DNA of 57,152 nucleotides, taken from positions 1-57,152 of the forward strand of contig JAFUIQ010000038.1 of the NCBI GenBank assembly GCA_017468385.1, read 5' to 3'. The notes under the pieces were generated by a model. It saw only the letters and a list, made by a program, of their open reading frames with translations. It was not told the DNA's origin and did not search any database. The position numbers and the translations under genes are program-made. Position 1 is the first letter of the stretch. The number at the start of each line of letters is the position of its first letter. Below, one piece after another: positions 1 to 57,152 of this stretch. Source of the stretch: Clostridia bacterium. Its GTDB lineage: Bacteria > Bacillota > Clostridia > Oscillospirales > CAG-272.

Positions 1-818
1 AGGAACTCACCCATAAGGCCGCGCTCACCGGTAGCGGGGTCACGGGTAAATGCAACACCGGTACCACAGTTATCACCCATGTTACCGAAAGCCATCATCT
101 GTACGTTAACAGCGGTACCCCAAGAATAAGGGATATCGTTGTCGCGGCGGTATACGTTCGCACGGGGGTTATCCCAAGAACGGAATACGGCCTTAACGGC
201 GCCGATGAGCTGCTCCTTAGGATCGGTCGGGAAATCTGCACCGATCTTGGCCTTGTACTCAGCCTTGAACTGGTTAGCCAGCTCCTTCAGATCGTCCGCG
301 TTCAATTCAACGTCCTGAGTAACGCCCTTTTCTTCCTTCATCTTGTCGATGAGTTCCTCGAAGTACTTCTTGCCGACTTCCATAACCACGTCGGAGTACA
401 TCTGGATAAAGCGGCGGTAGCAGTCATAAGCCCAACGAGCGTTGCCGGACTTCTTTGCCAGAACCTCAACAACCTCTTCGTTCAGACCCAGGTTCAAAAT
501 GGTATCCATCATACCGGGCATGGAAGCTCTTGCGCCGGAACGAACGGAAACGAGAAGGGGATTCTCCTTATCGCCGAACTTCTTGCCGGTGATTTCTTCC
601 ATCTTAACGATGTATTCCATGATCTGAGCCATGATCTCATCGTTGATCTGTCTGCCATCCTCATAGTACTGAGTGCAGGCCTCGGTGCTGATAGTGAAGC
701 CCTGGGGAACGGGGAGACCGATCTTGGTCATCTCAGCCAGGTTTGCACCTTTACCGCCCAGAAGCTCACGCATGGTTGCGTCGCCCTCAGAAAAGAGGTA
801 CACATACTTCTTTGCCAT
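1..818 (-). CDS. ppdK: Pyruvate, phosphate dikinase, N-terminal part (runs off the window)
   Basis: The reverse strand from 818 to base 1 encodes about 272 residues beginning [20 protein letters not shown], followed by [20 protein letters not shown] and later [20 protein letters not shown]. These are the conserved N-terminal nucleotide-binding signatures of pyruvate, phosphate dikinase (PEP-utilising enzyme family, about 870-880 residues complete). The enzyme interconverts pyruvate, ATP and phosphate with PEP, AMP and pyrophosphate, and in anaerobic Clostridia often serves glycolysis in place of pyruvate kinase. The start is fixed by TTGGAGGATATT directly upstream of the ATG. The histidine phosphocarrier and PEP/pyruvate domains lie beyond the left edge. 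The reading frame is intact throughout the visible part. Confidence 0.96.
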
Positions 819-893
819 AATATCCTCCAAAAAAATATTTTCAAAATATCAATAAACCGTGTGCGGCGGAAACAAATACCAACCGCAAATTAT

Positions 894-922
894 ATTATAG
901 CATATAATTGCCGCAATAGCCA
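894..922 (-). promoter_or_regulatory. Probable promoter of ppdK
   Basis: On the minus strand a perfect TATAAT (894-899) is preceded by TG one base upstream (extended -10). The -35 hexamer at 917-922 (TGGCTA) matches poorly. It lies about 75 bases before the ppdK start in an AT-rich stretch. The rest of 819-1002 shows nothing else I can name. Confidence 0.4.
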
Positions 923-1002
923 CAGTTTTTTGCAAATTTTCAGTAAAATTTATCCTTTGTTCATCTTTTGTTTCTGTTCGTTTTGACAGAATCTGTCTGT
1001 TT

Positions 1003-2265
1003 TTATCCGTTTTCCGCCAAAACGTAGTCAAATGCGGCCATAATGCCCAACCGGCCGCTCTCGTAGGTAAGTCCTCCCTGCAGGAAAACGGTATACGGTG
1101 CGCGCAAAGGACCGTCGGCGGAAAGTTCAATGGATGCGCCGCCCACAAAGGCGCCCGCCGCCATGATCACGGGATCCGCGTAGCCGGGCATATCCCAGGG
1201 CTCCGGCACCACATGGGCATCCACGGGAGAGGCGGCCTGGATTCCCTGGCAGAAGCGGCACAGCTTTTCCGGCGTCTTCAGGGACACGGTCTGAATGATA
1301 TCCGAGCGGCGCTCGAAGGGACCGGGCAGCACGTCAAATCCGGCCCGCTCAAACATATACGCCGCCAGATGGGCAGTCTTGATGGCCTGGGCCACCGTGT
1401 GGGGAGCATAGAACAGACCCCGGAGCATATTCCGGTTCTGGCCCAGGGATGCGCCCGCGTCCAATCCCACACCGGGACAGCACAGGCGGTTGCCCGCCAA
1501 TTCCACAGCCCGCTTGGTGCCGCATATGTACCCGCCGGTGTCGGCCATGCCGCCGCCGGGATTTTTGATCAGCGAGCCGATGATCATATCCACGCCCACG
1601 GCGGTGGGCTCGGCGGTTTCGGTGAATTCGCCGTAGCAGTTATCCACCACAATGTAGGTATTCTCCCCGGTTCTTTCCCGCACGAAGCGGACGGCCTCGC
1701 CGATCTGGGCCACCGTCAGCGTGGGGCGAGCCAGATAGCCTTTGGATCGCTGCAAAAAGACCACTTTCACCCGAGCGCCGTACTGCTTCAGCGCGGCATC
1801 AATGCCCGCGAAGTCAAAGGCTCCGTCGGGGGCAAAATCCACGTCATCGTACTCCACGCCGAAATCGGCGAGAGATCCGTCTCCGTTGGCACCGTCCATG
1901 CCGATCACCTCACGGAGGGTATCGTAGGGCGCGCCGGTGATGGACAGCATCACATCACCCGGGCGAAGAAGGGCGAAGAGTCCGATGGTCAGGGCGTGGG
2001 TGCCGCTGAGAATGGAGGGACGCATAAAGCCTGCCTCCGCACCGAACACCTTTGCGGCGATGCGGTCGATGGCATCCCGTCCCATATCGCCGTAGCCGTA
2101 GCCGGTGGAGGCGGCAAACATACCCTCGCTGACCCGCTCCTCCCGGAACACGTCCAGCACCCGCTCGGTGCCGACGCGGGCAATTTCATCAATTTCGTCA
2201 AATATATCCCGCAGAGCAATCTCGGCCTCGCGGGCCATCTGGCGGGTGGTTTCACTGATCTGCAT
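1003..2265 (-). CDS. Methionine gamma-lyase family protein (aluminium-resistance-protein type PLP enzyme)
   Basis: This 420-residue protein belongs to the PLP fold-type I group annotated as methionine gamma-lyase family or 'aluminium resistance protein' (YnbB-like). Visible marks are the GYGYGDMGRDAIDRI segment near residue 57, SGTHALTIGLFALLRPGD near 87, the aspartate-containing IVVDNCYGEFTE near 205, and GSLIKNPGGGMADTGGYICG near 230, which carries the likely PLP-binding lysine. Length is normal for the family. The biochemical role is not established; carbon-sulfur lyase activity is inferred from the fold. The upstream ribosome binding site (GGATGAAACAGT) is weak, but the N-terminus matches the family. 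It is transcribed alone, divergent from the small gene at 2431. Confidence 0.85.
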   Translation of the reverse strand: MQISETTRQMAREAEIALRDIFDEIDEIARVGTERVLDVFREERVSEGMFAASTGYGYGDMGRDAIDRIAAKVFGAEAGFMRPSILSGTHALTIGLFALLRPGDVMLSITGAPYDTLREVIGMDGANGDGSLADFGVEYDDVDFAPDGAFDFAGIDAALKQYGARVKVVFLQRSKGYLARPTLTVAQIGEAVRFVRERTGENTYIVVDNCYGEFTETAEPTAVGVDMIIGSLIKNPGGGMADTGGYICGTKRAVELAGNRLCCPGVGLDAGASLGQNRNMLRGLFYAPHTVAQAIKTAHLAAYMFERAGFDVLPGPFERRSDIIQTVSLKTPEKLCRFCQGIQAASPVDAHVVPEPWDMPGYADPVIMAAGAFVGGASIELSADGPLRAPYTVFLQGGLTYESGRLGIMAAFDYVLAENG

Positions 2266-2430
2266 ACTGTTTCATCCGTTTCTGCATTCAAAATTTCAAC
2301 ATCATTCCTTATTGTACCCGAAATCGCCGCCGCTGTAAAGTTCTTTCGCTAAAAAAACGATTTTCCTGCCATAGAATCGGGGGAAATCCGCATACTAAAG
2401 ACAACGTCACAGGAGAAAGGAGATGAAAGC

Positions 2431-2643
2431 ATGGCAAAAGACGATCCCACCATTGAGCCGGCAGGGGATCTGCCCATCGGCTTCACCATGGCCCTGGCCC
2501 AGAACGGCCCGGCTATGATGGCTTTCGCGGGACTGGACGAAGCGGCCAGACGGGAGATCGTGGCGCGGGCCCGCTCCGCCCGGAGCAAGTCCGATATGCG
2601 GGATATTGTTTCGTCCATCGGCGAAAACACGCAGATGCACTGA
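2431..2643 (+). CDS. Small conserved-looking hypothetical protein, 70 aa
   Basis: A 70-residue reading frame sits behind an excellent ribosome binding site (AGGAGAAAGGAG, 8 bases before the ATG). The protein has a short acidic N-terminus (MAKDDPTIEPAGDLPIGFTM), a helical middle and a basic RARSARSK stretch ending in a histidine. It has no membrane segment or cysteine pair. I recognise the general type (short proteins of this kind occur in many Clostridia) but no function. A start this well marked and composition like its neighbours argue that it is real. Confidence 0.6.
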   Translation: MAKDDPTIEPAGDLPIGFTMALAQNGPAMMAFAGLDEAARREIVARARSARSKSDMRDIVSSIGENTQMH

Positions 2644-2678
2644 ATGTGGAAAATCGGGGATTTTTTCGCAAAACACCG

Positions 2679-2707
2679 TTGAAAATCCCCCTGCCGTATG
2701 TTACAAT
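2679..2707 (+). promoter_or_regulatory. Sigma-A type promoter for the 87-aa gene
   Basis: TTGAAA at 2679-2684, a 17-base spacer and TACAAT at 2702-2707 lie about 80 bases before the ATG at 2786. Both hexamers are one base off consensus. Confidence 0.65.
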
Positions 2708-2785
2708 GAACACAGAGGGGAGTCTTACCAGTATCCCCAAAGTACCGGAATTTGATACAGCGCGGAGTGCGCGGAGGGAGAGAAT

Positions 2786-3049
2786 ATGAAACTGACAGAT
2801 AACGGCGCGTGCCGCTGCATCGCGGAGAAGATCCAGGAATTCCGGCACGGAAACCGCCTGATGGTAAACGATGACGTGAATGTGACGATGACGTTCTACC
2901 GCAAAAATGAGCCGGAGAAGCAGTGCGGCGTGGCCAAAGTGAGTGGCAGTCTGGACTTTTCGCTCTTTGATGCTGCCCTGTTTGCCGCCATCGGCATGAT
3001 CGTGGCCAGCACGCTGTGCGCGATTAAGTCGTTTTTGCGGCGGATTTGA
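2786..3049 (+). CDS. Hypothetical protein with one membrane segment, 87 aa
   Basis: The 87-residue product starts MKLTDNGACRCIAEKIQEFR after a good ribosome binding site (CGGAGGGAG). Residues 1-55 are soluble and mixed-charge; residues 58-78 (LFDAALFAAIGMIVASTLCAI) form one probable transmembrane helix, followed by the basic tail KSFLRRI. This suggests a small single-pass membrane protein with a cytoplasmic positive C-terminus. No family is recognised. It has its own promoter and ends just before a bidirectional terminator shared with the convergent gene at 3095. Confidence 0.6.
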   Translation: MKLTDNGACRCIAEKIQEFRHGNRLMVNDDVNVTMTFYRKNEPEKQCGVAKVSGSLDFSLFDAALFAAIGMIVASTLCAIKSFLRRI

Positions 3050-3059
3050 AGAAAATAAA

Positions 3060-3090
3060 AAATGCCGGAATCATCCGGCATTTTCTTTTT
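3060..3090. terminator. Bidirectional rho-independent terminator
   Basis: An 8-bp stem ATGCCGGA/TCCGGCAT with an ATCA loop is followed by TTTCTTTTT on the plus strand and by TTTTTTATTTTC on the minus strand. It serves the convergent genes on both sides. Confidence 0.85.
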
Positions 3091-3094
3091 GGGA

Positions 3095-3367
3095 TTACGC
3101 CTCAGCGATGGGCTCCTCCAGGATATCGTCCTCTTCGCAGCAGATGGGCTCGTCAAAGCTCAGATCGTCCTCAAAGCAATCCTCGTCGCAGTTCTCGCAG
3201 TCACCGCACTCAAAAGTGATGGTGAAATATTTCTTGAACAGCGTATAGAGAACAGCCAGGATCGCGCCGATAGCGGCGATAACGCCCAAAGTGATCAGAA
3301 CAACTTTCACTACGCTGGTTTTCTTTTCTTCCGGTTTCTTAAACATATTGATCAAACCCCAATCCAT
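3095..3367 (-). CDS. Small membrane protein with acidic, cysteine-rich tail, 90 aa
   Basis: The start is placed at the ATG (3365-3367) preceded by GGAGGAAATTCAA; a longer frame upstream lacks a ribosome binding site and reads through AT-rich DNA. The protein begins MDWGLINMFKKPEEKKTS, has one membrane helix (VVKVVLITLGVIAAIGAILAVL, about residues 18-39), then KKYFTITFECGDCENCDEDC and a strongly acidic C-terminus with several cysteines (CGDCENCDEDC, ICCEEDD). The paired cysteines could bind metal or form disulfides, but no family is recognised. It is monocistronic and ends at the shared terminator. Confidence 0.65.
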   Translation of the reverse strand: MDWGLINMFKKPEEKKTSVVKVVLITLGVIAAIGAILAVLYTLFKKYFTITFECGDCENCDEDCFEDDLSFDEPICCEEDDILEEPIAEA

Positions 3368-3519
3368 TTGAATTTCCTCCGTGGATATGATTTCAGAGTA
3401 TGTCTCCATTTTCATTATAGCAACTCTTTTTGTCCAATGCAAGAGATAGTATGATATTTTTTGTGAATTTTTATGCTGTGCGCCGGCGGAAAAATCCTCT
3501 GTCATTCCGCGTTTCTGTG

Positions 3520-3548
3520 TTGATTTTGCCGGGATTGTGCCGTATAAT
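3520..3548 (+). promoter_or_regulatory. Sigma-A promoter for nrdG
   Basis: TTGATT (3520-3525), a 17-base spacer and a perfect TATAAT (3543-3548) lie 45 bases upstream of the nrdG ATG. Confidence 0.75.
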
Positions 3549-3592
3549 ATAAATAGTACACAAAAAATGATGGAAAATCGGAGAAATCACTC

Positions 3593-4174
3593 ATGCTGCA
3601 CGCCCCACGCCGCTCCTTTGTAAACGAATATTCCCCCCGCGATCTGCCGATCCGTCTCCACGGCGCGGTCCGCGAATCCATCGTGGACGGGCCCCGTCTG
3701 CGGTTCGTGATCTTCGTGCAGGGGTGCCCCCACCACTGCCCCGGCTGTCACAATCCCGCCTCCCACGATCCCGCGGGAGGATACATTTCCTCCACCGCCC
3801 GCCTTTGGGCGGCAATCCGGGAAAATCCCCTGCTCCGCGGGGTGACGTTCTCCGGCGGCGAGCCCTTTTTGTGGGGAAACGAACTGTATGAGATCGGCCG
3901 GGCCGCCCACGAGGCCGGCTTGGACGTGATGACGTATTCCGGCTACACCTATGAAACGCTTTTGGAGCGGGCCAAGAACGAGGAGAGTGTGCAAAAGCTC
4001 CTCACCGTAACGGATTATCTGGTGGACGGGCCCTTTATTCTGGCACAGCGGGATCTGACGCTGAAATTCCGCGGCAGCCGCAACCAGCGGATTCTGGACG
4101 TGCGGTGCTATCCCAATTCCGACAACGCCCGCATAATCGCCGGGCCTGAGGTGACGGGCGAGCCCGTTTTCTGA
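3593..4174 (+). CDS. nrdG: Anaerobic ribonucleoside-triphosphate reductase activating protein (radical SAM)
   Basis: The 193-residue product has the radical-SAM cysteine motif in GCPHHCPGCHNP (CxxxCxxC, about residues 45-52) followed by TFSGGEPF, the SAM-contacting glycine-glycine-glutamate motif, and the NrdG-type C-terminus LTLKFRGSRNQRILD. It uses a 4Fe-4S cluster and SAM to install the glycyl radical on NrdD, allowing dNTP synthesis without oxygen. Length is typical. nrdD itself is not in the window; in many Clostridia the two are adjacent, so this copy either acts in trans or serves another glycyl radical enzyme. The start follows CGGAGAAATCACTC. The next gene begins 36 bases downstream. 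Confidence 0.9.
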   Translation: MLHAPRRSFVNEYSPRDLPIRLHGAVRESIVDGPRLRFVIFVQGCPHHCPGCHNPASHDPAGGYISSTARLWAAIRENPLLRGVTFSGGEPFLWGNELYEIGRAAHEAGLDVMTYSGYTYETLLERAKNEESVQKLLTVTDYLVDGPFILAQRDLTLKFRGSRNQRILDVRCYPNSDNARIIAGPEVTGEPVF

Positions 4175-4210
4175 CGTATTGACACATCGAATATACAGGA
4201 GGTACTTAGT

Positions 4211-5143
4211 ATGAAGAAACGCATCCTTGTGGTCAGCTCTGCCAATCTGGATTTTGTGCAGAGAATGCGCCGGGTACCCCGGGCCGGGGAAACCGTAACG
4301 GAATCCGCCACATACAGTTATGTTCCCGGCGGCAAGGGCGCCAACAGCGCCGTCACCTTCGCCCGTCTGGGCGATGACTGTGTATTCTGCACCCGGCTGG
4401 GTGCGGACGGAAACGGCAACCGCCTGCTTTCCGTATACGAAAAAGAAGGCATCGACACCCGCTTCATCCTGCGGGATAAAAAAGTACCCACCGGTCTTGC
4501 CTCCATTCTGGTGGAGGAGGACGGTGCCAACCGCATCATTGTATATCCCGGCGCCAATAACGCCATCACCGTTCCGGACGTGGAGGACGCGCTGACCTGC
4601 TATCCCGACGCGGTATATCTCCAGTTTGAGATTCCGGACAAGGCCACCCTGGCCGCTGCCCGTTTTGCCCATGAGAAGAACATCCCCGTATTTGTGGATG
4701 CCGGCCCCGCCCGGGTGGATTTTCCGCTTTCGGAATTGGGACGGATGGAGATCTTCTCCCCCAACGAAACGGAAGCAAAGGTGTATACGGGCATTGATCC
4801 CAACGGAGCGGATAACTGCCTGCGGGCCGCCATCAAGCTGTCCACCATGGTGGATGCGAAATACATCGTCATCAAGATCGGCTCCCGCGGCGCGTTCATC
4901 TACGACGGCAAGTATTACCACATCGTGCCCGCCATCTCCGTGCCCGCGGTGGACACCACCGCCGCCGGTGATACCTTCACCGCCGCCCTGACCCATTTCT
5001 ATATGCAGGGCATGGACATCGAGCGCGCCACCTATCTGGCCAACTGCGCCGCCGCCATCGGCGTGTCCCGGGAGGGCGCCTACACATCGATTCCCACGCT
5101 GAAGGAAGTGCTGGCATTCGCCGAGGAGCATCCCCAGCGCTGA
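4211..5143 (+). CDS. rbsK: Ribokinase (PfkB family sugar kinase)
   Basis: The 310-residue protein has both PfkB signatures: the N-terminal GGKGANSAVTFARLG (about residues 39-53), which binds the sugar, and the C-terminal DTTAAGDTFTAALTHF, with the catalytic aspartate in AAGD (the usual GAGD has one glycine replaced by alanine). Ribokinase phosphorylates ribose to ribose 5-phosphate using ATP. The SANLDFVQRMRRVPRAGETV opening is ribokinase-like. Another PfkB sugar or nucleoside is possible because no ribose transporter or rbsD is nearby. The start is fixed by ACAGGAGGTACTTAGT. It is followed 17 bases later by ruvX, so it is probably cotranscribed with nrdG and the genes after it. Confidence 0.85.
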   Translation: MKKRILVVSSANLDFVQRMRRVPRAGETVTESATYSYVPGGKGANSAVTFARLGDDCVFCTRLGADGNGNRLLSVYEKEGIDTRFILRDKKVPTGLASILVEEDGANRIIVYPGANNAITVPDVEDALTCYPDAVYLQFEIPDKATLAAARFAHEKNIPVFVDAGPARVDFPLSELGRMEIFSPNETEAKVYTGIDPNGADNCLRAAIKLSTMVDAKYIVIKIGSRGAFIYDGKYYHIVPAISVPAVDTTAAGDTFTAALTHFYMQGMDIERATYLANCAAAIGVSREGAYTSIPTLKEVLAFAEEHPQR

Positions 5144-5160
5144 GGCAGTAAGGAGAAACT

Positions 5161-5586
5161 ATGAAAGAAAAATATCTGGGCGTGGATTTCGGTGACGCCC
5201 GCACGGGACTGGCTTTGTCTGAGCCCACCGGACTTCTGGCCGTAGGGGCCGGATGCATCCGCTGCGGCAATCTCCGCAAGACCGCCGAGCAGACCGCCGC
5301 TTTTGCCAAGGAGCAGGGCGTGGCGAAGATCATCATCGGCAAGCCCCTCAACATGAACGGCACCGAGGGCCCCCGCTGTGAGCGGGTCCGTGCCTTCGCC
5401 GATATCGTTGCCCAGGAGTCGGGGATTCCCGTGGAATTGTTCGACGAGCGGCTCACCACCGTATCCGCCCACCGGTTTCTGTCCGACACCGGCGTCAGCG
5501 GCAAAAAGCGGAAGAATTCCGTGGACGAGTTATCCGCCACGCTGATTCTGCAGGATTACCTGGACCGCATCCGCAACAAGACCTAA
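5161..5586 (+). CDS. ruvX: RuvX/YqgF family Holliday junction resolvase-like protein
   Basis: The 141-residue protein opens YLGVDFGDARTGLALSEPTG, the RNase H-fold motif of the YqgF family, and later has IIIGKPLNMNGTEGPRC and FDERLTTVSAHR, both family hallmarks. Acidic residues in VDFGD and DERLT are the presumed metal ligands. YqgF proteins act in 16S rRNA 5'-end processing in E. coli and are annotated as putative pre-16S nuclease or Holliday junction resolvase; which activity dominates in Clostridia is unknown. Ribosome binding site AAGGAGAAACT is adjacent to the start. Confidence 0.92.
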   Translation: MKEKYLGVDFGDARTGLALSEPTGLLAVGAGCIRCGNLRKTAEQTAAFAKEQGVAKIIIGKPLNMNGTEGPRCERVRAFADIVAQESGIPVELFDERLTTVSAHRFLSDTGVSGKKRKNSVDELSATLILQDYLDRIRNKT

Positions 5587-5611
5587 TTCATTATATACAG
5601 GAGATACCGTT

Positions 5612-6955
5612 ATGCGCAAAAATGCCACCGACATCAAAAAAGAAGATCTTATCCGCTACGAGGAAGCCTACGCCGGCGATCCCATCCGCCGGGTAATGAC
5701 AAACGCTTTTTCCAAGGCAAACATGAACGATCTGGCCTTTGATTCCGTCGCCGCACGGAAGATGCAGTTCAAATTCTCCGTGGACGTAAAGACCATGGCC
5801 GCCACCAATCAGAAGCAGAGCGGCCGCTGCTGGCTGTTTGCCGCCACCAACGTGCTCCGCGAGATCGTGGCGAAGGAATTGAATCTGGATTCCTTTGAGC
5901 TTTCCCAGAGCTATCTGGCCTTTTGGGACAAATTCGAGCGGGTGAATTACTATCTGGAAAGCATTCTGGACACGGCCCATCTGCCCGCCGATGACCGCAC
6001 CGTTTCCTACATCGTGGGCACCGGTGCCCACGACGGCGGTCAGTGGGATATGTTCGTGAACATCGTAAACAAGTACGGCATCGTACCCAAGGACGCTATG
6101 CCCGAGACCCAGCAGACCTCCGCCACCGGCACCTTGAACATGCTTCTGAACCGGTATCTGCGCCGCTGCACCCCCATTCTGCGGAAGCTGGTGCAGGAGG
6201 GCGCTGACGAGGAGACCATCCGGGCCGAGAAGGATGCCATGCTGGCCAAATGCTACGCGTTCCTGGTATCCTGCTACGGCACAATTCCGGAAACCTTCGA
6301 TTTCGAATACGTGGACAAGGACAAGAACTACCACATCGAAGAGGGATACACCCCCCACTCCTTCTATGAGAAATTCATCGGCGACCGCCTGAAGGATTAC
6401 GTGAGCATCATCCACGCGCCCACCGCCGACAAACCCTTCGGCAAGATGTACACCGTGGCCTATCTGGGTAACGTGATCGGCGGGGCGGATGTGGCCTATC
6501 TGAATCTGGATATGGAAGATTTTGAGGCGGCGGTACTGGCTCAGCTGAAGGACGGGGAGATCGTCTGGTTCGGCTCCGACTGCGGCAAGTACGGTGAGGG
6601 CACCAAGAAGCAGTGGGACGACGCCAGCTACAATTATGAGCTGATCTCCGGTCTGGACATCGACATGACCAAGGCGGATATGCTGGACTATCACGTGAGC
6701 CAGATGAATCACGCCATGGTACTGACCGGCGTGAATCTGACGCCCGCCGGCGTGCCGGATCGCTGGAAGATCGAAAACAGCTGGGGCTCCGACGGCGCCA
6801 ACGGCGGTTATCATATCGCCTCGGAAAGCTGGTTCCGCAAGTTTGTATACCAGGCTGTGGTACATAAGAAGCACCTGGGAGACAAGGCGGCGATTCTGAA
6901 CGAAGAACCTATCGTTCTGAATCCCTGGGATCCCATGGGCAGTCTGGCGGATTGA
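5612..6955 (+). CDS. pepC: Aminopeptidase C (bleomycin hydrolase family, C1B cysteine peptidase)
   Basis: The 447-residue cytoplasmic peptidase shows the papain-like catalytic cysteine in TNQKQSGRCWLFAATNVLRE (about residue 71), the histidine in SQMNHAMVLTGV (about 370) and the asparagine in WKIENSWGSDG (about 391). Length matches PepC/bleomycin hydrolase (440-450). It removes N-terminal residues from peptides as a self-compartmentalised hexamer. The C-terminus LNPWDPMGSLAD is slightly longer than the canonical end, whose last residues normally sit in the active-site cleft. The ribosome binding site ACAGGAGATACCGTT fixes the start. It lies 25 bases after ruvX and 16 before the DUF2264 gene. 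Confidence 0.95.
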   Translation: MRKNATDIKKEDLIRYEEAYAGDPIRRVMTNAFSKANMNDLAFDSVAARKMQFKFSVDVKTMAATNQKQSGRCWLFAATNVLREIVAKELNLDSFELSQSYLAFWDKFERVNYYLESILDTAHLPADDRTVSYIVGTGAHDGGQWDMFVNIVNKYGIVPKDAMPETQQTSATGTLNMLLNRYLRRCTPILRKLVQEGADEETIRAEKDAMLAKCYAFLVSCYGTIPETFDFEYVDKDKNYHIEEGYTPHSFYEKFIGDRLKDYVSIIHAPTADKPFGKMYTVAYLGNVIGGADVAYLNLDMEDFEAAVLAQLKDGEIVWFGSDCGKYGEGTKKQWDDASYNYELISGLDIDMTKADMLDYHVSQMNHAMVLTGVNLTPAGVPDRWKIENSWGSDGANGGYHIASESWFRKFVYQAVVHKKHLGDKAAILNEEPIVLNPWDPMGSLAD

Positions 6956-6971
6956 CAAGGACGAAACCAAC

Positions 6972-8093
6972 ATGACAAATGCACGGAAATATTGGCTGGA
7001 CACCATGCTGGCCATCGCCGAACCGGTGCTTACCGCCCTCGCCGACCGGAACTTCCACACAGTGTTTCCCTCTGCTTTCCATTCTTCCCGGGCACAGTAC
7101 CGATGTCTGGAGGCATTGGGGCGAACGGTGTGCGGCATGGCACCGTGGTTGGAAGCGGATTCCCTATCTGCGGAGGAAACGGTCATACAAAAACATTTTC
7201 GTGATTTGACAAGACAGGCGATAGACAGTGCCACAGATGCCGCCTCGCCTGATTTTATGAACTTTCACAACGGAAGTCAGCCTTTGGTGGATGCCGCGTT
7301 TCTGGCGCACGGAATCCTTCGCGCGCCCATCGAACTGCAAAGAAAGTTGGATGATCGGGTGCGGACAAATCTGATCACGGCGCTTATCTCCACCCGGTCT
7401 ATCCTACCACCCGAAAGCAATTGGCTTTTGTTCGGTGCCATGGTGGAAGCAGCTCTGTGGAAAATGGGAGAAAAAATCTGCGAGGAACGCGTAGATATCG
7501 CCATAAGCCGATTTTCAGATGCATGGTATGTAGGCGATGGAACCTACAGCGACGGAAAATGGTATCACTTTGACTATTATAATAGTTTTGTGATTCATCC
7601 GATGTATTTGGATGTCCTTCAAACTTTTGACCGATATTCTCATCTTCTGCCCGATGCCCTGAAAAGAGCATCCCGCTATGCGCAAATTCTGGAGCGCATG
7701 ATCGCCCCCGATGGGAGTTATCCCCTTATCGGGCGATCTGTCTGTTACCGCTTCGGAGCATTTCAGCTTCTGTCGCAAGCAGCCCTGCAGGAGTTTCTTC
7801 CGCGTAATCTTCCTCCAAGCCAAGTGCGGTGCGCTCTCACCGCTGTAATCAAAAAATGCGTGGAAGGCGGACTATTTGACGAAAATGGATGGCTGGTACC
7901 AGGTGTATACGGCTATCAACCGAATCTGGCGGAGGATTACATAAATACGGGCAGCCTTTATCTTTGCACAACTGTCTTTACGGCACTTGGTCTGCCGCCG
8001 CATCATGCATTCTGGGCAGACCCCCCAAACCCTATGACAAGCCAAACACTGTGGTCCGGCGGACAAATGGACGCAGATCATGCTGCAGATTAA
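6972..8093 (+). CDS. DUF2264 family protein
   Basis: The 373-residue protein matches the DUF2264 type: RNFHTVFPSAFHSSRAQYRCLEALGRTVCGMAPWLE near the start, then LLFGAMVEAALWKMGE, a YVGDGTYSDGKWYHFDYYNS motif around residue 190, ERMIAPDGSYPLIGRSVCYRFGAF around 250, and a C-terminal NTGSLYLCTTVFTALGLPP with HAFWADP. The (alpha/alpha) toroid-like repeats suggest a glycan-active protein, possibly hydrolase or lyase; no activity is assigned here. Codon choice is visibly more AT-rich than in pepC just upstream, and no carbohydrate genes flank it, hinting at recent acquisition. The ribosome binding site is modest (AAGGACGAAACCAAC). Confidence 0.85.
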   Translation: MTNARKYWLDTMLAIAEPVLTALADRNFHTVFPSAFHSSRAQYRCLEALGRTVCGMAPWLEADSLSAEETVIQKHFRDLTRQAIDSATDAASPDFMNFHNGSQPLVDAAFLAHGILRAPIELQRKLDDRVRTNLITALISTRSILPPESNWLLFGAMVEAALWKMGEKICEERVDIAISRFSDAWYVGDGTYSDGKWYHFDYYNSFVIHPMYLDVLQTFDRYSHLLPDALKRASRYAQILERMIAPDGSYPLIGRSVCYRFGAFQLLSQAALQEFLPRNLPPSQVRCALTAVIKKCVEGGLFDENGWLVPGVYGYQPNLAEDYINTGSLYLCTTVFTALGLPPHHAFWADPPNPMTSQTLWSGGQMDADHAAD

Positions 8094-8195
8094 CCTTGCC
8101 GCGGCGACCGCCACAGGCTATATCTCTCTTATCCTCCGTTCCTTGCTCAAGTACCCCTCAGCACACTTGAGTAAGAGCGGGGGATTTGGCTGTTA

Positions 8196-8243
8196 CAAAA
8201 AACATACGCGAAAAAGGTCCCCCTTCCCCGCGTATGTATTTTT
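8196..8243. terminator. Bidirectional terminator between DUF2264 gene and mazF
   Basis: Arms ACATACGCG (8202-8210) and CGCGTATGT (8229-8237) flank a C-rich loop. The plus strand continues ATTTTTATC and the minus strand TTTTTTGTAAC. It serves both convergent genes. Confidence 0.7.
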
Positions 8244-8613
8244 ATCGGATCTGGTTCTCCGCACCCGGCGCAAGCAGGCCGAAACTGATGCCTATGGCAT
8301 CGTTGACCGCGCCCATCATATCCTCATCCAGATGCCCCATCTTTTCCCGCAGCCGTTTTTTATCAATGGTGCGTATCTGCTCCAGCAGTACCACAGAATC
8401 CCGGGACAATCCGACCTGGTCGGCATGGATATCAATATGAGTCGGCAGTTTCGTTTTGCCCACTTTGCTGGTGATCGCGGCCGCGATCACCGTCGGGCTG
8501 TATCGGTTTCCCACATCGTTCTGCACAATCAGAACCGGTCGGAGACCGCCCTGCTCACTGCCGATGACAGGACTGAGGTCTGCGTAATAAATATCTCCGC
8601 GCTTGATACTCAC
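8242..8613 (-). CDS. mazF: PemK/MazF family toxin (mRNA interferase), solitary
   Basis: The GTG start at 8611-8613 is preceded by GGAG nine bases upstream and gives a 123-residue protein starting with [20 protein letters not shown], the standard MazF opening. A longer frame reaching 8817 adds about 68 residues with no family similarity. Diagnostic segments are [39 protein letters not shown], the arginine and threonine of [11 protein letters not shown], and [10 protein letters not shown]. MazF enzymes cleave single-stranded RNA at short motifs and are held by a small MazE-type antitoxin. No antitoxin frame precedes it; the upstream 256 bases carry only the divergent promoter of the SPFH gene. 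Such NdoA-like chromosomal copies exist in Firmicutes, sometimes separated from a partner. Confidence 0.9.
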
Positions 8614-8808
8614 GCTATCACACTCCGTTTTGGTATACTTCCCGCGGCGAGTGCCGCCCTTGTGGATATAGTATTTTCCGCCCGCCCCGCTTTTAGTCAC
8701 GGCAGACAAAAAATCCTCACTCCCCGCACTGTCAGTATATTCGACACCGCCCCGATCCGCCATTGCGGATCGGGATTGTAAATAAAATGTAAATTCCCCG
8801 GGTATATC

Positions 8809-8837
8809 TTGCGCCACCGGATTCTTTGTGATATCAT
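8809..8837 (+). promoter_or_regulatory. Probable promoter of the SPFH gene
   Basis: TTGCGC (8809-8814), a 17-base spacer and TATCAT (8832-8837) lie 32 bases before the ATG at 8870. Confidence 0.5.
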
Positions 8838-8869
8838 AATAATATCAAATACACCAAAGGAGTGGTATT

Positions 8870-9889
8870 ATGGAAGAAAAGATTCTGAAAGCAAAACGGG
8901 GTATGGATGTACTGATTTACTCCATCATCGCCTATGTGATCGCCTTCGCGGCCATGATCTACGGCGGCATTCTTATGGACGAGGGACGCACCTACGGCAT
9001 TCCGCTGTTCGTCATCGGTCTTGTGTGGATCTGCATCGGTTGGCTCCCTTTCCTGGGCCTGCGCGTGCTGAAGCCTCAGGAGGCTCTGGTGCTGACACTG
9101 TTCGGTAAATACACCGGCACTTTGAAGGGCGAGGGATTCTACTACATCAATCCCTTCTCCGTGGCCGTCAACCCGGCGGCGAGAACCTCTCTGCGCCAGA
9201 GCGGTGATGTGAACTCCGAGGTGAAGCCCGCCATCTCCGTGTCCTCCACGGGATCGGTCAGCGTTGCCCCGGCGGATAAAAAAATCTCCCTGAAGGTCAT
9301 GACGCTGAACAACAACAAGCAGAAGATCAACGACTGCCTGGGCAATCCGGTGGAGATCGGCATCGCCGTGATCTGGCGTGTGGCGGACACCGCCAAGGCG
9401 GTATTCAACGTGGACAACTACAAGGAATTTCTGTCCCTGCAGTGCGACGCGGCTCTGCGCAACATCGTGCGTGTATATCCTTATGATGTGGCTCAGAATG
9501 TGGATACCACCGGCGACGGCGAACCGGATGAGGGATCCCTGCGCGGCTCCAGCGAGATCGTGGCGGAGCGGATCAAGGGCGAGATCCAGTCCCGCGTAAA
9601 CGCGGCCGGTCTGGAAATCGTGGAAGCCCGCATCACCTATCTGGCTTACGCGCCGGAGATCGCGGCCGTCATGCTCCAGCGGCAGCAGGCATCCGCCATT
9701 GTGGACGCCCGGAAGATGATCGTGGACGGTGCGGTCGGCATGGTAGAGATGGCGCTGGCCAAGCTGAACGAGAACGACATCGTCCATCTGGATGAGGAGC
9801 GCAAGGCGGCCATGGTATCCAATCTGCTGGTGGTTCTGTGCGGCAACAAGGACGCACAGCCCGTGGTGAACTCGGGTAGTCTGTACTGA
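8870..9889 (+). CDS. SPFH/Band 7 domain membrane protein
   Basis: The 339-residue protein has two N-terminal hydrophobic stretches (about residues 15-33 and 46-64), followed by [33 protein letters not shown], the classic start of the SPFH (stomatin, prohibitin, flotillin, HflK/C) domain. It continues with [40 protein letters not shown] and a C-terminal helix rich in A, E and M ([30 protein letters not shown]). Members oligomerise on the membrane inner face and organise microdomains or proteases. Ribosome binding site AAAGGAGTGGTATT fixes the start. The stop overlaps the start of the ribbon-helix-helix gene by one base (TGATG), implying translational coupling. Confidence 0.88.
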
Positions 9890-10080
9890 TGGCGGACAAG
9901 GAAACCAAAAAGCAGATCCCTTTGCGGGTGTCGCCAAAGCTGTTTGAAGCACTCTCCCGCTGGGCGGAGGAGGACTTCCGTTCCATCAACGGACAGATTG
10001 AATATCTTCTGACGGAATGCGTCCGCCAGCACGAGAAAAACGGCGGATCTGTCCCCAAGGATCTGGGTAAAAAAGAATAA
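9889..10080 (+). CDS. Arc-like ribbon-helix-helix protein, 63 aa
   Basis: The 63-residue protein reads [20 protein letters not shown] then [20 protein letters not shown]: a beta strand (QIPLRVSP), two helices and the conserved [10 protein letters not shown] turn typical of the Arc/MetJ ribbon-helix-helix fold. Such dimers bind DNA with the strand; a role as repressor or as accessory to the SPFH protein is inference. It starts within the stop codon of the SPFH gene, so its level should follow that protein's translation. No toxin gene is next to it; the only toxin in the neighbourhood, mazF, lies on the other side of the SPFH gene on the opposite strand. Confidence 0.8.
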
Positions 10081-10119
10081 AAAAGCATCCCCGATGGTTT
10101 AGCCTGAGCAGTAAAATGG

Positions 10120-10144
10120 CCGGTATGGATATATTCCATATCGG
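10120..10144. repeat. Small inverted repeat
   Basis: Arms CCGGTATGGA and TCCATATCGG around TATAT, with one G-T mismatch position, lie 40 bases after the ribbon-helix-helix gene. No clear T-tract follows, so termination is doubtful. The rest of 10081-10321 holds the two terminators listed separately. Confidence 0.4.
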
Positions 10145-10202
10145 CTGTTTTCTATTGCAACGCACATTCGGTGGCGAGCAAGTGCGCACTCGCAAACAAA
10201 GA

Positions 10203-10258
10203 AAAAGCCTCCCTTGTGGCGAGAAACTTGTTTCTCGCCACAAGGGAGCCTTTTCTTT
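10203..10258 (+). terminator. Long-stem terminator
   Basis: A perfect 19-bp stem (10209-10227 with 10230-10248) has only two loop bases and is followed by CCTTTTCTTT. The stem begins CTCCCTTGTGG, the same word that opens the palindromic element at 36024. Confidence 0.85.
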
Positions 10259-10279
10259 AGCCGTTGCTTCTGTTTATAA

Positions 10280-10320
10280 AATAAAGTTCCCACAAACCGT
10301 TCGGTCTGTGGGAACTTTTC
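10280..10320 (-). terminator. Terminator of the six-gene transporter operon
   Basis: Arms AAGTTCCCACA and TGTGGGAACTT lie just behind the stop of the minus-strand gene at 10322. The minus strand continues TATTTTAT and the plus strand TTTTCATT, so it may work both ways. Confidence 0.75.
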
Positions 10321-10321
10321 A

Positions 10322-10789
10322 TTATGCGGGTATCGCTTGCTTCGTCGGACGTTTTTTATACCGACGAATCAGCCAGACACACAGGAAAATCTCAAGGGCG
10401 AGTGCGGCGTAAAGCCAGAAAATGCTAAGATCCACGTCGCCCACGATGGTTGTAAGAATCAACATCCCCAGAGCCGTCATCCGGTCGCCAAGAATCAAAT
10501 AATCAAACATGCCGCTGCGATGGATCCGTACCAATGCCACGATCCACAGGACAATAAACACCGCTAAAATCAGCAGCCACAGCAAGCACCATTCCGCTTG
10601 ATCCATAAAGTAGCCGAACAGAACGGCATAGTACAAAGAGCACTGCGGCACATGAAACCCGAGAAGACTTCCCAACACATGAACGCCAAAGGGGGCATTG
10701 CTGAAGTGGATAAAGACTCCAATAACGGTAAAAACGCTCCACCACACAGCAAAGGAGATACGCGTCCATTTTTGGTTTATGTACGTCAT
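10322..10789 (-). CDS. Four-helix integral membrane protein of unknown function
   Basis: The start is placed at ATG 10787-10789 (MTYINQKWTR), behind AGAGGAGTCC; a longer frame would run into the preceding gene's end. The 155-residue product is almost entirely hydrophobic, with probable helices at roughly residues 10-30 (ISFAVWWSVFTVIGVFIHF), 36-58, 67-88 (CLLWLLILAVFIVLWIVALV) and 104-145, and a basic end RRYKKRPTKQ. I do not recognise a family. Only 31 bases separate it from the solute-binding gene, and a terminator follows, so it is the last gene of the transporter operon and may be a membrane component of it. Confidence 0.7.
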   Translation of the reverse strand: MTYINQKWTRISFAVWWSVFTVIGVFIHFSNAPFGVHVLGSLLGFHVPQCSLYYAVLFGYFMDQAEWCLLWLLILAVFIVLWIVALVRIHRSGMFDYLILGDRMTALGMLILTTIVGDVDLSIFWLYAALALEIFLCVWLIRRYKKRPTKQAIPA

Positions 10790-10820
10790 CTCTTTTGGAC
10801 TCCTCTCTTGTTTCCCGGAA

Positions 10821-13334
10821 TTACCGTCTTTCCGCCACATAGGTGGACACGCGGTTCTGGATCACGCGGGCCGTTTCGTCCAGGGATTTCTGTCCGGCGA
10901 AATACTGGGCCGCCTCTTCCTTGATGATATTGTTCACAGGCACGTTGTACCGCTGGACATGGTTCAGGGATTTCACGAAAGCGATCAGCTCATCCGCCAT
11001 TTCCTCATCCAGGAACACGCGGAATTCACTCTGCGGATAGGGATTGGGCATGCCGATCACGCCGCCTATGATGGGGGCCGATGTATCCACGGAGATCTCC
11101 GTATCCACCGCCTCCTCGGATTCCACAACTTCCTCCGTTTCGGCGGGAGCGGCCGTTTCCTCCGAGGTTTCCACCCGGGGTACAACCACCATATCGTCAT
11201 CGATGATGCCGTCATCGCCCTGGTTCTGCTGCCATTCCTCCCAGTTTTTCTTTTCCTCGGCCTGCTGCTCGACCACCTTATCCGCCAGCTTCTCCAGAGA
11301 GGACACACGGAGCGGGAAGGTGTACGTCAGGCTGTCCTGATATTCTTCGGTGAGGAAATAGCTGACGAAGGCCCACGCGCCGTCGATCACGGGGGATTTG
11401 GCGCTGATGGCAAAATTCATATCGTCCATGGTGATCACCGATCCGTTGCCGTTCATGGAAGGCAGGCCGATGGGGGTGATATTCTCCGAGTAGAAGGTAT
11501 GATTCATCATGCTGACATAGGACTCAAAGGACTGGATGTAGGCATGCTCCAGCATGGCCGCATCGGAGCGGAATCGGTTCTGGTACGCCTGGTAGAAGGT
11601 GTCGTCGTACTCCTCCTGGCTCTCCCAGATGGATTTGGTGGGAAGGGTCTTCACGTATTCCAGCACCTGCTTGAAATCATCGGTGTCGAAATAGCACTTG
11701 CCCGTATCCGCGTCCACGAATTCCTCATAGGCCAGGGTGCAGAACAATTCCAGCATCTGGTCTCTTGTCATATCGTAGAACACCACCGATTCCTCGGGGA
11801 TTCCCTTGGCCCACTGCAAAAATTCGCCCATGGTCCATTTCGTGCGGCCGCCCAGCATTTCTTCCTTACCGAGCAGGGTCTGCACGGTGAAGGAGGGCAT
11901 GATCTCATACAGCTTGCCGTTCACCTCCAGTGCCTGCAGCACATTGGGCAAAAAATCCTCCCGCTTCATGCCGGGATCGTTGTCGATGAAGGTGTACAGA
12001 TCGGCCAGAAGGCCCTTGGAGATGTAGTTGGACAGGGGCATGTAGGGGCTGACCAGCAGGATATCGGGCATCCGGCCGGCAATGATGTCGTTGTTCAGGG
12101 CGGTGACCGCCTGATCCATCATAGCCTGGTAATTGTACTCGCCCTCGCCGTTGTACTCCTGCAGCTCGTATTTCTTGATCTGCACCCGATACTCCTCGCT
12201 CTGGCGATTGAAGCGGAGCACCTTCTCCCGCAGATTCCAGTCATCGCCCACCACGGCGAGGGTCAGGATGAATTTGGGCACCACCTGATCGTCCGGCACC
12301 CGGTTCAGCATCATGATGGCTTCCTCACCGCTCAGATCGTCCCAGCCGCGGGCGATAAACTGATCCTGGGAGAGGATAATCAGCTCGTTCACGTTGGTGA
12401 CGGACAGATCGGAGTTCATAAAGTCCATCAGCTTGGTGGATGCGCCGGTGGCGGCATCGTAGCCGAACACGGCTTCCTGGGTGCTGTAGTAGAAGGTGTA
12501 TCCCTCACCGGCGTAGTAATTCCACACGTTGGCGAAGGTATCCGTATCCAATTCCACAGGGGCCAGCATCTTCTGGGCCTCCCAGTCCACGCCGATCATG
12601 GACATCTTGTTCACATTGCCGGAATAGTCGTTATAAAGCACGGTCAGCTCGCCGCCCGACGCCATCACATTGGTGATATAGCCGCCGTTCATGAGCTCCG
12701 ACACGTCGATGGTGCTGACCACCGTGCCGTCGCCGCTCATGCGGTACAGGGCCCGGTCGGAATCCAGGAACACCAGATCCTCCCCCAGCAGCTGGGCCCG
12801 GTTGATGTAGTGGTAGATGTATTCCCCATCCACCTCGCCGGAGGTATCGCCCCAGACATCCCTGGTGTCCACATCCGCCAGCACGGTGCCGTCGGCGGAA
12901 AGATGGACGATGCGGGTGTTTTCCGTATATTCATAGGTTTCCTCATCGTAGTGGGAGGAGAAAACCACCTGCCACAATGCCCCGTCGGGTGCGAAGAGCA
13001 TCTGCTGCACATAGCTGTTCTCGCCGATCTCCACGCCGGGCATATCCACCCGCGTCACGTTGGAGCCGTCCATGCCCATACGGAACAGGCGGGTTTCGGA
13101 CTGGTAGGTTTCCCGGTCGTAATAGGTACCGTACATATAGATGCTGCCGTCCTTCACAAACAGCCGCTCGATGTAGCTGATGTCCTCCGGCTTTTTCAGA
13201 TAGGAGGCACGGTATACGTGATCCACAATCTGCTTTTCGGCCACTTGCTTTTTGCCGCATCCCGCAAAAGAGGATGCACATCCGGCCAGCAGAAGAGCGG
13301 CCAGAGCCGCGGACAAAATCCGTTTCAATTTCAT
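10821..13334 (-). CDS. Extracellular solute-binding lipoprotein with N-terminal beta-propeller-like region
   Basis: The 837-residue protein has a lipoprotein signal (KRILSAALAALLLAGC, cysteine about residue 19). Residues about 45-340 are made of short strand-rich repeats of the type RLFRMGMDGSNVTRVDMPG, VHLSADGTVLADVDTR and RMSGDGTVVSTIDV, as in a beta-propeller. From about residue 350 (FILTLAVVGDDWNLREKVLRFNRQS) it becomes a family-1 solute-binding domain ending IIKEEAAQYFAGQKSLDETARVIQNR. An acidic, E/T-rich insert (about residues 700-745) lies near its end. Ordinary sugar-binding lipoproteins are 420-560 residues, so the propeller is a clear addition. Ligand unknown; a glycan or peptide is plausible. 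Ribosome binding site AAAAGGAGTCTGAC. It is the fifth gene of the operon, after the ectodomain gene. Confidence 0.88.
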   Translation of the reverse strand: MKLKRILSAALAALLLAGCASSFAGCGKKQVAEKQIVDHVYRASYLKKPEDISYIERLFVKDGSIYMYGTYYDRETYQSETRLFRMGMDGSNVTRVDMPGVEIGENSYVQQMLFAPDGALWQVVFSSHYDEETYEYTENTRIVHLSADGTVLADVDTRDVWGDTSGEVDGEYIYHYINRAQLLGEDLVFLDSDRALYRMSGDGTVVSTIDVSELMNGGYITNVMASGGELTVLYNDYSGNVNKMSMIGVDWEAQKMLAPVELDTDTFANVWNYYAGEGYTFYYSTQEAVFGYDAATGASTKLMDFMNSDLSVTNVNELIILSQDQFIARGWDDLSGEEAIMMLNRVPDDQVVPKFILTLAVVGDDWNLREKVLRFNRQSEEYRVQIKKYELQEYNGEGEYNYQAMMDQAVTALNNDIIAGRMPDILLVSPYMPLSNYISKGLLADLYTFIDNDPGMKREDFLPNVLQALEVNGKLYEIMPSFTVQTLLGKEEMLGGRTKWTMGEFLQWAKGIPEESVVFYDMTRDQMLELFCTLAYEEFVDADTGKCYFDTDDFKQVLEYVKTLPTKSIWESQEEYDDTFYQAYQNRFRSDAAMLEHAYIQSFESYVSMMNHTFYSENITPIGLPSMNGNGSVITMDDMNFAISAKSPVIDGAWAFVSYFLTEEYQDSLTYTFPLRVSSLEKLADKVVEQQAEEKKNWEEWQQNQGDDGIIDDDMVVVPRVETSEETAAPAETEEVVESEEAVDTEISVDTSAPIIGGVIGMPNPYPQSEFRVFLDEEMADELIAFVKSLNHVQRYNVPVNNIIKEEAAQYFAGQKSLDETARVIQNRVSTYVAERR

Positions 13335-13346
13335 GTCAGACTCCTT

Positions 13347-14411
13347 TTATTCCGATGTATGTTTGGGGCGGGTCAACCGATTGTAGGTTTCCTCTGTGTG
13401 CTCCTTCATCGACCGCGCACCGCGGCCGATGGCATCCCCCGCCGGTTTCCAGGCGATACCGATCCAGACCAGGCACAAAAGCACGGCCAGGGACAGAAGG
13501 ACGATCTCCGCCATCAGCAGAGACGCACAGCGGTACTGGGCCACCTGCGCCACGTTCTCCCACCAGGGATACGTGACCGGGGACACCCGCACGCCCAGGG
13601 TATCCATATGAGTGATATATTCCCACAAAGCGGGAACGGTAAAGCGGGAGGAATTCTCCACCACCACCGCGTCATCGCCGGGGGCAAAATGGGTTTCAAA
13701 CACATCCCGGGCAAATCCGTCCACGGGATTGGGCAGCACCGCTTCGTACACGGCGATCTCCCCGGCGTATTTGGCCGCCGGCGAATCAAAGAGAATGTAT
13801 GCCCGGGGAATCTCCCCGTAGGCATCATCGTACACCGTGCCCGCGGGGACTTTTCCCACGCCGCACACGATGTATTCTCCCTCACCGATGGTGACGGGCA
13901 TGCCCACCACGTGCAAAGCACCGAACAACTTCCACGCGGCCCGCTCATCCAAAAACACATATCCCGCGTTTTCCCCGCCGGGGGAAAGGTAACTGCCGCT
14001 GAGGATCTCCGGCCGGTGGATGTAGAAATACTCGCCGCCGAACACGGTGACACGCAGATTGGCGCTGTCCCGCTCGGTGCGGGCGTACATATCCGTCTCG
14101 GTGCTGTAGGCACAATACCACAGCCGTCCCCCCGCGGGGGATTCCAGGGATGCATCGGTCATGGCACGATCCACCGCGGCGGTGAGAGAATAGATCCGTC
14201 CGGGTACATCCCCCTCCCCCTCGGCGAAAAAGCCGCTGATCTGGGAAGCACCCCGGCCGTTCCATCGCCGGGCGGCCTGCTGATCCGTCAGCGCATCCGC
14301 CGTCTGGCGGCGAAGGATCCCGAGAATACCGGCGGCGCACAAAAGCAGCGCCAGGGCGGCGGCAGACAGAATCAGCGCTAAGCGCATTTTTTTATGTAGC
14401 TTCATCATCAT
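13347..14411 (-). CDS. MacB-core-like ectodomain membrane protein (ABC permease-like)
   Basis: The 354-residue protein has an N-terminal helix (LALILSAAALALLLCAAGIL), a large extracytoplasmic region, and a second helix near residue 295-320 (CASLLMAEIVLLSLAVLLCLVWIGIAW), followed by a basic cytoplasmic tail. The middle includes RVTVFGGEYFYIHRPEILSGSYLSPGG and YVFLDERAAWKLFGALHVVGMPVTIGEGEYIVCGV, the pattern of the MacB periplasmic core domain found in FtsX-type permeases. A true FtsX permease has four helices; only two are seen here, so it is a reduced form. Its start overlaps the adaptor stop (ATGATGA), giving tight coupling. A role in moving or scaffolding an exported substrate with the adaptor is inferred. 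Confidence 0.72.
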   Translation of the reverse strand: MMMKLHKKMRLALILSAAALALLLCAAGILGILRRQTADALTDQQAARRWNGRGASQISGFFAEGEGDVPGRIYSLTAAVDRAMTDASLESPAGGRLWYCAYSTETDMYARTERDSANLRVTVFGGEYFYIHRPEILSGSYLSPGGENAGYVFLDERAAWKLFGALHVVGMPVTIGEGEYIVCGVGKVPAGTVYDDAYGEIPRAYILFDSPAAKYAGEIAVYEAVLPNPVDGFARDVFETHFAPGDDAVVVENSSRFTVPALWEYITHMDTLGVRVSPVTYPWWENVAQVAQYRCASLLMAEIVLLSLAVLLCLVWIGIAWKPAGDAIGRGARSMKEHTEETYNRLTRPKHTSE

Positions 14412-16684
14412 CCGTTATTTTCGCTGAGGCGCACCTGCATGCCGTCGGAGATGGGCGACGCCGATGTGGTGATCACATACTGGCCGCTGACCGCGCCGGA
14501 CAGAGCGGAATTGGTATCGTCGGAGGCGATCACTTCCACCGGCACCCGCTTGGCGGTGTACCGATTGCCCAGAGGTGTGCTCTTGGCGCTGACGATCAAA
14601 ACGAACTTGCCCTCCGCGTCCTCGCGGACGGCGCTGTTGGGCACCACGCAGTCGTAGGATGCATTCTTATCGCCCATGGTGAAGGTGATGGATGTGCCCG
14701 GGGACACCTCTCCGGTCACGCTCAGGGTGATGATCTTATTTTTGCCCTGGCTGGCGGCGTCGGATTTGACAGACACCACCCGGGCCGTGGGGGCCTCGCC
14801 CCAATAATACCACTGCAGGGCAGCCTCATCGCCTACCTTGACCTTGGCCGCCTGCTCGGCGGTCACCGTGCATTTCACGGTGTATCCCATATCCGCCACG
14901 GTGATGGTCATCAGAGCCGCATTGGCCTCCGCTGTCTTGCCCACCAAAGCGGAGATGGATTCGATCACGCCCGCTACGGGAGAGGTAAGCTCGCTCTGCA
15001 CGGAGATCTTCTCCAGACGGGCAATTTCCTTCTCCTGCTTGGCGATCTGATCCTCGATCCGCTTCACTTCGATTTCATACTGCTTCCGGTTCAGCTGGGC
15101 GGTATCGCTGGTACCGTCGGCGTTGGCCTTGGCCGCCGCCACCTGCTTTTCCAGATCGTTTATCACCTTGGTCTGTGCGGTGATCTCCCGATTCTTTTCA
15201 TTGACACGGGTCTGGATCTGGCGGACGCCCTCGTCGGAGCCGCTGTCGATCAGCGCCTGCGCATCCCGCATCTGCTTTTCCAGATCGTTTTTCTTTTGGG
15301 TCAGTTCTTGGATCTCCTCACCCAGTTCTTCGTAACTCTGGTACTTCTGGATCTGTTTCAGATCCGCCTCGGCCTGCTTCGCGGTGGACTCGGCCTGCTC
15401 ATACTGGGCCCGGCACTGCTCCAACACCATTTCCGCATCCCGCAAGCTTACCCGAATAGTTTCCGCGTCGGCCTCGGCCTGCTTCACCGCGCCGTTCAAA
15501 CGGCCCAGCATAATATCGGACTGCATGGACTGCATATACTGCATGACCAGCGTATTGTACTGCTGCTCCGCCGTGTAAACGCTCTGGCGCAGCTGCAGCA
15601 GCGCACGGTATTCGCTCTCCAATGGCTCCAGGGCTTTGGCCGCCGCTTCCACAGCCGCCTTCAAAGCCGCCAGATCCTCCGCCGATGCGGAATTCTTTTT
15701 GGCATCGTATTCCGCCCGGGCGGCGTCGTAGGCTTTCTTCGCCTCCTGGTAGCGATCTTCCGTGAAATACCGCTCCTTCTGCTCCAGCTCGGCTTTCAGA
15801 TTATCGTATTCGGCTTTCTTCTGGCGGACCGTCTCCGCCGTCACGCTGCCGGGACGCTTGGATTCGTAATCCGTCACGGCGGCCTTGGCCGCATCCACGG
15901 CCATCTGAGCATCCTCCAGCCGGGCTTTCCATGTCTTGGCATCCGCATCCGCCTGGGCATAGGCCAGAGCGGCCTCGCCGTACACCTTTTGTGCGGCGTC
16001 ATACGCGGACTGGGCCTGGGTCAGAAGATCGGCGATCTCCTCGGCGGTGTAGTAGCCGTTGCCGCCCAAGGTGCCCTGCTTGCCGCCCAGACGGGCGATC
16101 TCCGCCGTATAGTAATCCACCATGGACTGTGCCTGGGACATTACGATCTTGGCGTTCTGGATCTCATCGTAGGTGGGAATTTTGGCCTGCTGGGCCTTAA
16201 TATCCGCCAATTCCGTCTGGATCAGTGCCAGGGTCGCCTTGGCATCGTTCAGTTCGGAGAGAAGTGCCTGATAGGTATCCTTGGCCGCATCGGCCGTGAG
16301 GGCCGGATCCTCCTGCTTTTTGCGGATCAGCTCCAATTCCAGATTGCTGAGGGCCAGTCTGGCCTCATCCAGTTCCCGGGAGTCGCCCGCTTCCAGCTTC
16401 ATGAGGACATCGCCCTTGGCCACGCTCTGGCCCACCCGCACGGCGATGGATTCCACCACGCGGGACTGCTCGATGCTCACCGTGTAGCTCTGGTTGGCTT
16501 CCACCACGCCGGTGGCCCGGATGCGGGAGGCGATGGATGCATACTGGGGATACTGCACCGCCACCTCGGGCAGGGAGTGATTCAGGATGGTATTGGAAAA
16601 CAGCGTCAGAACCAGCAAAACCAGCAAAATGATAATGATGGCGTTGCGGATCCAGATACGGCGTTTGGTTGTGGATTCAGTCAT
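14408..16684 (-). CDS. HlyD-type membrane fusion/adaptor protein with long coiled coil
   Basis: The ATG at 16682-16684 (MTESTTKRR) is preferred over a GTG two codons upstream because of its spacing from AAAGGAAGTA. The 758-residue protein has one N-terminal helix (NAIIIILLVLLVLTLFSNTI). A first lipoyl half-motif follows (VVEANQSYTVSIEQSRVVESIAVRVGQSVAKGDVLMKLEAG), then a very long alternating charged coiled coil (about residues 100-530). The second lipoyl half (LTSPVAGVIESISALVGKTAEANAALMTI) and beta-barrel/MP regions with PNSAVREDAEGKFVLIV complete it. The order matches HlyD/MacA adaptors, which normally link an exporter in the inner membrane to outer components. The coiled coil is unusually long. 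In a single-membrane cell it could reach through the wall. Confidence 0.85.
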   Translation of the reverse strand: MTESTTKRRIWIRNAIIIILLVLLVLTLFSNTILNHSLPEVAVQYPQYASIASRIRATGVVEANQSYTVSIEQSRVVESIAVRVGQSVAKGDVLMKLEAGDSRELDEARLALSNLELELIRKKQEDPALTADAAKDTYQALLSELNDAKATLALIQTELADIKAQQAKIPTYDEIQNAKIVMSQAQSMVDYYTAEIARLGGKQGTLGGNGYYTAEEIADLLTQAQSAYDAAQKVYGEAALAYAQADADAKTWKARLEDAQMAVDAAKAAVTDYESKRPGSVTAETVRQKKAEYDNLKAELEQKERYFTEDRYQEAKKAYDAARAEYDAKKNSASAEDLAALKAAVEAAAKALEPLESEYRALLQLRQSVYTAEQQYNTLVMQYMQSMQSDIMLGRLNGAVKQAEADAETIRVSLRDAEMVLEQCRAQYEQAESTAKQAEADLKQIQKYQSYEELGEEIQELTQKKNDLEKQMRDAQALIDSGSDEGVRQIQTRVNEKNREITAQTKVINDLEKQVAAAKANADGTSDTAQLNRKQYEIEVKRIEDQIAKQEKEIARLEKISVQSELTSPVAGVIESISALVGKTAEANAALMTITVADMGYTVKCTVTAEQAAKVKVGDEAALQWYYWGEAPTARVVSVKSDAASQGKNKIITLSVTGEVSPGTSITFTMGDKNASYDCVVPNSAVREDAEGKFVLIVSAKSTPLGNRYTAKRVPVEVIASDDTNSALSGAVSGQYVITTSASPISDGMQVRLSENNG

Positions 16685-16712
16685 TTTCACTACTTCCTTT
16701 CAGAATGGTGGC

Positions 16713-17618
16713 TCAGCCCTTCAGGCCGCCGGAATAGGACACACCCTCCACGAGGGAATCCTCACAGTACAAGAAAATCAGCAAGGGAATGATCATGTAG
16801 ATCGACGCCACGGAGAAGGCGATGCCCGCGTCTCCCGCGTTGATCTTGGACAAAAACACGGACAGCGGATGGAGATCCACCGCCTCATTGGTCAGGAGCA
16901 CCAGCGGCTGTTCCACCATGTTCCAGTAATCGATGTATACCAGTATGGCCACGGAGGCCACGATGCCCCCCGACATGGGTGCGCAGATTTTCGTGAAAAT
17001 CTGCCACTCGCCGGCCCCGTCCAGTTTGGCGGCTTCGATCACCGAGGAGGGGATGCGCCGCATGAATTTCGTCAGGATAAAGACCGCGAAGGGGGAGAAG
17101 ATGCCGGGCAGGATGATGGCCCAGCGGGTGTCCAGAATCCCCAGCCAGTCGGCTACCAGATAATTGGGCACCAATGTGACCTGATAGGGCATCAGCATCA
17201 GAATGATGTAGGCGAAGAAGATGCCGCTGCGCCATTTGGTATCGAACCGGGCAAATCCGTAGGCAGCCAGGAGGGCCACCAGGGTCTGGAAGATCACAAT
17301 AGGCACCACCAGAATCACGGAATTCCAGAATTTCAGCAGATAATCCGGGCTTTTCAGCAGCACCGTTTCGTACTGGCTGAAGCTGACCAGATCGGGGATG
17401 ATCTTCAGATTCACCCGGTCGGCCACGTAGGTCCCGGCGGAGGTGACGCTCTCAAAGATCTTGCCGTAATTGGAGGCGATCTCCGATTGGGACATAAAGG
17501 AATTGGTGATCGTCAGAACGATCGGTGTGATAAACAACACGGACATGGCGCCAAGGAATACTGTGGCGATGCCGAGCAGCGCGGTGCGCGCCAAGCCGTG
17601 GATTTTTTTCATTTTCAT
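16713..17618 (-). CDS. Carbohydrate ABC transporter permease (MalG/UgpE type)
   Basis: The start is ATG 17616-17618 (MKMKKIHGLARTALLGI), behind TTGAGGAGTGACCAT; a TTG start five codons upstream overlaps that binding site. The 301-residue protein has six probable helices and the EAA loop EAAKLDGAGEWQIFTKICAPM (about residues 200-220), where the importer ATPase docks, ending with the family-typical KG (EGVSYSGGLKG). It forms the channel with its partner at 17623. The extracellular loop between helices 1 and 2 is longer than usual. No ATPase gene is present, so a shared MsmX-like ATPase is expected. Confidence 0.92.
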   Translation of the reverse strand: MKMKKIHGLARTALLGIATVFLGAMSVLFITPIVLTITNSFMSQSEIASNYGKIFESVTSAGTYVADRVNLKIIPDLVSFSQYETVLLKSPDYLLKFWNSVILVVPIVIFQTLVALLAAYGFARFDTKWRSGIFFAYIILMLMPYQVTLVPNYLVADWLGILDTRWAIILPGIFSPFAVFILTKFMRRIPSSVIEAAKLDGAGEWQIFTKICAPMSGGIVASVAILVYIDYWNMVEQPLVLLTNEAVDLHPLSVFLSKINAGDAGIAFSVASIYMIIPLLIFLYCEDSLVEGVSYSGGLKG

Positions 17619-17622
17619 ATGG

Positions 17623-18546
17623 TCACTCCTCAATATCCTTTCCCAGCTTCCGATCGATGAGGAACAGAATACCGATAATGATCATCATAACGATTCCCAT
17701 GAGGATCGCCGCGCTGGACAGCTTCTGGTAGTCCAGGCTCTTGAACATATTGTTCATGAAATGCTGCAGCAGATACAGCGAGTCGTAGGGGTAATCGCCT
17801 GTCAGCAGATACACCTCCCGGAACACCTTGAAGGAGTTGATCACCGACAGAATCGTAACAAACAAAATGGTGGAGGACAAATACGGCACCTTGATGCGGA
17901 AGAAGGTGCGGAGCGCACCGGCACCGTCCAGGGCCGCCGCCTCCGTGATCTCCTTGGGGATGCCCGCCAGGGCGGCCATGAAGAGGATCATATTGTATCC
18001 CACGTTCTTCCACAGATAGAGAAGCACGATGGTCAGCTGGCTGAAATCGCTTTTGAACCAGTCGATGGCGGTGCCGCCCCAGGCGATGAGCCATTCGTTG
18101 ACCACGCCGTTGTTGTGGAACAAAACCTCCCAGATCAGCACGACGGAGGCGATGGGCACCATCAGCGGGCTGATGAGGATCGTGCGGAACAAGCTCTTCA
18201 TGGGGATCTTCTCCATGAGGAGGATAGCAAACAGAAGGGGGATGATCACCGCCAGCGGCACGGCGATCAGGGAAAAGGTGGCCGTATTGGCCGCGGCCCG
18301 CCGGAAGGCCGTATTCTGAAGCAGGGCAATGAAATTGGACAGCCCCACGAAATCGCCCGATATGGGGTTATCCACCAGGCTGTAGTAGATCACCACAAGG
18401 AACGGTGCGAGAAAAAATATGCTGACGCCGATCAGGCTGGGCACAAAAAACCACCTGGTGCGGCGCATCTCTTTGATTCTGGCTGTATCCCGGCACTGCC
18501 GGTCGGCGCGGCGGTCGGATCGCTTCTTTTCGGTTACTTTCATCAT
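17623..18546 (-). CDS. Sugar ABC transporter permease (MalF/UgpA type)
   Basis: The 307-residue protein (start ATG 18544-18546, weak AGAAAAGAG binding site) has six helices, beginning TRWFFVPSLIGVSIFFLAPFLVVIYYSL. Its EAA loop reads EAAALDGAGALRTFFRIKVPYL (about residues 210-231). The ITEAAALDGAGA form is typical of carbohydrate uptake family 1 permeases. It is the first gene of the operon and ends four bases before its partner permease starts. A basic N-terminal stretch (KKRSDRRADRQCRDTARIKEMRR) precedes the first helix. Upstream on its strand is an AT-rich region with a GAAACGTTGAAAC sequence reminiscent of LacI-family or CcpA sites, but no confident promoter. Confidence 0.92.
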   Translation of the reverse strand: MMKVTEKKRSDRRADRQCRDTARIKEMRRTRWFFVPSLIGVSIFFLAPFLVVIYYSLVDNPISGDFVGLSNFIALLQNTAFRRAAANTATFSLIAVPLAVIIPLLFAILLMEKIPMKSLFRTILISPLMVPIASVVLIWEVLFHNNGVVNEWLIAWGGTAIDWFKSDFSQLTIVLLYLWKNVGYNMILFMAALAGIPKEITEAAALDGAGALRTFFRIKVPYLSSTILFVTILSVINSFKVFREVYLLTGDYPYDSLYLLQHFMNNMFKSLDYQKLSSAAILMGIVMMIIIGILFLIDRKLGKDIEE

Positions 18547-18669
18547 GGACTCTTTTCTCAAAACGGATGTCCCAAATGGGCATAGATATCCTTATGGAAT
18601 ATAAGACGGAAAATTTTGTACTTTGTTTCAACGTTTCGTAAATAATTTCACAGCGGCAAACGACACGGC

Positions 18670-18703
18670 GGGGATTGTAATCCCCGCGGATTTGCCGTAT
18701 AAT
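18670..18703 (+). promoter_or_regulatory. ybaK promoter with palindrome over the -35
   Basis: TTGTAA (18675-18680), a 17-base spacer and perfect TATAAT (18698-18703) lie 31 bases before the ATG at 18735. The -35 sits inside the inverted repeat GGGGATT-GT-AATCCCC (18670-18685), which could be an operator. Confidence 0.65.
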
Positions 18704-18734
18704 ATACATATGTAATTCACACGAGGCGAACGAT

Positions 18735-19211
18735 ATGACAAAAACGAATGCCATGCGGCAATTGGAAGAGGCAAACATCCCCTTCACCACGGAAAGTTAT
18801 CCCGTGGACGAGGAGGATCTGAGCGGTGTGCACACCGCGGAAATCCTGGGTATCGATGACCCGGGGTGTATGTTCAAAACCCTGGTCACCAAGGGATCCC
18901 GGGGCGGGTACTACGTATTCTGCATCCCCGTGGCGGAGGAGTTGGATCTGAAGAAATGCGCCGCCGCGGCCGGGGAGAAAAGTGTGGAGATGATCCACGT
19001 GAAGGACATGCTCTCCGTAACCGGATACATCCGGGGCGGATGCTCCCCGGTGGGGATGAAGAAGAAGTATCCCACCTTTGTGGACGAGACGTCCATTTTG
19101 TACGATAAAATCTATGTCAGCGCGGGCCAGCGGGGCTTGCAGATGTGTTTGTCCCCCGAGGATCTGTGCTCCTTTGTGGGCGCCGCCGTGGCGGATCTGA
19201 TCCGGGGATGA
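18735..19211 (+). CDS. ybaK: YbaK/EbsC family Cys-tRNA(Pro) deacylase
   Basis: The 158-residue protein matches YbaK/EbsC, free-standing relatives of the ProRS editing domain that hydrolyse cysteine wrongly attached to tRNA-Pro. Marks are AEILGIDDPGCMFKTLVTKG with the conserved lysine (about residue 48), YVFCIPVAEELDLKKCAAAAGEKSVEM, and the GGCSPVGMKKKYPTFVDET loop with its conserved GxxSP (about residues 100-118). Length is normal. It begins ACGAGGCGAACGAT before the ATG. It is divergent from the transporter operon and stands at the head of a stretch rich in tRNA-maintenance genes, although the 97-bp repeats separate it from them. Confidence 0.92.
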   Translation: MTKTNAMRQLEEANIPFTTESYPVDEEDLSGVHTAEILGIDDPGCMFKTLVTKGSRGGYYVFCIPVAEELDLKKCAAAAGEKSVEMIHVKDMLSVTGYIRGGCSPVGMKKKYPTFVDETSILYDKIYVSAGQRGLQMCLSPEDLCSFVGAAVADLIRG

Positions 19212-19213
19212 TT

Positions 19214-19466
19214 TTCTCGCGAAGGGGATGGTTGGCTTACGATTTGTGCCAAGGTTTGCTTCCCCCTCAATGATCACAGCTTTGCCTTGGAGAATTTTCC
19301 GCCAGGGAAATTCTCGCGAGGGGGATGGCTGGCTTACGATTTGTGCCAAGGTTTGCTTCCCCCTCAATGATCACAGCTTTGCCTTGGAGAATTTTCCGCC
19401 AGGGAAATCCTCGCGAGGGGGATGGCTGGCTTACGATTTATGCCAAGGTTTGCTTTCCCCTCAATT
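19214..19466. repeat. 97-bp tandem repeat, about 2.6 copies
   Basis: Copies begin at 19214, 19311 and 19408 (period exactly 97) with the word TTCTCGCG or TCCTCGCG. Each runs through GGCTTACGATTTGTGCCAAG and CCCTCAATGATCACAGC to TTCCGCCAGGGAAA; the third is cut after TCAATTATAA. Copies differ at only a few bases. The unit carries inverted words (CTCGCGAG; TTCCGCCAGGGAAA is only loosely palindromic). It lies in the 403-base gap between ybaK and the serine dehydratase gene. Because 97 is not a multiple of three, no constant peptide is encoded. Confidence 0.95.
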
Positions 19467-19530
19467 ATAACAAATACGAGGGGCAATAGCAATACAGTAT
19501 GCGGAAAATACGCCCAAATGCCCGCATCCA

Positions 19531-19559
19531 TTGATTTTCCCGCGGTGGGATGCTATAAT
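19531..19559 (+). promoter_or_regulatory. Sigma-A promoter of the serine dehydratase gene
   Basis: TTGATT (19531-19536), a 17-base spacer and TATAAT (19554-19559, preceded by TGC, extended -10) lie 55 bases before the ATG at 19615. Confidence 0.8.
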
Positions 19560-19614
19560 GTACACATAGGCCAATAAACCTCATTACTATATATAGAATC
19601 ATCGGGAGGACGTT

Positions 19615-20826
19615 ATGCGCTCCATCAGAAGTATCTATAAAATCGGCCGCGGCCCCTCCAGCTCCCACACCATGGGCCCGGTCTTTGCCGCCAAGCGGTT
19701 TCGGGAGGAAAATCCCACGGCGGACCGCATGGAGGTGATCCTGTACGGATCCCTGGCCAAGACCGGCGAGGGTCACGGCACGGACCGGGCGCTCAGAGAA
19801 ACTTTTTCTCCCATTCCCACCGACATCCGCTTTGTCAACGACGATATTCCCCTGCCCCATCCCAACACCATGGATCTGATCGCCTATCGGGACGGCTGTG
19901 AGATCGCCCGGGCACGGGTATTGTCCATCGGCGGCGGCGAGATCCGCTTCGAGGGGGATCCCCCCGCACCGGCGGCAGAGGAGGTCTATCCCGAAAACGA
20001 TTTCACCTCCATTGCCCGGCGGTGCAAAGCGGAGGGCATCCGCCTCTCCGATTACGTATTCGCCCGTGAGGGCGCGGATTTTCCCGCTTTCCTCGGCGAT
20101 GTGTGGCAGACCATGAGCGCCTCCATAAGAGAAGGATTGACCCACACGGGCACCCTGCCCGGCGGACTGGGTGTGGAGCGAAAGGCCCAATATCTGTTCA
20201 ATCAGCGTCACATCGACGAGAGTCCCCAGACCCGGGAAAACCGCATCGTGTGCGCCTACGCCTTCGCCGTCAGCGAGCAAAACGCGGACTGCGGACTCAT
20301 CGTCACGGCCCCCACCTGCGGTGCCTGCGGTGTCGTTCCCGCGGTACTCAAATATATGCAGGAGAAAAACGGATTTTCCGATCACGACGTGATCCGCGCC
20401 CTGGCGGCGGCGGGTCTGGTGGGTGCCATTGTGGCACGCAACGCCTCCATCAGCGGAGCGGAATGCGGCTGTCAGGCGGAGATCGGCACAGCCTGCTCCA
20501 TGGCGGCCACCGCTTTGGCGGAACTCTACGAGATGGGCATTGACCAGATCGAATACGCGGCGGAAATCGCCCTGGAGCATCATCTGGGTCTGACCTGCGA
20601 TCCCGTGTGCGGCCTGGTGCAGATCCCCTGCATCGAGCGCAATGCCGTGGCCGCCATGCGTGCCATCAACGCCATGAGCCTGGCCAACTTCCTCTCCCAC
20701 AGCCGCAAGATCTCCTTCGATCTGATCGTGAAAACCATGTACCAGACCGGACGGGATCTGTCCCACGTATACCGTGAAACCTCCGAGGGCGGTCTGGCCA
20801 AATTGTACCGCTCTCCTCAACCATAA
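19615..20826 (+). CDS. sdaA: L-serine ammonia-lyase, single-chain iron-sulfur type
   Basis: The 403-residue protein joins the beta domain (IRSIYKIGRGPSSSHTMGPVFAAKRF at the start) and the alpha domain (from about residue 215: ADCGLIVTAPTCGACGVVPAVLKYMQ), with cysteines in APTCGACG, SGAECGCQAEIG and LTCDPVCGLVQIPCIERNA that hold the 4Fe-4S cluster. It deaminates serine to pyruvate and ammonia in the cytoplasm, a main amino-acid fermentation entry in anaerobes. It is somewhat shorter than the E. coli enzyme (about 454). Ribosome binding site ATCGGGAGGACGTT. It is followed 16 bases later by mnmE. Confidence 0.93.
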   Translation: MRSIRSIYKIGRGPSSSHTMGPVFAAKRFREENPTADRMEVILYGSLAKTGEGHGTDRALRETFSPIPTDIRFVNDDIPLPHPNTMDLIAYRDGCEIARARVLSIGGGEIRFEGDPPAPAAEEVYPENDFTSIARRCKAEGIRLSDYVFAREGADFPAFLGDVWQTMSASIREGLTHTGTLPGGLGVERKAQYLFNQRHIDESPQTRENRIVCAYAFAVSEQNADCGLIVTAPTCGACGVVPAVLKYMQEKNGFSDHDVIRALAAAGLVGAIVARNASISGAECGCQAEIGTACSMAATALAELYEMGIDQIEYAAEIALEHHLGLTCDPVCGLVQIPCIERNAVAAMRAINAMSLANFLSHSRKISFDLIVKTMYQTGRDLSHVYRETSEGGLAKLYRSPQP

Positions 20827-20842
20827 AGAAACGGAGAAATCT

Positions 20843-22231
20843 ATGTTTCAGACTATCGCTGCCATATCCACCCCGCCCGGTAAGGGCGGCGTGGCTTTGA
20901 TCCGTATCAGCGGCGAGGACGCCGTATCTGTAGCGTCCTCGGTATTTCAGCCCATGACGGGCGCACCTCTGTGTGAGCGGGAGGCACGTCGCGCCGTGTT
21001 CGGCACGATCCGTCACCCCATCACGGGGGAGATCATCGACACCGGCGTGGCCACGCTCTTCCGCGCTCCCGCCTCCTTCACCGGGGAGGACGTGGCGGAG
21101 ATCACCTGCCATGGCGGTACCGCCGTGACCCGCGCCGTCCTGATGGCCACATTCGCCGCCGGGGCAGAGATGGCCGGTCCCGGGAATTTCACCCGCCGCG
21201 CCTTTGTGAACGGCAAGATGACCCTCAGCGAAGCCCAGGCCATCGGTCTGCTGATTGACGCGGACACGGAAAGCCGCCGTGCTTTGGCATCCGGCGCGGC
21301 ACGGGGCAACGTATCCCGCGCGCTGGATCGGATCGCTACCTCCCTGACGGAGGTGCTCTCCGCCCTCTACGCCGCCATCGATTATCCCGAGGAGGATGTG
21401 GGCGACGAGGGAGAAAAACAGATTCTTTCCACCGTACAGACCGCCGTGGGCGACATCGATGCTTTGCGGCGCACCTATAAAACCGGCCAGGCCATTGCCG
21501 AGGGCATCCCCACCGTCATTGCGGGACTGCCCAACAGCGGCAAAAGCTCCCTCTACAACGCCCTGCTCGGGCGGGAGGAAGCCATTGTCACCGACATCCC
21601 CGGCACCACCCGTGATGTCCTATCCGCCTCGGCGGACATCGGCGGGGTAACCCTGCTTCTGTCCGATACCGCCGGCATCCGCGAGGGCAGTGACGCCGTG
21701 GAGATGATCGGCGTACAGCGGGCCAAGGATAAGCTGGCCGGGGCCGCGCTGGTGTTCTTTGTGCTGGACGCCGGCACTCCCCTCACTCCCGACTGCACCG
21801 ATCTCTTCGAGGAGGTTTGCGCCCTCTCCGTGCCCACCGTGGTGATCTTCAACAAATCCGACACGGGCTGTGCCTTGTCGGCGGAGGAGATCGCTTCCTT
21901 CACCGCCCGTGCCGATTATACCCTCTCCCTCTCCGCCAAAACCGGGGACGGGATGGAGGAATTGCGCCGGGTGATCGCCGCGATCGCCGGCACGGACAAG
22001 CTGGACACCCAAAACGATGCCATCATCTGGGATGCCCGGCAGGAAGCCTCCCTCAGCCGGGCCTGCGATCTTCTGAATGACGCCCTCTGCGGCCTGACGG
22101 TGGGAGATCCGCTGGACGCGGTCTGCACGCTGTGCGAAAGCGCTCTCTCCGAGATCCGCGGCGTAGACGGCCGGGCGGTGGATGAGGACATCATCGCCGG
22201 CATTTTTGCCCGCTTCTGCGTAGGAAAATAA
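20843..22231 (+). CDS. mnmE: tRNA uridine-5-carboxymethylaminomethyl modification GTPase
   Basis: The ATG at 20843 follows ACGGAGAAATCT and starts MFQTIAAISTPPGKGGVALIRISGEDAV, the canonical MnmE N-terminus; a longer frame would overlap the upstream gene. The 462-residue protein has the formyl-THF-binding N-domain (GNFTRRAFVNGKMTLSEAQA), then the G domain with GLPNSGKSSLYNALLGRE (G1, about residue 228), DIPGTTRD (G2), DTAGIRE (G3) and NKSD (G4), and ends FCVGK, the catalytic cysteine motif. With MnmG it modifies U34 of certain tRNAs. mnmG is not in the window. It is probably cotranscribed with the genes on either side. Confidence 0.97.
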   Translation: MFQTIAAISTPPGKGGVALIRISGEDAVSVASSVFQPMTGAPLCEREARRAVFGTIRHPITGEIIDTGVATLFRAPASFTGEDVAEITCHGGTAVTRAVLMATFAAGAEMAGPGNFTRRAFVNGKMTLSEAQAIGLLIDADTESRRALASGAARGNVSRALDRIATSLTEVLSALYAAIDYPEEDVGDEGEKQILSTVQTAVGDIDALRRTYKTGQAIAEGIPTVIAGLPNSGKSSLYNALLGREEAIVTDIPGTTRDVLSASADIGGVTLLLSDTAGIREGSDAVEMIGVQRAKDKLAGAALVFFVLDAGTPLTPDCTDLFEEVCALSVPTVVIFNKSDTGCALSAEEIASFTARADYTLSLSAKTGDGMEELRRVIAAIAGTDKLDTQNDAIIWDARQEASLSRACDLLNDALCGLTVGDPLDAVCTLCESALSEIRGVDGRAVDEDIIAGIFARFCVGK

Positions 22232-22253
22232 TCTATCAAAAAGGAATCCATCT

Positions 22254-22781
22254 ATGAAATCCGTATTTGTTGCTTCCGATATTCACGGCTCCGCCCTTTG
22301 GTGCGGGAAAATGCTCGCCGCCTTCGACGCCTCCGGCGCGGATCGGCTGCTGCTTTTGGGGGATGTGCTCTATCACGGTCCCCGCAACGATCTGCCCGAG
22401 GGATACGCCCCCAAGCAGGTCATCGCCCTGCTCTCCCCTTATAAGGACAAGATTCTCTGCGTCCGCGGCAACTGCGAGGCCGAGGTGGATCAGATGGTGC
22501 TCCCCTTCCCCGTGATGGCGGATTACGCCGTCATCGTCCTGGGCGACCATATGATCTACGCCACCCACGGTCACAAATTCGGCCCGGACAATCCGCCGCC
22601 CCTCACGGACGGGGATATTCTCCTCTCCGGACACACCCATGTGCCTATGGATGAAATGCGGGAGATCCCCGGCGGAAAAATCCGCTGTCTGAATCCGGGA
22701 TCCGTGTCCATCCCCAAGGAAAACAGCGCCCACGGCTATCTGATCCTCACCGAGGATGACGTGATCCGGGGCACTCTTTGA
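22254..22781 (+). CDS. yfcE: YfcE-type metallophosphoesterase
   Basis: The 175-residue protein shows calcineurin-like metal motifs in order: VASDIHGSALWCGKM (D-x-H), LLGDVLYHGPRND (GD-x-x-x-H), CVRGNCEAEVDQM (GNC in place of GNH/GNCD), YATHGHKFGPDN (GH) and LSGHTHVPMDEM (GHTH). The length and the LYHGPRNDLPEGY signature are those of YfcE phosphodiesterases, which hydrolyse bis-pNPP and perhaps cyclic or dinucleotide substrates; the physiological substrate is not known. It lies 22 bases after mnmE behind AAAAAGGAATCCATCT and ends 11 bases before mnmA. Confidence 0.9.
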   Translation: MKSVFVASDIHGSALWCGKMLAAFDASGADRLLLLGDVLYHGPRNDLPEGYAPKQVIALLSPYKDKILCVRGNCEAEVDQMVLPFPVMADYAVIVLGDHMIYATHGHKFGPDNPPPLTDGDILLSGHTHVPMDEMREIPGGKIRCLNPGSVSIPKENSAHGYLILTEDDVIRGTL

Positions 22782-22792
22782 CGGAGCATAGG

Positions 22793-23830
22793 ATGAATAA
22801 GAAACGTATTGCCCTCGCCATGAGCGGGGGGGTGGACAGCAGTCTCAGCGCCCGGCTACTCATGGACGCAGGATACGAGGTGGCGGGGGTGACCTTCCTC
22901 GTCCATCACGATCCTGCCCTGACGCCACCGTCCGTGGGAGCGGAGGCGGTGTGCCGATCGCTGAATATCCCCTTGACGGTGCTGGACATCGCCGAGGATT
23001 TCGCCGCCACCGTCAAGGCAGATTTTATAAAAGAATACGCCGCCGGACGCACGCCCAATCCCTGCGTGTTGTGCAACCGGACGATCAAGTTTCCCTATCT
23101 GATGAAGTTTGCGGACGGGGCGGGGTGCGATTATGCCGCCACCGGCCACTACGCCCGCCTGATCCGATGCGGATCCCGGATCGCGGTCGCCAAAGCCAAG
23201 GATCTATCAAAGGATCAAAGCTATATGCTGTGGCAGCTGCCTCAGGAAACGCTCTCGCGTCTGGTGTTCCCTCTCGGGGAATACACGAAGGATGAGGTGC
23301 GCGAGATGGCACAGGCCGCCGGCATCCCCGGTGCGAAAACCAAGGATTCCCAGGACATCTGCTTCATCCCCCACGGGGATTATACGAAATTTCTCGCCGA
23401 GGCAGGGATGGATCTGACCCCCGGTCAGTTCATCGATGAGAACGGCAACGTCCTCGGCCCGTCCAAACACCAGGCTTGCTACACCGTCGGTCAGCGGCGG
23501 GGCTTGGGTATCGCCCTCGGTCAGCATATGTTCGTCACCGCACGGGATGCGAAGAACAATCGGATCACCATATCCCCCACCGATCCCTACGGAAAGACCG
23601 TCTACGCCGAGGATGTGCGGTATATGGCTGCCGCCCCGGGGGATCTGGACAGCCCCCGCCGACTCAGCGTGAAACTGCGCTACGCAAGAGCGGAATTTCC
23701 CTGCACCGCCGTCATAGACGGGGATCGGCTGCGGGTGGATTTGGACGATCCCGCCCGTGCGCCCTCGCCGGGACAGTCCCTGGTGCTCTACGACGGGGAC
23801 ACCGTCGTCGCGGGTGGAATTATTGTTTGA
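22793..23830 (+). CDS. mnmA: tRNA-specific 2-thiouridylase
   Basis: The ATG at 22793 is preceded by CGGAGCATAGG and gives 345 residues starting MNKKRIALAMSGGVDSSLSA, the PP-loop SGGVDS motif. Catalytic cysteines lie in NPCVLCNRTIKF (about residue 97) and SQDICFIPHGDY (about 189); DQSYMLWQL and HYARL are further family motifs. MnmA transfers sulfur to C2 of U34 in Lys, Glu and Gln tRNAs, on the same nucleotide that MnmE/MnmG modify, so the neighbourhood is functionally coherent. The sulfur-donor desulfurase is not visible nearby. Length is slightly under the usual 360. Confidence 0.96.
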   Translation: MNKKRIALAMSGGVDSSLSARLLMDAGYEVAGVTFLVHHDPALTPPSVGAEAVCRSLNIPLTVLDIAEDFAATVKADFIKEYAAGRTPNPCVLCNRTIKFPYLMKFADGAGCDYAATGHYARLIRCGSRIAVAKAKDLSKDQSYMLWQLPQETLSRLVFPLGEYTKDEVREMAQAAGIPGAKTKDSQDICFIPHGDYTKFLAEAGMDLTPGQFIDENGNVLGPSKHQACYTVGQRRGLGIALGQHMFVTARDAKNNRITISPTDPYGKTVYAEDVRYMAAAPGDLDSPRRLSVKLRYARAEFPCTAVIDGDRLRVDLDDPARAPSPGQSLVLYDGDTVVAGGIIV

Positions 23831-23896
23831 TTTGGGGCTGAAACAGCCATATGTCTTTCGGGATGCTCGCCCGAACCCCACAAGAAAGGATCGAAT

Positions 23897-24610
23897 ATGG
23901 AAAACATACATTCCCGCACTCTTGCCCTGATCGGGGAGGAGGCGATGACCAAGCTCCACGGTGCCCGCGTGGCCGTATTCGGTCTGGGCGGTGTGGGCAG
24001 TTACATTGCGGAAGCTCTGGCCCGCGCCGGGGTGGGTTCCCTTTTGCTCATCGACGGGGACGCCATCGCCCCCTCCAACATGAATCGGCAGCTGTTTGCC
24101 ACCGCCGACACGGTGGGCATGCGGAAAACCGATGCCGCCAGAGAGCGCATCCGCCTGGTGGCACCGGAATGCCGGGTGGAAACCTGCGATTTGTTCTATC
24201 TTCCCGAGGTGGCGGATCAGATCCCCTTTAAAGGCTTGTCCTACGTGGCGGACGCCATCGACACCGTTTCCGCCAAATTGGAGATCATCGCCCGGGCCAA
24301 GGCCGCGGGTGTTCCCGTGATCGCCTCCATGGGCACGGGCAACAAGCTCCATCCCGAACTATTCGAGATCACGGATATAGCGAAAACCTCCGTTTGTCCC
24401 CTTGCCCGCGTCATGCGGCGGGAATTGAAAAATCGCGGAATCTCCCACGTGAAAGTGCTGTATTCCAAGGAGGAGCCCCGCCCCTCGCCCCTTCTCCCCG
24501 AGGGGGAATCCGCCCGTCGGAGCATCCCCGCCAGCATCTCCTTCGTGCCCGCCGCGGCAGGGCTGATGATTGCCGGGGAGATCGTGCGGGACATCACCGG
24601 AGTGAGATAA
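23897..24610 (+). CDS. tcdA: tRNA threonylcarbamoyladenosine dehydratase (ThiF/E1-like)
   Basis: The 237-residue protein is an E1-like adenylating enzyme: HGARVAVFGLGGVGSYIAEALARAGVGSLLLIDGDAIAPSNMNRQLFAT covers the nucleotide loop and the DxD...NxNRQ motif, and YVADAIDTVSAKLEII with MGTGNKLHPELFEITDIAKT is typical of the TcdA (YgdL/CsdL) group. It cyclises t6A37 to ct6A in ANN-decoding tRNAs using ATP. It lies between mnmA and dus, in keeping with a tRNA-modification cluster. The linker VLYSKEEPRPSPLLPEGESARR is as expected for Clostridial homologues. Ribosome binding site AAGAAAGGATCGAAT. Confidence 0.92.
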   Translation: MENIHSRTLALIGEEAMTKLHGARVAVFGLGGVGSYIAEALARAGVGSLLLIDGDAIAPSNMNRQLFATADTVGMRKTDAARERIRLVAPECRVETCDLFYLPEVADQIPFKGLSYVADAIDTVSAKLEIIARAKAAGVPVIASMGTGNKLHPELFEITDIAKTSVCPLARVMRRELKNRGISHVKVLYSKEEPRPSPLLPEGESARRSIPASISFVPAAAGLMIAGEIVRDITGVR

Positions 24611-24700
24611 TCCTTAAAATTTCTTAATCCCCCGATTTGTTCGCAAAATCGACACAATTATCGTTTATACTGTAAATCAACTACCAAAAAGGAGGCCGCC

Positions 24701-25702
24701 ATGCGCATCGGAAACACGGAAATCAAACACGGGCTTTGTCTCTCTCCCATGGCCGGCTTCACCGATCTGCCCATGCGCCGTCAGTGCCGCCGCTTTGGGG
24801 CGGAGTACACCGTCACCGAGATGGTATCCGCCGCGGCGCTTTGCTACCGGGACCGGAAAACCGCCGATCTGGCCTATCTGACGGAAGACGATGCCCCCTG
24901 CGCCGTCCAGCTCTTCGGCCACGATCCGGAGCAGATGGCACGGGCGGCGGCCATGATCGCCTCCGGCGAATACGAGGGATGCCGATCCCACGTTCCCCCC
25001 GCCGCCATTGACATCAATATGGGATGTCCTGTGAAAAAGATCGTCACCGCCGGGGACGGAAGCGCCCTCATGCGCTCCCCGGAGTTGGTGCGGGATCTGA
25101 CACGGGCGGCGGTACGCGCCGCCGAAAAACACCACATCCCCGTGACGGTAAAAATCCGGGCGGGATGGGACGGCGATCACAAAAACGCGGTGGAGATCGC
25201 CCTTGCCGCCACCTCGGCGGGGGCATCCGCGGTGTGCGTTCACGGGCGCACGAGAGAGCAATTGTACCGCCCCGGGGTGGATCTGGACGTGATCGCCGCG
25301 GTACGGGATGCTCTGCCTGCCCACATTCCCGTGATCGGAAACGGGGACGTGCGGGATGCGGCATCCTACCGGGAGATGATCTCCAAAACGGGCTGCGACG
25401 GCGTGGCCGTCGGCCGTGCCGCATTGGGCAATCCCTGGGTATTTGCCGAGATCCGGGCGGCTCTGGCGGGCGAGTCCTTCACGCCGCCCACGGAGAAGGA
25501 TCGCCGCCGGGAAGCCCTGCATCTGGCCCGCGCCATCGTGGCGGAGCACGGGGATCACACCGCCGCCCGGGAATGCCGGGGCCGTGTGGCCCATTTTCTC
25601 ACCGGCATGCGCGGTGCCGCCGCCATGCGGGGACGGATCCAATCCGCCGATTCCCTTGGGGAAATCGAAGCCATTCTGGGCACTCCCATGGGCGAAAAAT
25701 AA
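24701..25702 (+). CDS. dus: tRNA dihydrouridine synthase
   Basis: The 333-residue flavoenzyme has LSPMAGFTDLPMRRQCRRFGAEYTVTEM at the start, INMGCPVKKIVTAGDGSALM (catalytic cysteine in the GCP motif, about residue 108), VTVKIRAGWD, VCVHGRTREQLYRP, and the FMN phosphate site PVIGNGDVRDA with GCDGVAVGRAALGNPWVF. It reduces uridines in tRNA D-loops. Members of this branch are usually called DusB in Bacillota. Ribosome binding site AAAAAGGAGGCCGCC gives a clear start. A 90-base gap with a plausible AT-rich promoter precedes it, so it may be transcribed apart from tcdA. Confidence 0.95.
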   Translation: MRIGNTEIKHGLCLSPMAGFTDLPMRRQCRRFGAEYTVTEMVSAAALCYRDRKTADLAYLTEDDAPCAVQLFGHDPEQMARAAAMIASGEYEGCRSHVPPAAIDINMGCPVKKIVTAGDGSALMRSPELVRDLTRAAVRAAEKHHIPVTVKIRAGWDGDHKNAVEIALAATSAGASAVCVHGRTREQLYRPGVDLDVIAAVRDALPAHIPVIGNGDVRDAASYREMISKTGCDGVAVGRAALGNPWVFAEIRAALAGESFTPPTEKDRRREALHLARAIVAEHGDHTAARECRGRVAHFLTGMRGAAAMRGRIQSADSLGEIEAILGTPMGEK

Positions 25703-25773
25703 TTTATCATATTTTGTAATATTCTGCATTTTTCTGCGTTCTTATTATAGATACATGGGAGAGGAGGGTGCGC

Positions 25774-26385
25774 ATGATCATTCAATCGCCGGAGCGAAAA
25801 GCGGTTTCCGTCGAGGATTTGTCTCTGGCCCGGCAGGCCGCCGAGGGCAGTGACGATGCTTTTGCCGTCATTGTGGAGCGGTACAGCCGTCTGGTGTACA
25901 ATGTGGCCCTGCGCTCCGTTTCCTCACCGGAGGACGCCGCCGATATCTCCCAGGAGACCTTCCTCAAGGCCTGGCGTTCCATCGCCTCCTTCCGGGGGGA
26001 CTGCGCCCTGTCCACCTGGCTGTGCCGCATTGCTCTGAACTGCTGCTGCGATCACGCCCGCGCCGCCAAGCGGCATCGGGCGGTGTCCCTCACGGTGCAG
26101 GAGGATGAGGAGGAATCCAAGGTACTGGACATTCCCGACACGGACGTTACCGCCATGCCGGAGGAAGAGCTGACCCGCCAGACGGAAATCGCCGCGGTGC
26201 GGGAGGCCATCGATTCCCTGCCCGAGGAAATGAAGACCATCATCACCCTGCGGGACATATCCGGTTTATCCTATGCGGAAATCGCAGACATCCTGCGTCT
26301 GGAAATGGGTACGGTAAAGAGCCGCATCAACCGGGCCCGGGCCGCTGTAAAAAATTTTCTCATTGAGCGGAACTTTTTTACATAA
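25774..26385 (+). CDS. ECF-type RNA polymerase sigma factor
   Basis: The ATG at 25774 follows GAGAGGAGGGTGCGC; a GTG two codons earlier overlaps that site. The 203-residue protein has sigma region 2 (FAVIVERYSRLVYNVALRSV, then DAADISQETFLKAWRSIASFRGDCALSTWLCRIALNCCCDHARA) and region 4 (AIDSLPEEMKTIITLRDISGLSYAEIADILRLEMGTVKSRINRAR), joined by an acidic linker. This is the SigW/RpoE-like ECF layout. The next gene, 48 bases downstream, encodes a membrane protein with a cytoplasmic N-terminus, the expected place of its anti-sigma factor. The target regulon cannot be read from the window. Confidence 0.93.
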   Translation: MIIQSPERKAVSVEDLSLARQAAEGSDDAFAVIVERYSRLVYNVALRSVSSPEDAADISQETFLKAWRSIASFRGDCALSTWLCRIALNCCCDHARAAKRHRAVSLTVQEDEEESKVLDIPDTDVTAMPEEELTRQTEIAAVREAIDSLPEEMKTIITLRDISGLSYAEIADILRLEMGTVKSRINRARAAVKNFLIERNFFT

Positions 26386-26433
26386 CCTTCGTCCAATGCA
26401 GTGAAAATCAAAAATTTCCCGAACGAGGATATC

Positions 26434-27261
26434 ATGAAAAGCAATTTTGACGCGGACTTACAACAAATATCCGCCACCGAAACAGAACCTGCTTCCGCGG
26501 ATGCCCACATCCGTGAACTGACGGCCGCGCTGGCTGTCGATGTGCCCGCGGATTTCACGAAAAATGTGATGGATGCCATCCGCGCCGAGCGGAGGAAGAT
26601 AGCATTCCGCCACCGCATGGTGCGGCTGGGCAGCGCCATTGCCGCCGCCATTGTGATCGTGCCCATGGCCGCCATCGTTTTGCCTGCCATGATCCGCAGC
26701 GAGAAAAACGCGGATATCGCCCTGACGGACAACGATCCCGCCCTCTATGCCCCGGGGGATACCGCCGCCGGCAATGTACTGTATTCCACCATCAGGGAAA
26801 CAAATCCCGCCACCGAGGCGCCTGCCGCCGAGGAAGTCCCGCCCGCCTGCCCGAGCAGCACGCCGGCCGACATGCCGGAAGCGGAGGCACCCGCCAAGGC
26901 GGAATCGGCCGCTACCAAGGCACCGGCCACCACCGTCGGAGCCCCCGATCACATGGGGAAAACCCAGGAGGATCCGGTAGAAACCCCGGCCACGGCCGAC
27001 ACCTTTGCCGCCGAAACCAAATATACCGTGAACACCGTGGCGGAATCCAGCGTCATCACCGTTCTGCGGACCATCATCGGTGCGGAGAAGATGGATGCGT
27101 GGCTGGCTGATCAGACTGTGTCCGAGGACACACCCCGCAATCTGATCCATGCCTTCGGCATCCGGCGCGAGGTTTTCCTCACCGCCGCCGCCGATCTGAA
27201 CCTCACCTTCACGCAGGATGAGCTGGATACACTCTTTGACACCCCGTTGACGGAAAAATGA
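26434..27261 (+). CDS. Probable anti-sigma factor, single-pass membrane protein
   Basis: The ATG at 26434 (MKSNFDADLQQISATETEPA) is preceded by GAACGAGGATATC; a GTG at 26401 is less likely. The 275-residue protein has a cytoplasmic N-terminal 65 residues ending VPADFTKNVMDAIRAERRK, one membrane helix (LGSAIAAAIVIVPMAAIVLPAMI), and an extracytoplasmic part dominated by a low-complexity A/P/E/T linker. A small folded C-terminal domain follows (VITVLRTIIGAEKMDAWLADQT onward). VPADFTKNVMDAIRAE is a motif seen before the membrane helix in several ECF-linked anti-sigma proteins. No zinc-binding HxxxCxxC is present, so it is not the ZAS type. Function is inferred from position and topology. Confidence 0.7.
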   Translation: MKSNFDADLQQISATETEPASADAHIRELTAALAVDVPADFTKNVMDAIRAERRKIAFRHRMVRLGSAIAAAIVIVPMAAIVLPAMIRSEKNADIALTDNDPALYAPGDTAAGNVLYSTIRETNPATEAPAAEEVPPACPSSTPADMPEAEAPAKAESAATKAPATTVGAPDHMGKTQEDPVETPATADTFAAETKYTVNTVAESSVITVLRTIIGAEKMDAWLADQTVSEDTPRNLIHAFGIRREVFLTAAADLNLTFTQDELDTLFDTPLTEK

Positions 27262-27262
27262 G

Positions 27263-27309
27263 AAAAAAGGGGCTGCTGCAAGTAGATGCAACAGCCCCGA
27301 ATTTTTTTG
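27263..27309. terminator. Bidirectional terminator at the left edge of repeat copy 1
   Basis: GGGGCTG (27269-27275) pairs with CAGCCCC (27292-27298), extended inward by TGCA/TGCA. The plus strand continues GAATTTTTTT, the minus strand TTTTTT. It ends the sigma/anti-sigma transcript and probably also the convergent channel operon. Confidence 0.85.
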
Positions 27310-27452
27310 TTCGCGACGTAAAATTTCGAAATTTTGTAGAAATTTGCGGCGAGATTGCCCGTGTTTTTGCCTATGCCGGGCAAAAAATGGCCGCATCAGC
27401 GGCCAAGGGAAAGCTCGCGGAGGTGACGCATGGCTACATGCGTCACCTCCTT
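27268..27452 (+). repeat. Dispersed terminator-bounded repeat, copy 1
   Basis: This noncoding stretch recurs in inverted orientation at 52957-53130. Both copies have a GGGGCTG/CAGCCCC hairpin at one end, then CGCGACGTA, GATTGCCCGTGTTTTTGCC, a TTTTTGCC/GGGCAAAAA hairpin, GGCAAAAAATGGCCGCATCA and AAGGGAAAGCT. A second strong hairpin closes the element (GGAGGTGACGCATG pairing with CATGCGTCACCTCC here). It fills the whole gap between the anti-sigma gene and the convergent channel gene. No reading frame is shared by the copies. Confidence 0.85.
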
Positions 27453-27455
27453 TAT

Positions 27456-28079
27456 TTATGCCTTCGGCAAACTCCAGTGATAGTGCGCCGCCAACAGCCG
27501 CACGGTGAGGATCACCGACGCGCCGATGATCATGGCGGCGGTGCCGCCCAGCGGCTGCCACAAAGCGGCGCACAGGATGGCGCCGATAATCGACGCGCTG
27601 GCGTACACGTGCTTGACGAAAATGTAGGGCGTATTGCCCGCCATCACGTCCCGCATCAGGCCTCCGCCCACGCCGGTCACCACGCCCACGAACACAAGGA
27701 GGAACATCCCCCGATGATCCGTAGCGGTGTAGGCACGCTGGATGCCCACCACGGTGAACACGCCCAAGCCCAGGGAATCCATCACCAGCATCACCAGATC
27801 GCTGACCCGGCTGTAGGCGGTGAGCCACCGGCGTACCGCAGGCAAAAACACGATCACCGACACCACGGCGGCCACCGCCGCGTAGATGGGATTCGTAAAC
27901 ATGGCGGGCGGGGTCAGCCCCAAAATGATATCCCGGATCGCACCGCCGCCCACAGCGGTGGTCAGTCCCAATATCACCACGCCGAAGATATCCATCTTCT
28001 TGGCCAGGCCCGTCATGGCCCCGGACACAGCGAAGGCCACCGTGCCGATAATCTCCAAAATCAATAAAAACTCCGTCAT
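27456..28079 (-). CDS. Trimeric intracellular cation channel family protein (UPF0126/TRIC-like)
   Basis: The ATG at 28077-28079 (MTEFLLILEIIGTVAFAVSG) follows GGGAGAAAATGAC. The 207-residue protein has about seven membrane helices as two repeats: AFAVSGAMTGLAKKMDIFGV with AVGGGAIRDIILGLTPP in the first, and GVFTVVGIQRAY with GVGGGLMRDVMAGNTPYIF in the second. GGGxxRD in both halves is the family signature. Bacterial TRIC homologues form trimeric monovalent-cation channels; physiological role is unclear. It begins one base after the FliB-like stop codon, so it is the last gene of a four-gene operon. Confidence 0.92.
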   Translation of the reverse strand: MTEFLLILEIIGTVAFAVSGAMTGLAKKMDIFGVVILGLTTAVGGGAIRDIILGLTPPAMFTNPIYAAVAAVVSVIVFLPAVRRWLTAYSRVSDLVMLVMDSLGLGVFTVVGIQRAYTATDHRGMFLLVFVGVVTGVGGGLMRDVMAGNTPYIFVKHVYASASIIGAILCAALWQPLGGTAAMIIGASVILTVRLLAAHYHWSLPKA

Positions 28080-28080
28080 G

Positions 28081-29148
28081 TCATTTTCTCCCCCGCAGTG
28101 CCGCATGGACCGTCCGGGACAGGGTATAAAAATCCGTATGCTCCATATACCGCATAGCGGTGGCGGCGATATCCGCAAAGGTGTCCCGCACATTCTCCCC
28201 GAAAACGGCGCAGGCACACAGGAATCGGGTAATCACATACACCGCCGCGAAGGCGCGATAGGCATCGGGGAAACAGGCACTTTCCGTGGCATAAGGAAAG
28301 GACACATAAAACATATGGTTGGCCATAATGTTTCCGTAATGGTGTTCCAGATCGGGCAAAATCTCCTTCAGCCGCTCCTCCGCCGCCAAAAAAGCGCTCA
28401 CCGAGGTCTCGCTGACCCCGTCGTTCATAGAAAACCGATCCAGGGCCTCATCAGCAAGATCGCACAGGGTGATATCCCCCCGGGCGAAAAACTCCAGCAG
28501 ATCCCGGGCGTAGATGAGGAAATCCGCCGTAGTGTCCACGGAGAATCCGTCCTCGGCCACGCCGAGAAGATGGGAGAGTGCCGCAAAGCGATCCCGGGCA
28601 CTGCCCTCCGCCTGCCATACCTCCAAACAGCGACGTTGCCGGGCAAACGATTCCGGATCCGCGCCGGGGGGCGGGGTGGACTCCGTCTGCAATTCCGTCA
28701 CTGTGAAGGGGAGAGGATAGGGCTCCTCCATCAGCATTTCGATCACCCGCTCACAGCTGCCGGAGCAGACTGCCTCGGCGGGATTCCCCGGCCGTATGGC
28801 CCGGGGATACAATCGGCATACCGCCGGCTGCACACCCTCGCCGCACTCCCGGTGGAGCATGCACCAGCCATCCTCGTCCAGCATATGGCAGTTGCCGTCG
28901 GCGGAGGGGGCAATATACGCGTATTCCTCCTCCGTGGGATGCTCGGAAAGATAGAAGGCGGTATCCATGATCCGCCGCAAATCCGGGGAGCAATTCAGCC
29001 CCAGCAGACGAAAATACTCCGCTCGGGACAAGGTGATCCGCCATCCGTGACAGCAGACGGAGCGGCAATCGCCGCATTTACAGCGGAATCGGGAAAAATA
29101 ATCGGGTGCGAAAACGTGAACGGTGCTCGTATGGGTATCCTCCTGCAT
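28081..29148 (-). CDS. fliB: FliB-family lysine N-methylase-like protein
   Basis: Start taken at ATG 29146-29148 (MQEDTHTSTVHVFAPDYFSR), 17 bases after the peptidase stop; the only strong purine tract (GGAGG) lies inside the coding region, so initiation may rely on coupling. The 355-residue protein carries FRCKCGDCRSVCCHGWRI (about residues 20-37), NCHMLDEDGWCMLHRECGEG and VCRLYPRA: the cysteine-rich N-terminus of flagellin lysine-N-methylase FliB, thought to hold an iron-sulfur cluster. FliB methylates flagellin in Salmonella. No flagellar gene is in the window; many nonmotile Clostridia have such homologues, so the substrate may be a different protein. Confidence 0.85.
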   Translation of the reverse strand: MQEDTHTSTVHVFAPDYFSRFRCKCGDCRSVCCHGWRITLSRAEYFRLLGLNCSPDLRRIMDTAFYLSEHPTEEEYAYIAPSADGNCHMLDEDGWCMLHRECGEGVQPAVCRLYPRAIRPGNPAEAVCSGSCERVIEMLMEEPYPLPFTVTELQTESTPPPGADPESFARQRRCLEVWQAEGSARDRFAALSHLLGVAEDGFSVDTTADFLIYARDLLEFFARGDITLCDLADEALDRFSMNDGVSETSVSAFLAAEERLKEILPDLEHHYGNIMANHMFYVSFPYATESACFPDAYRAFAAVYVITRFLCACAVFGENVRDTFADIAATAMRYMEHTDFYTLSRTVHAALRGRK

Positions 29149-29165
29149 GTATGTAGAATAAGAGA

Positions 29166-30086
29166 TTACTGTATATCCCGTGCCGCAAGGAATTTTGCCG
29201 TTGCGGCGATAAGATAGTCGATATTTTCCTCCCGCATCACGGTGTCGCGGGCGGTATGAATCCGATCCAGATACAATCCACACCGGCCCCGTTTCATGGC
29301 GGTCACGCCGAGGGACACGGGGAAATTTCCCTGATCGGAGGGGTAGAAGGTGGTGGATGACTTTTCGTGATGGACAATGATGCCGTCCCCATCGGTGAAG
29401 GCTTCCCGCAAAGCATCGCCGTACTGCTTCAGAAAGGGCTTGCTCTGGACCAGCAGCATGTGCTCCCCGTCGGAGACGCAGTCGAAATTGATGACGGGGA
29501 TGTGCGCTGTCGGTTTTTTGTGCGCTTTCCGGAAATACGAAGAACCGATCAGGCCGTTTTCCTCATGATCAAAGAACACAAAGGCCACCTGCGCCCGCAC
29601 GGACGGGGGCAGAATTTCCATCAGCTCGCACAACACGATCACGCCGGAGGTGTTGTCATTGACGGTGTGGCGATTGGGCCGACCAAACAGCAGCAGGGCA
29701 AAAAACGACGCAAAATACACGCCCAGGAAGGTCCAGTACTGCACCGCAGCGGACTCCGTCAAAAGCGATACCAGTGCCGCGGCGGCACCGCCCAGCGCCA
29801 GAAAGGGGATGCAGATCAGCACCGCATACAACAGGGACAGGGGGATGTTCTTCGGCATGATCAGATTGGGAAAAGGCAGTGCCGCGCAGGTATCGTAGTG
29901 GGCGCAGAAGATCACCTTCGCCCGATCGGGGTCGCCCACCACCAGATTGCGGCTTCTGGGGAATCCCCCGCTCTCCACACGGAGGTGGGGATATTTTTCC
30001 TTCATAAACGCAATGAACGCGGATTTTTGCGGGCCGGTTTTGCGAATCTGGTATTTGTCCAGTATCTCGCGGCTGATCTCTGTCAT
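29166..30086 (-). CDS. M28 family zinc peptidase with membrane insertion
   Basis: The start at 30084-30086 follows AAGGAGGATACCT. The 306-residue protein has M28 metal motifs: IFCAHYDT (histidine ligand and catalytic aspartate, about residue 62), HTVNDNTSG (bridging aspartate), FFDHEENGLIGS (catalytic and ligand glutamates), VINFDCVSDG (ligand aspartate) and a late DRIHTARDT histidine. Between the first and second motifs lies a hydrophobic hairpin of two helices (LLYAVLICIPFLALGGAAAALV and YWTFLGVYFASFFALLLFG), so the catalytic domain is anchored at the membrane and interrupted by it. This arrangement is known in some Firmicutes aminopeptidase-like proteins. Substrate unknown. It is 11 bases after the acyltransferase gene. 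Confidence 0.88.
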   Translation of the reverse strand: MTEISREILDKYQIRKTGPQKSAFIAFMKEKYPHLRVESGGFPRSRNLVVGDPDRAKVIFCAHYDTCAALPFPNLIMPKNIPLSLLYAVLICIPFLALGGAAAALVSLLTESAAVQYWTFLGVYFASFFALLLFGRPNRHTVNDNTSGVIVLCELMEILPPSVRAQVAFVFFDHEENGLIGSSYFRKAHKKPTAHIPVINFDCVSDGEHMLLVQSKPFLKQYGDALREAFTDGDGIIVHHEKSSTTFYPSDQGNFPVSLGVTAMKRGRCGLYLDRIHTARDTVMREENIDYLIAATAKFLAARDIQ

Positions 30087-30097
30087 AGGTATCCTCC

Positions 30098-31360
30098 TTA
30101 CGTCCGCTCCCGGCTGATCTTGTACATCTCCTCCGCCGCCTGGCGGGTCTTGGCCACCACGTCGCCGGCTCCCTTGGGGAAGCAATAGTACAGACACTTG
30201 CGGTCGCCGATGCAGATCACATCGCCGATCTCGTACCAGAAATAATCGGAATACAATCCGTAGGATGCTTTGGGGCTTTGGGTGTAGGTCAGTGTCCCGT
30301 CGCACCCCGTCAGGGTGAATCCGTTTTCGTCATGGGTGAGATGACCCTCGCCCACCATGTAGATAGCCTTGAAATCCACCATGACGCCGATGTCCACATC
30401 CACATCCAGCCGGTAGGTGCCAGAGAGAATCGATTTCCGCACCTGCTCTCTCTGCCAGTTGTACCAATCGGGGATGTGAGAGAATTCCGTCTCTCCGTCC
30501 CGGGCCCGCAGGCTGCCGTATTCATCCAACTCCCACACCTTGCCGCAGGTGCGGCAGGTGAGGGTGATTCCCTCGCCCACCATATTTTCCGCGCCGCAGT
30601 GGGCGCATTTATACAGTATGCGACTCAGCCCGTCCGCGCGAAAAGGCGCGTCGATCTTTACCCGGTTTTCCTTCTGCCAGGCGAAATTATCAAAGGTGAA
30701 GGCTTCGTCCAGTACCGCGTCCAGCTCGGCCACGGATTTTTCGGCGATCTCCTCCCTTGTGAGGATGCATTCCATCTTGGCCGTGACCTTCACCCGCCGC
30801 TTCTGCAGACCGTTGTACAACGGATCCCGGGCGAAGGCGCCGTAGGTACGGATCATAACCACAGGCACGTCCAGTTTTTTCAGAAGCTGGCCCAACTGCC
30901 GGGGCAGAGGGGTGGCGCATCCGTCAAAGGAATAGGAAGCCTCGGGATACATGAGCACGCTGGTTTTCTTCTCCCGCACGGCGGACAGCATGTCCCGGAT
31001 CAGCATCAGATCCGGCACGAATTTCTGGGTGGGGATACAGCCGATCTGCCGCATGAGCCACTCCTTGCCCACCAGACCGTCCGATGTGCAGACGATATTA
31101 TACGGCTTGGGATACAGAAGCTTTGAGGCGATCTCCAGATCGATAAAACTGGAGTGATTCATCAGAATCAGCCAGGGGCCGTCCCCCGCCGCCTCCATGC
31201 GCACCTTCTCGTAGGAGAACCGGGCGAACATCAAGTCGGGAATGGACGCCACCCGCACCACGGTGCGGAACAGCGGGTGGGGGCGGATGGGTTTTTTATG
31301 CTTCGGGCGAGGCAGATTCTGCACCTCTGCCCAACTCAGTTTTTTCGTTTTGATCTTCAT
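30098..31360 (-). CDS. Lysophospholipid acyltransferase-like protein (PlsC domain)
   Basis: The start at 31358-31360 (MKIKTKKLSWAEVQNLPRPK) is chosen because the promoter at 31407-31435 would place the transcript start near 31400, too close to an upstream in-frame ATG at 31393; GAGAGGAG lies 12 bases upstream. The 420-residue protein has the acyltransferase HX4D motif in LMNHSSFIDLEIAS and the later YPEASYSFDG (motif III). Its C-terminal half carries a four-cysteine ribbon (CAHCGAENMV...CRTCGKVW) and a beta-rich tail. A PlsC domain plus this tail is frequent in Clostridia. It probably acylates a lysophospholipid, but the extra zinc ribbon domain has no assigned role. First gene of the operon. 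Confidence 0.85.
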   Translation of the reverse strand: MKIKTKKLSWAEVQNLPRPKHKKPIRPHPLFRTVVRVASIPDLMFARFSYEKVRMEAAGDGPWLILMNHSSFIDLEIASKLLYPKPYNIVCTSDGLVGKEWLMRQIGCIPTQKFVPDLMLIRDMLSAVREKKTSVLMYPEASYSFDGCATPLPRQLGQLLKKLDVPVVMIRTYGAFARDPLYNGLQKRRVKVTAKMECILTREEIAEKSVAELDAVLDEAFTFDNFAWQKENRVKIDAPFRADGLSRILYKCAHCGAENMVGEGITLTCRTCGKVWELDEYGSLRARDGETEFSHIPDWYNWQREQVRKSILSGTYRLDVDVDIGVMVDFKAIYMVGEGHLTHDENGFTLTGCDGTLTYTQSPKASYGLYSDYFWYEIGDVICIGDRKCLYYCFPKGAGDVVAKTRQAAEEMYKISRERT

Positions 31361-31406
31361 GGATGTCCACGTCTCCTCTCGGATGTACGCCATATTTCTA
31401 TCCTAT

Positions 31407-31435
31407 TTTATATCACAGAATAGGGAAAATTTCAA
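31407..31435 (-). promoter_or_regulatory. Promoter of the plsC-peptidase-fliB-TRIC operon
   Basis: On the minus strand TTGAAA (31430-31435), a 17-base spacer and TATAAA (31407-31412) lie about 47 bases before the chosen start at 31360. Confidence 0.75.
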
Positions 31436-31511
31436 TATCCGCGCAAAAGAATCCGTATTTTTTCTGTCCGCTTGACAAAATGAAGCCGCGGTCACGGCAT
31501 CGTCTGCCGAA

Positions 31512-31540
31512 TTGACGGCAGATGCAAAAAGGACTATCTT
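31512..31540 (+). promoter_or_regulatory. Possible second promoter for the arg operon
   Basis: TTGACG (31512-31517), a 17-base spacer and TATCTT (31535-31540). The -35 lies in the loop and arm of a perfect hairpin, TCTGCCG/CGGCAGA. Weaker than the downstream promoter. Confidence 0.35.
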
Positions 31541-31644
31541 GAAACGGATTGCATATTCATGTGTGAAAGTTGCATAAATACACGCCGGTTCTTTTTGCCA
31601 TTCCCCATAACATCCGCCAAAAATCCGCCCTTGGATGAATAATT

Positions 31645-31670
31645 TTGCATAAATTGTTGACATTATGCAA
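31645..31670 (+). promoter_or_regulatory. Palindromic operator candidate for the arg operon
   Basis: TTGCATAA (31645-31652) and its exact inverse TTATGCAA (31663-31670) surround the -35 hexamer. Further copies of the half-site occur upstream: TTGCATAA at 31570-31577 and TTGCATAT at 31549-31556. The half resembles an ArgR half-box (TGNATAA), so arginine repression is plausible but not shown. Confidence 0.6.
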
Positions 31671-31685
31671 CGTTTTGTGTATAAT
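31657..31685 (+). promoter_or_regulatory. Consensus sigma-A promoter of argCJBD
   Basis: TTGACA (31657-31662), exactly 17 bases, and TATAAT (31680-31685): a full match at both hexamers. The argC ATG is 64 bases downstream of the -10. Apart from this promoter, its palindrome and the hairpin near 31510, the 388-base gap 31361-31748 shows nothing else; no T-box or known riboswitch core was seen. Confidence 0.92.
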
Positions 31686-31748
31686 AATCCACATCCAAGG
31701 GTGGATTTTTTTATTTTCCGTCCCTACCCCACCAAGTGGAGGACCACT

Positions 31749-32684
31749 ATGACAAAGATATTTATTGACGGCAGCGCCGGCACCACCGGTCTTCGGATCG
31801 CGGATCGGCTGGCCGATCGCACCGATATAACGCTTCTGACTTTACCCGAGGCACTCCGCAAGGATGTCCATGCCCGACGGGAGATGCTGAACACGGCGGA
31901 CATCGCTTTTTTGTGCCTGCCCGATGATGCGGCACGGGAATCCGTTTCTCTCATCGAGAATCCCGCCACCGCCGTGATCGACACCTCCACCGCCCACCGC
32001 ACGGCGGACGGATGGGTGTACGGCTTCCCCGAATTGAGCGGACAGCGAGAAAAAATCGCCGCTTCCCGGCGGATCGCCAATCCCGGATGTCACGCCAGCG
32101 GATTTATCGCTCTGATCGCCCCGCTGACCGCGGCGGGCATGCTTTCCCGGGACGCCGCCCTGTCCTGTATCTCCCTGACGGGATACTCCGGCGGCGGCAA
32201 GAAAATGATCGCGGAATACGAGGATCCCGCCCACGCGCCTCTCTTGGATGCGCCCCGCATGTACGGCTTGTCCCAACAGCACAAGCATCTGCCGGAGATG
32301 AGCCACATGACCGGCATCACCATCCCGCCGGTGTTCTGCCCCATCGTTGCTCCTTTTTACAGCGGCATGGAGGTGACGATCCCCCTCCACAAACGGGATC
32401 TGGCGGGCAGCGCGGACGAGGTGCTGGCATTGTACAAACAATACTACCGAGGCGGCGTGGTATATGTAAACGAACAGGCCGATGAGAGCGGATTCCTATC
32501 CGCCGCCGCCCTGTCGGGACGGGACGATATGGAAATCTCCGTTCACGGAAACGGGGAGCGCATCCTCCTGGTGGCCCGGTACGACAATCTGGGCAAGGGC
32601 GCATCGGGCGCCGCTATCCAGAATATGAACATCCTGCTGGGCTGTGACGAGACCGCGGGACTGATGACAAAGAAAGGTGAATAA
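31749..32684 (+). CDS. argC: N-acetyl-gamma-glutamyl-phosphate reductase (short type)
   Basis: The ATG at 31749 follows GTGGAGGACCACT; an upstream in-frame start would lie in the promoter. The 311-residue protein opens TKIFIDGSAGTTGLRIADRL (NADP-binding loop), has the catalytic cysteine in NPGCHASGFIALIAPLTAAG (about residue 116), and CLPDDAARE and SGRDDMEISVHGN near the end. It is the shorter class-2 form (about 310 residues versus 345). It reduces N-acetylglutamyl phosphate to the semialdehyde in ornithine/arginine synthesis. First gene of argCJBD; argJ follows four bases after the stop. Confidence 0.95.
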   Translation: MTKIFIDGSAGTTGLRIADRLADRTDITLLTLPEALRKDVHARREMLNTADIAFLCLPDDAARESVSLIENPATAVIDTSTAHRTADGWVYGFPELSGQREKIAASRRIANPGCHASGFIALIAPLTAAGMLSRDAALSCISLTGYSGGGKKMIAEYEDPAHAPLLDAPRMYGLSQQHKHLPEMSHMTGITIPPVFCPIVAPFYSGMEVTIPLHKRDLAGSADEVLALYKQYYRGGVVYVNEQADESGFLSAAALSGRDDMEISVHGNGERILLVARYDNLGKGASGAAIQNMNILLGCDETAGLMTKKGE

Positions 32685-32688
32685 ACTC

Positions 32689-33909
32689 ATGAATATACAA
32701 TTGATAAAAGGCGGCGTCTGCGCCGCCAAAGGATTTACAGCCAACGGCATCCACTGCGGCATCCGCAAGAACCGCACCAAGCGGGATCTGTCTCTGATCG
32801 TCAGCGAGGTGCCCGCACAGGCTGCCGCCGTATACACCACCAATCTGGTGAAAGGCGCTCCCCTTACCGTCACCAAACAGCATCTGACAGACGGTAAGGC
32901 GCAGGCCATCATCTGCAACAGCGGCAATGCCAACACCTGCAATGCCAACGGCATCGAGATCGCGGAGCAGATGAGCGCTCTGGTGGCTGACGCCCTGGGT
33001 ATCGGTGAGAGCGACGTGGTGGTCGCCTCTACCGGCGTCATTGGCCAACCCCTGGATATCACCCCTATCGCCGCGGGATTGCCCTCTCTGGTACAGGGGC
33101 TCTCCCGCGACGGCGGTGATGCCGCCGCCGAGGGCATCATGACCACGGACACCGTGAAAAAAGAAATCGCCGTGGAATTCACCCTGGGCGGAAAGACCTG
33201 CCGCATCGGCGGTATCGCCAAGGGAAGCGGCATGATTCATCCCAACATGGCCACCATGCTGGTATTCATCACCTCCGACGTGGCCATCTCTTCCGCTATG
33301 CTGCAGAAGGCACTGTCCACGGATATCACCCATTCCTTCAATATGCTAAGCATCGACGGGGACACCTCCACCAACGATATGGTCACGGTTTTGGCCAACG
33401 GCATGGCGGGCAATGCGGAAATCACCGCCGAGGGCGAGGATTTCGCCGCCTTTATGAAGGCGCTTAACACGGTCACCGTCCATCTGTGCCGCATGATCGT
33501 GGGCGATGGCGAGGGTGCCACCAAGCTGCTGGAATGTCAGGTCAGCGGGGCCCAGGACGAGATCACGGCGAAAAAAGTGGCGAAAAGCGTGGTCTGCTCC
33601 AGCCTGCTCAAGGCCGCCATGTTCGGCGCGGATGCCAACTGGGGCCGGGTTCTCTGTGCCATCGGATACAGCGGCGCGGATGTGGATGTGAATAAGATAG
33701 ACGTTTCCTTCAAGAGCACCTCCGGGGAGATCGCCGTGTGCAAAAACGGCGCCGGTGTGGATTTCTCCGAGGAGAAGGCGAAGGCGATCCTTCTGGCCAA
33801 GGAGATTGATATTCTGGTATCGCTGGGGGACGGCGCGCACAGCGCCACCGCCTGGGGATGCGATCTGACCTACGATTACGTCAAGATCAACGGCGATTAC
33901 CGCACCTGA
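32689..33909 (+). CDS. argJ: Bifunctional ornithine acetyltransferase / N-acetylglutamate synthase
   Basis: The 406-residue protein begins MNIQLIKGGVCAAKGFTANG. The self-cleavage site is in IAKGSGMIHPNMATMLVF, where the threonine of the A-T pair becomes the catalytic N-terminus of the beta chain (about residue 190). CNSGNANTCN and FGADANWGRVLCAIGY are additional family motifs. ArgJ recycles the acetyl group from acetylornithine to glutamate; whether it also uses acetyl-CoA (bifunctional) cannot be told from sequence, but no separate argA is present in the window. The ribosome binding site is AAAGAAAGG, 11 bases from the ATG. Confidence 0.96.
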   Translation: MNIQLIKGGVCAAKGFTANGIHCGIRKNRTKRDLSLIVSEVPAQAAAVYTTNLVKGAPLTVTKQHLTDGKAQAIICNSGNANTCNANGIEIAEQMSALVADALGIGESDVVVASTGVIGQPLDITPIAAGLPSLVQGLSRDGGDAAAEGIMTTDTVKKEIAVEFTLGGKTCRIGGIAKGSGMIHPNMATMLVFITSDVAISSAMLQKALSTDITHSFNMLSIDGDTSTNDMVTVLANGMAGNAEITAEGEDFAAFMKALNTVTVHLCRMIVGDGEGATKLLECQVSGAQDEITAKKVAKSVVCSSLLKAAMFGADANWGRVLCAIGYSGADVDVNKIDVSFKSTSGEIAVCKNGAGVDFSEEKAKAILLAKEIDILVSLGDGAHSATAWGCDLTYDYVKINGDYRT

Positions 33910-33920
33910 GGGAGGTTACG

Positions 33921-34790
33921 ATGGATACGACACTTTCCAACGCACTGCGTGCCGAGGTACTCACCCAGGCACTGCCGTATATTAAACAGTACACCGGCAA
34001 GATCGTCGTGGTAAAATACGGCGGCAACGCCATGATCAACGAACAGCTGAAGCAGCAGGTCATGGAGGACATCACCCTCCTTTGGCTGATCGGCGTGAAG
34101 ATCGTCCTCGTCCACGGGGGCGGCCCCGAGATCAGCGACACCATGAGCAAGCTGGGCAAAAAGGCCGAATTCGTGGACGGACTCCGCATCACCGATAAGG
34201 AAACGGTGGACATCGTGCAGATGGTGCTGGCGGGCAAAGTCAACAAGACGCTGGTCAATCTGCTGGAGATGAAGGGCGGACGCGCCATGGGTATCTCCGG
34301 CATCGACGGCCGGCTGATTGAGGCGAAGCCCAAGGATGTGCGGCTGGGGTATGTGGGCCAGATCACCAACATCAACATCACCCCCGTCATGGATCTTCTG
34401 GAGAAGGGATACATCCCCGTCATCTCCACCGTGGGATGCGATAAGGACGGCAACACCTACAACATCAACGGCGACACGGCGGCGGCCCACATCGCGGGTG
34501 CCCTGGGCGCGGAGCGTCTGATCATGATGACCGACATCGCAGGACTGCTCCGGGACAAGGACGATCCCACCACCCTGATCCCCGAGATCACGGTGGAGGA
34601 GGCAGGCAAACTGCTCTTGGACGGCACCGTATCCGGCGGCATGATCCCCAAGATCGGCTGCTGTGTGGAGGCCATCGGCCGGGGCGTCCGCAACGTAATC
34701 ATCATGGACGGCCGGGTACCCCACTCCATTCTGATGGAGCTGCTCACCGACGAGGGCGCGGGAACCATGGTCACCGGCAATCCGGCTTGA
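33921..34790 (+). CDS. argB: N-acetylglutamate kinase
   Basis: The 289-residue kinase begins at the ATG after GAGGGAGGTTACG. Motifs in order: IVVVKYGGNAMINEQ (phosphate-binding lysine and glycine loop), VLVHGGGPEISDTMSKLG (substrate loop), GKVNKTLVNLLEMKG, and NGDTAAAHIAGALGAERLIMMTDIAGLL (ATP site). The C-terminus GAGTMV is family-typical. The N-terminal helix TTLSNALRAEVLTQALPYIKQYTG before the fold is the extension found in arginine-inhibited, hexameric NAGKs, so feedback control by arginine is likely (inference). It phosphorylates N-acetylglutamate, the step before ArgC. Confidence 0.97.
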   Translation: MDTTLSNALRAEVLTQALPYIKQYTGKIVVVKYGGNAMINEQLKQQVMEDITLLWLIGVKIVLVHGGGPEISDTMSKLGKKAEFVDGLRITDKETVDIVQMVLAGKVNKTLVNLLEMKGGRAMGISGIDGRLIEAKPKDVRLGYVGQITNINITPVMDLLEKGYIPVISTVGCDKDGNTYNINGDTAAAHIAGALGAERLIMMTDIAGLLRDKDDPTTLIPEITVEEAGKLLLDGTVSGGMIPKIGCCVEAIGRGVRNVIIMDGRVPHSILMELLTDEGAGTMVTGNPA

Positions 34791-34805
34791 GGGAGGAATT
34801 ATGCC

Positions 34806-35972
34806 ATGAGCCATCTGCAAGAAATCGACACCGCCTACGTGGCGGGAACGTATAAACGCTTCCCCGTGGAGATCACCTCCGGTCGGGGATCCATCGTCTG
34901 CGACACCGCGGGCAAGCAGTATATCGATATGGGATCGGGCATCGGCGTCACCGCCTTCGGCATTGCCGATGAGGGGTGGATGGGCGCCGTCACCCGCCAG
35001 CTGTCCCTGGTACAGCACATGTCCAATCTGTACTACACGGAGCCCTGCGCCCGCCTGGCGGAGCACATCTGCACCCGCACCGGCATGAAGAAGGTCTTCT
35101 TCTGCAACTCGGGGGCGGAAGCCAATGAGGGCGCCATCAAGGTGGCCCGCAAATACGCGGCGGAGAAAAAAGGGGCGGACTGCTACACCATCGTCACGCT
35201 GAAAAACAGCTTTCACGGACGGACGCTGACCACGCTGGCCGCCACGGGACAGGATCATTTTCATACCCTGTTCCAGCCCCTGACCCCCGGATTCTGTCAC
35301 ATCGAGGCCAACAACATCGATGAATTGAAGGAGATCACCGCCCGGGCGGACATCGCCGGTATTCTGATCGAGTGCGTGCAGGGCGAGGGCGGCGTCAACG
35401 TACTCACGAAAGAATTCGTACAGACCGCGGCGCAGATCGCCCGCGAGAAGGATATCATCCTGATGGTGGACGAGGTGCAGACCGGCAACGGCCGCACGGG
35501 TCAGCTGTATTCCTATATGCATTACGGCATCACGCCGGATATCGTTTCTACCGCCAAGGGCATCGGCGGCGGCTTGCCGCTGGGCGCGGTGATCCTGGGT
35601 GAGAAGGTGGAAAATGTGCTGGGCTACGGCGATCACGGCTCCACCTTCGGGGGCAATCCCGTGTGCTGTGCAGGAGCTTTGCACATTCTGGAGCGGATGG
35701 ACGACGCGTTCCTCTCTGACGTGGAGCGAAAGGGCCGCATGGTCACGGATGCGCTCACCGGCCAGCCGGGCATCGAATCCGTCAGCGGATTGGGACTGAT
35801 GATCGGCGTTAAGACCGCAAAACCCGCCGCGGAGGTGCTTCGCGCCTGCATGGAGCGGGGCGTTCTCTGCCTGACGGCCAAGGATAAGGTGCGTCTGCTT
35901 CCCGCTTTGAACATCCCCGATGAGGTACTGATGGAGGCTGTCTCCGTCCTGCTCGCGGTTTGCGCGGAGTGA
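34806..35972 (+). CDS. argD: Acetylornithine aminotransferase
   Basis: The 388-residue PLP enzyme (class III) has CNSGAEANEGAIKVARKYA (about residues 103-121), LKNSFHGRTLTTLAATGQ, the aspartate in IILMVDEVQTGNGRTGQLY, and the PLP lysine in VSTAKGIGGGLPLGAVI (about residue 257), then GDHGSTFGGNPVCCAGA. It transaminates N-acetylglutamate semialdehyde to N-acetylornithine. It closes the argCJBD unit; the later genes argF, argG, argH and carAB are not in the window. The start follows GAGGGAGGAATTATGCC. A palindromic element and terminators lie downstream. Confidence 0.95.
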   Translation: MSHLQEIDTAYVAGTYKRFPVEITSGRGSIVCDTAGKQYIDMGSGIGVTAFGIADEGWMGAVTRQLSLVQHMSNLYYTEPCARLAEHICTRTGMKKVFFCNSGAEANEGAIKVARKYAAEKKGADCYTIVTLKNSFHGRTLTTLAATGQDHFHTLFQPLTPGFCHIEANNIDELKEITARADIAGILIECVQGEGGVNVLTKEFVQTAAQIAREKDIILMVDEVQTGNGRTGQLYSYMHYGITPDIVSTAKGIGGGLPLGAVILGEKVENVLGYGDHGSTFGGNPVCCAGALHILERMDDAFLSDVERKGRMVTDALTGQPGIESVSGLGLMIGVKTAKPAAEVLRACMERGVLCLTAKDKVRLLPALNIPDEVLMEAVSVLLAVCAE

Positions 35973-36023
35973 TGCAAGTCCCAATTACCTTTTATGTTCC
36001 CACGGTAATTTTCTTTTAACCAG

Positions 36024-36150
36024 AGCCTCCCTTGTGTAAAGGGAGGTGGCATTTTCGCAGAAAATGACGGAGGGATTGCAATAAACAAATCCTTCTCAAT
36101 CAATCCCTCAGTCACCTTCGGTGACAGCTCCCTTTACACAAGGGAGCCTT
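36024..36150. mobile_element. MITE-like palindromic element
   Basis: The left end AGCCTCCCTTGTGTAAAGGG continues to GACGGAGGGATTG, and the right end, read inverted, is GGCTCCCTTGTGTAAAGGGA continuing through CTGTCACCGAAGGTGAC to TGAGGGATTG. The two arms are about 50 bases each with only about 25 bases between them. Inside are small hairpins (TCACC/GGTGA, CATTTT/AAAATG). No protein is encoded. Its closeness to the words of abundant repeats I recall from Oscillospirales-like genomes suggests a non-autonomous mobile element, moved by an enzyme encoded elsewhere. Together with the two terminators it fills 35973-36272. Confidence 0.75.
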
Positions 36151-36188
36151 CCGCTGCGGCGGGGGTGCTCATCGGCAAAAGCCTCTAT

Positions 36189-36220
36189 TGAACCACCTGC
36201 AACGCAGGTGGTTTTCTTAT
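36189..36220 (+). terminator. Terminator, probably of argCJBD
   Basis: AACCACCTGC (36191-36200) pairs with GCAGGTGGTT (36204-36213) over a three-base loop, followed by TTCTTAT. Confidence 0.7.
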
Positions 36221-36227
36221 GCCAAAA

Positions 36228-36266
36228 ATACAGGCACCTGCGGCGTATGCCGCAAGTGCCTTTTGT
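36228..36266. terminator. Terminator of the XRE gene (possibly bidirectional)
   Basis: AGGCACCTGCGGC and GCCGCAAGTGCCT (36232-36244, 36249-36261) with a GTAT loop and one mismatch. The minus strand runs into GTATTTTTGG, the plus strand into TTTGTT. Confidence 0.7.
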
Positions 36267-36272
36267 TATGCC

Positions 36273-37328
36273 TCAAAGCAGGAGCAGTTCTTGGAAATCG
36301 TCCCGGTCACGGAGGGCATCGAATTCCTTCCATGACAGATATTCCCCAAAATCCTCCGTCAGCGTGGATGTGCCGCTCTTGATCATCCTGTTGGCATCAA
36401 AGGATATTTTATTGAGAACGGAGGATGTATAGGAGATGGGTGTTTCTTTCGCTTTATCAAACATCTCCTCATATAAAACAGCCTGTTCATGCGATTTTCG
36501 CAGAACGGACACGGCTTCCTCAAAGCGGTTTTGCCGGGTGAGGCACATGGCCTGCCAAATGTAGTTGTGCATCAACACATCGTGGAACCACAGATAATTC
36601 TCATCATCAATAACGATTTTGATGATCTTCTCGGCGGCACGGATGGCTACGAGGTCATGCTTTCCGGATTCGAGTTCATCGACAAGATCGTCCAGTTTCC
36701 GGAAAATCATTTCCTGCCGATGTCTTTCCCAATCTTCCCCCGTCAGACAGCACTTCAAAAGTGCATCACAATCCGGATGCTGCTTGGCGTACCGGAGTGC
36801 TTCGTCCCGTCTGCCGATACTGGGAAGATCCAGCACAATGCCATGGATCGCGCTGTTGCGCAAATCCTCATCGTCGCAATCCTCAATGATCCGCTCAAAG
36901 TACCGAACGGCATTTTCAAAATGGGTTCGCTGCTCGGCGGTGCCGCGCTCGCAATGGTGGATGGCATATGCCCCTTCTGCATCGGCAAGCCATTTCAGAT
37001 AGTCAAAATTCCCGGGGTATTCCGCCACGGCCGCCTGTGCAATTTCATACCGCTTCGCTGTGTCGCCCGTTTTCCACGTTTCCTCATACTGCGCGCGCAG
37101 TTCCCCCTGCCGGGGATCTTCCGCCGTATCGGCAAGGCCGAACAACGCATCGGTGGACACCCCAAGCAGCCGCGCCAACGGGACGATCATGGACAAATCC
37201 GGGGAAGAGGCTCCCGTCTCCCATTTGGAGACAGCCTGAAAGGATACATTCAGGTATTCCGCCAGCTTTTCTTGGGTCAAATCCTTCTTTTTGCGCAGTT
37301 CTTTGATTCTCAATCCTATGTGATTCAT
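36273..37328 (-). CDS. XRE-family transcriptional regulator with TPR-like C-terminal domain
   Basis: The 351-residue protein begins MNHIGLRIKELRKKKDLTQE; helix-turn-helix residues 3-58 (KLAEYLNVSFQAVSKWETGASSPDLSMIVPLARLLGVSTDALFG) are a Cro/CI-type HTH. The remainder (about 75-351) is all-helical with TPR-like pairs (YFERIIEDCDDEDLRNSAIHG, EALRYAKQHPDCDALLK, EEAVSVLRKSHEQAVLYEEM). This layout resembles Rgg/PlcR-type quorum regulators but also the many 'helix-turn-helix TPR' regulators of Clostridia; no peptide gene is seen beside it. A paralogue with the same layout is at 54901. It is monocistronic with its own promoter and terminator, behind AAAGGAGATATCCGT. Confidence 0.88.
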   Translation of the reverse strand: MNHIGLRIKELRKKKDLTQEKLAEYLNVSFQAVSKWETGASSPDLSMIVPLARLLGVSTDALFGLADTAEDPRQGELRAQYEETWKTGDTAKRYEIAQAAVAEYPGNFDYLKWLADAEGAYAIHHCERGTAEQRTHFENAVRYFERIIEDCDDEDLRNSAIHGIVLDLPSIGRRDEALRYAKQHPDCDALLKCCLTGEDWERHRQEMIFRKLDDLVDELESGKHDLVAIRAAEKIIKIVIDDENYLWFHDVLMHNYIWQAMCLTRQNRFEEAVSVLRKSHEQAVLYEEMFDKAKETPISYTSSVLNKISFDANRMIKSGTSTLTEDFGEYLSWKEFDALRDRDDFQELLLL

Positions 37329-37375
37329 ACGGATATCTCCTTTATAAGTGATAAGCGGGCCCTGCTTTCCCTACT

Positions 37376-37403
37376 ATTATAGCACACATCCGCCATCCAT
37401 CAA
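37376..37403 (-). promoter_or_regulatory. Promoter of the XRE-TPR gene
   Basis: On the minus strand TTGATG (37398-37403), a 16-base spacer and TATAAT (37376-37381, extended by TGC) lie 48 bases before the ATG at 37328. Confidence 0.65.
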
Positions 37404-37479
37404 TAACTTGTTTTTTGACGATGATTCAACCGCCATTCGAGTTTCCAAACGGCACTTGCAACTTTTTTCCTATCCCCTA

Positions 37480-37508
37480 TTGACTTTATCACTTTAGCGT
37501 GGTAAAAT
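37480..37508 (+). promoter_or_regulatory. Promoter of yerC and the histidine operon
   Basis: TTGACT (37480-37485), exactly 17 bases and TAAAAT (37503-37508), 36 bases before the yerC ATG. The whole spacer lies inside the palindrome described next. Confidence 0.85.
37485..37506 (+). promoter_or_regulatory. Palindromic operator candidate within the his promoter spacer
   Basis: A 22-base imperfect palindrome with arms TTTATCACTTT and AGCGTGGTAAA (16 of 22 positions symmetric, with TTTA/TAAA and CAC/GTG arms exact) occupies the region between -35 and -10. A protein bound here would block polymerase. YerC, a TrpR-type protein encoded just downstream, is the natural candidate. Confidence 0.65.
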
Positions 37509-37543
37509 GATGAAGCCAATTATAAAAAACAGGTAGGTAGTAT

Positions 37544-37849
37544 ATGATTCCCCATCATACGGACGCGGCCAAGCGACTGTACAAAGCCATGCTCCTTCTT
37601 GAAACAGAGGAAGAATGTGCCGCATTTTTTGATGACATTTGCACGATCCGCGAAATCCAGGATCTGTCCCAGCGACTGCAGGTCGCCGAGATGCTGCAGG
37701 ACGGCAAAAATTATCAGGAAATCTCCAAATCCACCGGCGCCAGCACCGCCACCATCTGCCGGGTAAGCAAATGCCTGAACTATGGCAGTGACGGATACAA
37801 GACCGTGCTGGACCGCCTAAGCCGGACGGACACCCCCGAGGGCGCATAA
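37544..37849 (+). CDS. yerC: YerC/YecD family TrpR-related regulator
   Basis: The 101-residue protein has the TrpR/YerC fold: LYKAMLLLETEEECAAFFDDICTIREIQDLSQRLQVAEMLQDGKNYQEISKSTGASTATICRVSKCL, where the last part (about residues 55-80) is the helix-turn-helix. Family length is 95-105. It lies 23 bases before hisZ under the same promoter, so its location points to histidine-gene control, possibly with histidine or a related amino acid as corepressor as tryptophan is for TrpR. That function is inferred. The ribosome binding site is weak (GGTAGGTAGTAT). Confidence 0.88.
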   Translation: MIPHHTDAAKRLYKAMLLLETEEECAAFFDDICTIREIQDLSQRLQVAEMLQDGKNYQEISKSTGASTATICRVSKCLNYGSDGYKTVLDRLSRTDTPEGA

Positions 37850-37872
37850 ACTATTCCCGAAAGGATCTCACC

Positions 37873-38958
37873 ATGATCATCGACGAAAACGTTCTTCTGA
37901 GCGATGAAATCGCCGTATACCGTCTGCGGTCCCTGTACCGCTCCTACGGCTATACCCCCTATAAAATGAGCAAATTTGAGGAGTACGATCTGTACGTCCG
38001 CAACAAGAATTTCCTTGTGTCGGACAACATCATCACCTTCACCGACATCAGCGGAAAGCTGATGGCGCTGAAGCCGGACGTGACCCTCTCCATCATCAAA
38101 AACAACAAGGACACCCCCGACACCGTGCAGAAGGTATACTACAACGAAAACGTATATCGGGTGTCCGGCAGCACGCCGGCTTACAAGGAGATTCTCCAGA
38201 CCGGTCTGGAATGCTTCGGCCGGATCGACACCTACTGCATCAGCGAGGTGCTCACGCTGGCGGCGCAAAGTCTTTCGTGCATATCCGGGGAATTTGTGCT
38301 GGACGTGTCCCACTTGGGCATCGTATCTGCCGTGCTGGATTCCCTTGGCGTATCCCCCGCCGTAAGAGAGGAGCTGCTGCGGTGCATCGGGGAAAAAAAC
38401 GCCCACGGTGCCCGGGCCATCTGTGAGGATGAATCCGTGCCCGAGGCGGGCATCCGGATGCTGCAGGGGCTGATCGCCGCCTACGGCGATCCGAAAACGG
38501 TGCTGGCGGCGCTGGACGATCTGCTCCCCGCCGATCTGGCCAAAAAGGAGCGGCAGGAACTGGCCGCCATCCTGGCCGTGGTGCCGGGTGACAACGTCCG
38601 CCTGGATTTCTCCGTGGTGCAGGACATGGGCTACTACAACGGCATCGTGTTCAAGGGATTTGTCAACGGCATCCCCGTCAGCATCCTGTCCGGCGGTCAG
38701 TACGACCGTCTGATGCTCCGCATGGGACGGAAGTCCGGGGCCATCGGCTTTGCGGTGTACCTGGATCTTCTGAAGGAACTGAACCGTCCCGCCGCCGAGT
38801 ACGATGTGGACACCGTGGTGCTGTACGATGACAGTGTGGATATGGGAACTGTGCGCGATACCATGCAGTCGCTGATTGCCGCCGGCAAGCGGGCGGTGGC
38901 CAGCCGTTCCCTTTCGGACACGATCACCTATCGCGCCATTGCGGATCTGAGAAAGTGA
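37873..38958 (+). CDS. hisZ: ATP phosphoribosyltransferase regulatory subunit
   Basis: The 361-residue protein is a class II aminoacyl-tRNA-synthetase-like HisZ: LRSLYRSYGYTPYKMSKFEEYDLY, then ITFTDISGKLMALKPDVTLSIIKN (motif 2-like), and GYYNGIVFKGFVNGIPVSILSGGQYDRL near residue 255, typical of HisZ. It lacks the anticodon-binding domain of HisRS. HisZ pairs with the short HisG to form the allosteric hetero-octamer, making histidine feedback possible. The hisG gene follows 10 bases later and is indeed the short form. Start after CCCGAAAGGATCTCACC. Confidence 0.95.
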   Translation: MIIDENVLLSDEIAVYRLRSLYRSYGYTPYKMSKFEEYDLYVRNKNFLVSDNIITFTDISGKLMALKPDVTLSIIKNNKDTPDTVQKVYYNENVYRVSGSTPAYKEILQTGLECFGRIDTYCISEVLTLAAQSLSCISGEFVLDVSHLGIVSAVLDSLGVSPAVREELLRCIGEKNAHGARAICEDESVPEAGIRMLQGLIAAYGDPKTVLAALDDLLPADLAKKERQELAAILAVVPGDNVRLDFSVVQDMGYYNGIVFKGFVNGIPVSILSGGQYDRLMLRMGRKSGAIGFAVYLDLLKELNRPAAEYDVDTVVLYDDSVDMGTVRDTMQSLIAAGKRAVASRSLSDTITYRAIADLRK

Positions 38959-38968
38959 GGGCTGACAT

Positions 38969-39604
38969 ATGAATATGCTGAATGTAGCCCTGCCCAAGGG
39001 CCGATTGGGAGAGCGGGTCTATGCCATGTTTGAAAAAGCGGGCTTTGCCTGTCCCTCCATCAAGGAAAACAACCGGAAACTGATTTTTGAAAATCCCGAG
39101 GCGGGCGTGCGTTATTTCTGGGTGAAGCCCTCCGATGTGGCCATCTACGTGGAGCGGGGTGCCGCCGATATCGGCGTGGCGGGCAAGGACATCCTTCTGG
39201 AATACCAGCCGGATGTGTACGAACTGTTGGATCTGAAAACCGGCATCTGCCGCATGGCGGTGGCCGCCAAGGAGGATTTCCGCGACGATCCCGCCCGCCC
39301 TTTGAAGGTGGCTACCAAATTCACCAACATCGCCCGCAATTATTACGCCGCCCAGGGGCGGGATATCGACATCATCCACCTGAACGGCTCCATTGAGATC
39401 GCACCCATTCTGGGGCTGTCCGACGTGATCGTGGACATCGTGGAGACGGGCACCACCCTAAGAGAGAATCATCTGAGCGTGCGGGAGACCATCGTCCCCA
39501 TCAGCGCCCGTCTGATCGCCAATAAAGCCAATTTCAAATTCAAAAACGAACCGATTGAAGCCATCGTGAAAAGCATTTCCGAGCAAATGGAGGCATTACC
39601 GTGA
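38969..39604 (+). CDS. hisG: ATP phosphoribosyltransferase catalytic subunit (short form)
   Basis: The 211-residue protein lacks the C-terminal ACT-like regulatory domain and so needs HisZ. Motifs include NVALPKGRLGERVYAMFEKAG at the start, VAIYVERGAADIGVAGKDILLE, and the PRPP-binding loop LSDVIVDIVETGTTLRENHLS (about residues 150-170). It commits PRPP and ATP to histidine synthesis. The stop overlaps the GTG of hisD (GTGA), coupling translation. The start follows GTGAGGGCTGACAT. Confidence 0.96.
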   Translation: MNMLNVALPKGRLGERVYAMFEKAGFACPSIKENNRKLIFENPEAGVRYFWVKPSDVAIYVERGAADIGVAGKDILLEYQPDVYELLDLKTGICRMAVAAKEDFRDDPARPLKVATKFTNIARNYYAAQGRDIDIIHLNGSIEIAPILGLSDVIVDIVETGTTLRENHLSVRETIVPISARLIANKANFKFKNEPIEAIVKSISEQMEALP

Positions 39605-40881
39605 TACGCATACTGAATTACAGCGAATTATCCGCCGACGAAATCTTCGCCCGCACCGCCCCCACCGTTTCCGTGGAGGATACGGTGGCGGAGATCCTCC
39701 GCCACGTGCGGGAAGCGGGCGATGCCGCCCTTTATGAATACTGCGAGATGTTTGACGGCGTGCGGCTCACCTCCCTTGCCGTCACCCCCGCGGAGATGGA
39801 GGAAGCGCTGACACTGGTAGAGCCGGAATTCATCACCATTCTGGAAAAGGCGGCGGCCAACATCCGCCGCTTCCACGAGAAGCAAGTCCGCACCAGTTTC
39901 ATCCTCAATGAGGAAAACGGCGTGGTCATCGGACAGAAAATCATCCCCGTGGATCGGGCCGGTCTGTATGTGCCCGGCGGCACCGCGGCGTACCCCTCCA
40001 CCGTGCTGATGGATGCCATCCCCGCCAAGATCGCGGGCTGCCGCGAGGTGGTCATGGTGACCCCGCCCGGCAAGGACGGGAAAGTCAATCCCGTGATTCT
40101 GGCCGCCGCCCATGTGGCAGGCATTGACCGGATCTTCAAGGTGGGCGGCGCACAGGCCATTGCCGCTCTGGCCTATGGCACGGAGAGCATCCCCAAGGTA
40201 GACAAGATCGTAGGCCCCGGCAACGCCTTCGTAGCCGAGGCCAAGAAGCAGGTGTTCGGCACCGTATCCATCGACATGATCGCCGGCCCCAGCGAGATCC
40301 TCATCGTGGCCGACGGCAAATCCTCCCCCCGCCATCTGGCGGCGGATCTGCTCTCCCAGGCGGAGCACGACAAGATGGCCTCCGCCGTGCTGGTCACCGA
40401 CTGTGCGGATTTGGCCGCCGCCGTGCAGGCGGAATTGGAGGTACAGATCCCAAAACTGTCCCGGGCCCAGATCGCCCGGGTGTCGATCGACAACAACGGC
40501 AAGATCATCGTGGCACCGGACTTGAACACCGCCATCGACATCGCCAACGAGATCGCGCCGGAGCATCTGGAGTTGTGCGTGGACAATCCCTTTGATTATC
40601 TGGATCGGATCCGCCACGCGGGATCCATCTTCATGGGGCGCAACTGCCCCGAGGCTTTGGGCGACTATTTCGCCGGTCCCAATCACACCCTGCCCACCAG
40701 CGGCACGGCCCGTTTCTCCAGCCCTCTCTCCGTGGACGATTTCGTGAAGAAGACCCAGTACACCTATTACACCAAGGACGCTTTGTCCCGGGTGGCCAAG
40801 GATGTGGCCTACTTCGCCGAGAAAGAGGGACTGACGGCCCACGCCAAAAGCGCGATCATTCGCCTGGAGGAGGACAAATGA
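39601..40881 (+). CDS. hisD: Histidinol dehydrogenase
   Basis: This 426-residue enzyme, starting at GTG 39601, carries GLYVPGGTAAYPSTVLMDAIPAKIAG, GGAQAIAALAYGT, PGNAFVAEAKKQVFG and AEHDKMASAVLVT, with zinc ligands in AEHD and in the GDYFAGPNHTLPTSG tail (about residues 353-370). It oxidises histidinol to histidine in two NAD-dependent steps, the last of the pathway, although it lies third in the operon. Length is normal. It overlaps both neighbours by four bases (GTGA with hisG, ATGA with hisC). Confidence 0.97.
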   Translation: MIRILNYSELSADEIFARTAPTVSVEDTVAEILRHVREAGDAALYEYCEMFDGVRLTSLAVTPAEMEEALTLVEPEFITILEKAAANIRRFHEKQVRTSFILNEENGVVIGQKIIPVDRAGLYVPGGTAAYPSTVLMDAIPAKIAGCREVVMVTPPGKDGKVNPVILAAAHVAGIDRIFKVGGAQAIAALAYGTESIPKVDKIVGPGNAFVAEAKKQVFGTVSIDMIAGPSEILIVADGKSSPRHLAADLLSQAEHDKMASAVLVTDCADLAAAVQAELEVQIPKLSRAQIARVSIDNNGKIIVAPDLNTAIDIANEIAPEHLELCVDNPFDYLDRIRHAGSIFMGRNCPEALGDYFAGPNHTLPTSGTARFSSPLSVDDFVKKTQYTYYTKDALSRVAKDVAYFAEKEGLTAHAKSAIIRLEEDK

Positions 40882-41942
40882 GCCGTTTCTTCAGCGAAAA
40901 ATATAAAAATCTCGTCCCCTACACCCCCGGCGAGCAGCCGAAAACCAGACAGTACATCAAACTGAACACCAACGAATCCCCCTTCCCGCCGTCGGAAAAG
41001 GCCATAGAATACGCCGCCGAGGCGGCGCGGAATCTCCAACTGTATCCCGATCCCGAATGCCGCCGACTGACCGAAGCGGTGGCGGAGCGGCTGGGGGTAT
41101 CCTTTGATGAGGTGCTCTTGACCAACGGATCGGACGAGATTCTGAACTTCGCTTTCATGGCGTTCTGCGACGACACCCACCCCGCCGCCTTTGCGGACAT
41201 CACCTACGGGTTTTACTCCGTTTTTGCCGAAATCAACGGCGTGCCGTACACAAAGATCCCACTGGCGGAGGATTTCACCATCCGGGTGGAGGACTACTAT
41301 GACCTTGGTAAGACCATCTTTATCGCCAATCCCAACGCCCCCACGGGGATTGCCCTGACGCGGAATCAGATCGAGGAGATCCTTCGCCGCAATCCGGACA
41401 CGGTGGTAGTGGTGGATGAGGCCTATGTGGATTTCGGCACGGAGAGCTGTGTGCCCCTGATCCGGAAGTACGACAATCTTCTTGTGAGTCAGACCTTTTC
41501 CAAATCCCGCTCCATGGCAGGGGCGCGGCTGGGCTTCGGCGTGGGATGCCCTGCGCTGATCCGGGATCTGAACACCATCAAATACTCCACCAATCCCTAC
41601 AACATCAACGCCATGACCATGGCGGCGGGCATCGGCGTCATGGAAGATGAAGAATACACGCAGGCCAACTGCCAAACGATCATGGACAATCGGGAGTACA
41701 CGGCGGCGGAGCTGGCAAAAATGGGCTTCACCCTGACCGATTCCCGCACCAACTTCGTCTTTGCCCGTCATCCCGACGTGGACGGCGGTGCGATCTACCG
41801 GGCACTGAAGGAGCGGGGCATTCTGGTCCGCCACTTTGACAGTGCGCGAATCGCAGACTACAACCGCATCACCATCGGCACAAGGGAGCAGATGGACACC
41901 TTGATCGAAACCCTTCGCACCATTTTGGAGGAGAACATATGA
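40878..41942 (+). CDS. hisC: Histidinol-phosphate aminotransferase
   Basis: The 354-residue class I/II aminotransferase has [18 protein letters not shown] at the start, [51 protein letters not shown], and the PLP lysine in [21 protein letters not shown] (about residue 219). It converts imidazole acetol phosphate to histidinol phosphate. It sits between hisD and hisB with ATGA overlaps on both sides. Some HisC proteins also act on aromatic amino acids; context says histidine here. Confidence 0.96.
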
Positions 41943-42529
41943 GAGAAGCAACCATCACCCGCCGCACGGCGGAAACGGAGATCACCCTGTATTTGAATTT
42001 GGACGGCACCGGAAAGAGCGAAATCGACACCGGCGTCGGATTTCTGGACCACATGCTGACGCTGTTTGCGTCCCACGGCAGATTGGATCTGAATGTAAAA
42101 TGCGAGGGCGACACCTACGTGGATGATCACCACACCGTGGAGGATATCGGTATCTGTCTGGGGCAGGCCTTTGCCGCCGCCTTGGGCGACAAGCGGGGCA
42201 TCTGCCGCTACGGCAGTATAATCCTGCCCATGGATGAGGCTTTGATCCTCACCGCCGCCGATCTGAGCGGCCGGGCGTATCTGGGATACGATCTCACCAT
42301 CCCCACGGAGAAGGTGGGCACCTTCGACACGGAGCTGGTGAAGGAATTCTTTCTGGGCTTTGTGCGCTGTGCCGCCATCACCCTCCACATCCGGCAGATG
42401 GCCGGGGAAAATTCCCACCACATCATCGAGGGCACCTTCAAATCCGTGGCCCGCTCTCTGCGGGCGGCCGTGGCCATCGATAGGGATTTCGCCGACGAAA
42501 TTCCCTCCACGAAAGGGGTTCTCGCATGA
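41939..42529 (+). CDS. hisB: Imidazoleglycerol-phosphate dehydratase
   Basis: The 196-residue monofunctional dehydratase has [20 protein letters not shown] (about residues 32-51), [17 protein letters not shown] and the paired [20 protein letters not shown]; the histidine/glutamate clusters DHHTVED and HHIIEG bind the two manganese ions. It lacks the phosphatase domain of enterobacterial HisB, and a separate PHP-type phosphatase ends the operon. ATGA overlaps join it to hisC and hisH. Confidence 0.97.
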
Positions 42530-43152
42530 TCGCCATTGTGGACTACGGCGTAGGCAATCTGTTCTCTCTGAAAAGCTCCCTCATCGCCATCGGCGCGGAC
42601 GCGGTCGTCACCGCAAACGCACAGACTTTGCGGGATGCGGATAAAATTATTCTCCCCGGCGTGGGTGCTTTCGGCGACGCGGCCAAGAAACTGAACGACA
42701 GCGGCCTGTCCGAGGTACTGATCGAGGAAGCCAAGGCGGGCAAGCCCCTGCTCGGCATCTGCCTGGGCATGCAGCTGCTGTTTGAAACCGGCTACGAGTA
42801 CGGCATCCATCGGGGACTGGGACTGATCCCCGGGGAGATCCGCCCCATCGCGGACGTGATCCCCGCCGGGCTGAAGATCCCCCACATCGGCTGGAACGCC
42901 CTGTCCTTCCCCGGGGAAAAGAGCCCCCTGTTCCGCTACATCAACGAGGGAGATCACGTATACTTCGTCCACTCCTACTACGCGACGAAGTGCGACAACT
43001 ACGTGATCGCCAACGCGGAATACGGTGCGCCCCTCACCGCCGCCGCCCAGCGAGGCAACGTGTTCGGATGCCAATTCCATCCGGAGAAAAGCGGCGCGGT
43101 GGGATTGAACATCCTGCGGGCTTTTTGCGAAACGGAGGGCACGGTATGCTGA
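42526..43152 (+). CDS. hisH: Imidazole glycerol phosphate synthase, glutamine amidotransferase subunit
   Basis: The 208-residue subunit shows [20 protein letters not shown] at the start, [13 protein letters not shown], the nucleophile in [19 protein letters not shown] (cysteine about residue 83), and the catalytic histidine and glutamate in [11 protein letters not shown] (about residue 186). It releases ammonia from glutamine and passes it through the HisF barrel. It starts within the hisB stop and overlaps the hisA start (ATGCTGA), so all subunits are made in coupled fashion. Confidence 0.97.
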
Positions 43153-43859
43153 TATTCCCTGCCATTGATTTATTTGAAGGAAAAGCGGTCCGCCTGCTCA
43201 AGGGCGAGTACGACCGCATGACTGTATACAACGACGATCCCCTCTCCGTCGCCCGGGATTTCGCCGCCCAGGGGGCAACCTGCCTCCATCTGGTGGATCT
43301 GGAGGGGGCCAAAAGCGGCACCACTCCCAACATCGACACCATCCGCCGTCTGGCGGCGGAGACGGAGTTGTTCACGGAGGTGGGCGGCGGCATCCGTTCC
43401 ATGGAAACCGTGCGCACCTATCTCACCGCGGGCGTGGATCGGGTGATCCTCGGCACCGCCGCCGTGAAGGATGAATTCTTCCTGAAAGAAGCCGTAGCCG
43501 CCTATGGCGAGCGGATCGCTGTGGGCGTGGATATCCGGGACGGCAAGGTGGCCATCCACGGCTGGACGGAGACATCGGAAATCGACGCCATGGATTTCAT
43601 GGCCCACCTGGAGGAGATCGGCGTGGGCACCGTCATCTGCACCGACATCTCCCGGGACGGCGCCATGGCCGGCACCAATCACGATCTGTACGGCGTGCTG
43701 ACGGAGCGATTCTCCATGAACATCATCGCCTCCGGCGGTGTGTCGTCCATCGAGGACGTGAGAGAACTGGCGGCAAGAAATCTGTACGGCGCCATCATAG
43801 GCAAGGCCTACTACACCGGCGCCATCTCCCTGAAGGAAGCCATCGAGGTAGCCAAATGA
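43146..43859 (+). CDS. hisA: Phosphoribosylformimino-5-aminoimidazole carboxamide ribotide isomerase
   Basis: The ATG at 43146 lies seven bases inside the end of hisH and gives 237 residues starting [20 protein letters not shown]; a longer frame from 42990 only duplicates hisH DNA. The (beta/alpha)8 barrel has catalytic aspartates in PAIDLF (residue 7) and VGVDIRDGKVAIHGW (about 129), with phosphate loops VGGGIRS and IASGGVSSIED. It catalyses the Amadori isomerisation of ProFAR. An ATGA overlap leads into hisF. Confidence 0.96.
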   Translation: MLIFPAIDLFEGKAVRLLKGEYDRMTVYNDDPLSVARDFAAQGATCLHLVDLEGAKSGTTPNIDTIRRLAAETELFTEVGGGIRSMETVRTYLTAGVDRVILGTAAVKDEFFLKEAVAAYGERIAVGVDIRDGKVAIHGWTETSEIDAMDFMAHLEEIGVGTVICTDISRDGAMAGTNHDLYGVLTERFSMNIIASGGVSSIEDVRELAARNLYGAIIGKAYYTGAISLKEAIEVAK

Positions 43860-44614
43860 TTACAAAACGCATTATTCCCTGCCTGGACGTCCGGGACGGA
43901 CGGGTGGTAAAGGGTGTGAATTTTCTCGGTCTGTGCGACGTGTCCTCTCCCGTAAAGCTGGCCAAATACTACAGCGACAACGGCGCGGATGAATTGGTGT
44001 TCTACGACATCACCGCCTCGGCGGAGGGCCGGGCTTTGTTCACGGATATCCTCTGTGAGGTGGCCAGCACCATCTTCATCCCCCTGACCGTAGGCGGCGG
44101 CATCAACACCGTGGCCGATTTCGATCGGGTGCTGAAATGCGGTGCGGACAAGGTCAGCGTCAACTCCGGCGCCATCCGCAATCCCGCCCTCATCGGCGAG
44201 GCCGCCAAGCGCTACGGCGATCAGTGCGTGGTCCTCTCTGTGGACGTAAAGCGGGTAGACGGCGTCTTCCGCGTATTCGCCAAGGGCGGCCGGGAGAACA
44301 CGGGCATGGAGGCCATCGACTGGATCCGCCGCTGTGTGGATGCAGGCGCCGGCGAGGTGGTGGTCAACTCCATCGACACCGACGGTGTGAAAAACGGCTT
44401 CGATCTGGAGATGCTGGACGCGGTGTGCCGTGCCGTATCCGTCCCCGTCATCGCCTCCGGCGGTGCGGGATGCATCGGGGATTTCACAAAGCTGTTCACC
44501 ACCCTCCCCGGCGTGGATGCGGGGCTCGCCGCCTCCATCTTCCACTTCCACGAAGTGGCCATCCCCGATTTGAAAGCGGAACTCATCAAAAACGGCATCC
44601 CCATGCGGGCATGA
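43856..44614 (+). CDS. hisF: Imidazole glycerol phosphate synthase, cyclase subunit
   Basis: The 252-residue barrel subunit has the paired catalytic aspartates in [19 protein letters not shown] (residue 11) and [16 protein letters not shown] (about 130), with [25 protein letters not shown] and [12 protein letters not shown] as phosphate sites. It cyclises PRFAR with ammonia from HisH, yielding imidazole glycerol phosphate and AICAR. It and hisA are clear ancient duplicates. It overlaps hisA by ATGA; hisI follows 22 bases after its stop. Confidence 0.97.
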
Positions 44615-44636
44615 TGCCATCGAAAGGATTGTTTGT

Positions 44637-45287
44637 ATGATAGAAATCGATTCTCTGAAATTTGACAAGGACGGGCTGATTCCCGCCATCGTGGTGGACA
44701 GCATTACGAAGCAGGTGCTCACCCTGGCCTACATGAACCGGGAAAGCCTCGCCATCTCCATGGAAAAGGGGCTGACCTGCTTCTTCAGCCGCTCCCGGCA
44801 AGAACTGTGGCTGAAGGGAGAGACCAGCGGCCATTATCAGCACATCGTATCCATCACCGCGGACTGCGACAACGACGCGCTGGTGATCTCCGTGGAGCCC
44901 GACGGCCCCGCCTGCCACACCGGCACCACCTCCTGCTTCACCCATCCCGTATGGCAGGCGGAGGACAAGCAGGATTTTTCCCTTCAGGCGCTGATGACAC
45001 TGATCGAGGGCCGCAAGACGGAAAAGAAAGAAGGATCCTACACCACCTATCTCTTTGAGAAAGGCACGGATAAGATCCTGAAAAAGGTGGGCGAGGAGTC
45101 CACCGAGGTGATCATCGCCGGCAAGGCGGACGATAAAAAGGAGACGATCTACGAGATCGCCGATCTGACCTATCATCTGCTGGTGCTGATGATCCAGATG
45201 GGCATATCCCTTGAGGATATCCACAGAGAACTGGCCTCCCGCCACGTGATCGATCACAAGATCAAGCAGGAGAAGATGACCAAATGA
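44637..45287 (+). CDS. hisI: Bifunctional phosphoribosyl-AMP cyclohydrolase / phosphoribosyl-ATP pyrophosphatase
   Basis: The 216-residue fusion has the cyclohydrolase at the N-terminus ([35 protein letters not shown], and the zinc-binding [26 protein letters not shown]), then from about residue 118 the all-helical pyrophosphatase ([37 protein letters not shown]). It catalyses steps two and three of the pathway. It lies 22 bases after hisF behind GAAAGGATTGTTTGT and overlaps the phosphatase gene by ATGA. Confidence 0.96.
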
Positions 45288-46075
45288 TCCGCCAGGATTA
45301 TCACATGCACACCACCTTCTGCGACGGAAGGAATTCCGCCGAGGAGATGGTGCTGGCCGCTATCGGTGCGGGCATGACTCACATCGGCATCACCACCCAC
45401 TCCTACACGGATTTTGACACCTCCTACTGCATTCCGAAAGAGCGGATCAGGGAATACCGGGTCGAGATCGCCCGATTGAAGGAAACTTACCGGGATCGAA
45501 TCACGGTGCTCTGCGGCATCGAGCAGGATCTGTGGGGTACAGAACCCACCGACGGCTACGATTACGTCATCGGCAGTGTACACTATCTGTGGAAGGGGGA
45601 CAAATGGTTCTCCACCGACGAAAGCGTGGACGCCCTCATGCGGGCGAAGGATACGTTTTACGGAGGGGACGGCCTTGCCATGGCGGAGGATTACTTTCAT
45701 TCCGTTGCGCAGATCGGCCGCCTGCGCCCCCACATCATCGGTCATTTCGATCTGATCGCCAAGTGCAACCGGGACGGCTGTCTCTTTGACGAAAGTGATC
45801 CCCGGTATCTGGCCGCCGCCTATGGGGCGGTAGATGCCCTGCTTCCTTTGGGGATCCCCTTCGAGATCAACACGGGAGCCATCTCCCGGGGCTATCGGGA
45901 TGTGGCCTATCCGGCGCCCGCTATTCTTTCCTACATTGCAAGGAAGGGCGGCCGGGTAATCCTCTCCAGCGATGCCCACAGCGCGGGCACCCTTCTGTAT
46001 CAGTTTGACAAGTGGGAACAGTACGCCCGTGATGCCGGCATCCGGGCGGAGAACATCCTCACCTCCCCCCTGTAA
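45284..46075 (+). CDS. hisK: PHP-domain histidinol-phosphatase
   Basis: The 263-residue PHP protein starts [23 protein letters not shown] (DYHxHTxxC metal motif), with [42 protein letters not shown] and [17 protein letters not shown] supplying the other trinuclear ligands. PHP-type enzymes of this size (HisJ/HisK) dephosphorylate histidinol phosphate in Bacillota. Its ATGA overlap with hisI and its place at the end of an operon with only the dehydratase form of HisB make it the missing step. The terminator follows within a few bases. Confidence 0.92.
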
Positions 46076-46115
46076 AAAAACACCGTGTGCAAAAATGGCA
46101 CACGGTGTTTTTATT
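46075..46115. terminator. Bidirectional terminator ending the his operon
   Basis: CACCGTGTGC (46081-46090) pairs with GCACACGGTG (46098-46107). T-rich runs follow on both strands (TTTTTATTTT and TTTTTTTA). It also serves the convergent lipoprotein gene at 46123. Confidence 0.9.
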
Positions 46116-46122
46116 TTACTTG

Positions 46123-46821
46123 TCACTCTATGGGATGGGCGTCCATGAATTCCTTTGCGCCCTCCGCCTCAATGAAGAAATACATGGGCAGAACGCCATC
46201 AAATCCCTTTTCAAAATAGATTACCATGCCCTCATGCACCGTCTTGCTGTAGGCCTCCGCATCCGGCTGCAAAGCCGCATTCAGAAAATCCTCAATGGCA
46301 AACCGGATTTTCCGGGTGTCGTCGTAATCGTCATCAAAGGCGGCAACCGCTGCGTTGATCACGCGATACGACTGCGTGTTTGCGGCAAATTCCACCTGCA
46401 AACGGGCCAGTCTTCCCTCGGCTGTCAGCACCATGGTGATGCATCCGCCATTGGGATCCATATATCTCTCCGGATTGGGATTTTCCGAAAAGACAACGTA
46501 ATGCTTGCCCTCTTTGACGGAATCGAACTCTCCATCAAACTCGAAGGGCGGATAAGCCATCTCCTCATATGCATAATCGATAAATTCGACATAATCCGCG
46601 CCGGAGATGAAGGGCATTTGCACCTCTTCCACGGGAGGGGTCGTATCCTCGGCAGGAGTAGTATCCTCCACGGGATCCTCCGGGGTGCTGTCCGCATCCG
46701 CCACGGGATCCTCAGCGGGGATATCCGCATCCGGAGTCACCGAGGGATCTTTTCCGCAAGCGGCCAGAAGCAAGGACAGGCTTAACAGAGCAATCAGCAA
46801 AATCATCCATCTGTTCTTCAT
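46123..46821 (-). CDS. Lipoprotein with acidic repeat linker, unknown function
   Basis: The ATG at 46819-46821 (MKNRWMILLIALLSLSLLLAAC) follows GTGAGGTGTATC, and the cysteine of LAAC is the lipobox (about residue 22). The 232-residue protein then has a low-complexity D/E/P/T segment (about residues 28-65; ADIPAEDPVADADSTPEDPV type), and a folded C-terminal half with FISGADYVEFIDYAYEEMAYPP and LARLQVEFAANTQSYRVINA. I do not recognise the domain. It is the last of three consecutive lipoprotein genes and lies convergent to the his operon. Confidence 0.7.
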   Translation of the reverse strand: MKNRWMILLIALLSLSLLLAACGKDPSVTPDADIPAEDPVADADSTPEDPVEDTTPAEDTTPPVEEVQMPFISGADYVEFIDYAYEEMAYPPFEFDGEFDSVKEGKHYVVFSENPNPERYMDPNGGCITMVLTAEGRLARLQVEFAANTQSYRVINAAVAAFDDDYDDTRKIRFAIEDFLNAALQPDAEAYSKTVHEGMVIYFEKGFDGVLPMYFFIEAEGAKEFMDAHPIE

Positions 46822-46851
46822 GATACACCTCACATGTATGAATTGATCCGC

Positions 46852-47379
46852 TTACGCAGCGGGAACAAACGTAACGCTCTTTGCCCACTCCACAAAGTGG
46901 GGACGGTACTCCGCATAGTTCTCCTTTTTGCAGGTGAACTGGATCATCCAGAACGCGTCCGATGCCTTATACATGGACGTCAGGTACACAAAATCCGTGC
47001 CCTCGGATTCCACAAAGAAGGTGTATTCCATGATCACCAGCCCCTCCTCCTCGGTGACTGCCGAGGGAGATTTGACGGCATTGGCCGCATACACCATATC
47101 CGCATACTCACGCACGCTCAATTTTTCCACGCCCTCCGCCAATGTGAAGGGTTCCTTCAAAGTGAAGATGGCGGCTGTGGTGGCCTCAAAGCACACGGTG
47201 TATCCGTCCACATTCAATTCGCGAAAGGCCTCGGGCAGCTGAATCTCCATTCCGTCCCGGGAATAGGCGGTCTTTTCCATCTCCAAGAGTCCCACTTCCA
47301 CATCCGCTTCCGTGCCGCATCCCGCCATGGTGATCAGCATCACCGCCAAAAGCAGCCATGCACCGACTTGTCGCATCAT
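46852..47379 (-). CDS. Small lipoprotein, unknown function
   Basis: The 175-residue product begins MMRQVGAWLLLAVMLITMAGC, with a lipobox MAGC (cysteine about residue 21). The mature part is a mixed alpha/beta domain with QLPEAFRELNVDGYTVCFEA, VREYADMVYAANAV and IMEYTFFVESEGTDFVYLTSMYKASDAFWMIQFTCKKENYAEYRPHF. The pattern of alternating strands and the final helix resemble the PsbP/LpqN-like or DUF-type lipoproteins that bind small ligands, but I cannot assign one. It is 30 bases upstream of the 46123 gene and likely cotranscribed with it; a terminator separates both from the lipoprotein at 47436. Confidence 0.7.
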   Translation of the reverse strand: MMRQVGAWLLLAVMLITMAGCGTEADVEVGLLEMEKTAYSRDGMEIQLPEAFRELNVDGYTVCFEATTAAIFTLKEPFTLAEGVEKLSVREYADMVYAANAVKSPSAVTEEEGLVIMEYTFFVESEGTDFVYLTSMYKASDAFWMIQFTCKKENYAEYRPHFVEWAKSVTFVPAA

Positions 47380-47395
47380 TTCATCCTACCTTTCC

Positions 47396-47430
47396 CAAAA
47401 GATCCCGGGAGGGGACCCGGGATCTTACTG
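47396..47430 (-). terminator. Terminator after the 256-aa lipoprotein gene
   Basis: GATCCCGGG (47401-47409) pairs with CCCGGGATC (47416-47424); the minus strand continues with TTTTGGG. Confidence 0.75.
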
Positions 47431-47435
47431 TTTAT

Positions 47436-48206
47436 TTATACGTCCAACTCAGGGAAATCCTGATATCCGGCGGGGGGATTCACCGTGACAGCCTGCCCTG
47501 CGTTGAGGTAGTGGATCTTCATATCCATGCTGGCGGCCACATCCTTGCCTTCCACCGTCATATCCATATCGAATGCCATATCGTATTCCACAATGTAGCC
47601 GTCCTTCACGGTGATGACCACGGTTACATCCTTCATGGTGACGGAATCGCCGGCGGTGGCGGTCAGCCCCTCCATCACGTCTGCGCCATATACTTCGCTG
47701 AATTTGTCAGCGGTTATCAAAAGCGCAACGCTCTTGCTTCCGTCCTCGTTCTTCACGATCTCCGCATCGGCCAGCAGATCGGCGGGGAGCTCCTTCAGCA
47801 CGTCGGTGGCGCTGGAGGTATCCATCGGGAAAGCCGCAATGGCATCGGCCAGATTGGCTTTGTAGCTGACACCGGCTACGGTCAAATATGCCCACTCGCT
47901 GCCGTCCATATACATATTCATGGTTACGGTATCGCCCATCATGCTCATTTCCGCATCGATGGCGGCCACGGGCTTTTCGCTCTTCAGATCGGCCATGGCC
48001 AGATGCATATCGATCGGCACAGACACATCCACACCCATCATGTTCATCTTAACTTCCATGTCCACATTCGCTTCCATGGATTCCAACTGTGCCATATTCA
48101 GCACAGCGCCATTGATCAGCGATTCAGGGGTTTCGCCGCAGGAGGTCAGCAGCACAACGGACAAAAGCATGCAAACAGCCAACGCGGCAGAAAGAAATTT
48201 TCTCAT
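47436..48206 (-). CDS. Lipoprotein of the DUF6612/LppX-like type
   Basis: The ATG at 48204-48206 (MRKFLSAALAVCMLLSVVLLTSC) follows ATAAGGAGAAAAACA; TSC is the lipobox. The 256-residue protein has short repeating beta strands rich in methionine and valine (MEANVDMEVKMNMMGVDVSV, AEMSMMGDTVTMNMYMDGSEWAYLTV, VTMKDVTVVITVKDGYIVEYDMAF). This is the half-barrel pattern of LppX/LprG-like and DUF6612 lipoproteins that carry or sense a hydrophobic ligand. The assignment rests on fold-like appearance only. It has a consensus promoter and its own terminator. Confidence 0.72.
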   Translation of the reverse strand: MRKFLSAALAVCMLLSVVLLTSCGETPESLINGAVLNMAQLESMEANVDMEVKMNMMGVDVSVPIDMHLAMADLKSEKPVAAIDAEMSMMGDTVTMNMYMDGSEWAYLTVAGVSYKANLADAIAAFPMDTSSATDVLKELPADLLADAEIVKNEDGSKSVALLITADKFSEVYGADVMEGLTATAGDSVTMKDVTVVITVKDGYIVEYDMAFDMDMTVEGKDVAASMDMKIHYLNAGQAVTVNPPAGYQDFPELDV

Positions 48207-48258
48207 TGTTTTTCTCCTTATGTAACTCGAGTTCCGTATGCACGGATTGCACAAACGT

Positions 48259-48287
48259 ATTGTACCATGTAGATTTTTCAATGTCAA
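48259..48287 (-). promoter_or_regulatory. Consensus promoter of the DUF6612-like lipoprotein gene
   Basis: On the minus strand TTGACA (48282-48287), exactly 17 bases, and TACAAT (48259-48264). The -35 lies only five bases behind the stop of the ClC gene. About 50 bases of leader precede the ATG. Confidence 0.88.
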
Positions 48288-48292
48288 TAGAA

Positions 48293-49891
48293 TTATACCA
48301 CGTGATCCACCGACCGGGCAAACTCCTGCTCGCCCACGATGGCCAGCAGTTCCTGCCGTGTCTGTCCCTCATCGTAGGTAGAATACCGCACGTGCAGAAT
48401 ATCTCCCTCGCGGATTTCCTTGCCGCCGTGCTCATCCACTTCCGCCCCGTGTTTTGTCCCGTGCTGTACGGACAGAACGAACAGGTTCCGCGGCCAGAAG
48501 ATGTCCCGGATCTGCTTGCCGATGGCGAAGGAATCGTTTTGCACCGTCACGAAGGTATCGATGACACAGGCGGTTTTGCCCTCGTTCTGCGACTCCTCCC
48601 GCCCTTCCAGCACGATTTCGTTGATGGAGCGGACCTCAAAAATCTCCGTGATGATGAACGCCGCCATGGAAACGATCAGGATGTACAGAATATTCTCGTG
48701 GCAGGACAACGCCTCCACGGCGAACACGATGGCGGTCAGGGGCATTTTCATCATGCCGGAGATGCAGGCAGTGATGCCCAGCACCAGAATCATCGTATAA
48801 TAGGATTCGCTCAGGCCGAAGGCGCTGACCAGCCCCTGCCCGAGCGCGGATGCCAGCACCGCACCCAGGGACAACAGGGGCAGAAAGATACCGCCGGTGA
48901 TGCCGTTGGTATTGGCAAACAGCGTCAGAGTGGAGCGGGCGAACAGAATCAGCAGAAGCATGGCAATGGCCGTGTGTCCCTCAAACAGGGACAGAATCAA
49001 CTCGTGTCCCGTGGAGATGAAGGAGTAGGACACAAGGCCCAATCCCACCGTCAAAGCGAAGACCAGAAAGATCTTCCAGGTGCGGGGGACTCTTTTCAGC
49101 GTTTTTCCCACCAGCGCGGCGATCCATCCGTAATAATGCAGAAACAATACCGCGAACAATCCCACCGCAGCGCCCACTACCAGAGGAATCCAGATGTCCT
49201 TCACGGACAGTGTGATCAGATGCATTTCGGGGAACAGCGATGTGCTCACCGAGAAAAGGGGAGCCAGGATGTCCGTGGTAATGCCCGCAAACAGCACCGA
49301 CACGGCGGACACGATCAGAATCATGGGGGACACCCGCTGATGGGCCTCCTCGATGGCGAACAGGATGCCCGATATGGGCGCACCCGTAGCAATGGAGAAG
49401 CCGGCGCAGGCGCCGCCCGTCATGGAATACCGCTTCCACGCCCGATGCTTTTTCGCCATGGGGGACACGCTTCCCTTACCGATGGCGGTACCCATCTGCA
49501 CCGACGGGCCTTCGTTTCCCAGGGGAACGCCGATCAGAAAGGAGGTCAGAGACATAAAGAACAACCCCACCAGATTGGATAGCCAGCGGCAGGGCAGACT
49601 GCCCCGCAGAATACCGATGGAGGTGGGGATGCCGCCGCCCTGCAGATTGGGGATCCGCCGGTAGATCCGCGAAAACAGGAACGCCACCCCCGCCAGGGCA
49701 AGAAGCACAGGGAGGACGACCCACAAATGATCCCGCATATAATGGTACCCCGCCTCCGAGAAGGCGATCACGCGGGCAGCGCACCATTTGTACAAGGTGA
49801 TGACCATGGATGTGAGAATACCCGTGAGGGAGCCGAATATAACGGCCGGAAAAATCAGATTGATAAAGAAATTTTTGTATCTGCTAAACAT
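48293..49891 (-). CDS. ClC family chloride/proton transporter with RCK-C domain
   Basis: The ATG at 49889-49891 (MFSRYKNFFINLIFPAVIFG) lies five bases after the Nif3 stop, with no strong ribosome binding site, so it is probably read by coupling; a longer frame starts inside that gene. The 532-residue protein has the ClC selectivity segments GGGIPTSIGILRG (GSGIPE variant with T for E), GNEGPSVQMGTAIG (the gating glutamate of GxEGP present) and GGIFLPLLSLGAVLAS. Its C-terminal part from about residue 450 (FVTVQNDSFAIGKQIRDIF...EIREGDILHV) is an RCK-C/TrkA-C domain that may bind a nucleotide ligand. The presence of the gating glutamate suggests an exchanger rather than a channel. Confidence 0.92.
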   Translation of the reverse strand: MFSRYKNFFINLIFPAVIFGSLTGILTSMVITLYKWCAARVIAFSEAGYHYMRDHLWVVLPVLLALAGVAFLFSRIYRRIPNLQGGGIPTSIGILRGSLPCRWLSNLVGLFFMSLTSFLIGVPLGNEGPSVQMGTAIGKGSVSPMAKKHRAWKRYSMTGGACAGFSIATGAPISGILFAIEEAHQRVSPMILIVSAVSVLFAGITTDILAPLFSVSTSLFPEMHLITLSVKDIWIPLVVGAAVGLFAVLFLHYYGWIAALVGKTLKRVPRTWKIFLVFALTVGLGLVSYSFISTGHELILSLFEGHTAIAMLLLILFARSTLTLFANTNGITGGIFLPLLSLGAVLASALGQGLVSAFGLSESYYTMILVLGITACISGMMKMPLTAIVFAVEALSCHENILYILIVSMAAFIITEIFEVRSINEIVLEGREESQNEGKTACVIDTFVTVQNDSFAIGKQIRDIFWPRNLFVLSVQHGTKHGAEVDEHGGKEIREGDILHVRYSTYDEGQTRQELLAIVGEQEFARSVDHVV

Positions 49892-49896
49892 ATGTC

Positions 49897-50688
49897 TTAC
49901 CGTTCGCTGTCTGTATAGGTGTATACTTCTCCGCACTCAAAATACTGCACGTCCAAGCCGGGGTACATTTCCCGCAGAATATCCGCCGTGTACACCATGC
50001 CTGCCCGCTCCGATCCCTCGTGACCCAGGATCAGAAGGGCCTTTTTGTATCCCAATTGCGCCGCATCCCGGGCGTATTCGCCCAGGCTCCATTCGCTGGT
50101 TTCGCCCACCAGTACCACCTCGGCGTTATCGCTCTTCAGTTCCTCAAACACGCCGCCCGGCGCGCCGAACATGCCGGACACCTTGGTGCACGCCGCATCC
50201 CGGGATCCGCAGATGCGGATGTGCTTGATGCCCAGATTCTTTTCCAGAGTGGCGGCGATCTCCACCGGCGTCATGGGCTGATCCAGGGTGATCCTCACCA
50301 GATCAAAGCCGGAATACGCCGCCGTGCCGGACAGGCCCATGTACTTCACCTCACCCGCACAGATCACGTCCGGGGTGGTCCAATGAGCGTGGTCGTGATA
50401 GCGGTACACGGTAATGCCCGACTCCTCGATCAGCTTTCTCTTTTCGCACTCCTGCTTTTCCTCGGAGTGGACATCCATATGGTTGTAGTAGGCAGGCTCA
50501 TGAACGATGAGCAGCTGCGCACCCCACTCCTTCACCTGCCGGATCAGATCCGGGGTGGGAAACATGGCAACCGCCACTTTGGTGACCTCCGCCTCGGGAT
50601 CCCCCGCCTTGCAGGTGTCGCAGGAGCGGGAATAATCCCGTTCCATGGCGGTGGCAAACAATCCGTTTATAATATCGATGGCTTTCAT
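49897..50688 (-). CDS. Nif3-like dinuclear metal centre protein
   Basis: The ATG at 50686-50688 follows AAGGAGATACAGT. The 263-residue protein belongs to the Nif3/YbgI group: KAIDIINGLFATAMERDYSRSCDTC, LLIVHEPAYYNHMDVH (histidine pair near residue 74-82 in place of the usual HHPLI) and LILGHEGSERAGMVYTADIL (second metal histidine and glutamate near residue 225). Family proteins form hexameric rings with two metals per active site; the reaction is undefined. It is the third gene of the operon and is followed closely by the ClC gene. Confidence 0.85.
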   Translation of the reverse strand: MKAIDIINGLFATAMERDYSRSCDTCKAGDPEAEVTKVAVAMFPTPDLIRQVKEWGAQLLIVHEPAYYNHMDVHSEEKQECEKRKLIEESGITVYRYHDHAHWTTPDVICAGEVKYMGLSGTAAYSGFDLVRITLDQPMTPVEIAATLEKNLGIKHIRICGSRDAACTKVSGMFGAPGGVFEELKSDNAEVVLVGETSEWSLGEYARDAAQLGYKKALLILGHEGSERAGMVYTADILREMYPGLDVQYFECGEVYTYTDSER

Positions 50689-50699
50689 ACTGTATCTCC

Positions 50700-51344
50700 T
50701 TATATGGTCTCGGGCAATTCCGCCATGGTGCGCACATAATAGTCCGCCGCAGAACGGATCGCCTCTATATATTCCTCGCTGGAGGGATCGTACACCCCTA
50801 CGGTGCACAGTCCCGCTCTCGCCGCGGTCTGCACCGCGGTCAGATTATCGTCAAAGAACACCGCGTCACACACATCCACGCCGATCTTCTCCACCGCCGC
50901 GCGGTAGATGGCCGTGTCGGATTTGACCATACCGAAATCGTCCGTGCTCCACACGTTGTCAAACCAGTCAAATATCCCCAGCCGCGCAAGGCACGGATCC
51001 ACCATCTTGTGGGGGCTGGCGGTCAGCACATGAAGGGTGCATCCTGCCGCCCTCAGCCGGGCCAGATATTCCCGCACGCCCTCTTTGATTTCGATCACGT
51101 CCCGGTATTTCTCCAGGGCGAACTCGTCCATCTGGCGGAAGATCTCCTCCAGGGACAGCGGCACGCCCAGGGTGTCCCGCATATATTCCGCCGTGCCCCG
51201 GTCCCCCAGGGGCGTGACGATCTTTATAATATCCGATGGATAATCCACCCCGCAGTCGTCCAAAATCCCCAGCACTTTTTGCGCCCAGTAGGGCATGGAA
51301 TCCACCAATGTTCCGTCAAAGTCAAAAATATAGGTAGAGTGCAT
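50700..51344 (-). CDS. HAD family hydrolase (beta-phosphoglucomutase-like phosphatase)
   Basis: The 214-residue protein has HAD motif I IFDFDGTLVDSM (nucleophile about residue 8), motif II LHVLTASPHK (about 105-115), the lysine in DFGMVKSDTAIYRAAVEKIG (motif III) and motif IV FFDDNLTAVQTAARAGL. The helical cap between motifs I and II is of C1 type, as in phosphoglycolate phosphatases and beta-phosphoglucomutases. Substrate unknown. It lies 11 bases before nif3-like and follows the membrane-protein gene by 13. Ribosome binding site AAAGGATACAATTT. Confidence 0.9.
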   Translation of the reverse strand: MHSTYIFDFDGTLVDSMPYWAQKVLGILDDCGVDYPSDIIKIVTPLGDRGTAEYMRDTLGVPLSLEEIFRQMDEFALEKYRDVIEIKEGVREYLARLRAAGCTLHVLTASPHKMVDPCLARLGIFDWFDNVWSTDDFGMVKSDTAIYRAAVEKIGVDVCDAVFFDDNLTAVQTAARAGLCTVGVYDPSSEEYIEAIRSAADYYVRTMAELPETI

Positions 51345-51357
51345 AAATTGTATCCTT

Positions 51358-52326
51358 TCAAATGAGTCCGCTGTGCAACGACAGTCCGGGGGCGTACTTG
51401 TGCAGCAGCCACAGCACCCCGAACACGATCAGGCAGGTCCCCACCAGCGTACCGATTCCGAACCAAACCGAGCGCTTGTCGCTTTCCTCGTGATCCTCCG
51501 GTACAATTTTTCCCCGCAGCAGTTTGGCCAGCAAGCCGCACAGGATAGACGCCCCGAACAAAATCCATCGGTTCTGATCCGTCACGCCGATCTCAAAAAA
51601 GGCCGCGGCCGCGTTGACGCCCAGTATGGCCAGAAGAATATCGGAGGAGAACAGATCCCGCACCACAAAGAAAGTGATGGCCACAAAAATCACAACCAGG
51701 AATACCCACTGTCCCACATCCCGTGTGCTGTCGATGGTTTTCAGATACTCATACATGATCTGCGGGAAGGTCATTCCGGTGCACAGCACGATGGTATTCA
51801 CGGACAGAAGTGCCGCTATATCCACCACAAAGGAAATCAGCGATCCCAGAATGCCGTCGGGCGCATCCTCGTCGCAGATCAGCGTTTCCACCAAGCGCAC
51901 CAGCAATTCAAAACCGAAAAAGGGAATGAAATACGCGAGAGACAACCCAAACTGATTCAGCAGCACATTGAACACCACGTTGATGGTCCACTTGTCCGGA
52001 TTGGCGGCAAATTCCTCCGCAATGCTGTTAAAGTCACCGATGGGAATGATCGTATCCACCACCTGCGACAACTCCAGATGGAAGGCGTTGCCCGCAATCA
52101 GCGCCACTATCACCAGAATTCCTTTGATGATGCAGTCCACCCATCTTTTATTGCAATGCAGTGGGAGGAGACTGCCGATTTTCCGCAATATCCAGCGCGC
52201 ACCTTTAGTCACAAAACCGCCCAGGATAAACGCCACCACAACCGACACAATGAGAATCGGCCAAAGGATAAATTCGATGAATTCCTGAATTCCATTGGTC
52301 GCAAGAAAAATCTGATGGTACATCAT
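51358..52326 (-). CDS. Polytopic membrane protein, unknown function
   Basis: The 322-residue protein has about eight probable helices: FILWPILIVSVVVAFILGGFV, IIKGILVIVALIAGNAFHL, LSLAYFIPFFGFELLVRL, GSLISFVVDIAALLSVNTIVL, WVFLVVIFVAITFFVV, ILLAILGVNAAAAFFEIG, WILFGASILCGLLAKLLRG and GTLVGTCLIVFGVLWLLH. No transport signature is recognised. A charged loop (IVPEDHEESDKRS) precedes the last helix. It heads a four-gene unit with the HAD, Nif3-like and ClC genes, so a role tied to ion transport or membrane state is possible but unproven. Start behind GGGAGAAATAAGTC. Confidence 0.78.
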   Translation of the reverse strand: MMYHQIFLATNGIQEFIEFILWPILIVSVVVAFILGGFVTKGARWILRKIGSLLPLHCNKRWVDCIIKGILVIVALIAGNAFHLELSQVVDTIIPIGDFNSIAEEFAANPDKWTINVVFNVLLNQFGLSLAYFIPFFGFELLVRLVETLICDEDAPDGILGSLISFVVDIAALLSVNTIVLCTGMTFPQIMYEYLKTIDSTRDVGQWVFLVVIFVAITFFVVRDLFSSDILLAILGVNAAAAFFEIGVTDQNRWILFGASILCGLLAKLLRGKIVPEDHEESDKRSVWFGIGTLVGTCLIVFGVLWLLHKYAPGLSLHSGLI

Positions 52327-52350
52327 GACTTATTTCTCCCGTTTTTCTTC

Positions 52351-52379
52351 ATTATAGCACACAATGCCCCGTAATTCAA
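52351..52379 (-). promoter_or_regulatory. Promoter of the four-gene ClC operon
   Basis: On the minus strand TTGAAT (52374-52379), exactly 17 bases, and TATAAT (52351-52356, extended by TGC), 25 bases before the ATG at 52326. Confidence 0.85.
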
Positions 52380-52455
52380 TACGCGGCGGCGGCAAAAATG
52401 CACCGATTGCCCCCCGGCGCATATACTGGTCATAAATACATTTCCGAGGTGTTTT

Positions 52456-52956
52456 ATGAATCAGAATCAAGCCTTTCCCACCCGCCGCGGACGTGCGGTG
52501 CGGTATCCCGCCGCCGGGGCGATCCTGCGCGGAAGCGAGGATTATCCCGCCCTGCGGGGGACGGTCCGCTTTTATGAAAGCGGACACGGCGTGCTGGTGG
52601 TGGCCGAGGTGATCGGCCTGCCCGTCGGTGCGAGCCCTTGCGAAAGTCCCATTTTCGCTTTGCACATCCACGAAGGCGGCACATGCACCGGCAGTGCCGG
52701 CGATCCTTTCGCCGATGTGGGTATGCACTACAATCCCCTGGGATGTCCCCATCCCTACCACGCGGGGGATATGCCGCCGCTCCTCGGCGCGAATGGATAC
52801 GCCTTCGGGGCCTTCGTCACCGATCGGTTTACGATAGAAGAAATCGTGGGTCGGAGCGTGATCCTCCACGCCCACCCCGACGATTTCACCACTCAGCCCG
52901 CCGGGAATGCGGGTCAGAAAATCGCCTGCGGCGAGATCATGGGACGGAGAAGATGA
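52456..52956 (+). CDS. Copper/zinc superoxide dismutase family protein
   Basis: The 166-residue protein retains the Cu/Zn-SOD ligand pattern: FALHIHEGGTC (two histidines), FADVGMHYNPLGCPHPYHAGDMPPLL (four more ligands with the zinc aspartate), and SVILHAHPDDF (last copper histidine), with two cysteines (in GGTC and IACGEI) placed for the conserved disulfide. It has no signal peptide, unlike most bacterial Cu/Zn SODs, which are exported. Such cytoplasmic-looking forms are found in gut Clostridia. It would remove superoxide during oxygen exposure. It stands alone, starts after CCGAGGTGTTTT, and ends at the second repeat copy. Confidence 0.88.
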   Translation: MNQNQAFPTRRGRAVRYPAAGAILRGSEDYPALRGTVRFYESGHGVLVVAEVIGLPVGASPCESPIFALHIHEGGTCTGSAGDPFADVGMHYNPLGCPHPYHAGDMPPLLGANGYAFGAFVTDRFTIEEIVGRSVILHAHPDDFTTQPAGNAGQKIACGEIMGRRR

Positions 52957-53130
52957 TAAAAGGAGGTGTCGCATTTAGCAATGCGTCACCTCCGCAAGCT
53001 TTCCCTTGACCTCTGATGCGGCCATTTTTTGCCCGATATGGGCAAAAACACGGGCAATCTCGTCTCAAATCTCTACGTCGCGAACGTAAAAAATCCGGGG
53101 CTGTCGCACCGAAATGCAACAGCCCCTTTA
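52957..53130 (-). repeat. Dispersed terminator-bounded repeat, copy 2
   Basis: Read on the minus strand, this matches copy 1 (27268-27452) along its length: a GGGGCTG/CAGCCCC hairpin with T-tract, CGCGACGTA, GATTGCCCGTGTTTTTGCC, a TTTTTGCCC/CGGGCAAAAA hairpin, GGCAAAAAATGGCCGCATCA, AAGGGAAAGCT and a closing GGAGGTGACGCAT/AATGCGACACCTCC hairpin. It begins at the SOD stop codon and fills the gap to the convergent hydrolase gene. It probably terminates transcription from both sides. Confidence 0.85.
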
Positions 53131-53156
53131 TTGCAAGAATCACGCGACGTTCACAT

Positions 53157-54044
53157 TCAAATAAACCGGTCGAACCACATGGCCAGCTCCACGCGCATCA
53201 CGTCGTTGATTTTGTGCGCCACCCCGTCCATTATATGACACTCGATGTAACTGCCGGACCGGCGGACGGATTCCACAAATTCTTTGACCATCACGGAATC
53301 CACCGTGGTGTCCGCCTCCCCCTGCCATATCTTGATCGGGCACGGCGGGATCACCACCCGCTTGCCGTCCGTGCCCAAGAAGGAACGGGTGAGGTAGGGA
53401 TTGAAGCCTACGGTGTTCTCCCCGTGCCACGCATCCTCGGGGAAGCGGTAGACCTGCACAATGCGATCGTGGGTGCTGTATCCGGTTTTCTCATTCTTCT
53501 GCGTTTTATCCCATGTGCCTATGCAGTAGTGGCCATCGACGGTAACGCCGTCCATATTGAGACGGGGATAAAAAAGCCCCAGCGCGGCCACGATTCCCGG
53601 GAAGGTGTGGGCAAAATTCATGGCCGTATGGCCGCCCATGGATGCGCCCGCCACCAGCACCCGCCGGGATAAGTTGTAATGCTTCACCGCATACAGGTAT
53701 GCTTTGTGCAGAGCAAAAATATGCTCGGGACAGCCCATGGTCACCCCATGGGGCTGGGATCCGCACACGTCCAGAACGGCGTATCCCCGTTTGATGCATT
53801 CGCTGCAATAGGCAACGCCGCCGGTGCGTCCGCTTTCCTCGCACACTACGCTTCCCGCCCCGTGGCAGGAAAGGATGAGCGGCGTCTCCTCCCCCATCTC
53901 CGAATAGCTGTCGGGCAGACAAAGCACACATTCGCACTCGTCCCACACTTCCCGATCGGTTACTTCATTGGCAGTCGATCCGCTCACGTCCCGGAAATTA
54001 TTGAATCTGACCTTGAAATAGATGTACTTTGAATTTTCCACCAT
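53157..54044 (-). CDS. Alpha/beta hydrolase (prolyl oligopeptidase/esterase-like)
   Basis: The 295-residue protein has PLILSCHGAGSVVCEE (oxyanion region), the nucleophile elbow GASMGGHTA (GxSxG, about residue 137), an acid in IWQGEADTTV (about residue 245) and a histidine in DGVAHKINDVM (about 280), making a complete Ser-Asp-His triad. The family is esterase/acetyl xylan-esterase or peptidase-like; the substrate cannot be told. No signal peptide is present. Ribosome binding site ATAGGAGGAC. Its neighbours are unrelated, so it is likely monocistronic. Confidence 0.88.
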   Translation of the reverse strand: MVENSKYIYFKVRFNNFRDVSGSTANEVTDREVWDECECVLCLPDSYSEMGEETPLILSCHGAGSVVCEESGRTGGVAYCSECIKRGYAVLDVCGSQPHGVTMGCPEHIFALHKAYLYAVKHYNLSRRVLVAGASMGGHTAMNFAHTFPGIVAALGLFYPRLNMDGVTVDGHYCIGTWDKTQKNEKTGYSTHDRIVQVYRFPEDAWHGENTVGFNPYLTRSFLGTDGKRVVIPPCPIKIWQGEADTTVDSVMVKEFVESVRRSGSYIECHIMDGVAHKINDVMRVELAMWFDRFI

Positions 54045-54088
54045 GTCCTCCTATGCTCCGCCGGGGATTCTGTGAATTCTATGAGATT

Positions 54089-54117
54089 ATAGTAGCACGC
54101 ATCGGCTGTGTTGTCAA
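54089..54117 (-). promoter_or_regulatory. Promoter of the alpha/beta hydrolase gene
   Basis: On the minus strand TTGACA (54112-54117), a 17-base spacer and TACTAT (54089-54094), about 45 bases before the ATG at 54044. A TATAAT three bases farther downstream would give a 20-base spacer. Confidence 0.7.
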
Positions 54118-54125
54118 CAAGGAAA

Positions 54126-54170
54126 AAGAAAAGGCTGCTGCACCGAAATGCAGCAGCACCGAATTTTTCG
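54126..54170 (-). terminator. Terminator of the 161-aa gene, related to the repeat-end hairpin
   Basis: GCTGCTGCA (54134-54142) pairs with TGCAGCAGC (54149-54157) over CCGAAA; the minus strand continues CTTTTCTTTTT. The loop and stem words resemble the GGGGCTG hairpin of the dispersed repeats, but the rest of that repeat is absent. Confidence 0.8.
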
Positions 54171-54196
54171 CTCTCCTGTTGGGATCTGACAGCCCG

Positions 54197-54682
54197 TCAG
54201 GCAGAGGCGGGCGATTTTCTGTATTTCAAATATTCCCGCAGGATGGATTCCACAATAGCCCCATCGGGAATATATTCATCCGTGAGTTCCTGGCAAAGCC
54301 ATGCGTAATAATCGGTGATTGCCTCAATAAAGGAAGACAGAATCTCCTCGACGGAGCTGTGTTCTGTGCGCACAGGCAGCCGTATTACGGGAATATCCTC
54401 TTTGCAGTCAAACACGGGATACGATAAGATGTCCGACCAGTAAAACAAATAGCCCACTCTTTTTCCATCCCGCCGAACCAAATAATGCTTATATTCAAAA
54501 TCAACCCAAAGCGTGATGGGGATGCGGTAATTCTGCTCCACCCACTTCACGAATGATCGCAATTCATTTTGCGTATCGGTCGGGATTTGCTGATCGAAAC
54601 CGATATCAAATCCGGGGGTGATATGCTCGGAAACCTGCCACTGCAGAGACTGTGCTTTACGCCATACATTGTTTTCTGCCAT
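54197..54682 (-). CDS. Hypothetical protein, 161 aa
   Basis: The start at ATG 54680-54682 (MAENNVWRKAQSLQWQVSEH) is supported by the consensus promoter at 54714-54742, whose transcript would begin near 54707; a longer frame would start inside the -35. The protein is soluble, rich in aromatic residues (WVEQNYRIPITLWVDFEYKHYLVRRDGKRVGYLFYWSD) and charged in its second half, ending in a helical EYLKYRKSPASA. I do not recognise a family. It lies alone between the hydrolase and the tRNA-linked repeats, and is more AT-rich than most neighbours, as is the XRE gene beyond it. Confidence 0.65.
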   Translation of the reverse strand: MAENNVWRKAQSLQWQVSEHITPGFDIGFDQQIPTDTQNELRSFVKWVEQNYRIPITLWVDFEYKHYLVRRDGKRVGYLFYWSDILSYPVFDCKEDIPVIRLPVRTEHSSVEEILSSFIEAITDYYAWLCQELTDEYIPDGAIVESILREYLKYRKSPASA

Positions 54683-54713
54683 CGGGAAGCACCCTTCCAT
54701 TTCATTTGTAATT

Positions 54714-54742
54714 ATTATAACATGGTCTCTGAATCGTGTCAA
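54714..54742 (-). promoter_or_regulatory. Consensus promoter of the 161-aa gene
   Basis: On the minus strand TTGACA (54737-54742), exactly 17 bases and TATAAT (54714-54719): both hexamers perfect. Confidence 0.9.
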
Positions 54743-54762
54743 TTTTCACATATGCCCCTCGG

Positions 54763-54890
54763 CGGCGCGATCGCCAGGTAACAGCCGCGGCATGCGGCTG
54801 TGCGCGGTGAAGTGGTTCGAACCAAGAGAAGAAAGTAAAAAAAAGAAAGCATGTCCGAATGGACATGCTTTCTTTTTGGAGCCTTAGGTT
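54763..54890. repeat. Partial copy (copy 0) of the tRNA-Asn-linked repeat
   Basis: It matches 56336-56460: GGCGGCGCGATCGCCAG, then AACAGCCGCGGCATGCGGCT, GCGCGGTG, GTGGTTCGAACCAAGAGAA and a terminator-like hairpin. The hairpin has the same layout as the other copies but a different stem sequence. It ends near TTGGAGCC, where the other copies have the tRNA 3' end. Confidence 0.8.
54835..54882. terminator. Terminator hairpin of the XRE-TPR gene
   Basis: AAAGAAAGCATGTCC (54842-54856) pairs with GGACATGCTTTCTTT (54861-54875) over GAAT. The minus strand continues TTTTTACTTTC, ending the gene at 54901. Confidence 0.85.
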
Positions 54891-54900
54891 AAAAAAGTAA

Positions 54901-56004
54901 CTATCTACGCAATGCTTTGAAATCTTCTCGCTCTCGAAGCGGCTCATAAATATCAAGGCCCAGTCTATTTTTAAGTTGTTCAGGAATCGTTTTATTAATA
55001 TCGTCCAAACCGTTGATCATATATGTCAACATATTATCCTGTGAAAAGTGTATTGACAGACCCTCAAACACTCCGCACATACAGCATTTTTCCCCGCTTG
55101 GAATTCTTTGGGCATGATCCATCATAATTTGCAGATAGTTCACAGCCTTATCGTAATTGCCTTCCTTAATTTCAAACTCGGCCCTTTTTTGATAAGCACA
55201 ACAAAGATTCTTATGGAAATCAAAATAATTACCGTCCGGAAATACCGCTTTAAGTATCTTTTCTTCCGTATCCAAAGCAGCAATCACATGCGGTTCCCTA
55301 TCCTCTGCAAACCAATAAATCCTTGAAAGTGCAATACATAAACTGTTTAATCTCTGATAAACACTCCATTTTTTATGCTCCGTTAACTTCTCACCCTGCA
55401 AACACACTTCCATAGCTTTATCTCTGGTTAACGGGTTTTCTCTCGGAAACATTTCCGCATATTTCAAAGCCTCGTCATGCTTATCCATATTTTTGAAGCA
55501 AACCATCGCATTCCAAATGGCTTTTTCCCGAATTTTTGGATCCTCACAGTCCGCAATTACTGTATTATTATGCTTGATGGCTCTTTCCATCATTTCTTCG
55601 GAATACAGCGCCGTCGGGTCCTCTTTATACTCGGCGCAATATGCTACGTACATTTCACACAGTGCCAGCCACGAAAGGTATTTATAGTCCATCGGGTATT
55701 CATTGACCGCCGCGAGCGCCATCTGATAATTTTCTTTTGTGTCATATTTCAGATGATTATCGCAACGTTCATCAAATTCTGTGCGCCGTTCATCTATTTC
55801 TTCCTGTTTGCCGCCCAACAATTCGTCTGCTGACACATGTAAAACTCTTGTAAGCGGTACAATCAGCGCAAGATCGGGCGTGGTGAGACCACACTCCCAT
55901 TTTGACACAGCTTTGTACGTCACACCAAGAAAATCAGCCAAACGCTCCTGTGTCAAATTGTTCTGCCTTCTAAGTTCCTTAATTCTTTGTCCAATGTTAT
56001 TCAT
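54901..56004 (-). CDS. XRE-family transcriptional regulator with TPR-like domain, AT-rich
   Basis: The 367-residue protein begins MNNIGQRIKELRRQNNLTQE and has the Cro/CI HTH (RLADFLGVTYKAVSKWECGLTTPDLALIVPLTRVLHVSADELLGG, about residues 20-64), then an all-helical TPR-like part. Visible there are EMMERAIKHNNTVIADCEDPKIREKAIWNAM, HDEALKYAEMFPRENP and KAVNYLQIMMDHAQR. It is a clear paralogue of the gene at 36273, close in the DNA-binding half and diverged after it. Codon use is strikingly AT-rich compared with the window. It lies between copy 0 and the tandem copies of the tRNA-linked repeat, as expected for cargo brought in at a tRNA site. Confidence 0.9.
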   Translation of the reverse strand: MNNIGQRIKELRRQNNLTQERLADFLGVTYKAVSKWECGLTTPDLALIVPLTRVLHVSADELLGGKQEEIDERRTEFDERCDNHLKYDTKENYQMALAAVNEYPMDYKYLSWLALCEMYVAYCAEYKEDPTALYSEEMMERAIKHNNTVIADCEDPKIREKAIWNAMVCFKNMDKHDEALKYAEMFPRENPLTRDKAMEVCLQGEKLTEHKKWSVYQRLNSLCIALSRIYWFAEDREPHVIAALDTEEKILKAVFPDGNYFDFHKNLCCAYQKRAEFEIKEGNYDKAVNYLQIMMDHAQRIPSGEKCCMCGVFEGLSIHFSQDNMLTYMINGLDDINKTIPEQLKNRLGLDIYEPLREREDFKALRR

Positions 56005-56049
56005 AGTATATCTCCATCAAAAAATTAAGCACGGCCTTGCTTTGCATTG

Positions 56050-56078
56050 AGTATAACATATAACTGAAAAACTTACAA
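56050..56078 (-). promoter_or_regulatory. Promoter of the AT-rich XRE-TPR gene
   Basis: On the minus strand TTGTAA (56073-56078), exactly 17 bases, and TATACT (56050-56055), 46 bases before the ATG at 56004. Confidence 0.75.
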
Positions 56079-56451
56079 CACCCACGCAAACGAGAAAAAC
56101 TCTCTTGCAGGGAGACTTTTTGAGTATATAGGATTTGCTGAATATCACTAAACGCCGCACGTGCGGCGGAAATCCTCCGTACATCCAATCGACTCTTGCG
56201 GTGCCCGGGATTTCCCTCGCTTGGCGAGGCGACACTTCTCGTTGGCACCAGCGTATTTTTCATCGGGACTATTCGCCCTCGAAAAATGCGGGTGCCTGCC
56301 GTGCGCTCCCGCCGCCTTTATCTGCCACAGGCAGCGGCGGCGCGATCGCCAGTTAACAGCCGCGGCATGCGGCTGTGCGCGGTGGAGTGGTTCGAGCCAA
56401 GAGAACGAACGAAAGAAAAAGCAGACTACCGGATGGTAGTCTGCTTTTCTT

Positions 56452-56489
56452 TGGCTCCCCGTGCCTTGCTCGAACCAACGACACTGCGG
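56452..56489 (-). pseudogene. Degenerate 3' part of tRNA-Asn
   Basis: On the minus strand this reads CCGCAGTGTCGTTGGTTCGA then GCAAGGCACGGGGAGCCA: the anticodon-stem 3' side, variable loop and T-loop of the intact tRNA at 56797, but with the T-stem 3' strand and part of the acceptor altered. The 5' half is replaced by unrelated sequence, so it cannot fold as a tRNA. Confidence 0.8.
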
Positions 56490-56757
56490 TAGACGAAACT
56501 CCGGATGTACGGTAAGAATTCAGAGCACATCCAACCGACTCTTGCGGTGCCCGGGATTTCTTCGCCTGGCGAGGCGCCACTTCTCCTTGGAACATGGTCA
56601 TTTCACGCGCTCGCAAGCTCACTTCTGAAACTCCCTGTTCCGGCGGTAAAAACAGGACACCTTCATCTGCCACCGGCAGCGGTGTCCTGTTTTTCAGTTA
56701 ACAGCCGCGGCATGCGACTGCACGCGGTGGAGTTGTTCGAGCCAAGAGAACAAACGA

Positions 56758-56796
56758 AAGAAAAAGCAGGCTACCGGATGGTAGTCTGCTTTTCTT
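56758..56796 (-). terminator. Terminator behind tRNA-Asn
   Basis: AGCAGGCTACC and GGTAGTCTGCT (one G-T pair) form a hairpin over GGAT directly after the tRNA CCA; the minus strand continues TTTTTCTTTCG. It ends the rRNA-tRNA transcript. Confidence 0.8.
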
Positions 56797-56872
56797 TGGC
56801 TCCCCCTGTTGGGCTCGAACCAACGACACTGCGGTTAACAGCCGCATGCTCTGCCGACTGAGCTAAGGAGGA
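56797..56872 (-). tRNA. tRNA-Asn (GUU)
   Basis: Seventy-six bases on the minus strand form a complete cloverleaf. The acceptor TCCTCCT pairs with AGGGGGA, followed by G and an encoded CCA. The D arm is GCTCAGTCGGCAGAGC. The anticodon loop CTGTTAACC (anticodon GTT) lies in a GCGG(C)/(A)CCGC-type stem, and the T arm is TTGGTTCGAGCCCAA. It begins two bases after the 3' end of the 5S gene and is the last gene of the rRNA operon. Confidence 0.97.
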
Positions 56873-56874
56873 AT

Positions 56875-56990
<116 letters not shown>

Positions 56991-57020
56991 TAATACAGGC
57001 CTGCCCTTGGGCAAGCCTGT

Positions 57021-57136
<116 letters not shown>

Positions 57137-57152
57137 TCTTTGGTGCACCTTC

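Follow-up and report, generated by a model that had tools for sequence, protein, structure and literature searches.

A conserved gene core in Clostridia joining CUT1-type permeases to a HlyD/MacA-type adaptor and a MacB-like ectodomain protein

Closest described systems and the gene cluster in the window

Transporter C of C. thermocellum, the CbpC operon, corresponds to Cthe_2125-2128 (PMC8303734) and clo1313_2783-6 (PMC11212667). In the available text on it, transporter C figures as a sugar importer and a MacB-like part goes unmentioned, and the Fig. 1 legend of PMC9601137 lists an 'acra' gene among five sugar transporter operons without naming the operon. An extra loop blocks the CbpC pocket, the sugars tested were not bound by ITC or NMR, and a transporter C mutant shows no growth defect on glucose, cellobiose or Avicel (PMC9601137). 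Sugar binding by CbpC is nonetheless disputed, since a review cites an earlier study with sub-micromolar binding (PMC11212667). Two further groups of systems share parts with the cluster described here. The MsmX-powered CUT1 importers of B. subtilis likewise have two BPD_transp_1 permeases, a binding lipoprotein and an orphan ATPase with multitask residues (PMC7658222), while S. pneumoniae Spr0693-0694-0695 and Bacillus YknXYZ likewise have a HlyD/MacA adaptor and a MacB ectodomain protein of the same fold, but are exporters with an exporter ATPase and a four-helix permease (PMC5768738, PMC5985334), in place of the importer permeases, binding protein, importer-type ATPase and two-helix MacB form seen here. 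A search by title and abstract, with subscription journals thinly covered, found no paper describing the pairing of an importer with an adaptor and MacB-like protein as one system.

The window, a 57,152-nt stretch of a Clostridia bacterium genome (GCA_017468385.1, contig JAFUIQ010000038.1), carries six genes read from the sequence at 10322-18546, all on the minus strand. In order of transcription they encode the permeases permA (17623..18546) and permB (16713..17618), a HlyD/MacA-type adaptor (14408..16684; 758 aa from an ATG, 760 from an upstream GTG), a two-helix protein with a MacB core ectodomain (13347..14411), an 837-aa binding lipoprotein (10821..13334) and a co-directional four-helix protein (10322..10789; 155 aa, or 172 if an earlier ATG is used) that matched no Pfam family. 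Successive spacings are 4, 28, -4, 12 and 31 nt, in agreement with the preliminary description, and a strong terminator-like hairpin on the same strand (10283..10318; 16 pairs and a T-rich tail) follows the last gene. A promoter scan found plus-strand sites only, six in total against 6.2 in shuffled sequence, and thus provides no promoter evidence for an operon. The gene list and Pfam searches also bore out that the operon encodes no ATPase, including any MacB/LolD-type ATPase, fused or adjacent.

Conservation of a four-gene core

The permA-permB-adaptor-ectodomain group is a conserved four-gene core found in many Clostridia. Among the best 80 of 582 confirmed GTDB loci, all found via permB alone (two of them, L150 and L030, being one contig), the adaptor gene follows permB in 78 and the ectodomain gene is present in 72, every miss being a contig end; as the best of 582, this sample is tilted towards near relatives. 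In 249 genomes of the phylum, the module was present at all five permB matches of 440-511 bits, whereas the next three (175-183 bits), which served as controls, were ordinary CUT1 pairs with neither adaptor nor ectodomain gene. When sought from the other end, in a class-wide search that gave a MacB-like match in 169 genomes, the adaptor gene lay directly upstream of the MacB-like gene in all 28 genomes whose best match was at least 59 bits; these and two weaker ones were opened. The preliminary description would have been refuted had relatives not kept these two genes beside the permeases, and they clearly do keep them. Such conservation rules out chance as the source of the grouping. As a point against, L085 has another permB-like gene, scoring 294 bits with the permB profile, that no adaptor follows within 2,444 nt. 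The window's genome has two other MacB_PCD genes, and the stretches examined around them (L035, L036) contain no module protein.

Transporter C is a true member of this family. The C. thermocellum locus examined (L206) encodes CbpC, identical to PDB 7x0o at 437/437 aligned residues, together with permA, permB, a MacB-like gene and pieces of a HlyD-type adaptor, whose gene is split by a frameshift in that genome. It differs from the window in its short, frameshifted adaptor, in the four-helix form of its MacB-like protein and in having no propeller half on the binding protein. Members also occur in the isolates Kineothrix alysoides (L168), Acetivibrio ethanolgignens (L154) and Maledivibacter halophilus (L120).

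Part of the preliminary description therefore stands, in that the importer permeases do have the adaptor and ectodomain genes as regular partners and the window's operon encodes no ATPase, and part does not: the four-helix gene, proposed as the sixth member, has a relative in only 2/97 genomes, one being the window's own and the other at E 4e-4, and was rejected as a part of the machine. The unit proper is five genes, not six.

An alternative is that two devices share one operon, an ordinary importer and a separate adaptor/MacB relic that might, for instance, anchor the lipoprotein or enzymes within the wall as a stalk, or export with a borrowed ATPase. In its favour, no binding protein is recognisable near the core in 7/80 of the best GTDB set, L111 alone of these having long flanks on either side, or in seven loci that belong to one family (L084, L086, L089 and L199-L202). 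Against this, the permB-adaptor-MacB order is constant even though the binding protein switches side and an ATPase gene is variably present. Moreover, among the opened loci the MacB-like family occurred without the permeases only at contig ends and in L208, a distant locus from this class that encodes a conventional MacAB exporter with a MacB/LolD-type ATPase. We consider the two-device arrangement unlikely, if by no means negligible.

Components of the module and its likely motor

Both permeases are of CUT1 type I, with BPD_transp_1 scores of 43.3 (permA) and 44.1 bits (permB; cut-off 26.4) and a retained EAA coupling loop; several NCBIfam equivalog models, UgpA and GlcU among them, also match them, below their own cut-offs. 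Alignment with ordinary permeases revealed an extracellular insertion in permB, which also has a WNMVEQP motif, invariant in 29/29 sequences; both features distinguish it from its counterparts in MsmX-powered CUT1 importers. To our knowledge, those of B. subtilis have neither an adaptor nor a MacB-like protein.

An ATPase gene adjoins the core in 17/116 related loci, one in L090 and 16 others at 52-69% identity to it. All five such ATPases tested scored above the UgpC cut-off and contain OB_MalK and TOBE_2 domains. Since these relatives' ATPases are MsmX/UgpC-like, the motor of the module is likely of the importer kind. The window's genome encodes an orphan MsmX-type ATPase (UgpC 487.9 bits, cut-off 432) whose best PDB matches are 7x0q and MsmX 6yir, and which has all four MsmX multitask residues (D77, R104, E110, K154). 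Judged by these sequence features, it would be a suitable candidate motor for the window's importer. The full set of four residues occurs in only three of seven core-adjacent ATPases (L090-L094, L112, L207), D77 and R104 in all seven. No hidden MacB-type ATPase was seen near the cores; ABC motifs do occur in the gene that follows L160, an ABCG-like one.

The two-helix protein matched MacB_PCD (29.1 bits, cut-off 27), and its AlphaFold2 (AF2) model (mean pLDDT 94.1) has two membrane-length helices flanking a single ectodomain, the MacB core that lies between TM1 and TM2 of MacB/FtsX permeases. Foldseek matched the model to MacB (5gko, 3.3e-11) and Spr0695 (1.6e-10), with moderate query-normalised TM-scores of 0.25-0.43. 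By sequence and fold, the protein is derived from MacB. The four transmembrane helices of a MacB/FtsX permease are reduced to two in the window and are retained in basal relatives; helices were counted by a hydropathy rule except in the window's protein (AF2), and inspection of the tails overrode the rule in each direction once (L178 to two-helix, L083 to four-helix). In the permease tree, four-helix forms with short adaptors are basal, and two-helix forms with long adaptors, the window included, make up one derived clade, so that the two helices were apparently lost once; support for the module clade was moderate (0.744) and the outgroup comprised three pairs only. The missing helices and MacB ATPase are also what a decaying MacAB exporter, left by accident beside an importer, would show, but the core is kept across deep branches with frames intact in nearly all opened loci (adaptor frames are split or short in L206, L117 and the second copy of L034), and this already contradicted account is highly improbable.

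In the adaptor, Pfam matches (Biotin_lipoyl 28 bits, cut-off 22.1; HlyD_3 26.1, cut-off 22.2) and segment lengths identify the split lipoyl domain, hairpin and beta-barrel of the HlyD/MacA type; the RND_mfp model scored 62.2 bits, under its cut-off of 94.9. The hairpin between the two lipoyl halves has 462 residues in the window and 51-643 across relatives, while the lipoyl and barrel parts are constant in size; L092 and L094 are among the relatives with a short hairpin.

The AF2 model of the lipoprotein (mean pLDDT 87.3) joins an all-beta, propeller-like N-terminal half to a solute-binding fold of the CbpC kind (SBP_bac_1 29.9 bits, cut-off 26; profile match to CbpC 3e-44, Foldseek 1.7e-14). 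The lipobox cysteine is invariant in 60/60 aligned lipoproteins, in keeping with a solute-binding lipoprotein; the LPAM_1 lipid attachment model fell below its cut-off. Neighbouring genes gave no common theme for the cargo. Glycosidases adjoin few loci: a GH13-type gene precedes four (L153, tested with Pfam, with relatives in L161, L162 and L166), GH9 adjoins L202 and GH1 adjoins L173. Glycan-like oligomers are only weakly indicated as cargo.

Possible mode of action and significance

We propose a CUT1-type ABC importer that carries a MacAB-derived apparatus external to the membrane, a reading to which, with its inferred import, wall spanning and assembly, we give about even odds. The MacB-like protein, which would retain the two helices that form the Spr0695 dimer core, could serve as the docking platform for the adaptor. 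Like MacA and related Gram-positive adaptors, the window's adaptor is probably hexameric; with straight and continuous helices it would stand about 35 nm tall as a tube or palisade, enough to cross much of a Gram-positive wall. The lipoprotein may capture solute at or near the adaptor base and pass it to permA/permB, with inward transport powered by an MsmX-type ATPase, as in an importer with a snorkel. A point against this reading is that some relatives, those with older four-helix MacB forms, could still couple to an ATPase through that form.

The blocked CbpC pocket, with none of the tested sugars bound (PMC9601137), counts against an importer and would suit a transducer, in which the CUT1 permeases and MsmX-type ATPase are the motor, the MacB-like protein relays their strokes to the adaptor so as to move or sense something in the wall, and the binding protein gates or senses. 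MacB does transmit ATP-driven motion outward (PMC5985334), and an OmpR-type regulator occurs in the flanks of 22/128 loci. Such mechanotransmission seems improbable here: the window's MacB-like protein is without two of the four helices, the permeases, binding protein and ATPase all resemble those of an ordinary importer, and most loci have no OmpR-type regulator nearby. If the importer is taken up again as the preferred reading, the module might be a new class of uptake machine, in which a MacA-type tube on a motorless MacB relic carries the importer's transport path, or its binding protein, out through the peptidoglycan, the adaptor height being tuned between lineages from ~4 to 48 nm by hairpin growth. 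We consider this broader proposal less likely than not.

The module could explain why an 'acra' gene is listed with the sugar transporter operons of C. thermocellum. It also urges caution over transporter C, which was assessed through growth on three sugars and whose adaptor gene is frameshifted in the genome examined. The proposal lends itself to testing, since the family offers a series of adaptor lengths, an apparently single loss of two helices and a binding protein whose structure is solved and whose pocket is disputed. More generally, reviews that ask why bacteria without an outer membrane possess such adaptors pair them with exporters (PMC5985334, PMC4446572). In the large family described here, an importer comes with an adaptor and a MacB relic instead. 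Thick-walled cells, this suggests, may need a conduit or scaffold that brings solutes to the membrane.

Gene order and conservation of the operon

The window, one entire contig of the source genome, carries on its minus strand (10322–18546) six genes with intergenic spacings of 4, 28, −4, 12 and 31 nt. Two CUT1-type permeases, permA and permB (both Pfam BPD_transp_1), precede a 758-aa HlyD/MacA-type adaptor (Biotin_lipoyl and HlyD_3), a 354-aa MacB-like ectodomain protein (MacB_PCD, 29.1 bits versus a cut-off of 27), an 837-aa binding lipoprotein (SBP_bac_1) and a four-helix protein for which the Pfam search gave no family. A terminator-like hairpin lies 3′ of the last gene; another hairpin, at 10209–10248 (18 pairs, with T-rich tails on both strands), is likely a bidirectional terminator. 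From their translations, judged by eye, the product of 8870–9889 (plus strand) resembles an SPFH/band-7 protein and that of 8242–8763 (minus strand) a MazF-type toxin; a band-7/flotillin gene also directly follows the module (permA–permB–adaptor–MacB-like gene) at locus L200 of a relative.

With the MacB-like protein as sole query, matches were found in 16 of 146 relatives' genomes, source genome counted. All 15 others were opened, and 13 had the order permA–permB–adaptor–MacB-like gene, the contig starting inside the operon in the remaining two (L022 and L032). With a profile built from 17 MacB-like proteins (A1), a search of 391 genomes of the class at E 1e-3 gave matches in 169, of which we opened the 28 at ≥59 bits and two weaker ones. 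The adaptor gene lay directly upstream of the MacB-like gene in 28/28 and permB was present in 27, the exception (L075) being cut by the contig end. The weaker genome G485 (53.6 bits) has the module, while G499 (53.1 bits) has an adaptor, a MacB/LolD-type ATPase and a four-helix MacB without such permeases, and is an ordinary exporter. Locus L034 (6213–14437) contains two tandem four-gene cores, and the MacB form has four helices in both. Of the two adaptors, one is short (324 aa; first copy) and the other is recognised only as a short piece; at L175 (1049–4501), a 1150-aa FtsX/MacB_PCD protein is encoded directly upstream of the module.

Searches through permB gave a matching picture. Its motif WNMVEQP was invariant in 29/29 sequences, and the corresponding DNA pattern occurred at eight places in 7 of 398 phylum genomes, window included, all eight with the module. 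A permB profile (A6) run on 249 phylum genomes (E 1e-50 or better) yielded eight matches: five at 440–511 bits, each with the module, and three at 175–183 bits that were ordinary CUT1 pairs, adaptor and MacB being absent from all three. Among GTDB genomes A6 had at least 582 confirmed places, and in the best 80, which were retained, permA preceded permB in 78, the adaptor followed in 78, the MacB-like gene was present in 72 and a binding protein lay on one or other side in 73. Contig ends were close wherever a core gene was missing: 158 and 95 nt remained at the two loci without a visible adaptor (L165 and L179) and ≤2,406 nt at each of the eight without a MacB-like gene, and the contig started at or just before permB at the two without permA (L108 and L160). 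Oscillospiraceae and Lachnospiraceae assemblies are among the records, as are three isolates, Kineothrix alysoides, Acetivibrio ethanolgignens and Maledivibacter halophilus. Over all sets, the best 80 of at least 582 GTDB matches included, the MacB-like gene was found in 98/98 permB rows with >4 kb of room and the adaptor in 109/110 with >1 kb, the only row lacking it being that of L085's second permB-like gene (294 bits).

Second permease pairs occur near the module in L084 (126–3508) and L085 (2445–5940), where the permA-like frames are unusually long (830 and 870 aa); an adaptor was seen at neither pair. Two or more binding-protein genes lie up- and downstream of one core in L142, L144, L153, L164, L168 and others, as if several ligands were served by one machine. 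An OmpR-type response regulator, often upstream and divergent, was present in the fetched flanks of 22/128 loci (L118, L125 and L137 included).

The MacB-like protein and adaptor length

Against the PDB, a profile of 78 MacB-like proteins matched MacB ectodomains (1.7e-13), YknZ (4.7e-10) and Spr0695 (5xu1; 4e-7). For the window protein, the AF2 model (mean pLDDT 94.1, pTM 0.87) comprises a helix (3–39), the ectodomain and a single helix (283–347); its best Foldseek match was MacB 5gko (3.3e-11), and the 50 matches listed were MacB, YknZ, Spr0695, LolC/E, YbbP, HrtB, BceB and one putative permease domain (3is6). Spr0695 is described as having a core of packed TM1 and TM2 flanked by TM3 and TM4, and a coupling helix formed by TM2 at its cytoplasmic end (PMC5768738). 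Read against this layout, the model indicates that the window protein keeps the Spr0695-type core and a TM2 tail.

In a permA+permB tree (125 tips, with three ordinary CUT1 pairs as outgroup), the ten four-helix loci included, classed by helix count of the MacB-like protein (L083 and L178 by reading protein tails), were separate from the remaining 112 module tips. These 112, either two-helix loci or truncated ahead of the MacB gene, formed one clade (support 0.90 combined, 0.81 permA, 0.71 permB). Most adaptors have ~100 residues before and 193 after the hairpin, the coiled-coil part between the two lipoyl halves. The hairpin spans 51–133 residues across ten four-helix loci, L083 aside (for L206, a single piece was measured), and 245 residues in L083. 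It spans 165–643 residues across two-helix loci, excluding L117 with its two-frame adaptor, and 462 residues in the window. Taking 0.15 nm per residue and two arms, computed heights are ~4–10 nm, 18 nm, 12–48 nm and ~35 nm respectively. Detected binding proteins of four-helix loci, except L083 and L204, are shorter than 500 aa and have no propeller half (the all-beta N-terminal half), and those of 88/95 two-helix loci having one are ≥640 aa; the other seven have shorter frames, some at contig ends. Thus, the part of the tree in which MacB lost two helices is also where the adaptor lengthened and where a propeller half is generally present. Upstream of the module, L142 and L157 encode very large frames (1339 and 1129 aa) matching the adaptor profile, perhaps only via the coiled coil.

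Energy supply

An ATPase gene lies beside the core in 17/116 loci, namely that of L090 and 16 at 52–69% identity to it, a count that excludes an L021 relative on the opposite strand some 4 kb off; beyond those 116, L192 and L207 also have one (371 and 365 aa). All five core-adjacent ATPases tested scored above the NCBIfam UgpC cut-off and carried OB_MalK and TOBE_2, and are therefore, by these profiles, assigned as importer ATPases. The window operon has no ATPase gene. Outside it, the source genome encodes a UgpC-type ATPase (487.9 bits versus a cut-off of 432), with no permease of the permA/permB kind found by profile in the surrounding 19.9 kb. Its closest solved relatives are B. subtilis MsmX (6yir), whose residues D77, R104, E110 and K154, tested for serving an importer (PMC7658222), are all kept, and 7x0q. 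The latter, named in the PDB only 'ABC transporter related protein', we presume is Clo1313_2554, which serves C. thermocellum transporter B as its stand-alone ATPase, because PMC9601137 reports having solved the structure of that protein.

A known member and the proposed mechanism

Run against the PDB, the binding-protein profile matched CbpC best (3e-44), the solved binding protein of C. thermocellum transporter C, which was also the top Foldseek match of the window lipoprotein model (1.7e-14). Because the binding protein of L206 agrees with CbpC at 437/437 aligned residues, L206 can be assigned as the transporter C locus; its adaptor gene (9634–10987, minus strand) is in two frames, broken by a frameshift, in the C. 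thermocellum genome examined. PMC9601137 reports a CbpC pocket blocked by an additional loop, no binding of any sugar tested and normal growth of a transporter C mutant on glucose, cellobiose and Avicel. Sub-micromolar CbpC binding from earlier work is given in a review (PMC11212667), and cbpC or genes of its operon are reported to be expressed more strongly on xylose or following growth on glucose (PMC7471329, PMC8303734).

The permeases and the binding protein, together with the type of ATPase, suggest that the module is an importer. The adaptor may span the wall, as suggested by its hairpin length and by reports that MacA and Spr0693 form hexameric tubes (PMC5985334, PMC5768738). The parts are already known, and one member, transporter C, was previously handled as a sugar importer; the module would be a new class if the adaptor proves part of the transport path.
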